DNA of 31,211 nt, from IMG/VR virus record IMGVR_UViG_3300023284_000558, positions 1-31,211 of that record, one strand, 5' to 3'. This stretch comes from a virus. How positions within the stretch are numbered: position 1 is the stretch's first letter; each line of letters opens with the position of its first letter. A program made the translations under genes and the position numbers. The notes under the pieces were generated by a model. It was not told the origin of the DNA and searched no databases. It worked only from the letters and a program-made list of their open reading frames with translations. Positions 1 to 31,211 of the stretch are shown in pieces.

Positions 1-177
1 GTGTACAAGGATGGTAGTCCGCAGCTGGCCGTCATCGTCCAGGAAGGCCGCTTTGAACTCTCGCTTTTCCTTGACGGTCTGCGGTTCGATGTGGACCGGG
101 CCGGTCCGGTTCCGGATCGCCTCCAGCTGGTCGACGATGGTTTTGCTGATCTCGGTGATGTCGCGCAGCGGGGCCAT
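1..177 (-). CDS. Partial hypothetical protein, probable head-tail structural gene
   Basis: An ATG at 177-175 opens a frame that stays open for 59 codons to the window edge, so the gene continues to the left. The N-terminus begins MAPLRDITEISKTIVDQLEA and a later part reads FKAAFLDDDGQLRTT. The start follows directly after the TAG stop of the upstream gene (178-180), with no gap. No family is recognised. The position after the capsid and head-completion genes suggests a neck or tail-related protein, which is inference from gene order only. Confidence 0.6.
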   Translation of the reverse strand, partial: MAPLRDITEISKTIVDQLEAIRNRTGPVHIEPQTVKEKREFKAAFLDDDGQLRTTILVH

Positions 178-543
178 CTAAAAGCCTTCCTCCTGGAGCT
201 GCCGGAACCGCTCCTTCGCGGCGGCCTGGCGGTCGGCCGCTTTCTTGCTGTCGAGGTCCTTCACCAAGGATCGTTTCTTCGGCTTCTGGTCCAGGTTCGT
301 CCGGCTGATCGCCTTGCGGAGTCTCTCGAGGGATCGCTTCAGCTGGGCGTCAGACGTCTCGAAGGTGACGACGTCTTCCTCGACCCGGACGGCGGGGCAG
401 AACGTGTCCCGCCGGACGGCGTCCAGGAATTCTTCGATCCAGTCCTGCGACGGTTTGTCGGTCAGCTCGACGTCGACGGTGTACGTGTCCGGCTTGTCGG
501 TCGGCCACACCTTCTTGATCGTCTTGTATTCAATCGGCTTCAT
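178..543 (-). CDS. Hypothetical protein in head-completion region (121 aa)
   Basis: The ATG at 543 overlaps the TGA of the preceding gene (ATGA), which indicates translational coupling; no strong SD is present. A GTG at 576 would add 11 residues and is less likely. The N-terminal half looks like a compact beta-rich domain (YTVDVELTDKPSQDWIEEFL, then VRVEEDVVTFETS). The C-terminal 40 residues are highly charged (QKPKKRSLVKDLDSKKAADR) and probably helical. No family was recognised. Gene order suggests a head-tail joining or completion component. Confidence 0.7.
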   Translation of the reverse strand: MKPIEYKTIKKVWPTDKPDTYTVDVELTDKPSQDWIEEFLDAVRRDTFCPAVRVEEDVVTFETSDAQLKRSLERLRKAISRTNLDQKPKKRSLVKDLDSKKAADRQAAAKERFRQLQEEGF

Positions 544-1256
544 CGCTGGTGGCTGCGTCTCCGGGTCGGATGCCACATCCGGGGGACTCGCCCCAGGAGC
601 GGCGGCACATCCATGTCCATGATCTCGATCACCCCTTCATCGTTGTTCTTGACGATCCTGTCGTAGTCCTCCAGGAGCTTCTCGGCGACGGATCTCCACT
701 CCTGTTCTTTGGTGCGATAGTTCACCGTGTCCTCAGCCAGCGCGTTGGTCTCGAATCCCGCGAACGCGGCGGCCGCCGACAGCGCCCCGTAGTGATTGAC
801 CAGGAGACCGAACGCCCGGAAGTGGGCCGACGGGATCGTCGTCGCCGAGGCGACGTCGTCTCCGGGCACGGTCGCCAGGTCCTGGAGCTCATGCTGCGCA
901 TAGTACGTCAACCGGAAGGGGAGATCCGGAGTGAACGATATGAACGTGATCTTGGACCCCGATCCGGTCTCGATGATTTCCCAGTCCCGGCCTTCGCGGA
1001 CACGGATCGGCGGCGTCCTCCCGATGGGCGTCTCGATCTGTCGGATGATCGACCACCCAATGGAGAAATCGGGAGGAAGTGCGAAGGGATCCGTCCCGCT
1101 GATGGTGTCGTCGGTGATCGTCCGCTGGCGGTCGGTCGAGAAGTGCTGCAGTGCGTCCCGGATGACGTTCAGCCGTTCGGCTTCCGGCATCATCTCGTCG
1201 TCGATGCGGACGCGGTTTTTCAGGATTGCCAGAACGTCGGAGAGCTTGAAGGCCAT
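540..1256 (-). CDS. Probable head-tail connector/adaptor protein (238 aa)
   Basis: The start is the ATG at 1256, preceded by AAGGGAAA; a GTG two codons upstream (1262) is too close to that SD. The helical N-terminus (KLSDVLAILKNRVRI, then RLNVIRDALQHFS) and a long helical segment near the C-terminus (YRTKEQEWRSVAEKLLEDYD) are typical of gp6-like neck adaptors, which join the portal vertex to the tail. Length and position downstream of the capsid gene agree. The last ~30 residues are proline/arginine-rich. The adaptor assignment is inferred from gene order and secondary-structure pattern, not a clear motif. Confidence 0.6.
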   Translation of the reverse strand: MAFKLSDVLAILKNRVRIDDEMMPEAERLNVIRDALQHFSTDRQRTITDDTISGTDPFALPPDFSIGWSIIRQIETPIGRTPPIRVREGRDWEIIETGSGSKITFISFTPDLPFRLTYYAQHELQDLATVPGDDVASATTIPSAHFRAFGLLVNHYGALSAAAAFAGFETNALAEDTVNYRTKEQEWRSVAEKLLEDYDRIVKNNDEGVIEIMDMDVPPLLGRVPRMWHPTRRRSHQR

Positions 1257-1290
1257 CTGCACTTTCCCTTCTGAGCCCCCAACCCGACGG

Positions 1291-1662
1291 TTACAGTTCT
1301 ATGTGATTCTGCGCGTCCTTCTCCGGGATCGCTATCATTGTCAGCGACGATCCCGACCCTTCAATCACGGCCTCGATGCCGTTGAGATTCTTGCTTCCGA
1401 TTTTCGGATCGTCGACGAAAAAGCTACTGGTCGTCTTTGTGAGGATCGGCGACTTGTCGAGCGTGTTGCGAAGCAGGATCGAGGTCGCGTTCCCCTTGTT
1501 CCACTTCATGAAGGTGATCGTCAGGGCCTTGCTGCGGAACTCCCCGAGCCCTGAGACGAAAGACCCCGAGACCAGGACCAGGGGGGACGCGCTGGTCGCC
1601 GAAGCGGTTTCGGTGATGGTGACGTGGAAGCCACCGTCGAGTCTTGATCCTTTGTAGGACAT
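1291..1662 (-). CDS. Hypothetical structural protein (123 aa)
   Basis: ATG start at 1662, 58 bp after the previous stop. The sequence is rich in Ser, Thr and Gly with short alternating hydrophobic stretches (FHVTITETASATSASPLVLV, later SLTMIAIPE), as in all-beta virion proteins. No transmembrane segment or catalytic motif is visible. It sits between a possible decoration protein and a possible connector, so a small capsid-associated role is likely but unproven. Confidence 0.65.
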   Translation of the reverse strand: MSYKGSRLDGGFHVTITETASATSASPLVLVSGSFVSGLGEFRSKALTITFMKWNKGNATSILLRNTLDKSPILTKTTSSFFVDDPKIGSKNLNGIEAVIEGSGSSLTMIAIPEKDAQNHIEL

Positions 1663-1720
1663 AGTTCAAAAAGTCGGGGGCCGTTCGTCCCGGCCCCCTG
1701 GCTGACGCATCGACTTATTT

Positions 1721-2113
1721 CTACCCGATGGCGAAGTAGACCGTGACGACCATCTCCGTGACGTTGCCGCCCGTGAGATCGCCCAGGACCCGGTCTCCCT
1801 GCGCGAAGACTTCCAGCGCCTCGACGGTGTCCGCGTCGTCGGCGTCGATGATCCGCTGCTCGCCGGCGGGGACGGCTTTGGTCGCCGCGACAAGGTTGGC
1901 GGTCGACGATCCGACGGCGGTGAACTTCTTCCACTGGATGACGGGGGCCGACGCGATGGACTGCGCTCCCTGAGTGATCGCAAGGATGCGACCTCTCTGG
2001 ATGAACGGCCACTCCCCGATGAAGCGGTCGTTGGCCACCGCCGTCGCCGTGAGCGTCTTCGAGAACGAGACGATCTTCTGACCGCCCGCCGCGTTGACTT
2101 TTTTCCAGCTCAT
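1721..2113 (-). CDS. Hypothetical head protein, possible capsid decoration protein (130 aa)
   Basis: ATG start at 2113 with AGGAGGAAT upstream. It is the first gene after the protease-capsid polyprotein, the usual place for a head-stabilising or decoration protein. The sequence is beta-rich and has a central segment EQRIIDADDADTVEALEVFA. The end (VTEMVVTVYFAIG) is a hydrophobic strand. No family motif was recognised, so the decoration role rests on position and size only. A short hairpin separates it from the capsid gene. Confidence 0.65.
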   Translation of the reverse strand: MSWKKVNAAGGQKIVSFSKTLTATAVANDRFIGEWPFIQRGRILAITQGAQSIASAPVIQWKKFTAVGSSTANLVAATKAVPAGEQRIIDADDADTVEALEVFAQGDRVLGDLTGGNVTEMVVTVYFAIG

Positions 2114-2159
2114 ATTCGATTCCTCCTGGGCCTCGGCCCCGAACTACCAGATTGTCATG

Positions 2160-2182
2160 GACTCGGACAGTTCTGCCGAGTC
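2160..2182 (-). other. Intergenic hairpin downstream of capsid polyprotein
   Basis: GACTCGG and CCGAGTC form a perfect 7-bp stem with a 9-nt loop immediately after the stop of the capsid polyprotein (2184-2186). There is no T-tract, so it is more likely an mRNA-stabilising or processing hairpin, or a weak attenuator, than an intrinsic terminator. Confidence 0.4.
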
Positions 2183-2183
2183 G

Positions 2184-4880
2184 CTAGGCGACGACGCCCC
2201 CGAAGAAGGGACGGAAGTCGATCACCTCGCGGCCCCACCAGTGGCGCAGCTTCCAGAGGATCTTGTCGGCGGTGAAGGTCGCCCCGACGTTCGGCATGTC
2301 CTGCACGAACATCTCGGGCTCCTCCATCCCGTCCATGAAGATCATCTCGATGGTCTGTCCCCGGCTGTTGACCAGGAACCAGTCGTTGATGTCGATCGAG
2401 TGCGACAGCGTGAGGACCTTCCGGATCTTGCCCTTGATGTTCGAGGGCAGCTGGAACTCGTTCGCCACGCCGAAGGTGAACGGGGCCTCCGCGATGGTCA
2501 TGGCCTCGTCCCACTGCGTGAAGTCGACCAGCAGGATGTCGGGCATGTTCTGCTCGGCCATGAAGTCGATGTCCGACCCGAACACGTTCTGCGACATCAT
2601 GGATTCCATGGCCGCCAGGACCTGGACCCGCGACAGGGCCGTCGTCGACAGGTTGCCGTGGGGCGCGGTGAAAAGCGCCGTGGTGTCGTCGTCGAACGAC
2701 AGGGCTTCATTGTTGATCAGGATGTTGAACACGTCGCGCTGCAGGGTGAGCATCCCGGCCCGGATCATCCGGTTGGGGATCTCCGCGATCTGATTGATGT
2801 CGTCACGGAGCATCATCTCGATGGTGATCTCCTCCGTGAATCCCCGCTTGTCCAGGTCGATCTGGACCTCCTGGTCCGCGGGGCTGACGGCCGCCGGGAA
2901 GTCGACGCCCTCTCCGACGATGGGAATCTCCCCGTAACCGCCGATCCGGATGCGGCGCTTGGTGAACAGGTTGTCCGTCGATCCGATCTTCGACGTGATC
3001 TCCCGCCACTTGTTCACGTCCTCGGCGCGGGACGCCTCGAGGCGTTCCTTCTCCAGCGCGTTCCCGAGAACCTGCGGCCAGGATGACGTCTCGAGCGCCT
3101 CCTTCAGTCGACCGCGCAGCCGCTCGGCCTGCTTATCCGACCGGGTGACGTCCTGCATGAATAGCTGCGCGAAGGCAAAGCCTTCGAGCATCCGATGGGC
3201 GACGCGCATTCCGCGCCGGTGATCGCCGGTGACGGAAGCGTACGCCCGGGAGATCGAACGGATGGGGGCGACCTTGTCGACAAAGGCGTCGGTCCCCTTC
3301 AAGCCCCGGGCTTCTCGGAAGGATGCCCGGATGCCCTTCTCGACTTTCTCATGGACTTCCTCGGTGATGGTGACGACGCCGCCGGTGCCGGGTTCGCCAC
3401 CGGCCTGGCTTGCGTCGGCCGCCAGGCCGAGCATCTTCTTGGTGTAGTCGATGTCTTTGGTCAGGCTCGCCCGATCTCCGACGCGACCCCTGTAGTTCTC
3501 GAGGAGATGCTTGACGGACTCCTCGGGCAGTTTCGCAGACGCCAGGGCCTTGTCCAGTTCGCTCGGCCACATCGCCTTGTCGACGCGCTTCTGGATGATG
3601 GCGTCGACGGCGCTCTCGGTCAGCGGCGCCGTCGCCGGAGCTGCCGGAGCTCCCGGCGCCGGCGGGGTCGCCGGGGCTGCGGGGGTCACGGGCGGCGTGA
3701 CGATGGTCTCGCCGATCTGATGAAGGGCTTCCTGGGCCATCGCCGCCAGAGCCGCCTGCGCTTCCTCCTGGCTGGGGAAGCACTGTCCCTTCGTGCCGTC
3801 CGGCATGACGAGGCAGAACTCGTCGTCGAACTGCTGGACGCGGAGACCTTCCGGTGCGGTGGGCTCCTGTTCCTTGATGGCCTTGACCAGCAGCGCGTTC
3901 AGCTGCGTGACCGACATGGTGCTGGGGTTCAACCCCTCGAGCAGCTTCGCATTCAGGCGCTTGATCGCGGCCGTGATCTGTTTCTTGTTCATCTTCGCCT
4001 CCGAGAAATAAGCCTTCGATGCGACGAGGCGAAGCAGCTTCCCGCCGCGCGCCCCCTCGCTTACGAGGTCAATGGATTCCCCAACAGAGATTTCGACAAC
4101 CTTGGCGACTTTCTGACCACCGATTTCCGCTTCCTCGATCAGACCCCCGGCGTTGATGCTGAGATCCAGGAAGTCCTTCTTCCCCTGGTCCCACGCTTCG
4201 ACCAGCGGCTGCCGCAGATCGGCGTCGACCAGGTGGAACTTCGCCAGGACGCCTTCCTTCATCGTCCCATCGTGATCTTCGAATTTTCCGAAGCGCACGT
4301 CATCGTACCAGCCGACCTTCTGACGCGGGAACATGCCCGACGGAACGCCGTCGGGGGTATGGCTGGCCACGGGGCCCATCGGTGTATCGAACTCGAAGAT
4401 GTTCGCCGCCTTGCCCTCGAAGACCTTGTCCTCGACCAGCTTCAGCAGCGTCTCTTTCGGATACCAGCGGGGCAGTTCCAGGATGGGGTCGATGTTCGCC
4501 GAGACGCCCGCCGTGATCAGCACGACGTCCCACACCTTGCCCCGTGGATCACCGGAATCCCGGGCTGCTTCGTTCAGGAAGTGCATCAGGCCGACCGGGC
4601 CTTCTTTCATCCAGCGGACCGACTCCTGCAGGCCGACGATGCCGCCCGGATGTTTCGACGTGTAGGATCCGTCGCGGGCCGTATGATCCTGAACTTCGTT
4701 GCTGACGATTTGATGCGAATGGATTTCCCGACCCGGACCCTGCGCCGGCTCGGTGACGCCGTTCCCGTTCTCGTCGACCTTGTCCGGATCGACTTCGTGG
4801 ACGTGAAGGTCGTCGACGTCGGCGGTCGTGTGGGCGGGCGCTTCATCAACCTGTTCTCCGAGTCCAACGGACTCGGACAC
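2184..4880 (-). CDS. Prohead protease - scaffold - major capsid polyprotein (898 aa)
   Basis: Three regions are visible. Residues ~115-290 resemble phage prohead proteases: WDVVLITAGVSAN, RWYPKETLLKLVE, VGWYDDVRFG, FLDLSINAGG and an end of the form ESIDLVSEGARGGKLLRLVAS. H174 and S241 are the likely catalytic residues by analogy with maturation proteases. Residues ~295-500 are helical with an Ala/Pro linker (395-420), as expected of a scaffold. Residues ~530-898 resemble a major capsid protein of the Mu gpT-like type, with ALFTAPHGNLSTTAL as the best marker. In many phages these are two or three genes; here they are one frame. The start is uncertain: the GTG at 4880 has no good SD and lies in frame only three codons past the TGA of the upstream gene, so coupling or readthrough is possible. 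The product presumably self-cleaves during head maturation. Confidence 0.8.
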   Translation of the reverse strand: MSESVGLGEQVDEAPAHTTADVDDLHVHEVDPDKVDENGNGVTEPAQGPGREIHSHQIVSNEVQDHTARDGSYTSKHPGGIVGLQESVRWMKEGPVGLMHFLNEAARDSGDPRGKVWDVVLITAGVSANIDPILELPRWYPKETLLKLVEDKVFEGKAANIFEFDTPMGPVASHTPDGVPSGMFPRQKVGWYDDVRFGKFEDHDGTMKEGVLAKFHLVDADLRQPLVEAWDQGKKDFLDLSINAGGLIEEAEIGGQKVAKVVEISVGESIDLVSEGARGGKLLRLVASKAYFSEAKMNKKQITAAIKRLNAKLLEGLNPSTMSVTQLNALLVKAIKEQEPTAPEGLRVQQFDDEFCLVMPDGTKGQCFPSQEEAQAALAAMAQEALHQIGETIVTPPVTPAAPATPPAPGAPAAPATAPLTESAVDAIIQKRVDKAMWPSELDKALASAKLPEESVKHLLENYRGRVGDRASLTKDIDYTKKMLGLAADASQAGGEPGTGGVVTITEEVHEKVEKGIRASFREARGLKGTDAFVDKVAPIRSISRAYASVTGDHRRGMRVAHRMLEGFAFAQLFMQDVTRSDKQAERLRGRLKEALETSSWPQVLGNALEKERLEASRAEDVNKWREITSKIGSTDNLFTKRRIRIGGYGEIPIVGEGVDFPAAVSPADQEVQIDLDKRGFTEEITIEMMLRDDINQIAEIPNRMIRAGMLTLQRDVFNILINNEALSFDDDTTALFTAPHGNLSTTALSRVQVLAAMESMMSQNVFGSDIDFMAEQNMPDILLVDFTQWDEAMTIAEAPFTFGVANEFQLPSNIKGKIRKVLTLSHSIDINDWFLVNSRGQTIEMIFMDGMEEPEMFVQDMPNVGATFTADKILWKLRHWWGREVIDFRPFFGGVVA

Positions 4881-4889
4881 CTTGCTGAC

Positions 4890-5267
4890 TCAGTCATCGA
4901 ACCACGCCTGGGGGGGCTGCTCATCCTTGGAGCGGCCTTCGGTTCCACCGGCGAACGCAGCGCGTTCCTCTTCGGTGCCCGTGGCCCAAATGTTCCCGCA
5001 GACGGCGGCGGGATCACGGGCCTGCTCTTTCATGATGGCTTCGGAAACCCTGAAGGCGATGTCCACATCGAACGATTCGCGCTTGAAGAATTCGACTTGC
5101 CCGAGCCGCTCCTGGGCCAACTCGCGTGAAGAGAAACAACCGAAGTCTCGGGAGCCGTCGCGGGAGGTGACGCAGTATTCCTCGCCGCGCTTGACGATGA
5201 CTTCGCGCAGCTCCGTGTAGACCGACTCGGTGAGCCGAACGAATCGACGTGTCCTTCTCTCGATCAC
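4890..5267 (-). CDS. Small protein upstream of, and in frame with, the capsid polyprotein (125 aa)
   Basis: Start codon at 5267, TGA at 4890-4892. The segment YCVTSRDGSRDFGCFSSRE followed by LAQERLGQVEFFKRE resembles a short element often found next to prohead protease sequences in phages (a 'serine-rich strand, then RL.QVE' pattern). The C-terminal part is acidic (GTEEERAAFAGGTEGRSKDE). It is in the same frame as the polyprotein and separated from it by one TGA and three sense codons. It may be a separate protein or, by readthrough, an N-terminal extension. No enzymatic motif is visible. Confidence 0.7.
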   Translation of the reverse strand: MIERRTRRFVRLTESVYTELREVIVKRGEEYCVTSRDGSRDFGCFSSRELAQERLGQVEFFKRESFDVDIAFRVSEAIMKEQARDPAAVCGNIWATGTEEERAAFAGGTEGRSKDEQPPQAWFDD

Positions 5268-5288
5268 GTTTCCCCCCGTACCCGGCTG

Positions 5289-6029
5289 CTATTTCCGCAT
5301 GACGGGTACTTGGTCTCGGCCCTGCCAGGCGGCAGGCGTCCGGTTCGCAATGCGCTTGTTGGACTTCGGGTTGCGGTCATGGGTGTAGTCCCACTTCGCC
5401 CGGTGTACGTCGCGCACGTCCACCTTCACCCGAGATCCATTCGTGAGCACGATTCGGAGCGCACCATTCCGGACGTTGACTGCGTAGTCGTACCGGATGA
5501 TGTCCCCCGTCTCCGAGTCGCGCCGGGTTCTCGCCATGATGTTCTTGGCCTTCACGCAGGCCACCTTCGCGGCGATCTCCGCGGCCTGGGAATCGAACAC
5601 GTCTGCAGCCTTCTCATGCTCCTCGGCCTCGTCGAGAAGACCCTGTTTGGTTTTTTTGACGATGTGGTCCCGCTCCAAGTTCCGCCGCACGACCAGCTTC
5701 GCGCAATCGCGCACATGCTGGGCGAGCACCTTGTCGGTGATCGGCTTGACCGTGACGACCGCCGGTGTGTCCCCCTTCGCTCCGAGCAGCTCCTCGCGGA
5801 GTCGCTCGTTCTCTGCCAGGGCCAGCGCCAGCTTATCTTCGACGGTTGGCGGTTTGAGCTTCTTGGTCTCTTCGTCCGGGGTCGCCTTGGACTTGTCGAT
5901 GTCGTCGGCGGGAGGAGACTTTTCGGCGGGCTGCCAGTTCGGATGCTTGGCCGTCATGTGATCGGTGAGACCCTTGTCGCTCCTGTACAATCTCTCGCAC
6001 TCGTCGACGGGGCACTTGAGGTCGGCCAT
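5289..6029 (-). CDS. C2H2-type zinc-finger protein (246 aa)
   Basis: ATG at 6029 with an AGGAGG SD five nt upstream. Residues C6, C11, H24 and H29 give C-x4-C-x12-H-x4-H, with the hydrophobic and basic spacing of a classical C2H2 finger (YRSDKGLTDHMTAKH). A charged linker follows (~30-70), then a helical region (LALALAENERLREELLG), and a basic C-terminal domain with GALRIVLTNGSRVKVDVRDV. It lies between minor head protein and protease/capsid genes. A DNA- or protein-binding role is likely; whether it is a virion component is unknown. Confidence 0.75.
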   Translation of the reverse strand: MADLKCPVDECERLYRSDKGLTDHMTAKHPNWQPAEKSPPADDIDKSKATPDEETKKLKPPTVEDKLALALAENERLREELLGAKGDTPAVVTVKPITDKVLAQHVRDCAKLVVRRNLERDHIVKKTKQGLLDEAEEHEKAADVFDSQAAEIAAKVACVKAKNIMARTRRDSETGDIIRYDYAVNVRNGALRIVLTNGSRVKVDVRDVHRAKWDYTHDRNPKSNKRIANRTPAAWQGRDQVPVMRK

Positions 6030-6076
6030 GCGGTCCTCCTGTATGGGAGAACCCTTAACATGGAACGGGAACGGCG

Positions 6077-6487
6077 TCAAGCCCTGATTTGCGTTTCTGC
6101 TGAAAGTATTTTGGCGGTCTCTCGGCGACCGTCCGTCGCGTGCATCCCGGTCTTCTGAAAGACCTTGATCAATTCCAGGTGATTGGCCCGGCTGCTGATG
6201 TAGTGCATCTCGACGCCGATGCGGGACGGGTCCGGCTTTTGGCCCGGCCTGGGGATGTGCAGATGTATGCACCCGACGTACATGATGGAATCCTCGTCGA
6301 CGCGGAGATCGGGGTATCGGCCCTTTGGGGGGTGTGGCAGCTCGTAGAGGCCCTCGATCCATCCGTGATCAACGCGCATCCGGTTGGCGAACTCGAAGAC
6401 GGTCTCCTGCCCGGGGTCCCAGTCGGGATTGAAGCAGGGTTCACCGAAGATCGTGAACGGGGCGGGTTGTCCCCTCTCCCTTTCCAT
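6077..6487 (-). CDS. Hypothetical protein (136 aa)
   Basis: ATG at 6487, preceded by an AAAGGG-repeat that also supplies an SD (AAAGGCAA-ATG). The sequence contains FGEPCFNPDWDPGQETVFEF, GLYELPHPPKGRYPDL and IMYVGCIHLHIPRPG. No family was recognised. The first codons lie in the AAAGGG hexamer tract that belongs to the iteron module upstream, so the 5' end may have been created when that module was duplicated. A probable promoter at 6503-6530 would start transcription close to this gene. Confidence 0.6.
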   Translation of the reverse strand: MERERGQPAPFTIFGEPCFNPDWDPGQETVFEFANRMRVDHGWIEGLYELPHPPKGRYPDLRVDEDSIMYVGCIHLHIPRPGQKPDPSRIGVEMHYISSRANHLELIKVFQKTGMHATDGRRETAKILSAETQIRA

Positions 6488-6559
6488 TTGCCTTTCCCTT
6501 TGACTATACCTTTCCCTTTAGGGGTAGCAAGTCCGGACTTGGTCCGGAGTGGGTCCGGA
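6482..6559 (-). repeat. Three TCCGGAC boxes with exact 11-bp spacing, followed by AAAGGG hexamers (module A)
   Basis: On the minus strand TCCGGAC begins at 6559, 6548 and 6537, exactly one helical turn (11 bp) apart. All three match the 7-mer exactly and fall in different codon phases, which argues against protein-level selection. AAAGGG-type hexamers follow at 6482-6520. The same arrangement occurs at 20385-20460 inside the replication initiator gene. Probably protein-binding sites of an origin or control region. Confidence 0.75.
6503..6530 (-). promoter_or_regulatory. Possible sigma70-type promoter (TTGCTA-N16-TATAGT)
   Basis: The -35 TTGCTA (6525-6530) and -10 TATAGT (6503-6508) are 16 bp apart, with the -10 lying about 15 bp before the ATG at 6487. 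The -10 matches 5/6 and the -35 4/6. It lies between the TCCGGAC boxes and the hexamers, so binding at the boxes could control it. Weaker than the three TTGACR promoters in this window. Confidence 0.3.
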
Positions 6560-6749
6560 CATTAGAACCGTCCAACGTCTGAGTCCCAAGCTGTTGCGGC
6601 TGCGCGATGTCAGAACCTGTGCTGATCTCAATAACCAGTTCTCCGCAGATGGTCAGCACCTGCCAGGCATCTGCCGAGCACCTGCTTAGGATCTGATCAG
6701 CAGCTGATTGGATCCTGCCTGGCAGCTGACCAGGATCTCCTGAGATCAT
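6504..6749 (-). CDS. Small protein, diverged partial copy of the replication initiator (81 aa)
   Basis: ATG at 6749 with GAAGGAG seven nt upstream, 41 bp after the minor head gene. It covers module A iterons in full. In the same reading frame as the initiator gene at 20122-20835, ILSRCSADAWQ aligns with FLSSCSAFAEH, and the DNA of the two loci aligns without gaps through 85 bp of spacer at roughly 45-50% identity by eye. The frame ends inside the AAAGGG tract with LPLKGKV, where the initiator continues as a KGKGKG linker. It is therefore probably a remnant or miniature paralogue of the initiator's central region, or a DNA-level copy of an origin that happens to be open. Protein function unknown. 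Confidence 0.5.
   Translation of the reverse strand: MISGDPGQLPGRIQSAADQILSRCSADAWQVLTICGELVIEISTGSDIAQPQQLGTQTLDGSNVRTHSGPSPDLLPLKGKV
6645..6732 (-). repeat. Eight tandem 11-bp iterons (module A)
   Basis: Read on the minus strand, 6732 to 6645 divides into eight consecutive 11-mers of the form NNRGCAGNTGC: TGGTCAGCTGC, CAGGCAGGATC, CAATCAGCTGC, TGATCAGATCC, TAAGCAGGTGC, TCGGCAGATGC, CTGGCAGGTGC and TGACCATCTGC. The period is not a multiple of three, so it is not a codon-level repeat. The array ends exactly 85 bp before the first TCCGGAC box, as in module B. Confidence 0.8.
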
Positions 6750-6790
6750 GCCCGTCTCCTTCGGCCCGTCACGCGGACCAGGACGCTGTC

Positions 6791-7642
6791 TCAGCGACAT
6801 CGGATGACCTGCGCCTGGACCTGGCGACGGCCCCCTCGAGCGTCCGGATCCCGGGGGAACCTGAGCCGGACGCGGCCGACCTGGAAGCGTTCGGTGACCT
6901 TGATCGGTCCCGGCTTTCCCCGTCGACCGTGGTTCCTTCCGGCGATGACGTGGTCCTCCCGAACCTTGGCGTCGCCCTTCGTGACCCACATTTTCCGGAG
7001 GCTGGGGTCCCTCTCGGCGGCCGCTTTCTGGATCGCTTCGGAGGCCTCCGAGAACATCCGTCCCAAGCTGGTCCGGAGATTCGCCGAGACCTTGGCGATG
7101 GCCCCGCTGAGCGATCCCCCGGATCTCCGGGTCGACAGGTTGTCCTTGATCACGGTCCGGATCTTCGTCAAGTTCGGCTCGGGAGCGAGGAAGACGCGGG
7201 CCAGCTCCGCGTTCAATCGAGAAGCAGCAGCTTGGATCGCGGCTTCGGCTTCAGCTGCAGACGCACCAGCGATGCTTCGGAATTGCGCCCCGGTCAGACC
7301 GACAGCCCCCAAGCTGGCCGGGTCGATGCCGACGCTGCGGAGCTGCTGCTCGGCGAAGTCTTCGCCAAGGCTGACGCCCTCGAACGCGAACGACTCGACC
7401 AGGTCTCCGAAGTTCGTCTGCAGCGTCGTCATCAGACTGCTGACGTTGCCGCTGAAGGCAGGGAAGTCGCCGGGCGTGATGCGGTCCGGGATCACGTCCT
7501 GGACTTGGCCCCGAGTGTTTCTGATCAGGCTGGCGCTGGCGGTGAAAGCTCCCCGTTCCAGTTCATCCAATCGACGGATGATCCCCCGCAGCTGACGCTG
7601 CAGGTCGGCGACTTCGTCTTCTCGGAGAAGGGCGAGGGGCAT
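6791..7642 (-). CDS. Minor head / head morphogenesis protein (SPP1 gp7 / Mu F-like, 283 aa)
   Basis: The C-terminal region has the family signature: KMWVTKGDAKVREDH (about 225-240), then basic strands, a FPRDPDARGG segment and a final AQVIRCR. This matches the 'K.W.T..D..VR..H' plus terminal Cys/Arg pattern of SPP1 gp7/Mu gpF minor head proteins. The N-terminal ~200 residues are mainly helical and Ala-rich. It sits directly downstream of portal and a 67-aa gene, the canonical place. The start at 7642 (MPLALLREDEV) has a GGTAGG-like SD. Such proteins are packaged in the head and can aid assembly or DNA delivery. Confidence 0.75.
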   Translation of the reverse strand: MPLALLREDEVADLQRQLRGIIRRLDELERGAFTASASLIRNTRGQVQDVIPDRITPGDFPAFSGNVSSLMTTLQTNFGDLVESFAFEGVSLGEDFAEQQLRSVGIDPASLGAVGLTGAQFRSIAGASAAEAEAAIQAAASRLNAELARVFLAPEPNLTKIRTVIKDNLSTRRSGGSLSGAIAKVSANLRTSLGRMFSEASEAIQKAAAERDPSLRKMWVTKGDAKVREDHVIAGRNHGRRGKPGPIKVTERFQVGRVRLRFPRDPDARGGRRQVQAQVIRCR

Positions 7643-7646
7643 GGGC

Positions 7647-7850
7647 CTACCGTTTGAATGGGTACTCGTTCTTCCGGCATTTCATCGCGAGACCCTCGAG
7701 GTGTTTCGCAAAGGCTTCACGTTGCTTGGGATCCTTCAGGCGGTCGTCCATCAGTGCGGACTTCACGGTGAAATCCAAATCGTCACCGGCATAGACGCCG
7801 GTGTCGTCGTCCAACACCTCCGTAATTTCCACCAACACGCGATCTCTCAC
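7647..7850 (-). CDS. Small hypothetical protein between portal and minor head gene (67 aa)
   Basis: ATG at 7850, 15 bp after the portal stop, ending 4 bp before the minor head gene. It begins with a beta-strand pattern (RVLVEITEVLDDDTGVYAGD) and ends with a helical basic stretch (REAFAKHLEGLAMKCRKNEY). No family recognised. Its placement suggests an assembly accessory role, but nothing in the sequence shows a function. Confidence 0.65.
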   Translation of the reverse strand: MRDRVLVEITEVLDDDTGVYAGDDLDFTVKSALMDDRLKDPKQREAFAKHLEGLAMKCRKNEYPFKR

Positions 7851-7865
7851 TGAGTCCTCCTTGAT

Positions 7866-9599
7866 CTACACGTTCGCGGCTTCACGCTTCAGTCTCTTCG
7901 CCTCCCGCATGTTCTCGATCATCTCGCCGGCCGCCGCGTCAGCTCGCTGATCGGACCGGGCGTCGGCTTCCGGATCGGTCGCTCCGAAGTCTTTGTCCTG
8001 CGCGGTGCTCTGCGTCGGATCGGCGTCCGTCGCTTCGCCCGGCGCGACAGGGGCCGCCGGCAGCTTCACGATCTGCTCGGCGATGAACGTGAACAGCTTC
8101 TTCGCCTGTTCGTGCGTGATCAGCTGTCGGTCCAGACCAACCGAGATCGCGCCCGCAATCGTGCTGGCCGCATTGACGACGTCGGTCTGATCATGCTTGG
8201 ACAGTTCCTCGTAGCTGATCTTGAAGGACGTGTCCTCGATTCCGCGGAGCGTTCCCTTCTCCACGCCCTGTAGGACGTGGTACTCAATCAGCTTCTTCTC
8301 CATCGCGCGGAACTGCTGGCGCCCCTGCTGCAGCAGCTTCATGATGGGCGTCTCGCTGACCTGCGCCGATGCGCGATTGACCAGGTCGCCGAGACCAAGC
8401 CAGGCCTGCGGGATCCCGAAGGCCATCGCCGCGACGTTCAGGGCCTTGTCGAAGCCCGTCACAAAATCGGCCGTACCAAGATCCGCGCTGACGCCTTCGA
8501 TCTTCCCCTTCTCGTTCGTCATGAAGGTTGCACCGGGCTTGATGCCGCCGTCGGCCTCGAAATCCCGGCGCTTCTCGCGCAGCTTGGCTTCGCTGTACCC
8601 CTCATACGTGATGTGCCAGCAGAAGAGGTTCAGCAGGTACAGCCGTTCGATCATGGCGAACAGGGCCTCGTCGACGGCGTCGAGCTGATCGGAGCTGACC
8701 AGGAACTGCGAGTGACCACGCAGCGACGACAGCAGACGGTTGAACGGGATGAAGAAGACGTCGCCCGACAGCTTCTCGGTCGGGGTTTCGATCTCCTTCC
8801 CCTTGTCGTCGATCGCTTTGACCATCTCGATGCGGGGTCGGATGATCTTCAAGATCGTCTCATTCGTCGCGCCCGTCAGTCCCTGATCACTCGATAGCGG
8901 GGTGCCGTGGTGTCCTGATTCACCGAGCTTGCCCTTGATCGGCTTCACGATCCCGAGCTCCCGGAGTGCCTGCTTCCGGATGGCGATCCGGTCAGGGATG
9001 TGCGGGAAACCGGGAGCCGGCGCCGGGCGTCCTTTGATGAAAGCGGGAGAGAGGTACGCAATCCGAACGTGGCCCGTCGACGGGTTGACGTGCGGATACA
9101 GCAGCAGCTCTCCGGCCAGGATCGACTCCCGACCCAACAGCGGACGGAAGTTCTCGTAGTCCGTGAACGGGTCGGACAGGTACGCTTGGATCCACGCGGC
9201 CACCTTCGGGTCCTTCGCTTCGACGGACATCTCGCCCGCCGTCAGGAAAGCGACGCGAAGATCCGTGAAGTAGCGGGCCGTCGGGGCTTTGTGGTAGAGG
9301 ATGACCGACGTCGTGTACTGCCGTTCCTGCCGCGTCTCGTCCAGGTCAGTCGAGACGACACGTCGACCGAAGCGACGGAAATTGGAGACGGCGGGATCGA
9401 AGTCGCCCGGAGATCCCAAGGCGAAGAAGGTCGGGAAGTCTTCCTTGAAGTCCTTCAGCTTCCGCTGGTAACCTTTCTTGTCCTTGCTGGTAATCATGTT
9501 GATCGCACGGTCGAGCGCCGAGCGCATGACCTTCGGGCTAAGGGCAGCTGCCTTGTACTTCGACGTCGCCCGCCGCTTCTTCTTCTTGTCCTTGGCCAT
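7866..9599 (-). CDS. Portal protein (577 aa)
   Basis: Located directly after TerL and a 68-aa gene, with the expected length and architecture of phage portals. The lysine-rich N-terminus (MAKDKKKKRRATSKYK) is followed by a wing region with ESILAGELLLYPHVNPSTG and VRIAYLSPAFIKGR, and a stem/crown-like helical region with IPQAWLGLGDLVNRASAQVS and MKLLQQGRQQFRAMEKKL. The C-terminal ~60 residues are acidic and Ala-rich. The start at 9599 overlaps the upstream stop (TGATG) and has GGGGGAAG upstream. The dodecameric portal forms the DNA entry vertex and docks TerL. Confidence 0.85.
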   Translation of the reverse strand: MAKDKKKKRRATSKYKAAALSPKVMRSALDRAINMITSKDKKGYQRKLKDFKEDFPTFFALGSPGDFDPAVSNFRRFGRRVVSTDLDETRQERQYTTSVILYHKAPTARYFTDLRVAFLTAGEMSVEAKDPKVAAWIQAYLSDPFTDYENFRPLLGRESILAGELLLYPHVNPSTGHVRIAYLSPAFIKGRPAPAPGFPHIPDRIAIRKQALRELGIVKPIKGKLGESGHHGTPLSSDQGLTGATNETILKIIRPRIEMVKAIDDKGKEIETPTEKLSGDVFFIPFNRLLSSLRGHSQFLVSSDQLDAVDEALFAMIERLYLLNLFCWHITYEGYSEAKLREKRRDFEADGGIKPGATFMTNEKGKIEGVSADLGTADFVTGFDKALNVAAMAFGIPQAWLGLGDLVNRASAQVSETPIMKLLQQGRQQFRAMEKKLIEYHVLQGVEKGTLRGIEDTSFKISYEELSKHDQTDVVNAASTIAGAISVGLDRQLITHEQAKKLFTFIAEQIVKLPAAPVAPGEATDADPTQSTAQDKDFGATDPEADARSDQRADAAAGEMIENMREAKRLKREAANV

Positions 9600-9805
9600 C
9601 AGCTTCCCCCTGTGATCAACGGCATCCCGTGAATGATGTACGAGCACCGGGTGCAGGACTGCGTCGGGCCCTCGGCAGCATCTTCGTGGGTGGCGACCAT
9701 CTCAACCAGCGTCGCGTGGTAAGGACAATAGCCGTTGAGGATTCGGAGCAATTGGCTTTTGGTGAAGGGGTCTCCCCTGGTACTCCGTTTCCGCTTCTTC
9801 GGCAT
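9599..9805 (-). CDS. Small Cys/His-rich protein between TerL and portal (68 aa)
   Basis: The ATG at 9805 overlaps the TerL TGA by one base (TGATG), and the stop overlaps the portal start in the same way, so the three genes are translationally coupled. The N-terminus is very basic (MPKKRKRSTRGDPFTK). C29, H32, C51 and C54 (GYCPYHATL and SCTRCSYIIH) could bind a zinc ion. Family unknown. Position suggests a packaging accessory or simply a small DNA- or RNA-binding protein. Confidence 0.7.
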   Translation of the reverse strand: MPKKRKRSTRGDPFTKSQLLRILNGYCPYHATLVEMVATHEDAAEGPTQSCTRCSYIIHGMPLITGGS

Positions 9806-11412
9806 CAGACCAGCCTCCGTCGTGCTCCGCGGTGCCTGTGAATGTTCTGACGTGCAGAGTATACCTTGCCCTTGTCGTGCGTCGAGTCCTTTTTTCCGAA
9901 CCCGCCGGCGCCGATCCCGGTCGTGCGGAATCGTCGCCACAGAAACCACAGGCCCATGATGGAGTCGGTGTCGCCGAACGGGTGTTCCTTCAGATCCTTA
10001 ACCAGCTTGCAGAGTCCGCAGCCGCAGTCCGTTTCGTGTTCCTTGTCGAAGACGATCAGGATCCCGCCAGCCTTCAGCGCCGACGATAGCCCGGGCAGCC
10101 CGAGATTCAGGTCGGCCTTGTTGCTGGTCGTCGTGAAGGCCTCGATGGGCAGGACGGCGTCGCTGGTCGCTTCGGTCCACTCCTTCAGGGAAGTCTGATA
10201 TGCGTTGTTCTCGACGACAAACCACTCGGGCGCGCGGTTGATGTGGTACTCCTGAATCCATGCCCCGACCTGCGGACTGGTCCAGGCTTCCAGCTGACAC
10301 TCGTCGACGTACAGCGTCATCGCCCGTTCGTCCCACACGCCACCGACGAACGCGTTCCCCGCCCGCTTCGCGCTGGACAAGTCGATGCCGACGCCACGGG
10401 GCAAGTCGACCATCAGCATCTTCGCCGCCTCGCCGTATCGGAGGGCCAGGTCGACCATGTCTTCGCCGAAGGTCTTCTCCTCCTCCGTGTACGGCTTCTG
10501 CTGACGGCCACGGGCGAAGACGCGAGGCTTGTTCCGCTTCTCGGCGAGTAGCTTCTCCCGCGACAAGATGCGGGGCAGTGGCAAGCTGATCTTGACTTTT
10601 GTGACCAGGTTGACCTGCTCGATCGAGGAGCAATCATCAGAGACGGCTTGGATCATGACAGCGAATCGGTCGTCCTTCTTCAGCTTCTCGGTGGCGTCCT
10701 GGCTGTGCCAGGCCGTCGCCACGTACAGCAGATTCCCGTCGTCGCTCAGGCGGGACATGACGGCGTTGTGCAGCCGGTGGTCGACGTCTTCCCGCTTCTT
10801 CCTGGAGGTGACCGAGTTGTCATAGTCGGTGATGTCATCAGGCAGGATCAGATCGTATCGAGCGCCGACCTTCGCGCCGGTGATCCCTCGCGCTTGGCAG
10901 GTCGCCGTCGGATCCTTCGACGTACGCTTGACTTGGAACTTATGCTTGCTCCAGATTTCCGGGTTTCTCTCGATCTTGGGGAAAACCTTCTGGAACTCCG
11001 GCGACTCTTCGATGTAGGACTTGATCGCGCCGACACGGTCCGCGGCTAAGTCCTCCAGATTGGAGAACACGCCGATCCGGACGTTCGGATCGCAGCCGAT
11101 GGCGAACAGGGCGATCCCGACCACGTAGATGGTCGTCTTGCCGGATCCCCACGGGCCTTCGATGACGGGGAACTTTCCCTGCTCATGACACCACTGGATG
11201 AACCGCAGGCCTTCCTTGTGGGTCTCCTCCAGGACGATGGGTTGTCCTTCGTCATCGCGCAGGACGTACTCAATGAAGAAGGCGAGGTCCTTCCGGGCGT
11301 GTTCAACGGCGACGGCGTCAAGAGCGGACTGCAGCTGCAGCTGCCGGGCCTGTTCGTCAGCTGGCTTGAGCGCCGTTTCTGCCTTTGCCGTTTCTCTTCG
11401 CTTTCTGGCCAT
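9805..11412 (-). CDS. terL: Terminase large subunit, packaging ATPase and nuclease (535 aa)
   Basis: TerL pumps DNA into the prohead and cuts concatemers. The ATPase domain shows Walker A GPWGSGKTT (residues 86-94), Walker B DLILPDD (187-193) and a coupling motif YVATAWH (230-236). The RNase H-like nuclease domain has D344 in GIDLSSAKRAGN, E401 in WFVVENNAY and D481/D483 in FGDTDSIMGLW, the expected acidic triad. The C-terminus is basic (RQNIHRHRGARRRLV), which may contact the portal. The start overlaps the small terminase gene by 56 bp. Length is normal for the family. Confidence 0.93.
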   Translation of the reverse strand: MARKRRETAKAETALKPADEQARQLQLQSALDAVAVEHARKDLAFFIEYVLRDDEGQPIVLEETHKEGLRFIQWCHEQGKFPVIEGPWGSGKTTIYVVGIALFAIGCDPNVRIGVFSNLEDLAADRVGAIKSYIEESPEFQKVFPKIERNPEIWSKHKFQVKRTSKDPTATCQARGITGAKVGARYDLILPDDITDYDNSVTSRKKREDVDHRLHNAVMSRLSDDGNLLYVATAWHSQDATEKLKKDDRFAVMIQAVSDDCSSIEQVNLVTKVKISLPLPRILSREKLLAEKRNKPRVFARGRQQKPYTEEEKTFGEDMVDLALRYGEAAKMLMVDLPRGVGIDLSSAKRAGNAFVGGVWDERAMTLYVDECQLEAWTSPQVGAWIQEYHINRAPEWFVVENNAYQTSLKEWTEATSDAVLPIEAFTTTSNKADLNLGLPGLSSALKAGGILIVFDKEHETDCGCGLCKLVKDLKEHPFGDTDSIMGLWFLWRRFRTTGIGAGGFGKKDSTHDKGKVYSARQNIHRHRGARRRLV

Positions 11413-11917
11413 CGGTGCGTACCGGGAACTTCAGGATACCATGACGCTTGAGCAGGACTTCGTTCTCGTCGATGGACTTCTGCGCCTCCTCCGGCGTCAG
11501 GTCCACCTCCCCCCTGTGCTCCATCGTGACGAACTTCCGTCCGTACGTCTCGGGGTACCGGCGTTCGAGCAGCCAAGCCGCAGCCTGCCACTGCTTCTTC
11601 GCCGCCAGCGTGATCGACCCCAAGCATCCGACGATGGCCTGGCCTTCGGCTTTTTTTATGGCGATGCAGAAGTCCCGGTATTCCCCGGACTCTTCCCGTT
11701 CTCCCTTGGCCTTCCATCGGTTGATAGTCGTCCGGTGGACCCCGGCGTAGAGGGCGGCCAGTTCGTACGGTGCGCCAATGCCGACGGCCTCCAGAATGTT
11801 CTTGACGACGTCGGCGTCGAGCTTCGACGGACGACCCATCTTCTTCTTGGCCGCCGGCAGGCGCTTCTTCTTCCCCTTAGTCGGGGTCTTCTTCTTTTTC
11901 GATTTCGATGATGCCAT
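11357..11917 (-). CDS. terS: Probable small terminase subunit (186 aa)
   Basis: Immediately upstream of and overlapping TerL. The lysine-rich N-terminus is followed by MGRPSKLDADVVKNILEAV and a helix-turn-helix region: ELAALYAGVHRTTINRWKAK. This is the pattern of phage TerS DNA-recognition domains. A central helical segment (IVGCLGSITLAAKKQWQAAA) could form the oligomerisation core. The C-terminal basic tail (KAKRNGKGRNG) may contact TerL. The chosen ATG at 11917 overlaps the upstream gene by 41 bp and has a weak SD; an ATG at 11839 (MGRPSK) is a plausible alternative start. Confidence 0.8.
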   Translation of the reverse strand: MASSKSKKKKTPTKGKKKRLPAAKKKMGRPSKLDADVVKNILEAVGIGAPYELAALYAGVHRTTINRWKAKGEREESGEYRDFCIAIKKAEGQAIVGCLGSITLAAKKQWQAAAWLLERRYPETYGRKFVTMEHRGEVDLTPEEAQKSIDENEVLLKRHGILKFPVRTDGQKAKRNGKGRNGAQAS

Positions 11918-12218
11918 AGTGTTCGGCCAGCTCGTAAAACGCTGCGTTCCACCACGGGCCAGCTTCGGACGTGTACGGAATGTAGTCGTCGCGGGCCGGG
12001 TCGTATCGCAGCAGCCGGTTGTCGTCGGCGAGATACCACAGCAGTCCGATCTGGTGGCAGTCGTGAATGACCTGGAAGGGCGCGACGGACAGGACTGCAC
12101 ACGTGAGCACAAACGCGCGGCGGTCGCCGACCTGGTCGATGATCGCAGCCGTGAACTGGATCAGGTCCCACGGGATGGATTCCTGGGTCCGGATGCGGGC
12201 GGTCTTCTTGTCGTCCAT
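11877..12218 (-). CDS. Hypothetical protein, first gene of the late operon (113 aa)
   Basis: ATG at 12218 with TAGGAGAG upstream. It is the first ORF after the promoter at 12300-12328 and overlaps the small terminase gene. It has one moderately hydrophobic segment (AFVLTCAVLSVAPFQVIHDC) that may be a buried helix and aromatic-rich motifs (LLWYLADDNRLLRYDP, AGPWWNAAFYELAEHYG). The acidic end IIEIEKEEDPD is followed by nothing recognisable. Function unknown. Confidence 0.65.
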   Translation of the reverse strand: MDDKKTARIRTQESIPWDLIQFTAAIIDQVGDRRAFVLTCAVLSVAPFQVIHDCHQIGLLWYLADDNRLLRYDPARDDYIPYTSEAGPWWNAAFYELAEHYGIIEIEKEEDPD

Positions 12219-12223
12219 CTCTC

Positions 12224-12772
12224 CTACCTTTTGAAAGTCACGGGACGACGTGAAGGACCGGAGACCGCCGCCCCGTGACCGGGTTGGGGTATCGAAGGGA
12301 GTCTACGATGGGTCAGGTGCCGCGTCAACCTCCGCTTCTTTTGAAGCAGCGTCTTTTTGCCATCCGCCGACCGCCCGATCTTCTTCCAGCCCGCCATCAG
12401 GAAACAGTACCCGGGATTCGACGAGCGGATCTTCTTGTCCCAAACGTAAGTCAGCAAGCCGTCAGGGCCGACGTCGAGACCGAATTCCCGGACCGCCAGC
12501 TCCGCGTCGAGTATCAGAGTGCTCGAAAGGATCGGCCCCTCGTTCCGGAAGATGGTGCAGGTCAAGCCGTCGAGGCCGTTCATCGCCTTGATGCCGGAAG
12601 TTGGATCCGGGCGCCACCAGCCCCACACTGCCTTTCGGTCCGGGGTGACCAAGACGATGGTCTGGCCAGGGGGCATGAATTGGGGGCTCCCGATCTTCCT
12701 CCGCGAGTAGTGGCGATCCGCCAAGCGCACAGCGCCCTTCTCGCATTTGCGGACTCGAATCCAGTGCTTCAT
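12224..12772 (-). CDS. Possible Mom/GNAT-like protein (182 aa)
   Basis: Conserved-looking segments are ADRHYSRRKIGSPQFMPPG, VWGWWRPD, CTIFRNEGPILSSTLI and GLLTYVWDKKIRSSNPGYCF followed by MAGWKKIGRSADGKK. This order, with an N-terminal HYSR and a terminal GWKKIGR that resembles the last strand of an acyl-transferase fold, recalls a phage family that I associate with Mom-like/GNAT-fold proteins. Mu Mom modifies adenine in phage DNA to evade restriction. The match is from memory and the substrate is unknown. Residues after about 145 are basic and low in complexity, and their codons overlap a promoter (12300-12328), so the true domain probably ends near KKTLLQK. The start at 12772 overlaps the upstream stop (ATGA). 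Confidence 0.5.
   Translation of the reverse strand: MKHWIRVRKCEKGAVRLADRHYSRRKIGSPQFMPPGQTIVLVTPDRKAVWGWWRPDPTSGIKAMNGLDGLTCTIFRNEGPILSSTLILDAELAVREFGLDVGPDGLLTYVWDKKIRSSNPGYCFLMAGWKKIGRSADGKKTLLQKKRRLTRHLTHRRLPSIPQPGHGAAVSGPSRRPVTFKR
12237..12279 (-). other. 5' UTR hairpin of the late operon
   Basis: GTCACGGG and CCCGTGAC (12272-12279 and 12237-12244) form a perfect 8-bp stem around a 27-nt loop. It lies between promoter 12300-12328 and the first late gene at 12218, and would be part of the leader RNA. It could stabilise the message or serve as an antitermination or regulatory element. It is also within the last codons of the Mom-like gene. Confidence 0.4.
12300..12328 (-). promoter_or_regulatory. 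Probable late-operon promoter (TTGACG-N17-TAGACT)
   Basis: The -35 TTGACG (12323-12328) and -10 TAGACT (12300-12305) are 17 bp apart on the minus strand. The same layout, TTGAC(A/G)-N17-TANACT, occurs at 26524-26552 and 29398-29426. It lies just before the terminase/head operon and would produce a leader of about 75 nt. Confidence 0.6.
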
Positions 12773-13257
12773 GAAGTCTGCGGGTTAGCTGTATCGGGTG
12801 CCGGGGGATCTGTACAGCACCCCTGCGGCGTATGACCTTTGAGGGCTCCCACCATCTCATCAAACAGTCCTGTCAGTTGGTCCATCAACGTCGAGCCATC
12901 CTTGCCGTCTTGGAAGAACTCCTGGTAGTCCTCCTCCTCGATCATCTGATGAAGGCTGACCTGCCACTCTCCGATCTTGTCGATGGCCTCTTGCGACATG
13001 ACCAGGAGATCGTCCTTCGCCGCGTCGTACGTCGCCTCGAAGATGTCGGGCTTGCAGGGGTAGATTTCACCCTTGATCCCGGTGATGATCCAGTCGCCAT
13101 CGGAGACGCTCATGTTCCCTTCGAGCGTGTGGATGTGGGGTCTACCGCTGCTCGCCGTAATTGAGTGACAGGGTTTTTTGCAGACGCCCTCGACCCTGTC
13201 GCCCGTGTGGTATTGGACCGCCTCGATCACAACCGGCCTCTTTCGGAACTTGGACAT
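12769..13257 (-). CDS. PGDYG-like conserved phage protein (162 aa)
   Basis: The start at 13257 has AAAGGAGG upstream. The N-terminus SKFRKRPVVIEAVQYHTGD and the central SDGDWIITGIKGEIYPCKPD followed by IFEATY match the small phage/bacterial family named after its PGDY(V/I).TG..GE motif; here PGDY is replaced by SDGDW. The function of this family is not known. The C-terminal half is helical and acidic (IDKIGEWQVSLHQMIEEEDY), ending in a Pro/Thr-rich tail. It is followed with a 4-nt overlap by the Mom-like gene. Confidence 0.7.
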   Translation of the reverse strand: MSKFRKRPVVIEAVQYHTGDRVEGVCKKPCHSITASSGRPHIHTLEGNMSVSDGDWIITGIKGEIYPCKPDIFEATYDAAKDDLLVMSQEAIDKIGEWQVSLHQMIEEEDYQEFFQDGKDGSTLMDQLTGLFDEMVGALKGHTPQGCCTDPPAPDTANPQTS

Positions 13258-13271
13258 CTTGCCTCCTTTCG

Positions 13272-13493
13272 TCAGAGTACTTGAACACCCCAATATCTTT
13301 CCGCCGCCGCGCCCGCAGTCTCTACTGCATCCTCGAACGTGTCCCCCCGGACCTCCAGTCCTCGACGTTTGTTCATCCCGGGTCCACCGTCCAGGCTTGC
13401 CATCCAGGGCCCGCCCCACAATTTGGTGATGGTGATGGACGTTGGGATCTTCTCCAGTTTCTCGATCAGCTTGAATGCTTTGTCTCTTGTCAT
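13272..13493 (-). CDS. Small hypothetical protein (73 aa)
   Basis: ATG at 13493 with AAGGGTAG upstream, 10 bp after the previous gene. The product begins MTRDKAFKLIEKLEKIPTSI and continues with WGGPWMASLDGGPGMNKR and DTFEDAVETAGAAAERYWG. The pattern (helix, glycine/tryptophan strand, helix) recalls small phage proteins that bind a ligand or other protein, but no family is recognised. Confidence 0.6.
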   Translation of the reverse strand: MTRDKAFKLIEKLEKIPTSITITKLWGGPWMASLDGGPGMNKRRGLEVRGDTFEDAVETAGAAAERYWGVQVL

Positions 13494-13503
13494 GTCTCTA
13501 CCC

Positions 13504-13890
13504 TTAAACGGCTGACGCCTGATAGATCCGCAGCACCTTCTTGAAGTCTTCCACAATCGAATTGTACTTGCCCCCGAGGATGCGACCTGCGGGCGGGTCG
13601 AGCACCTCAAGAAGTGCTTGGCTTTTGTCGGCCAGGTCCTCGGCCTGATCGAACCACCGGACGGGATAGGGCAGAAGACTCTTCACCAAACCCTCCAGCC
13701 AGGCCCTGGCCTCGCTGTCCGTCGGCGTTGCTGTTTCGTAGTGGGACGGCTTCGACCAGTTGTACCCGAACTCAGGCGGCTTCCAGATTTGAAGCTGCCC
13801 CTTGTCCGTCACTTGGGCAAGGATGGCAAGCTCCCCGCTCTGGACGTCCCGCATCCAGTCGCCCGGTTTGATCTTCTTGACGTCGATCAT
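13504..13890 (-). CDS. Hypothetical protein (128 aa)
   Basis: The ATG at 13890 overlaps the TGA of the upstream gene (ATGA). The N-terminal 50 residues, VKKIKPGDWMRDVQSGELAI followed by LAQVTDKGQLQIW, have the look of a small SH3-like beta-barrel. The C-terminal half is helical (WLEGLVKSLLPYPVRWFDQA, ALLEVLDPPAGRILGGKYN). Function unknown. Part of a coupled run of accessory genes from 15.7 to 13.5 kb. Confidence 0.65.
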   Translation of the reverse strand: MIDVKKIKPGDWMRDVQSGELAILAQVTDKGQLQIWKPPEFGYNWSKPSHYETATPTDSEARAWLEGLVKSLLPYPVRWFDQAEDLADKSQALLEVLDPPAGRILGGKYNSIVEDFKKVLRIYQASAV

Positions 13891-14201
13891 GTCCGCACCT
13901 CAGCAAGCGTAATCTGCGTGATAGGGGCATCGCAGCCCTCCGCGACCGCGTCGAAAGAATTGTCCTGGTAGGAGAGTAGAAGAGTGTCCCGCGTGATCGG
14001 CATCGACACTGCCACCAGCATGGCCGATTTGGGGATCTTCCGAAGTTTCTTCAGACGCTGATCCGTGTTCTTGGCGACCTCCTTAATCCGGACCCGGCTC
14101 AATAGACCCTCGCGGCCTAGCAGTTGAAAGCTGATCTCGAAAATCTTCCGACGACGGGCGAAGAATATCTCGCCGCGGTACCAGTCAACGGCGTCCATCA
14201 T
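13887..14201 (-). CDS. Hypothetical basic protein (104 aa)
   Basis: Starts at the first of two consecutive ATGs (14201), which overlaps the TGA of the upstream gene; the second ATG (14198) is equally possible. Basic helical centre (IFFARRRKIFEISFQLLGRE, NTDQRLKKLRKIPKSAMLVA) followed by a beta-rich end (ITRDTLLLSYQDNSFDAVAE). No family recognised. The size and charge allow a nucleic-acid-binding role, but nothing specific shows it. Confidence 0.6.
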   Translation of the reverse strand: MMDAVDWYRGEIFFARRRKIFEISFQLLGREGLLSRVRIKEVAKNTDQRLKKLRKIPKSAMLVAVSMPITRDTLLLSYQDNSFDAVAEGCDAPITQITLAEVRT

Positions 14202-14692
14202 AGCCCCCTCTCTGTCTTGATTATATCCGGGAACCGTTCTGCGGACCGCTGGACAAGGTCTTGGACCAGCCTGCGGTCGTGATCGGTGACGGGCGCGTCG
14301 TCCGGTTGGTTGACGGCGTGGACCAGGAAGATGGCGAGGTCCTTGGCGAGCTCCTCGGTCTCGTCGACGGCGGCGCCGGCGGCCGGTTTCTGGATCGTCT
14401 TCATCGGCGGGACCATGATCGGACTCTCGAAGAGAAGGTCGGCGCTGCCGTACTGCAGCTCGTTCCGGTAATAGGCGTCCATCTCCTCCTGCGTCATCAT
14501 CCCGCCTTTGACCAGGATCATGCTGAGTCGGTTGCTGAATCGCTTGGCGATCTCCCGGACCGGCCCCGTGTTCTTGGGATGACGCAGCGCGATCAGCAGC
14601 TGCTGGTGGATGGTCATCGTGGTGACCAAGTCCGTTTTCAGGATCACGGGCGTATTGAGAATCTTGTCGGACGGCGTCTTTGGTGTGCTCAT
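14198..14692 (-). CDS. Hypothetical protein (164 aa)
   Basis: The start at 14692 overlaps the stop of the upstream gene by 4 nt. Mostly helical, with TIHQQLLIALRHPKNTGPVR, REIAKRFSNRLSMILVKGGM and a C-terminal helix pair (TEELAKDLAIFLVHAVNQPD, RRLVQDLVQRSAERFPDI). No catalytic motif or zinc site is visible and no family is recognised. Confidence 0.65.
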   Translation of the reverse strand: MSTPKTPSDKILNTPVILKTDLVTTMTIHQQLLIALRHPKNTGPVREIAKRFSNRLSMILVKGGMMTQEEMDAYYRNELQYGSADLLFESPIMVPPMKTIQKPAAGAAVDETEELAKDLAIFLVHAVNQPDDAPVTDHDRRLVQDLVQRSAERFPDIIKTERGL

Positions 14693-15066
14693 CTCGGCCT
14701 CTCTTCTGGAGACATATCCCGATCAGTATCCGCAGGCTGATCCTGGTTCCTCTCGAACCTGGACAGTGAGAGGTGAGCATCGAAGCCCACGCGATCTACC
14801 GCGCAAGAGGGACAGCCTACAATCCCATTCCCGACATACACCATGCCGCGGCTACATTTGGGGCAGACGAAATCGAAGCCGCGCTGCGTGTGCTTGTAAT
14901 GGGCTTTCAGTTTTTTCATTTCCTTCCTGAAGTCCCGCCTCTCGATCTCCATCAGGGTTTCATTTCGCGTCGCCTCTAACGCGATAGTCGCAGACTCTTT
15001 CCTCAGTCGCAGCACTTCCTTCTGTGCCGACTTCGCCCACTTCCTCCAGTTGATTTTCCTTGTCAT
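14689..15066 (-). CDS. Zinc-ribbon protein with N-terminal coiled coil (125 aa)
   Basis: Two CxxC knuckles, DFVCPKCSRGMVYVGNGIVG followed by CPSCAVDRVG, form a classic zinc ribbon. It is preceded by ~55 residues of basic, charged helix (KWAKSAQKEVLRLRKESATI, RRDFRKEMKKLKAHYKHTQR) that may form a coiled coil. The C-terminus is acidic and disordered. Probably a nucleic-acid- or protein-binding accessory protein. Start ATG at 15066. Confidence 0.7.
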   Translation of the reverse strand: MTRKINWRKWAKSAQKEVLRLRKESATIALEATRNETLMEIERRDFRKEMKKLKAHYKHTQRGFDFVCPKCSRGMVYVGNGIVGCPSCAVDRVGFDAHLSLSRFERNQDQPADTDRDMSPEERPR

Positions 15067-15081
15067 GAACCCTTTTCCTTT

Positions 15082-15348
15082 CTATTGAGAACTCGGAGAG
15101 ACCGGACCACCGGCCATGTCCAGCTCCAGCTTGTCGGCCAGCTCCCGGATCATCGTGATCATGTCCCGTCTCTGCGCGTTGGAGATCCAGGTGGATTCCT
15201 TTCCGTTGAACTCGAACATCAGCAGGGCGAAGCCCCAACCCTTGGGCGTCACGGCACCGATGCGGGCGGCGATCTCCCGGCAGTTCGCCTCGGCCCTCTT
15301 GAGCCGTTCGCTGGGGTCAGGAAGCCCTTGGCGGCGTACGTCGGTCAT
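15082..15348 (-). CDS. Small hypothetical protein (88 aa)
   Basis: The ATG at 15348 overlaps the stop of the upstream gene (ATGA). Helical N-terminus (PSERLKRAEANCREIAARIG), a short hydrophobic strand (GWGFALLMFEFNGKESTWIS) and a C-terminal amphipathic helix (RRDMITMIRELADKLELDM). This organisation is seen in many small phage accessory proteins but no named family was recognised. Confidence 0.6.
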   Translation of the reverse strand: MTDVRRQGLPDPSERLKRAEANCREIAARIGAVTPKGWGFALLMFEFNGKESTWISNAQRRDMITMIRELADKLELDMAGGPVSPSSQ

Positions 15349-15683
15349 TTCGATTCCCCCTTTTCACGTCGTCTCTTCTCGGCGACCATCGCGGTGGCCA
15401 TGTCGTAACTGGCCTTGGCGATGTCCGCGTCGCTCCCGGCCTTCATCGCTTTCTCCAACTCCGCGACTTGAACTTCGGTGAGCGTCGCCATTTTCTGCAC
15501 GAGCGTTCCGATGTAGACGTTCACGGCGATGGCCAGTGTCGTGGTCTCCATCACGCCCTCAGCGAAGTAATCGAGCAGGGACATCCCGTACTCCTGGTTG
15601 TAGGGGGTCGGCTTCCCCCCGCTGGGGTCTGCCTGGTACTCCGTGACCGGGAAGACCGATCCTCCGTTGTCGATGTCAGCCAT
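15345..15683 (-). CDS. Conserved small phage protein (112 aa)
   Basis: ATG at 15683 with GAAGGAGAAGGG upstream. The N-terminus DIDNGGSVFPVTEYQADPSG, with a following GMSLLDYFAEGVMETT, matches a widespread type of small phage protein with a 'GG.AFP...G..GMSLRDYFA' pattern, usually annotated as hypothetical. The middle is moderately hydrophobic (TLAIAVNVYIGTLVQKMATL); the C-terminus is helical and charged. Function unknown. Confidence 0.65.
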   Translation of the reverse strand: MADIDNGGSVFPVTEYQADPSGGKPTPYNQEYGMSLLDYFAEGVMETTTLAIAVNVYIGTLVQKMATLTEVQVAELEKAMKAGSDADIAKASYDMATAMVAEKRRREKGESK

Positions 15684-15735
15684 GAACCCTTCTCCTTCCA
15701 TCTGGTTAAAGAATGAAACTCACCGGTGGGGCCGG

Positions 15736-16032
15736 TCATCCGTTGGCGCGGGGGGTCGGTCCTGCCTTTTCCTCCTGCTCGCACCAGGTGCAGACCGATA
15801 TGAGCAGGACCCCATGCAGACACGTTCGGAAGACATCCCAGGGATTCCTCTGTCCGTGTTTGAACAGCGGCGACAGCTCCTTCTCGCGCCGCCAGAACTC
15901 GAAGCCACAGCGCGAACAGGACTTCGTCGTGATCGACTTCCCCGGCATCAGCCCGAGCGGGACCGCGGAGAAGTACGACATTACGGGCCAGTGCCCCTTC
16001 CACCAACAGACCAGGCGCCGCCACCACTTCAT
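15736..16032 (-). CDS. Small Cys-rich protein (98 aa)
   Basis: ATG at 16032 with AAGGAGG five nt upstream; a GTG at 16035 is too close to it. It begins MKWWRRLVCWWKGHWPVMSY and has a CSRCGFEFWRREKEL knuckle in the middle, with further Cys/His (FKHGQRNPWDV, CLHGVLLISVCTWCEQEEK). The arrangement 'CWWKGH....CSRCG' is typical of small phage zinc-ribbon proteins. The N-terminus is Trp-rich and basic and could associate with membrane or nucleic acid. Confidence 0.6.
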   Translation of the reverse strand: MKWWRRLVCWWKGHWPVMSYFSAVPLGLMPGKSITTKSCSRCGFEFWRREKELSPLFKHGQRNPWDVFRTCLHGVLLISVCTWCEQEEKAGPTPRANG

Positions 16033-16044
16033 CACAGCCTCCTT

Positions 16045-16386
16045 CTATTCACTAACTCCCAACTCGATCTGGCCCAACGTATGACGGAAACGGATCTTCT
16101 TGCACTTCGCTATGTCCGTGGCGCGGTCGGCAGACTCAATCGCCGTTTCGACCATTCGGCCCTCGAATTCCACCATCGGATTGCTGACGCTGGCCGGGTA
16201 CTCGAACACGTCCAGCGACCAATACCAATAATCCATTCCGTGTGCGTAGCCGTTCATCAAGGCTTCCTGGTCTCGCGTGATGCAGAAGGCTTCAGGTCTG
16301 GCCTCAAACTTGATGCCGCATTCATCCCTCAGCCGTCGAGCGATCCTTTCGGCCAGCTTCGTCGGTTTGTGAAAACGTCCAGCCAC
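16045..16386 (-). CDS. Hypothetical protein (113 aa)
   Basis: ATG at 16386, immediately following the stop of the 85-aa gene. Basic helical N-terminus (KPTKLAERIARRLRDECGIK) followed by ARPEAFCITRDQEALMNGYA and GMDYWYWSLDVFEYPASVS. No known motif is recognised. Part of the dense accessory cluster. Confidence 0.6.
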   Translation of the reverse strand: MAGRFHKPTKLAERIARRLRDECGIKFEARPEAFCITRDQEALMNGYAHGMDYWYWSLDVFEYPASVSNPMVEFEGRMVETAIESADRATDIAKCKKIRFRHTLGQIELGVSE

Positions 16387-16644
16387 TCAGTGATTCTCCC
16401 GCCACTTGTCTATTGTCCCGAACACGCGACGGATCAGATCGGCGGCCACAGCGCCGAGGTTGGGACTACCCCCAAAATCTCGGCACTCTACCATCTCCAC
16501 CTTTCCGTTGATCTTCAGGTCCAACTGGTACCCGTGAGGCACCAGCGTAAAATCGAACGTGACGTGAGGACTGTCGCCTTGGCTTTTGATCTCTCTGTCC
16601 AAAGCAATCGCTATCGCCCTGTTTGCGCTTTTTCGATCTACCAT
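16387..16644 (-). CDS. Small hypothetical protein (85 aa)
   Basis: ATG at 16644 with GAGAGG upstream; a longer form starting at 16689 lacks an SD and would overlap the upstream gene. The product has a helical start (MVDRKSANRAIAIALDREIK), a beta-rich middle (HVTFDFTLVPHGYQLDLKIN) and a helical end (AVAADLIRRVFGTIDKWRE). No family recognised. Confidence 0.6.
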   Translation of the reverse strand: MVDRKSANRAIAIALDREIKSQGDSPHVTFDFTLVPHGYQLDLKINGKVEMVECRDFGGSPNLGAVAADLIRRVFGTIDKWRENH

Positions 16645-16655
16645 GGGGCCGCCTC

Positions 16656-16802
16656 TCAATGCTTGGTCTGACAGCGTCCTCGATTCCACACGCGACGATC
16701 CTTCCCACGGACCAGGTAGTGTCGGCGTTTGTAGCAGTACGCGATCCGCAGCCCGACCCGGTACATCTCCGTGCCGCGCTTTACGATTGTCTCATAGTCC
16801 AT
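16656..16802 (-). CDS. Very small basic protein (48 aa)
   Basis: ATG at 16802 with a strong AAGGGGAG SD, TGA at 16656-16658. The product begins MDYETIVKRGTEMYRVGLRI and contains AYCYKRRHYLVRGKDRR, so it is strongly basic. It starts within the end of the preceding small gene (11-nt overlap). The good SD is the main evidence that it is real; function unknown. Confidence 0.5.
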   Translation of the reverse strand: MDYETIVKRGTEMYRVGLRIAYCYKRRHYLVRGKDRRVWNRGRCQTKH

Positions 16803-16944
16803 GTTCTCCCCTTCCGCGATCGCACCGAGCATCGAAGGCCCGCGCCCGCTCGATCCATAGCCGAGTCGGCCGTCCTTTCCCGACCCCGATCACAAGGACC
16901 AATCCAAACGCCCGCAGTAGCCGATTGATCGTCCAGAGCTTCAC
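16792..16944 (-). CDS. Very small basic protein (50 aa)
   Basis: GTG at 16944 overlaps the TGA of the exonuclease gene (GTGA), with GGGAG about eight nt upstream. The product reads VKLWTINRLLRAFGLVLVIG then a basic tail rich in Arg. One short hydrophobic stretch (residues 13-22) could insert in the membrane. The coupled start and lack of an alternative gene in this gap support it, but it could be spurious. Confidence 0.4.
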   Translation of the reverse strand: MKLWTINRLLRAFGLVLVIGVGKGRPTRLWIERARAFDARCDRGRGEHGL

Positions 16945-17453
16945 TTCAGAATCTCCCGATGGATCTGCATCGCCGCCCGCGCGTCACTGAGGGCCCGGTG
17001 CGCGTCGGGCATCTCCACCTTGAAGTGTGCGGCGGCTTCGCCGAGTCGGGGCATCTTCCCCAGCTTCATGATCTTGTTCGCCGCCTGCATCACGCAGTCG
17101 CCCCAAACCGACAGAGGAATCTTCCACGGGTCCATCTCCAAGAATTTCGAGTCGAAGCCCGAATTGAAGGCGTGGAAGTTCTTGTCTTTGACCTGTCGCA
17201 GAACTGCCCGTAAAGACGCGGCCGCAGTAGCAGGGCCGACCCCGACTTCCACAAGCTGGGGGCTGATCTTGTTCACGGCGAGGGCCTTGTATGCCTCGGG
17301 AGACTTGAGCGCCTCCGGTCCGGGGTTGACGATGACCGACAAGGCTGCGATCTCTTGCCAGTCGTCAGACACCACGACGGCCCCGATCTCGATAATCCGC
17401 GCGCCCTTCCTTCGCATGAAACCAGTTGTCTCGACGTCCATGTAAGCTCTCAT
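16941..17453 (-). CDS. DnaQ-like DEDDh 3'-5' exonuclease (170 aa)
   Basis: All exonuclease motifs are visible: Exo I D6 and E8 in YMDVETTGF, Exo II D101 in HAFNSGFDSKFL, and Exo IIIe H152 and D157 in PDAHRALSDARAA. This is a stand-alone exonuclease of the RNase T/DnaQ superfamily that degrades DNA or RNA from the 3' end using two metal ions. Phages use such enzymes for proofreading, recombination or nucleotide recycling. No DNA polymerase is seen in the window, so the partner is unknown. The start overlaps the preceding stop (ATGA). Confidence 0.85.
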   Translation of the reverse strand: MRAYMDVETTGFMRRKGARIIEIGAVVVSDDWQEIAALSVIVNPGPEALKSPEAYKALAVNKISPQLVEVGVGPATAAASLRAVLRQVKDKNFHAFNSGFDSKFLEMDPWKIPLSVWGDCVMQAANKIMKLGKMPRLGEAAAHFKVEMPDAHRALSDARAAMQIHREILK

Positions 17454-17707
17454 TGTTTCACCTCGATGCGTATTTCCGACGGGCGAATTCCCGCCGGGAT
17501 GTGGTATTTCATCGTGACGCCTGCCTTGATCGGATACGCCATCGGACCAGACGGCAGGCCTATGTCAGCCGTGATCACGATGTCGAACGGCAGCCCGTTC
17601 TTGAACCAGATGTCGATCTGCTTCTGCTTCGAGCTGCAACTGATCAGCGCGACGTGGATGATCAGAACGATCAGCAGCCCGAGTCCGTTTCCCCTTCTCT
17701 GCTTCAT
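17450..17707 (-). CDS. Small lipoprotein (85 aa)
   Basis: A basic start (MKQRRGNG), a hydrophobic stretch (LGLLIVLIIHVALI) and a lipobox with cysteine at 24 (LISCSS) indicate signal peptidase II processing and lipid anchoring. The mature ~60 residues form a beta-rich domain (IDIWFKNGLPFDIVITADIG, then a Pro/Tyr-rich end). It is translationally coupled to the upstream membrane protein (ATGA). The pair could be an inner-membrane/outer-membrane spanin couple or a superinfection-exclusion lipoprotein; the sequence does not decide between these. Confidence 0.65.
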   Translation of the reverse strand: MKQRRGNGLGLLIVLIIHVALISCSSKQKQIDIWFKNGLPFDIVITADIGLPSGPMAYPIKAGVTMKYHIPAGIRPSEIRIEVKQ

Positions 17708-18102
17708 GGTTGACTCCCTCTCATTGGTGGCGCTGGATCCGGTGTCGGCGGTGGCCTGCGGGGGTCGTCATCTTCTTCAACATGGAAGCCTGGCGGCCGC
17801 GTCGCAATGGTCCAATTTGTAGTCCCTCGCCGTACGATCACGCTTCCCGGCATTTGCATCGACCTGAGAAGGGCCTCCCTCCGCGTCTGGAATACCTCAG
17901 ACAACGTCTCTGTATTGAAGGCCCCGTCGAGCTCCGGTATGTCCTCCCGTGTCAGTACCTGCTCAGTCCGCATTCCGTCCAAGAAGTTGTCGTCGCGCAG
18001 CCGCTTCGCCGACCTCCAAACTCGTAGAGCGAACCACGTCATGCTGAACGCACCGGCAGCGAAGGACCCGATGCAGACCAGGCCGAGCAACAACCAGTTC
18101 AT
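17704..18102 (-). CDS. Membrane protein with N-terminal anchor (132 aa)
   Basis: ATG at 18102 with GTAGGAGG upstream. Residues 3-27 form one transmembrane segment (WLLLGLVCIGSFAAGAFSMT), followed by a basic stretch (RVWRSAKRLRDDN), which predicts that the C-terminal part stays in the cytoplasm, or outside if the segment is a signal anchor. The soluble part (LTREDIPELDGAFNTETLSE) ends in a Pro-rich tail. Coupled to a downstream lipoprotein gene. Not recognised as a family; a spanin or exclusion role is possible. Confidence 0.6.
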   Translation of the reverse strand: MNWLLLGLVCIGSFAAGAFSMTWFALRVWRSAKRLRDDNFLDGMRTEQVLTREDIPELDGAFNTETLSEVFQTRREALLRSMQMPGSVIVRRGTTNWTIATRPPGFHVEEDDDPRRPPPTPDPAPPMRGSQP

Positions 18103-18111
18103 AGTTCCCTC

Positions 18112-18594
18112 CTACTTCGATTTGGCCTTCAGCTTCTTGTTCTCTTTGTCCTGCCGCTTCTGGATCTTCTTGATGTCCTTGAGGATCTCCCGGACGCCCG
18201 GACTGAGACCCTCCGGTGGGATCTTCAGCAGGCACTGATGCAGGTTCTCGTATGCGTCGACCAGGTGCAGATGCTGCAGCGGGAAACTGCCGACGGCGTT
18301 GTCCATCTGTTCGCGGACCTTCAGATCCGTGACGTAGAACTTGGAGGCCAGCAGCGCCTTCCGTCGCATCCGGAGGACCATCGTCTGCCCCAGCGCCAGC
18401 TCTTTGTACCTGTCGACGACCTTCGCAATGTCTCGGCAGTCGGTGTCCAACTGGTGTATCAGCGTGTTCACCTTCTCGATGGCATCGGTAGGCGAAACCT
18501 CTTCCCCTGAAATGGAGAAGTGGATCAGCTTGTCGTCGCCGACCCACACCCCAAGATAGGGCTGCAGCGGGTTACGTTCTTTTTCGCTGACCAT
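18112..18594 (-). CDS. Hypothetical helical protein (160 aa)
   Basis: ATG at 18594 with CCGGAGGAT upstream. The N-terminal part has beta-strands (YLGVWVGDDKLIHFSISGEE), the rest is helical (IEKVNTLIHQLDTDCRDIAK, MRRKALLASKFYVTDLKVRE) and the C-terminus is lysine-rich (KKIQKRQDKENKKLKAKSK). No family recognised. Confidence 0.6.
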   Translation of the reverse strand: MVSEKERNPLQPYLGVWVGDDKLIHFSISGEEVSPTDAIEKVNTLIHQLDTDCRDIAKVVDRYKELALGQTMVLRMRRKALLASKFYVTDLKVREQMDNAVGSFPLQHLHLVDAYENLHQCLLKIPPEGLSPGVREILKDIKKIQKRQDKENKKLKAKSK

Positions 18595-18730
18595 CAATCC
18601 TCCGGATCGAAATCAGGTCCAAGGCCGCCCGCGACACGCAGTAGCGGCAGATCACACTGACCTGCCCCGTCCGGGTCTGCAGACGCGAGACGACCCACCG
18701 ATGCCCGAAACTGTTCGCGCAGGGGATCAC
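18572..18730 (-). CDS. Very small zinc-finger-like protein (52 aa)
   Basis: A GTG at 18730 overlaps the GroES stop (GTGA) and the frame runs to TAA at 18572-18574. The product contains IPCANSFGHRWVVSRL and VICRYCVSRA, giving Cys, His and CxxC spaced as in the small phage zinc-finger type 'C....GH.W......C..C'. It overlaps the following gene start by 23 bp. Coupled translation and the intact Cys/His pattern support it. Confidence 0.5.
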   Translation of the reverse strand: MIPCANSFGHRWVVSRLQTRTGQVSVICRYCVSRAALDLISIRRIDGQRKRT

Positions 18731-19053
18731 GCTTCCGCCTTCAGCGCGTCGGTTTCGTCGCCGCCTTCGATCTTGGCCAGGATGTCCTCGGCCTTCAGGA
18801 CCACGTACTTCTGTCCCGCCAGCTCGACGTCTGTGCCCACGTATGCACTGAAGACGACCGTCTCATCGACGGTCAGCGGCAGGGGTTCAGGCTTCGATCC
18901 GTTCTCCCCCGGCTTGCCCGGCCCCACAGCGATGACCTTCCCTTCGGCCCGTCGCTGCTTCGCGGCATCGGGAAGGAAGATCCCGCCTTTCGTCCGGTCG
19001 GGTTCCTCGGTCCGCTGAACGATGATATTGTCGTAGATCGGTACCAGCCGCAT
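18727..19053 (-). CDS. groES: Phage-encoded GroES/Cpn10 co-chaperonin (108 aa)
   Basis: Starts at ATG 19053 with a strong AAGGAGG; five more upstream residues are possible but lack an SD. It shows the Cpn10 fold: RLVPIYDNIIVQRTEEPDRT at the N-terminus, the mobile loop (15-31) with GGIFLPDAA, whose IFL tripeptide corresponds to the GroEL-binding IVL, then GKVIAVGPG and a final KYVVLKAEDILAK. The roof loop region (49-60) differs from host GroES. T4 gp31 is the known precedent: it caps host GroEL in place of GroES so that the capsid protein folds. No GroEL gene is seen, so the partner is presumably the host chaperonin; the large capsid polyprotein is a likely client (inference). Confidence 0.9.
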   Translation of the reverse strand: MRLVPIYDNIIVQRTEEPDRTKGGIFLPDAAKQRRAEGKVIAVGPGKPGENGSKPEPLPLTVDETVVFSAYVGTDVELAGQKYVVLKAEDILAKIEGGDETDALKAEA

Positions 19054-19075
19054 GTCGACCTCCTTCAATTGAGAA

Positions 19076-19168
19076 TTAAGACTTGAACCAGAGCTTCACC
19101 AACCAGGCGATCAGGATCAGCATCCCGGCCAGGCCGAAGATGTCCCAAAACCAGTCCCGCCACGTCAT
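19076..19168 (-). CDS. Tiny putative transmembrane protein (30 aa)
   Basis: The ATG at 19168 overlaps the RuvC stop (ATGA). The product MTWRDWFWDIFGLAGMLILI is followed by AWLVKLWFKS, one hydrophobic helix with a basic end. A longer form from an upstream ATG inside ruvC is possible. Short and without homologue in my knowledge; coupling and clear membrane character are the only support. Confidence 0.4.
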   Translation of the reverse strand: MTWRDWFWDIFGLAGMLILIAWLVKLWFKS

Positions 19169-19668
19169 TTGGTTTTTCCAGGCCATAGTTTCCCCGTGAT
19201 TTCCAACCAACCAACGCATCCCACAGCGATGGCGTCGCATTCATCTTCGAGCGGCAGCCGGTCCTGAGTGACCAGCTTCTCAGCCGCAGCCCGAACTTCA
19301 TCCTTCGTGGCTTTCCCCGTTCCTGTCAACAGCTTCTTCGCCCGGGCATGTTGGACCCCCAAGACCCTGGCGCAAACACTGGCAGCAGAGATCAACCCGA
19401 CTCCCCGCGCAGCGCCGATGACCAATGCGGTTTGAGGGTTGGATTTCTCCCCCCTCCTGACGAAAACCTTTTCCAGCACGACGTGCGTCGGCTGCCACTT
19501 TTGGAGTACTCCGGCCACGATCATCAGCAGCTGCCACAGACGGTTGTGCAGTTCCCCCTTGCTGTCGACTTCTGCCAAGCTGGTGATGATCTTCTTTCCA
19601 TCCAGCCGGGCCAGGCCGAACTTGATTGAACCGGGGTCCATGCTGACGATCACGGGTTTCTTGCTCAT
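19165..19668 (-). CDS. ruvC: RuvC-like Holliday junction resolvase (167 aa)
   Basis: The start at 19668 overlaps the preceding stop (ATGA). The RNase H-fold signature is complete: D11 in IVSMDPGSIKFGLARL, E66 in THVVLEKVFV, and the C-terminal acidic cluster E141, D142 and D145 in LEDECDAIAVG. The central region has NPQTALVIGAARGVGLISAA, the RuvC-like glycine/alanine helix. Length matches bacterial RuvC (~170). Phage resolvases cut branched DNA before packaging or during recombination. It is coupled to replication genes upstream. Confidence 0.85.
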   Translation of the reverse strand: MSKKPVIVSMDPGSIKFGLARLDGKKIITSLAEVDSKGELHNRLWQLLMIVAGVLQKWQPTHVVLEKVFVRRGEKSNPQTALVIGAARGVGLISAASVCARVLGVQHARAKKLLTGTGKATKDEVRAAAEKLVTQDRLPLEDECDAIAVGCVGWLEITGKLWPGKTK

Positions 19669-20120
19669 CCTTTGTTCTCCCTCTTCTGTTCGGCGTCGCG
19701 TCTCTCGAGGTCCCGGACCACCTGGCGATGAAAAGAACTCTTCGTCTTGCGGGCCAGCGCGCGCGCTTTCTGTAGTTGGGTCTTTGACCAGTCCATCGAC
19801 CGCTCCCGCTCCTCGGCTCTCTGTTGATTGCGTTCCTTGGCCCGGACGATGGACGCGTTGAGCGGTCCCCCGAACGGTTCGTCCTGGATCTGCTGACGGG
19901 CCTTCAGGATGGCGTTGAGGAAATCGTTCAAGGTGAGAAAGGGGAGGGGCTTCTCTCCCCGGCTCACGTTCAGACACGCCCGCTTCCACACCACAGGGTC
20001 ATCCCCCTTGATGTAAGGCCAGAGCGACTTGTCCCGCAGAGCTTCGGACATCGAGGCGTTCAGCCCGGCTTCCACGATGTCGATGCCGTCCAGGAATTCG
20101 TCCTTGGTCATGTCGGCCAT
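19665..20120 (-). CDS. Hypothetical replication-associated protein (151 aa)
   Basis: ATG at 20120 with TAGGAGA upstream, next to the replication initiator-like gene. The N-terminal ~90 residues, with MTKDEFLDGIDIVEAGLNAS, LRDKSLWPYIKGDDPVVWKR and LPFLTLNDFLNAILKARQQI, are helical and could be a small adaptor domain. The C-terminal 60 residues are very charged (RAKERNQQRAEERERSMDW). Its place just after the initiator and before RuvC is where a helicase loader would sit, but no Walker motif is present. No family recognised. Confidence 0.6.
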   Translation of the reverse strand: MADMTKDEFLDGIDIVEAGLNASMSEALRDKSLWPYIKGDDPVVWKRACLNVSRGEKPLPFLTLNDFLNAILKARQQIQDEPFGGPLNASIVRAKERNQQRAEERERSMDWSKTQLQKARALARKTKSSFHRQVVRDLERRDAEQKRENKG

Positions 20121-20121
20121 G

Positions 20122-20835
20122 CTAATCTCCTAGCGCGTCGCGCTTCTCCTTTCGGGACTGTTTCGTCTTCGACTTCCCGCCGAAGGCATTGTCGTCAAGC
20201 CACAGCACCGACCGGCCTTTGGCCTGTGCAGACGTCAGCACTTCTTTGACGGCGTCGAAGCCCAGTCGGGCCACCCAGGCTTCCACGTACGTCCGGTTCG
20301 TATTCGTCCGGCCTGGAATCTTTGCGGCCTTCACCAGCCGCATCAGCTCCTCGATTCGGATCATGTCGTCGGGGGAGTCGCCCCCCTCTCCCTTTCCTTT
20401 TCCCTTTCCCTTTCCCTTTGTGGGCACCGAGGTCCGGACTTGCGCCGGACCCAGTCCGGACTTGCGGGTGTAATCATCCTTGATCTTCAGGATGTTAGGG
20501 CAGTCCAACCTCAGGAAGTCCTCCGATTCCGTGAACGTGATCTTAGCAGATTCCGGGTAGATGCTCTGCAGGTGCTCAGCAAATGCTGAGCAGCTGCTGA
20601 GGAACTCCCGAGCAACTGCCCGCTTGGTGCGCAGCTTTTTGGCGACGTCGGCCCAGGTACAGCCGACGGCCCAGCTGATTTCGACGCCTTCGTCGTTGAC
20701 GATGGGTTTTCCGCGTCCGGCGATCAGTTCGATCAAGGACCAGTACCAGCCGAGACCCCGCATCCCCCACTTCCGGATGACATATTGCAGGAAGGGGTCC
20801 TGGTCGGCGTCGGTCATGTGCTTGAAGTATCGCAT
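20122..20835 (-). CDS. Replication initiator-like protein (237 aa) carrying a putative origin
   Basis: ATG at 20835 with AGAGGG close upstream. The N-terminal ~120 residues (MRYFKHMTDADQDPFLQYVI, then KWGMRGLGWYWSLIELIAG) match the N-terminal winged-helix type of phage replication proteins (DUF4373/Lin1244-like: 'F.HD......YG..GYGIYW.LIE'). A lysine/glycine linker encoded by AAAGGG hexamers separates it from a C-terminal region (NRTYVEAWVARLGFDAVKEV) that probably binds partners. The coding sequence itself contains an iteron module (20385-20622), like lambda O, which carries ori within its gene. This supports an initiator that binds sites in its own gene. Confidence 0.65.
   Translation of the reverse strand: MRYFKHMTDADQDPFLQYVIRKWGMRGLGWYWSLIELIAGRGKPIVNDEGVEISWAVGCTWADVAKKLRTKRAVAREFLSSCSAFAEHLQSIYPESAKITFTESEDFLRLDCPNILKIKDDYTRKSGLGPAQVRTSVPTKGKGKGKGKGEGGDSPDDMIRIEELMRLVKAAKIPGRTNTNRTYVEAWVARLGFDAVKEVLTSAQAKGRSVLWLDDNAFGGKSKTKQSRKEKRDALGD
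20385..20460 (-). repeat. Three TCCGGAC-type boxes with exact 11-bp spacing, followed by AAAGGG hexamers (module B)
   Basis: On the minus strand TCCGGAC begins at 20460 and 20438, with TCCGGCG at 20449, all 11 bp apart. The gap to the iterons upstream is exactly 85 bp. AAAGGG hexamers follow at 20385-20420 and encode the GKGKGK linker. The 11-bp period runs across codon phases. Module A at 6482-6559 has the same layout. Confidence 0.75.
20546..20622 (-). repeat. Seven tandem 11-bp iterons (module B)
   Basis: Read on the minus strand: CGGGCAGTTGC, TCGGGAGTTCC, TCAGCAGCTGC, TCAGCATTTGC, TGAGCACCTGC, AGAGCATCTAC, CCGGAATCTGC. The consensus NNRGCANNTGC is the same as in module A. Lies inside the initiator gene, where an 11-bp period is not explained by codons. 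Confidence 0.8.
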
Positions 20836-20877
20836 CAACCCTCTCTCAGATGTTGCGGGCGTCCGCTCTCTCCTGAA

Positions 20878-21252
20878 TCAATACCGGACCTTCCGAAAGA
20901 CCAAGTACTCCTCCAGCCGGGGATCCTGCTCGATCAGCCACCGGGCGATGTAGGCCCGGTGGTTGTTGTTGATCTTGTACTTCTCGCCGTAGTTGAAGGT
21001 GACGTGCCAGCGGACCCGTTCCGTGATCAAGCTGGCGCTGAATCTCCGCTTGCGACTGGCCATCGCCCGGGCGTACTTCAAGAACAGTCGGGCGATGGCC
21101 GGGTGCTTGAGGATCCACTTGGCCGCCTGTCGACGGAGATCCCGGTCGCCGGGGCTTTCCCCGGCGGCCGGTTCGATCTCCTTCGGTTTCTTGAACAGGC
21201 AGCGATGCGGAGGCACGTCGTCCTTTTCACCACAGTACTGACAGACGAACAT
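20878..21252 (-). CDS. Conserved phage protein with N-terminal zinc knuckle (124 aa)
   Basis: ATG at 21252 directly before the ParB stop region. The N-terminus MFVCQYCGEKDDVPPHRC carries a probable zinc site (C4, C7, H16, C18). The rest, with LKHPAIARLFLKYARAMASR, KRRFSASLITERVRWHVTFN and KINNNHRAYIARWLIEQDPR, matches a recurring phage pattern ('RFS...L.E..RW......FK.NNN...YYAR.L') usually annotated as hypothetical and located near recombination or replication genes. Function unknown. Confidence 0.65.
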   Translation of the reverse strand: MFVCQYCGEKDDVPPHRCLFKKPKEIEPAAGESPGDRDLRRQAAKWILKHPAIARLFLKYARAMASRKRRFSASLITERVRWHVTFNYGEKYKINNNHRAYIARWLIEQDPRLEEYLVFRKVRY

Positions 21253-22806
21253 CTACTTCTTCCCCTTCCCCTTCTTCCCCTTCTTCTTTGCGGCCTTGGC
21301 CTTTCGTGCCGCCAGCGCCTTCCTCTTCTCGACGGCCAGCATCTTCTTCACCTGATGCCGGACCTTCGGCCAGGAGATTTTGTACCGCTTGGCGGCGATC
21401 TTCACGGCATCCGATCCACCGCCCGGGTGGTTGATCTCCGGGATCAGGTAGATCGACTGCATGAATTGGACGACCTGGTCGACCGAACGCATCTCGGCCA
21501 GCTTCTTCCCGGCGGTCTTGGTCGACGTGTCGGCCCATCCGAGGAACTTCACGATGTACCGCTTGGAGTCATTCCAGATTCGGTCGTAGCACTTGATGGC
21601 CAGCTGCCGCCAGTCCTCCAGCGGCATCGAGGTCTTGCCCTTGTTGATGGCAGCCTTGACGATCCACGTGCGGGTGGCTTCCTCCACCTGCTTCTCTTCC
21701 CGTTCCTTGTGGGCCTTCTCCCGCTGGGCCTTCGACGGCTTCTTCGTGCCCGACGCGGTCTTGGGGTGATGCTCGACGCACTGCTGCCCCTTCGTGCAGA
21801 CGGTAATCACGGTGCCGATCTTGGGGCCGTCGACGTAGATCCCCTGCGCGATGTTCTTGCACTTCTTCCGCCCGGCCTTCTCGTATGTGTTGGTGTTGAG
21901 GATGGCATTGTTCGTGCCGTACCAGTCCTTTGAAATCAGAACCGCCGGCACCTTCTTCTTCAGCAGCTCCTTCCTCTTGCGCAGGATCTCAGCGTCGATC
22001 TTCTTCTCGTAGCAGGGACGGTCGAGGCATGTGTCAGGCTTCGCCCCGACCGGAAGAGAGGGCTGATTCCCGGCCCGCTTCGGGCACATCGTGCAGGAAC
22101 CCGCCGACCGAACGAGTGTCTCGCTTGTCGGGTTGAACGGCGCCGCCTTCGTGGAGCAATACACCGCCCGCTGAATCCACTTCCCGAGGGCGGAAACGGA
22201 CATGCTGCTCTCGAACCGACCAGCCGCTTCGCTCATCCCCACGGTGAACCGACACGCATCCAGCGCCTTCTTCTGCATCGGTCCGGTCAATCGCGCAATC
22301 ATGACAGCGTGACCGGCTTCGATGCTGCCGTTTCGCAGTGCCGTCTTCGCCGGTTCGATCAACGACCCCAGCTTCAACCGGGACCAGACGTATCCCTTTT
22401 TCATGCCGATCTTTTCACCGATCTGTACGGCGCTCAGCTTCGAGTGCTTCATCAGCAGCCGGAAGCTGTCGGCTTCTTCGAGGGGGCCGATGTCTTCACG
22501 CTGCAGGTTCTCGATGATCTGCACTTCACGGGCCTGTTCGTCCGTCAGCGTGACGACGTTCACCGGGACCGACGTCAGCTTCGCCAGCTTCGCCGCCCGG
22601 TACCGGCGCGCACCGGCGACGATCTCCATCTTGCCGTTCTTGGGGCGAACGACCAAGGCCTGCTGGATGCCAAGCTGCCGGATGGATTCAGCCAGCTCGG
22701 CCAGCTTCACGGCGTCGAACGCGCCCCGCGGATTGTAGGACGACTCGGTCAGTTTGCCGATGTCGATGTCTTGGAACTTCCCCTTCGGGATCGTTTCGGT
22801 CTTCAT
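21253..22806 (-). CDS. parB: ParB-like partition/CTPase DNA-binding protein (517 aa)
   Basis: The start at 22806 overlaps the preceding stop (ATGA) with AAAGGAAAG upstream. The ParB/Srx-type CTP domain has IDIGKLTESSYNPRG, LAESIRQLGIQQALVVRP and GARRYRA (65-71), and the second box IIENLQREDIGPLEEADSF (97-115). A KorB-type helix-turn-helix follows (KLSAVQIGEKIGMKKGYVWS, 123-142). Further on, C238, C241, C260 and C265 may bind zinc, a feature of some phage/plasmid ParB-like proteins, and the end is lysine-rich. The length (517) is larger than chromosomal ParB (~280-330). ParB slides from parS as a CTP-bound clamp; a perfect parS is present at 26763-26778. No ParA is seen. Confidence 0.85.
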   Translation of the reverse strand: MKTETIPKGKFQDIDIGKLTESSYNPRGAFDAVKLAELAESIRQLGIQQALVVRPKNGKMEIVAGARRYRAAKLAKLTSVPVNVVTLTDEQAREVQIIENLQREDIGPLEEADSFRLLMKHSKLSAVQIGEKIGMKKGYVWSRLKLGSLIEPAKTALRNGSIEAGHAVMIARLTGPMQKKALDACRFTVGMSEAAGRFESSMSVSALGKWIQRAVYCSTKAAPFNPTSETLVRSAGSCTMCPKRAGNQPSLPVGAKPDTCLDRPCYEKKIDAEILRKRKELLKKKVPAVLISKDWYGTNNAILNTNTYEKAGRKKCKNIAQGIYVDGPKIGTVITVCTKGQQCVEHHPKTASGTKKPSKAQREKAHKEREEKQVEEATRTWIVKAAINKGKTSMPLEDWRQLAIKCYDRIWNDSKRYIVKFLGWADTSTKTAGKKLAEMRSVDQVVQFMQSIYLIPEINHPGGGSDAVKIAAKRYKISWPKVRHQVKKMLAVEKRKALAARKAKAAKKKGKKGKGKK

Positions 22807-23054
22807 GTCTTCTTTCCTTTCTTGAAGTCGCCCGCCTTCGGGCAGGTAACAAAATGGGGCAGGTGAGCTTCGACGATGTTGGTTTGGGGCGGCTCGATCG
22901 TGATGCTGGCATCCGTATAGACCTTGTAATCCTTTCCGGGCGACTGCATCACTCGGCACGTCTTGGCGTCGAACGGCTCTGCCTTCCCGTTCTCGTTCTT
23001 GACCCAAATGATCTGCGTATCGCAGCCCCGGCAGTTGGCTTTACGATTTGCCAC
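22803..23054 (-). CDS. Zinc-binding conserved phage protein (83 aa)
   Basis: GTG at 23054, with AAGGGAG upstream and a 14-nt overlap with the preceding gene. It has CRGCDTQIIWVKNENGKAEP with a following FDAKTCRV and a C-terminal HFVTCPKAGDFKK. This matches a common phage family of zinc-ribbon proteins with 'C..C...I.W.....GK..P.....H...CP.A..FR'. Role not known; found mostly near recombination genes. Coupled to ParB downstream. Confidence 0.65.
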   Translation of the reverse strand: MANRKANCRGCDTQIIWVKNENGKAEPFDAKTCRVMQSPGKDYKVYTDASITIEPPQTNIVEAHLPHFVTCPKAGDFKKGKKT

Positions 23055-23385
23055 CGGCAGCTCCCTTACGCTTGCGCTTCCCCTTCCTCCTCTCCTTCCC
23101 CTTCTCGGCTTTGTCGTCGTCGGACTTCTTCGCCCGACGGAAGTTCACCTTGTCCTCGCCGGTCTTGAGCTCCAGCGTCCCTTTCCCGTCGACCTGGTAC
23201 GCCGGGATCTTGTGCTCCTTCATGTGGATCAGGGCCTTCGACTGCAGGGATTCGATCTCCCGCTTCAACGTCTCGATCTTCGCGGCGGCCCTGTTCCACA
23301 TCTCGCCGATCTCTTCGAGCAGGACGAACTTCTCGGGCTTCAATCCTGCCAGCTGCTGCTGTCTCACCTTGGCCATGCGGCCCAT
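23041..23385 (-). CDS. Hypothetical coiled-coil/basic protein (114 aa)
   Basis: ATG at 23385 with TTAAGGAGA upstream. The first ~60 residues are helical (KFVLLEEIGEMWNRAAAKIE, TLKREIESLQSKALIHMKEH), a short central strand (VDGKGTLELKTGEDKVNFRR) follows, and the C-terminal 35 residues are lysine-rich (KSDDDKAEKGKERRKGKRKR), as in proteins with nucleic-acid-binding tails. No family recognised. It is the first gene after the structured region at 23408-23666, which would be its leader RNA. Confidence 0.6.
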   Translation of the reverse strand: MGRMAKVRQQQLAGLKPEKFVLLEEIGEMWNRAAAKIETLKREIESLQSKALIHMKEHKIPAYQVDGKGTLELKTGEDKVNFRRAKKSDDDKAEKGKERRKGKRKRKGAAGGKS

Positions 23386-23407
23386 GGTTCTCTCCTTAAC
23401 AATGAGG

Positions 23408-23666
23408 CTCTGTAACCAGCGGAACAGTAGCGGCCACGTAAACCGTCCGGACGGCTGGCACTTGCCTGCACCTTTCTATCGCACCGGTTGGTGCAGGAGC
23501 CGCGAGGCGTACCATGCGAGGTGCATCTCGACCGACCTCAGACCTTTCGGTCCTACTGTTCCGCTTGTCACAGAATCGGACCCATCATGCGACGGCAGAC
23601 CTTGAAAGGAGGGTAGCACCACGATGGTAGGGTGCTCTGCCGCCGCATGGCGGGTCCGGACCCGCC
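23408..23666 (-). ncRNA. Highly structured intergenic region, candidate RNA element
   Basis: There is no convincing gene between 23386 and 23671; a 58-codon minus-strand frame from 23648 has no SD. Four structures can be drawn on the minus strand. A palindrome at 23649-23666 gives a 7-bp stem with CCGG loop. A nested stem-loop follows (23589-23598 with 23637-23646, inner 23615-23620 with 23631-23636). A 23-bp terminal stem pairs 23553-23575 with 23408-23430 with one mismatch and two G-U pairs. Inside it are a hairpin with a GAAA tetraloop (23541-23553), a CCTGCACC/GGTGCAGG stem (23465-23472 with 23490-23497) and a self-complementary CCGTCCGGACGG (23443-23454). It could be a phage ncRNA, a leader regulator of the downstream genes, or a small element with terminal inverted repeats. 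Confidence 0.5.
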
Positions 23667-23671
23667 TAAGA

Positions 23672-24340
23672 TCAACCCTTGGCCACGACGCTGGTCTTCG
23701 AGAAGATCCGGACGCCCGCGATCTTCGCCTCCTTTCCGTGTCGTTTGATGTAGGATCGAATTTTCTTACTGTCGACGGAGAGGAATTCCCGGGGGATCAG
23801 CTTCTCGCTGACGACCTCGAAGTCCGTCGTTTCCATCGTATGGATCCCGGCGACCTTCGGCGGTTTCCTTTGCGCGACGAGGGGCGCGGGTACCAGCTCC
23901 TGAGTGCGTACGGCTTCAGCTTCCTCCTTCATCCCCTCTTTCTCCAAGGCCGCCGCCTCGCTCTCTTGCGCCTTGCGCTGTTTCTCCATCTCCTTCTCGC
24001 GCAGCTTCCGGGCGCGGGCTTCTTCCTTGTCCCTCTTGTTCTGCAGATACGCGCCGACCTTCGGACGCAGGACGTTGTCGGCCTCTTCGAGCGGCTTCAG
24101 CAGCTGCGCCCGTCGCTGCGTCGTCAGGGTGTGGTGCGCCTTCGCAGACTTCACGATGGGTTCCATGAATTCCTTGGCCTTCTTCTTCGCGGCGGCGATC
24201 TGCTTCAGCAGCTCCCCTCCGGTGATGTACTCGGCTTCGGTCTTGATCTTCATGGACTTGACCCGGGTCGACAGTTCGGTCGATCCCTTCTCGATCTCGG
24301 CCACCTTCTCTTCATCAATCGTGGTCAGTACGTCAGCCAT
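23672..24340 (-). CDS. Coiled-coil conserved phage protein next to recombination genes (222 aa)
   Basis: ATG at 24340, directly after the stop of the exonuclease gene. It is helical with long charged coiled-coil segments (RRAQLLKPLEEADNVLRPKV, ARKLREKEMEKQRKAQESE) and a conserved-looking C-terminus: LIPREFLSVDSKKIRSYIKR followed by KIAGVRIFSK. The pattern 'VPREYL.PD..KIR......G....PGV.(V/I)' is a hallmark of a common phage protein found next to RecT/RecE-type genes, with no proven function. The context suggests a role in recombination. Confidence 0.65.
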   Translation of the reverse strand: MADVLTTIDEEKVAEIEKGSTELSTRVKSMKIKTEAEYITGGELLKQIAAAKKKAKEFMEPIVKSAKAHHTLTTQRRAQLLKPLEEADNVLRPKVGAYLQNKRDKEEARARKLREKEMEKQRKAQESEAAALEKEGMKEEAEAVRTQELVPAPLVAQRKPPKVAGIHTMETTDFEVVSEKLIPREFLSVDSKKIRSYIKRHGKEAKIAGVRIFSKTSVVAKG

Positions 24341-24922
24341 TTAATCCTCCAATCGGTAGTCAGATTTCCAGTTCGTGATCGACGTCGCGCAGATGAAGAT
24401 CCGGAAGTCGTTGAGATCGCGGCATGGCTTCAGCCGGAAGTCGCCGTCGTCCTTTAGGTAGAGACTCCATCGCGCCAACGCATACGAGTTACGCAAGCAA
24501 AGAGCATACCCGGCCAGCTGAATCTGATGCCAGGGTTCCGGCTGACCGCACTTGATGTCCAGGACGCCGCGTCGTTTCCGGATGCGGCCGAGACGGTCCA
24601 GAGTCCCGCAGAAGCGGTATTGGGTGTTAGAGACGCGCTTCTCGATTCCTTCGGCCTCGATCTTGAAACTCGACTCTGCTCTGAACCGTCTCCAGCCGGT
24701 GAGATACGGCATGATGCGGTCGTCGACGGTCGATTCGTCGAGGTCGCCCAGGTCGTCCAAGGCGGTGACCAGGTGAACGGCCCGGCCCCGCTCGAAGTAC
24801 CAGTCGTCCGGCATCCAATCCAACTGCAGCCCGCCGGCCTTGATGATCTTCGTCACGCCGGGAACCTTGTTCCCGTTCAGACGGTACTGCCGCGTCACCG
24901 GATCCATTTCGATTTGGTTCAT
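24341..24922 (-). CDS. PD-(D/E)XK exonuclease, RecE/Cas4-like (193 aa)
   Basis: The expected active site is visible: H50 (RGRAVH), D109 (CGTLDRLGR), D122 and K124 in GVLDIKCG, and Q135/Y139 in HQIQLAGYALCLR. This order matches the RecB/RecE/Cas4-like nuclease fold. Phage versions resect double-strand ends to 3' overhangs for single-strand annealing recombination. The start overlaps the upstream conserved phage gene by 4 nt, so they are coupled. I see no four-cysteine Fe-S cluster pattern of true Cas4. Length is at the lower end of the family. Confidence 0.8.
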   Translation of the reverse strand: MNQIEMDPVTRQYRLNGNKVPGVTKIIKAGGLQLDWMPDDWYFERGRAVHLVTALDDLGDLDESTVDDRIMPYLTGWRRFRAESSFKIEAEGIEKRVSNTQYRFCGTLDRLGRIRKRRGVLDIKCGQPEPWHQIQLAGYALCLRNSYALARWSLYLKDDGDFRLKPCRDLNDFRIFICATSITNWKSDYRLED

Positions 24923-25863
24923 TCGGCTGCTGCGATCTCCACGATCTTCTTCCCGTACTTGCTGGTCTCGAAGGTGATCGTGACCTCGAAGCCTTCCTTG
25001 GCTGCGGACGCTGCGAAGTCGGCGTCGCCATCCTCGAACGTCTGGAAGGTCTCACCTTCGCAGAGCACGTCAAAGAGCGTATACTCCGACGTCTGCTTCT
25101 TCAGCTTGACTTCCTTGACGATGCCGGTCCAAGTGGTGCCGCCGGTCTTGGCCGTCGTCTTCCCCTTGCCCTTGCCTTTCGGCTTCCCCTTCGTGCTGGA
25201 CTTCGACTTCGGGCTTTTGATGGGCGTCTGCGCTTCGCCGGGTTCCTCGGCGACCGACGGACGGTCTTCAAGATCCTGCGCGAAGATGTCGGACGCAGCA
25301 GTCACTGTGAGGCACAGGTCGACTTTGGCCCGCTTGTTGGCCATCTTCAGGATCGTGTTCGCCACGTCGGCGGGTGTCGCTCGGACCTGAAGGATCTTGA
25401 CGTAGACCTTCTTCCCGCCTTTATAGAGAACCTTGCCGCCCTGGTACTTCGGCTTCCAGGTCCGGCGGCGGCGGCCTTCGTCGGCTTCCTTCCACTCCTC
25501 ATCGCACCTGGCGGCCCGCCACTTGTACTTCTCTTCGTTGGACGAGGCCTCCCCGACACCGACGCCGATCAGCCGTCCGTCCATCGTCAGGCCCCGACAG
25601 CGAATCCGGTACCGGATCTCATCGTCCGTGGAAAGGTCTTCGATCTCCGGGTCCACCACGATGCGAAACATCGAGCAGATTTTCTCGGCCCCGGCCTTGA
25701 ACAGCGTCGGCTTGTCGCCCGCGCCGGGGATTTTCCCGAAGTGTTCGCCGTCGATCAGCACCTCGGCCATGAGTCGCTGCAGTACTTGGACCTGTTCCTT
25801 CACCTGCGAGACAGAGAGCATCCCCGCCTGCCCAATCGTTGCGAGTTCCGTTCCTTCAGCCAT
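24919..25863 (-). CDS. Conserved phage protein, possible recombination/annealing partner (314 aa)
   Basis: ATG at 25863 with AAAGGAGG upstream. It has the pattern of a large uncharacterised phage family: VQVLQRLMAEVLIDGEHFGK, IPGAGDKPTLFKAGAEKICS, RYRIRCRGLTMDGRLIGVGV, SNEEKYKWRAARCDEEWKE, then ADVANTILKMANKRAKVDLC and LTVTAASDIFAQDLED. The family usually lies next to exonuclease or annealing genes. The region after ~220 is a Lys/Pro/Gly linker, followed by a C-terminal beta-rich domain (TWTGIVKEVKLKKQTSEYTL). The function is not established; a single-strand annealing or ssDNA-binding role is inferred from context. Confidence 0.65.
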   Translation of the reverse strand: MAEGTELATIGQAGMLSVSQVKEQVQVLQRLMAEVLIDGEHFGKIPGAGDKPTLFKAGAEKICSMFRIVVDPEIEDLSTDDEIRYRIRCRGLTMDGRLIGVGVGEASSNEEKYKWRAARCDEEWKEADEGRRRRTWKPKYQGGKVLYKGGKKVYVKILQVRATPADVANTILKMANKRAKVDLCLTVTAASDIFAQDLEDRPSVAEEPGEAQTPIKSPKSKSSTKGKPKGKGKGKTTAKTGGTTWTGIVKEVKLKKQTSEYTLFDVLCEGETFQTFEDGDADFAASAAKEGFEVTITFETSKYGKKIVEIAAAE

Positions 25864-25891
25864 CCGGCCCTCCTTTCGAGTAGAAACCATC

Positions 25892-25915
25892 CCCGCCCCT
25901 GAAGGCAGGAGCGGG
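25892..25915 (-). other. GC-rich intergenic hairpin
   Basis: CCCGCTCCTG and CAGGGGCGGG form a 10-bp stem (one G-U pair) with a 4-nt loop between the 46-aa gene and the 314-aa gene. No T-tract follows, so it may be an attenuator or an RNA-processing/stability hairpin rather than a full terminator. Confidence 0.45.
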
Positions 25916-25922
25916 AGGGTGG

Positions 25923-26063
25923 CTACTTCTTCTTGTGGTCTTCGATGCGTTCAATGGCCAACTCCACATCCAAGATCGTGTTGCTAATCTCGTCGAGATC
26001 CTTCTGGCAAGTCTCCCGCCGCTCCTTCAATTCCTTCAGCAGTTTTTCGATGGTGGCCTTCAT
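25923..26063 (-). CDS. Very small coiled-coil protein (46 aa)
   Basis: ATG at 26063 with AAAGGAA upstream, TAG at 25923-25925. The product MKATIEKLLKELKERRETCQ followed by KDLDEISNTILDVELAIERI and EDHKKK is a single amphipathic heptad-like helix, likely a coiled coil. It lies in the early operon, between the 117-aa gene and the possible annealing partner. The SD, clean helix and gap it fills support it as a real gene; function unknown. Confidence 0.6.
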   Translation of the reverse strand: MKATIEKLLKELKERRETCQKDLDEISNTILDVELAIERIEDHKKK

Positions 26064-26147
26064 GCGATGTTCCTTTCAAGGTTACCTTGGACCATGGCGA
26101 CGCCGACGCGGGGGAGCGACGACGCCGCCGGGTACAAGGGGAAACGT

Positions 26148-26501
26148 CTAATCGTCTTGCTGATCCTTCCAGTCGTCATAGGCCCGGTCGTGGTCGTCGT
26201 CTTCTGCTGCGCGGGCATTGTCGTTGGCCTGCTCAAACAGCGCGTCGACCATCTCTTCAACCTGCTTCTCTCCGATCCGGTGATTCTTCCAGTCGTCGTC
26301 TGCCAGCTTTGCGCCTTGGTAGTGGATCTCGGTCACTTCAGCTTCCGGTCCCGACGGCGGCCAACCGGGATCGCCGTTCCTCATGGTGTGGCAGCCGGGA
26401 TCGCCGGGGGTGACGTCGCCCGAGACCTGGTACGTGCGCGGCGACGGGAGGTGGAGATGATCGTCTTCGATCACAAATTCGGTTTCGGCAACGTAGGGCA
26501 T
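26148..26501 (-). CDS. First early gene, hypothetical acidic protein (117 aa)
   Basis: ATG at 26501 with a strong AAGGAGG; a longer form from 26552 would run through the promoter and is rejected. It is the first gene after the promoter at 26524-26552 and starts about 16 nt from the predicted transcription start. The N-terminal half is beta-like (TEFVIEDDHLHLPSPRTYQV), the C-terminal half very acidic (RAAEDDDHDRAYDDWKDQQD). Family unknown. As the first leftward early gene, a host-takeover or regulatory function is possible, but only by position. Confidence 0.65.
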   Translation of the reverse strand: MPYVAETEFVIEDDHLHLPSPRTYQVSGDVTPGDPGCHTMRNGDPGWPPSGPEAEVTEIHYQGAKLADDDWKNHRIGEKQVEEMVDALFEQANDNARAAEDDDHDRAYDDWKDQQDD

Positions 26502-26523
26502 GGTGCCCCTCCTTTCACTCTCA

Positions 26524-26552
26524 AGTATAGGGCAAAAGGCTGGGCACGTCAA
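26524..26552 (-). promoter_or_regulatory. Strong early promoter (TTGACG-N17-TATACT)
   Basis: The -35 TTGACG (26547-26552) and -10 TATACT (26524-26529) have the optimal 17-bp spacing. Transcription would start near 26517, giving a short leader before the ATG at 26501. A small hairpin GAAAGCG/CGCTTTC lies just upstream (26555-26573) and could block transcription arriving from the right. The predicted target is the leftward recombination/replication/partition operon. Confidence 0.75.
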
Positions 26553-26590
26553 TAGAAAGCGAAAGTCGCTTTCTGAAGGCCTTCGATGGT

Positions 26591-26779
26591 CTAGGCCATC
26601 ATCTGCTTCAAGGCAGCCTGGACGCGTTCGTTACGGTGAATCTGACGGTGTCGCTTGCCAGAGCAGTACTTTTGACCCTTTCGACGGGGTTTGAAGCGGG
26701 TCTTACAGGGCGGGTAGGCGCAGGGGCGTACGGGCAGGTCGATCCGAATTCGATTCCCCCTCTGTTCCACGTGGAACAT
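26591..26779 (-). CDS. Small zinc-finger-like protein starting within parS (62 aa)
   Basis: The ATG at 26779 is chosen because any longer form would begin inside the intrinsic terminator at 26810-26846. The first codons after the ATG (FHVEQ) are encoded by the parS palindrome. The protein has CAYPPCKTRFKPRRKGQKYC (C-x4-C plus a later Cys) and a basic tail, resembling the small phage zinc-finger type 'C..C...F.P...GQ.YCS..CR', but the last Cys of that motif is missing (SGKRH). The SD is weak. It may be a real small DNA-binding protein or an open frame over parS. Confidence 0.45.
   Translation of the reverse strand: MFHVEQRGNRIRIDLPVRPCAYPPCKTRFKPRRKGQKYCSGKRHRQIHRNERVQAALKQMMA
26763..26778. 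promoter_or_regulatory. parS: Perfect 16-bp parS palindrome
   Basis: TGTTCCACGTGGAACA matches the bacterial parS consensus TGTTNCACGTGNAACA in all specified positions and is a perfect inverted repeat. It lies in a module boundary between the terminator (26810) and the early promoter (26552), about 4 kb upstream of the phage ParB gene. It is the only match found by eye in the window. Confidence 0.9.
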
Positions 26780-26809
26780 TCTACCCCACCGGAGGAGCTG
26801 ATGGGAAGG

Positions 26810-26846
26810 AAAAAGGGGCCGGATCCCGGGGCAGGGTTCCGGCCCC
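26810..26846 (-). terminator. Intrinsic terminator of the tail/lysis operon
   Basis: On the minus strand GGGGCCGGA (26838-26846) pairs perfectly with TCCGGCCCC (26815-26823) to form a 9-bp stem around a 14-nt loop, followed by T5 (26810-26814). It ends transcription about 45 bp after the lipoprotein-like gene and separates the late module from parS and the early promoter. Confidence 0.85.
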
Positions 26847-26887
26847 AAAGTGCAGACGTGAGCACAGGGGCTCCATGCTCAGGATTT

Positions 26888-27358
26888 CTATCCGGCCCCG
26901 GAGAACAGCGCCTTGACTCTTGCGACCAGGCCTTTGAAAAAGGACCGATTCGCGTACAGGTTGCTGGCTGCGGTGATGGATCCGTACAGTTTTTCTCTCG
27001 TCAGGGCTGCATCACCCCCGGCGACGGCGTTCTTGACCCCCACGATCATGGCCTTCGCTGAGTGATCCAGGCGGCGAGACCGAATTTCCGTGTAGGCCCA
27101 CCTGCCGAGTCCGAAGATGACCGCCGCCGGCGGGAAGATCGTCGTCAAGAGTCCGCCGAGGATAGAGGCAGGAGAGGTCGGGCTCTGCTCGATGACGATC
27201 TTTGTCTTCTGTTTTCCCGTCTCGGGATCGACGACCGGCTGGCCCTTGTCGTCGACGACGGGAACCTCGCGCTCCCGGAGTCCGAAGAAGGAGTCGCAGG
27301 CGATGAACGTGATCGGGATGATCAGCAGCAGCAGCAGAAGGGGAATTCGGTGTCGCAT
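26888..27358 (-). CDS. Lipoprotein-like membrane protein, possible lysis accessory (156 aa)
   Basis: ATG at 27358 with AGGAGAG upstream. MRHRIPLLLLLLIIPITFIA followed by Cys21 is a lipoprotein-type signal peptide (lipobox FIAC). After a polar part (VVDDKGQPVVDPETGKQKTK), a second hydrophobic segment occurs at ~63-88 (ILGGLLTTIFPPAAVIFGLG). The C-terminal ~65 residues are helical and basic. With the coiled-coil/membrane gene just upstream and a terminator just downstream, it is a candidate lysis-cassette member (spanin or holin-like). An endolysin was not recognised nearby. Confidence 0.6.
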   Translation of the reverse strand: MRHRIPLLLLLLIIPITFIACDSFFGLREREVPVVDDKGQPVVDPETGKQKTKIVIEQSPTSPASILGGLLTTIFPPAAVIFGLGRWAYTEIRSRRLDHSAKAMIVGVKNAVAGGDAALTREKLYGSITAASNLYANRSFFKGLVARVKALFSGAG

Positions 27359-27368
27359 CGGGTCTCTC

Positions 27369-27671
27369 CTATTTGAGAATCAGATCCATGAATTTGACGG
27401 TCGCAGCCAGCAGGATGGGAAAGATCAGGTACTTCAACCAGGTCCATCGCGCCGCGCGCCGTTGCCGGGACGTGTCTAGGTGGCCGGTGAGACTTACGGC
27501 CAGGCTTCCCATCTTCGTCTGGATGTCGACCTGGCCCTTCTTCACGCACTTGAAATCTTCGCGGACCTCGTCGTGATTTTTGTCGATCCGGTCGCACTGT
27601 TCGTCGACCTGCTCTTTGAGGTTGTCCACGCGGACCTCCAGTTTTGCAATCCGCTCCGTCTTGCTGCCCAT
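27369..27671 (-). CDS. Coiled-coil protein with C-terminal membrane anchor, XhlA-like (100 aa)
   Basis: Residues 1-55 are a heptad-like coiled coil (RIAKLEVRVDNLKEQVDEQC, DRIDKNHDEVREDFKCV), followed by SLAVSLTGHLDTSRQRRAAR, and a single hydrophobic segment (LKYLIFPILLAATVKFMDLI, ~79-98). This is the arrangement of XhlA-type haemolysin/holin accessory proteins of phages, which take part in lysis with a holin. The start at 27671 has only a weak SD and follows the preceding gene by 5 bp. Direct evidence of holin activity is lacking. Confidence 0.6.
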   Translation of the reverse strand: MGSKTERIAKLEVRVDNLKEQVDEQCDRIDKNHDEVREDFKCVKKGQVDIQTKMGSLAVSLTGHLDTSRQRRAARWTWLKYLIFPILLAATVKFMDLILK

Positions 27672-27676
27672 CGTGT

Positions 27677-28063
27677 CTACACCCCGACTTCAGGAAAGAT
27701 CAGAAGCGGCATGCGATGGCGGCCGCTGGGCGTTCCGCTGACCGGGACCCCGCTGACCCAAAACCGAAACTCCGCAACGCCAGGTACCTGAAAGGACGGA
27801 GCTCCGGAGCTGATGGGGAATGAGAAGTCGACGGCGCCGCTGACAGCAGGAACCGGAGTCCCGGACGCATCGAACGCTTCCGCCAGGTCGCTTTCGTGTT
27901 CCTTCCCGGCGACGTTCACGGAGTACCCGCTGACGTCGACGTCCTGGTTCAGCTTGTTCTTGAACCGGACGCGGAAGCTGTTGGTCGTGCTGCGAAACAG
28001 CTGGAGCTGCCGGCGGCTGCCCCCGGCGGGGAGGTCCTGAATTATACGGACGTCTTCCGCCAT
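27677..28063 (-). CDS. Hypothetical beta-rich structural protein (128 aa)
   Basis: Start at 28063 with GGAGCAAG upstream. Beta-rich protein with FRVRFKNKLNQDVDVSGYSV, AVDFSFPISSGAPSFQVPGV and AEFRFWVSGVPVSGTPSGRH, an immunoglobulin-like or baseplate upper protein-like (BppU-like) pattern often seen next to fibre genes. No catalytic residues visible. The assignment as a distal virion component is inference from neighbours. Confidence 0.65.
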   Translation of the reverse strand: MAEDVRIIQDLPAGGSRRQLQLFRSTTNSFRVRFKNKLNQDVDVSGYSVNVAGKEHESDLAEAFDASGTPVPAVSGAVDFSFPISSGAPSFQVPGVAEFRFWVSGVPVSGTPSGRHRMPLLIFPEVGV

Positions 28064-28064
28064 T

Positions 28065-28265
28065 CTACTTGCTCCCGTTCACGATCTTCCGCAGCTTGAT
28101 CTTGACGACGGCAACAGCTTCGATTAACGCTCCCGGGATGGTGCTGTAATCCTGGATCACGGTATGGATCAGGCCGAGATCCTGGGTCGTCAGAGAAGTG
28201 TTAAGGCGCGGAAGCTCGGCTTCCTTCACTTTCGCCTTATCGGGTTGTTTGTCTTCGTGGGGCAT
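28065..28265 (-). CDS. Small hypothetical protein (66 aa)
   Basis: ATG at 28265 with only a weak SD; coupled by close spacing to both neighbours. The basic N-terminus (HEDKQPDKAKVKEAELPRLN) is followed by a moderately hydrophobic helix (LGLIHTVIQDYSTIPGALIE) and a basic end. No family recognised. Fills the gap between two structural genes exactly, which is the main support. Confidence 0.5.
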   Translation of the reverse strand: MPHEDKQPDKAKVKEAELPRLNTSLTTQDLGLIHTVIQDYSTIPGALIEAVAVVKIKLRKIVNGSK

Positions 28266-28273
28266 CTCAGGCT

Positions 28274-28495
28274 CTACATCTCCTGCCCTTCTTTGGCCGT
28301 CACCTTCGTCTCGATGGCGGCCTCGGTCACGGTCCAGGTGTTACCGGCGACGATGGTGTAAACGAATTCCCCGTGTTCAGGTGTCAGAACCTTGGGATCC
28401 GCATCGTCGGTCCGCTTCCACACCACACGGATCTTCTTGTGGTCCTCGCCTTCAAAGCTTTGATTCTCAATCGTCCAAGAATTCACGAGGCCCAT
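28274..28495 (-). CDS. Small hypothetical protein (73 aa)
   Basis: ATG at 28495 with CCGTAAGGAGCAACT upstream, 10 bp after the fibre-like gene. Beta-rich sequence (GLVNSWTIENQSFEGEDHKK, FVYTIVAGNTWTVTEAAIET). Possibly a small tail-tip or fibre-associated protein by position; no family recognised. Confidence 0.6.
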   Translation of the reverse strand: MGLVNSWTIENQSFEGEDHKKIRVVWKRTDDADPKVLTPEHGEFVYTIVAGNTWTVTEAAIETKVTAKEGQEM

Positions 28496-28504
28496 AGTTG
28501 CTCC

Positions 28505-29374
28505 TTACGGTTCGATTGCCAATTGCTGCGCGGCTCCGGTTGGGAACTGCACCATCAACCGGGTCTTTCCCGCACCGTTATCTTCAGGGAAAACCTGAGC
28601 CTTGTCCGCGACACCTGCGGGCGCGGCGAGGAGTTCCTTCATCGTGAGGTAGCCTTTGTCCGTGCCGCCCGCGTCCTTGTCGATCTCGATTCCGCTGATC
28701 GGATCACCGCCGCTGAAGTCGCCCACACCCAATGCACCGACAAGATTAAGGCGAGCGCGTTCGACGCCGCCGACGCTCATCCCGATGCCATCGACCGCAT
28801 TGCCCAACCGGAAGAATCCGGTGGTGCTTCCCACCCCCCCCGACCGTACGAACCGATAGAGCGGGGCTGCCGCAGTTCCGGGTACAGTGGATGCTCCTGC
28901 AAGGATAAAATTAGAACTAACCTGAAGATCAGCAGCCATTGCATTGATGACTCGAAGTGGACCACCGGTCCCGCCGATAGCGATTTTTTGTGCGCCCGAA
29001 ACCACGAAGCGGATAGACCCGTCAGCAGCTCTGGCGAAGCCTGTGTTTGTGGAGGAAACGAAGCCTATGGCGGGAGTCGCAAAAAGCAGACCGTCACCGA
29101 TCAGAAGCGCGGGGGCGGCTCCGCTGCTGAGAACGACCGGGCCGGCATCGACGGTGATGGTTCGACCGACACCCGATCCGCCCTCGTCGTAGGCACCATC
29201 GAGCGTGTTTGAAGTGATGCCGCTGCCGTCGATGTCCAGAGTGGAGTTCGGGCCGTTGTCGGTGACTGTGATGCCGCCGATGCCTTCGAGCTTCCGCTCC
29301 ATCGAGAGGCCGTCTTCGTTGATGACGGTGATGAACGCCGCGTCGCTGCTGGCCCCGCCTTCAAATCCGCTCAT
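28505..29374 (-). CDS. Tail fibre/spike-like protein (289 aa)
   Basis: ATG at 29374 with GAAGGAGAG upstream, about 17 nt from a predicted transcription start. The protein is rich in Gly, Ser, Thr, Ala with short repeating beta-strand patterns (GGITVTDNGPNSTLDIDGSG, GSIRFVVSGAQKIAIGGTGG, LRVINAMAADLQVSSNFILA), as in trimeric fibre or tail-spike shafts that bind the host receptor. The middle contains RFVRSGGVGSTTGFFRLGNA. Its own promoter is unusual for a fibre gene inside an operon. The receptor is unknown. Confidence 0.65.
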   Translation of the reverse strand: MSGFEGGASSDAAFITVINEDGLSMERKLEGIGGITVTDNGPNSTLDIDGSGITSNTLDGAYDEGGSGVGRTITVDAGPVVLSSGAAPALLIGDGLLFATPAIGFVSSTNTGFARAADGSIRFVVSGAQKIAIGGTGGPLRVINAMAADLQVSSNFILAGASTVPGTAAAPLYRFVRSGGVGSTTGFFRLGNAVDGIGMSVGGVERARLNLVGALGVGDFSGGDPISGIEIDKDAGGTDKGYLTMKELLAAPAGVADKAQVFPEDNGAGKTRLMVQFPTGAAQQLAIEP

Positions 29375-29397
29375 GGCTCTCTCCTTCTTCTGCCGGA

Positions 29398-29426
29398 AGT
29401 GTAGGCCCCACCAGGGGCTTTGTCAA
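29398..29426 (-). promoter_or_regulatory. Probable promoter of the fibre/lysis genes (TTGACA-N17-TACACT)
   Basis: The consensus -35 TTGACA (29421-29426) is 17 bp from TACACT (29398-29403). The spacer contains a short hairpin (GCCCC/GGGGC). It lies in the 60-bp gap before the fibre-like gene and after the 62-aa gene. It shares the TTGACR-N17-TANACT form with promoters at 12300 and 26524. Confidence 0.65.
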
Positions 29427-29434
29427 TCCGTTCC

Positions 29435-29623
29435 TTACGGTTCGTCGCGGATCACGCCCTGCACCTTCAGGACGGCATCGAATTCCTTGCCCGTCGGGAC
29501 GGTCTTCGGGAACCCCGGAAGCGAGATGCCGTCCTTTGTGATGTCGACCACTGTCCCCGCAGGGAGGACCTGGTCGAAGCGTATGTTGACCTTGCTCTTT
29601 GTCTCCGGCTGGAAGTCTGCCAC
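29435..29623 (-). CDS. Small hypothetical structural protein (62 aa)
   Basis: The GTG at 29623 has an excellent AAGGAGG SD and overlaps the upstream TAG by one base, so it is translationally coupled. Its sequence is a compact beta domain (KVNIRFDQVLPAGTVVDITK, DGISLPGFPKTVPTGKEFDA). It might be a tail-tip or adhesion-associated domain by location. No family recognised. Confidence 0.6.
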   Translation of the reverse strand: MADFQPETKSKVNIRFDQVLPAGTVVDITKDGISLPGFPKTVPTGKEFDAVLKVQGVIRDEP

Positions 29624-29943
29624 TAGACCGCCTCCTTCTTCAGTACACCGTTGTCGACGATGATCCGGTATTTGATTCCCGTCGTCTTGTCCGGGACGAT
29701 GGGTCCCTCGCCGTTGTTCAGGAATTCCATATCCTTATCGGCGCTGATGTCCCCGGCGAAGAGGTCGGCCGCCGGGTCCATGTGGAGAGCCTTCGTCACC
29801 GTCAGGTCTTCAAAGCTGACTCGCGTGTCCTCCACGATCACGGCATCCGGATCGGGTGGGCTCGCCTCATCGGCGACCTGGAAGACGTAGACCGGCGCTG
29901 CGGGAGGATCCGTCGTACTCCATCGCCAGTTCACGTCGACCAT
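29623..29943 (-). CDS. Hypothetical structural protein (106 aa)
   Basis: ATG at 29943 with AGGAGGTGG upstream; a TTG at 29946 is a poorer choice. The start overlaps the upstream TGA by one base. The product contains VDVNWRWSTTDPPAAPVYVF and an acidic end (FLNNGEGPIVPDKTTGIKYR), all beta-like. No family recognised; likely a distal tail component by position. Confidence 0.6.
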   Translation of the reverse strand: MVDVNWRWSTTDPPAAPVYVFQVADEASPPDPDAVIVEDTRVSFEDLTVTKALHMDPAADLFAGDISADKDMEFLNNGEGPIVPDKTTGIKYRIIVDNGVLKKEAV

Positions 29944-30542
29944 CAAGCCACCTCCTGTTTCATCTCAGCGACGGCCGCTTCGCATTCGATGAAGCCGCCG
30001 CCCGCCGTACGGTTCATCTGCAGCTCCAGGACCTTCCGACCCGACAGCGGGACGACTAAGGCCTCATTCAGAATCGTGAAAGTCGTCGTCCCCGCCGGCA
30101 CGACGACATCCGCCATGACGACGTTGTCCGTGCGATTCAGCAGACGGATTGTCCCTGCAGTCCCCGCCGTGCTCCCTCGGGCGCTGACGATGATCTCTCC
30201 TGCCGGGATGATGCTCAAACCTTGAAGCAGAGTGAAATTGAAAAGCGTGATATACCGGACGCCGAAGGCGGCGTTGTTCGCCTTGGCAAGATTGGGCGTT
30301 GAGTTGCCGCCCGCAGGCTGGGGCAAGAGTGCGATGGTAGCGAACCCGAACGCCTGACCGGACTGCGCCGCGTGGATGCAGAAGACCGTGCCGCTCGCGT
30401 TCTGGATGCAGGGGGTCCCGCTGATGTCGAAGCCGAAGAGGACCTCGCCCGAGGCGGGATTGACAGACGTCGGCATGACGTCGTCCAGCAGCGTCAGCCG
30501 GAAGACTTCGCCAAGATTCGTCGGCCACAGTGGATCGCGCAT
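29943..30542 (-). CDS. Hypothetical structural protein (199 aa)
   Basis: ATG at 30542 with AAGGAC upstream (a longer frame from 30584 has no SD). Extensive beta-strand sequence: FRLTLLDDVMPTSVNPASGE, GTVFCIHAAQSGQAFGFATI and VVVPAGTTTFTILNEALVVP. The repetitive small-residue character resembles tail-tip, baseplate or fibre-associated proteins. No catalytic motif. It starts 8 bp after the partial gene to its right. Confidence 0.6.
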   Translation of the reverse strand: MRDPLWPTNLGEVFRLTLLDDVMPTSVNPASGEVLFGFDISGTPCIQNASGTVFCIHAAQSGQAFGFATIALLPQPAGGNSTPNLAKANNAAFGVRYITLFNFTLLQGLSIIPAGEIIVSARGSTAGTAGTIRLLNRTDNVVMADVVVPAGTTTFTILNEALVVPLSGRKVLELQMNRTAGGGFIECEAAVAEMKQEVA

Positions 30543-30549
30543 AGTGTCC

Positions 30550-31211
30550 TTACGGTCCCGGCGGCAGCTCGCGCCCAAGACCAATATCGAAATCCAATCC
30601 GCCCAGGTCGCCGATGATCAATCGTTGCCCGGTGACGTGGAACGTACCGGAGTACGAACCGAACCGCGATCGCCACAGGGTGATGATCAGTTCATCGCTG
30701 GCTTCCGTATCTTCCGCCGGAATCACAAAGTCCAGGCACTGCGTCGTCTCTTCGGTCGGGAGCGCCGGACTCGCCAACGGCCCGACGCCGCCGAAGCCGA
30801 TGCTGTCGAAGATCGGCGTCCCCGATACTCCTTCAGTCCCGGAACAGCTGTAGGCCGTGTGGCCCTTGATGATCGTCATGGTGTCCGTGCCTCCCGGGGC
30901 ATCGAGTGCGAATTGGACGCGGAACACCAGCGGCTTCGCTTCCCAATCGGGCGGCAGCGTGATCTGAAATTGTTCTGCCGTGGTTTTGTTGGCCTTGTAC
31001 CGTCTGCTCTTTTTGTCGCCGATGCGCCCGACCGATGCGACGGACGGCGGGTTCTCGAGGGGCGGGACGGGGACGCCAGGCTGCGGCGTGTTCGGAGGTC
31101 CCGTCGGAATGTCGGGACGCGGGACGCGGATCCACGGACGCAGCCACTGGCTGACGGTCTTGTATCCGATCTCTTCGGAGTCCTCGAGGGCGCTTTCCAG
31201 CAGCCCGTTGT
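30550..31211 (-). CDS. Partial structural protein continuing past the right edge
   Basis: The minus-strand frame ending at TAA 30550-30552 is open through 31211, so the gene begins outside the window; 220 codons are visible. The visible N-terminal part includes VSQWLRPWIRVPRPDIPTGP and a proline-rich linker, then YKANKTTAEQFQITLPPDWE. The C-terminal part is beta-rich (ELIITLWRSRFGSYSGTFHV). A tail/baseplate or fibre-linked protein is likely by context; no family recognised. It ends in Pro-stop with the SD of the next gene overlapping the stop. Confidence 0.65.
   Translation of the reverse strand, partial: NGLLESALEDSEEIGYKTVSQWLRPWIRVPRPDIPTGPPNTPQPGVPVPPLENPPSVASVGRIGDKKSRRYKANKTTAEQFQITLPPDWEAKPLVFRVQFALDAPGGTDTMTIIKGHTAYSCSGTEGVSGTPIFDSIGFGGVGPLASPALPTEETTQCLDFVIPAEDTEASDELIITLWRSRFGSYSGTFHVTGQRLIIGDLGGLDFDIGLGRELPPGP

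Follow-up and report, generated by a model that had tools for sequence, protein, structure and literature searches.

Within a 31,211-nucleotide stretch of DNA from an uncultured tailed phage (IMG/VR record IMGVR_UViG_3300023284_000558, hereafter the window), two similarly organised arrays of short direct repeats are found, one in the head operon (module A, 6482-6732) and the other inside a gene resembling a replication initiator (module B, 20385-20622). The question raised by this locus is what each array does, and why the phage should carry both. An earlier note on this DNA took the pair for two copies of a replication origin or of a site bound by the initiator, and listed packaging, recombination and autoregulation as alternatives for module A. 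Below, we examine the layout of the two modules, the gene that surrounds module B, the descent of module A and the roles that module A could have.

Layout and statistical support of the two modules

Modules A and B share a common layout on the minus strand and can be aligned gap-free on one diagonal, at an offset of 13,901 bp. In this layout a set of 11-bp iterons comes first; after an 85-bp gap there are three TCCGGAC-type boxes, spaced at 11 bp, and finally an AAAGGG or purine tract. In module A, re-reading of the sequence together with array and box scoring places eight 11-bp iteron units at 6645..6732 (-) and three perfect TCCGGAC boxes at 6531..6559 (-), starting at 6559, 6548 and 6537, with the 85-bp spacer between them at 6560..6644 (-). 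Module B contains seven 11-bp units of the form NNRGCANNTGC (20546..20622, minus strand), a spacer at 20461..20545 (-) and three boxes at 20432..20460 (-), which start at 20460, 20449 and 20438 and of which the middle one reads TCCGGCG. The distance from the last iteron to the first box is exactly 85 bp in both modules (6644-6560 in A, 20545-20461 in B), as the earlier note had stated, and its description of three boxes at 11 bp followed by AAAGGG is likewise confirmed by re-reading; the hexamers begin 18 bp (module A) or 19 bp (module B) from the start of the third box. Its counts of eight and seven iterons hold only when degenerate units are included, since perfect GCANNTGC iterons number just three in module A and four in module B.

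Each module ends in a candidate unwinding element. The AAAGGG/AT tract of module A (6481..6520, minus strand) ranks as the 4th least stable non-overlapping 40-bp window of the stretch. A purine-run scan identified the (AAAGGG)n tract of module B (20381..20419, minus strand), a candidate unwinding or helicase-entry site, as the longest purine run in the window (39 nt); in the stability ranking this tract is at the 94th percentile and the B spacer at the 99.5th; the melting element is the weaker one for B. Module A is intergenic and lies in the head operon, as the earlier note had placed it, in a 303-bp gap between a head-morphogenesis gene (PHROG 2468) and a 136-aa ORF. This gap is among the three largest of the window. 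The start codon of the 136-aa ORF (6487) falls inside the last purine hexamers of module A, whose purine tract may double as the ribosome-binding site of this ORF.

Arrays were scored as seven consecutive units at each tested period, with 100 Markov genomes as the null. At 11 bp, modules B and A score higher than any other site in the window (45 and 43, compared with 26-32 in the Markov genomes), while no other period exceeds 32 except period 22, which reaches 37 and reflects the same array. The box score of module A is 21, whereas the null does not go beyond 16. The iterons and boxes of module B fall in all three codon phases in turn, consistent with the earlier observation that the boxes occupy different phases. 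Synonymous-codon shuffling of the initiator gene (2 x 2,000 shuffles), which the earlier note had proposed as a check, separates the two parts of module B: the iteron score of 45 was never reached (maximum 41), whereas the box score of 19 was matched in 9 and 14 of 2,000 shuffles (about 0.5-0.7%), so that the B boxes alone are just moderately unusual. GC skew, another of the proposed checks, shows no turn at module A or module B.

Module B and its counterparts in other initiator genes

Module B lies in a gene of about 237 aa (20122..20838, minus strand) with a DUF4373/Lin1244_N-like N-domain. Assignment of this gene as a replication initiator draws on protein families, gene order in relatives and structure prediction, and agrees with the initiator-like gene of the earlier note. 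It matches PHROG 2562 (replication initiation, 2.5e-6) and, below the gathering score of 25, Pfam PF14297 (E 5e-4, 21.3 bits); tblastn and profile matches link it to DUF4373 phages, and in annotated phages the gene for a helicase loader or replicative helicase comes immediately after the homologous gene. The AlphaFold (AF2) model contains a confident winged-helix N-domain, which best matches the N-domains of RepA_N plasmid initiators (VIA Z 8.0 to 4pql over 93 residues) in a near tie with CRP-type winged helices at 7.8; a Foldseek search returned no significant match. In the open-access literature, we found no description of DUF4373 as a replication initiator. The window also encodes a large ParB-like protein (21253-22938) that combines ParB_N and HTH domains with a K-rich tail. 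This protein was considered as the binder of the repeated words and set aside, as nothing ties it to them and the words sit inside the initiator genes of other phages.

To place module B among related genes, we used 72 distinct DUF4373-type initiator relatives, chosen by protein alone. The same palindromic hexamer is repeated exactly 11 bp apart in 37 of these 72 genes (synonymous-shuffle mean 3.6, maximum 8), mostly as TCATGA and near nucleotide 350, and among the spacings 11 alone stands out. In the initiator gene of the window as well, palindromic boxes recur every 11 bp downstream of the part encoding the N-domain. The DUF4373-type phages Pseudoalteromonas BS5 and Pq0, Vibrio XM1 and Pantoea PdC23 resemble the window in having such 11-bp-spaced boxes, which lie, together with purine-rich RGATA repeats, where the N-domain of the initiator ends, but they use a different word (TCATGA) and have a single array per genome. 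Closer in wording are prophage relatives in bacterial genomes, also chosen by protein, where TCCGGAC/TCCGGAG boxes spaced 11 bp from one another follow the N-domain in L339, L340, L342 and L343, and TCCCGAC boxes occur at the corresponding place in L346. The TCCGGAC-type boxes of module B recur at the same place in L027, L031, L339, L340 and L342, and L027 shares with the window an upstream 11-bp array in addition to the boxes.

A search that started from DNA led to the same type of gene. Three GCANNTGC words at 11 bp were found at 72 loci in a blind search, and 24 of the 30 overlapping ORFs scanned at such loci were replication initiation, primosomal or DnaD-like proteins belonging to several families. 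A pattern search for TCCGG boxes pointed to initiator genes at 9 of 24 loci (L030 and L032 are near-identical). The open-access literature yielded no description of this 11-bp palindromic rule. Separately, GCAAATGC 11-bp arrays that overlap no ORF of notable length, and are apparently intergenic, were seen in L043, L057, L060, L061, L092 and others.

Because of its position, the family of the surrounding protein and this comparative evidence (11-bp repeats within relatives' genes, TCCGGAC boxes and the blind search), module B is almost certainly the replication origin of the phage, located inside its own initiator gene. Phage lambda offers a familiar parallel, in that its ori lies in the initiator gene O and there unites iterons with a purine-asymmetric melting region. 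This comparison, drawn in the earlier note, is apt for module B alone; lambda has a single origin, its iterons measure about 18-20 bp rather than 11 bp and its initiator is of another family; for the pair of modules, oriL and oriR of phage SPP1 are the better precedent. The oriL of phage P1 is, like module B, a lytic origin within an initiator gene, in this case repL, where synonymous changes reduce replication (PMC9948254). It differs in being an A/T-rich element and not a set of 11-bp iteron arrays, and a homologous second copy has not been described.

Descent and rarity of module A

When the two modules are compared in register, 49/88 positions of the iterons and 23/29 of the boxes are identical. 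The spacer, which has no obvious motif, is identical at 38/85 positions where 21.7 are expected (P about 1e-4). In the flanks, identity drops to chance or close to it (22/82 and 29/88), and the homology stops at the module ends. Since the spacers match in register and the flanks do not, module A is, judged from this alignment, an old duplicate of B, a copy of about 250 bp. The identity between A and B lacks codon-position bias and module A contains three stops in the frame of B; it therefore appears to have been kept for its DNA and not as a coding relic.

A second copy of this kind is rare among the genomes compared. We searched for distant copies using each genome's own array as the matrix. 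The distant copy in the window scores 31.0 for the iterons and 32.2 for the boxes, against nulls of up to 14.1 and 15.6, respectively, and no comparable distant array was found in the 20 other genomes tested in this way (the PdC23 seed was uninformative). The best among these 20, in the L027 genome, scores 19.0 of 41.0, marginally above a small null of 6 simulations. Strict patterns applied to about 90 records, many of them fragments, gave no second copy among the matches listed. Searches of viral_contigs with the initiator, terminase and capsid proteins found no close relatives, blastn of module A against phages gave nothing real, and the head operons of capsid relatives contain no TCCGGAC/GCANNTGC array. 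Possible second arrays in G003 and G019 were discarded, as they are not in recognised initiator genes and the one in G003 is near the null. The earlier note had looked to related genomes for conservation of the array and its spacing, and here expectation and result diverge: the relatives keep the single in-gene origin, but neither a second copy nor the 85-bp gap. One capsid relative (L256:6250-6310) has in its head operon an intergenic 11-bp array (GGAGGGTGTTT) along with 10-bp GGGTTNCTT repeats, possibly an independent late origin.

Possible roles of module A and the precedent of SPP1

The reading that we favour, with a probability of roughly two in three, is that module B is an in-gene origin and module A an old duplicate of it that acts as a late second origin or as an initiator-bound fork barrier. 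The duplicated origin or initiator-binding site of the earlier note is thus the best supported of its proposals, given the A-B homology in register, the whole anatomy of the module in A and the origin-like character of B. The homology, the spacing, the in-gene arrays shared by initiator genes and the rarity of a second copy among the genomes compared are observations; that the initiator binds these sites, that they are active as origins and that module A, probably a second late origin or a fork barrier, works late is what we infer. Mechanistically, the initiator with its winged-helix N-domain would occupy one face of the helix, on palindromic iterons and boxes that recur every 11 bp, melt the adjoining purine or low-stability tract, and recruit the helicase loader. 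A copy of the origin would have moved into the intergenic gap of the head operon, where just the binding sites, the spacing and the unwinding tract were kept. Like oriR of SPP1, module A would most likely serve either as a late initiator-bound origin or as a fork barrier that promotes the passage from theta to recombination-dependent concatemer replication.

In SPP1, gene 38 contains oriL, oriR is found 12-13 kb away in an intergenic stretch of the late region, and gp38 binds both (PMC6316719, PMC3485210). In the scheme proposed for this phage, forks are halted by gp38 on oriR, and a Holliday-junction resolvase and an exonuclease set replication going again in the direction of concatemers (PMC6316719, PMC3485210), though a theta-to-sigma switch at the second origin is a model in SPP1 too (PMC3485210). 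In phage ICP1, too, a further origin seems to come into use late in infection (PMC7145576). Judged from its published description, the SPP1 pair is the closest known arrangement to modules A and B. Both phages have one origin-like array in the initiator gene and a further module of similar organisation far from it, in an intergenic part of the late region, at a spacing here of 13.9 kb on a linear fragment, from which the true map distance may differ. Both modules consist of direct repeats and an easily melted region (weaker for B), and the window encodes the same two recombination functions: a RuvC-type Holliday junction resolvase two genes downstream of the initiator (19165..19734, minus strand; Pfam RuvC 7.9e-15) and an exonuclease-like gene in the recombination module (24341..24922, minus strand; PHROG 298, 1.8e-14). 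Set beside SPP1, the window has a probably DUF4373-type initiator, is GC-rich and combines two iteron words across an 85-bp gap; its module A lies in the head operon, and its initiator binding and origin activity are predicted. A GroES co-chaperonin is also phage-encoded (18727-19068; Cpn10 E 2e-26).

The main rival, which we regard as unlikely, is that module A, instead of being an origin, serves copy control or titrates the initiator, comparable to the incA iterons of plasmid P1: it would bind initiator, pair with B by handcuffing and limit its firing. This would fit the iterons and boxes that A has in common with B in the same orientation, as well as the existence of a third region with isolated GTCCGGAC sites. 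That region, a third large gap at 23386-23671, holds 2/6 of the window's GTCCGGAC octamers, the other four being in A and B; about 0.9 are expected in the whole window, and the chance of two in this gap is about 4e-5. Word scanning places one octamer at 23445..23452, 6 bp from a GCANNTGC word, and the other at 23654..23661, in an 18-bp perfect palindrome also seen in the gap/palindrome scan; such a site is possibly an initiator operator. However, module A retains the 85-bp gap and low-stability tract, beyond what titration needs, and by our own reasoning a lytic-type burst would gain little from copy control. We found nothing that speaks for the autoregulation raised in the earlier note, although it, or copy control, may apply.

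A role in transcription, with the initiator or another regulator timing late expression of the head operon from module A, is improbable. The module is intergenic and precedes the 136-aa ORF, and there is one weak sigma-70-like match at 6530-6503 (-), between the boxes and the hexamers, but this match is 9/12 and may be chance, and operators rarely need eight iterons, a second array at 85 bp and an unwinding tract. Packaging (pac/cos) or recombination, for which we found no positive support, is a very doubtful role. Some pac sites do use repeats and module A is in the head operon, yet it lies about 3-5 kb from the terminase genes, is homologous to an in-gene initiator array and is made of words that occur in other phages' initiator genes. 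Finally, homology of A to part of the initiator gene and a B box score that about 0.5-0.7% of codon shuffles reach could suggest that neither module is functional, B being a coding-sequence quirk and A a decayed copy, but this deserves hardly any weight given that shuffles never attain the iteron score, that the boxes of A are more perfect than those of B and that codon positions 1 and 2 are not favoured among the identical positions of A.

The favoured reading, a late second origin or fork barrier derived from an in-gene origin, has implications beyond this phage. How a second origin helps the shift from circle-to-circle replication to concatemers is known largely from SPP1, the Bacillus phage in which the paired layout is so far best known. 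A second phage with a non-coding origin copy beside the in-gene copy provides a natural comparison, in which positions that have drifted in A would be dispensable and those kept in register are probably required. For locating origins in many uncultured phages, the 11-bp palindromic rule, which we checked on 72 initiator genes, offers a simple computational handle. More tentatively, initiator genes of several unrelated phage families may share a codon-embedded, one-face 11-bp palindromic iteron code, a two-word version of which was duplicated here into the late region independently of SPP1; if so, paired theta-to-concatemer origins would therefore evolve repeatedly.
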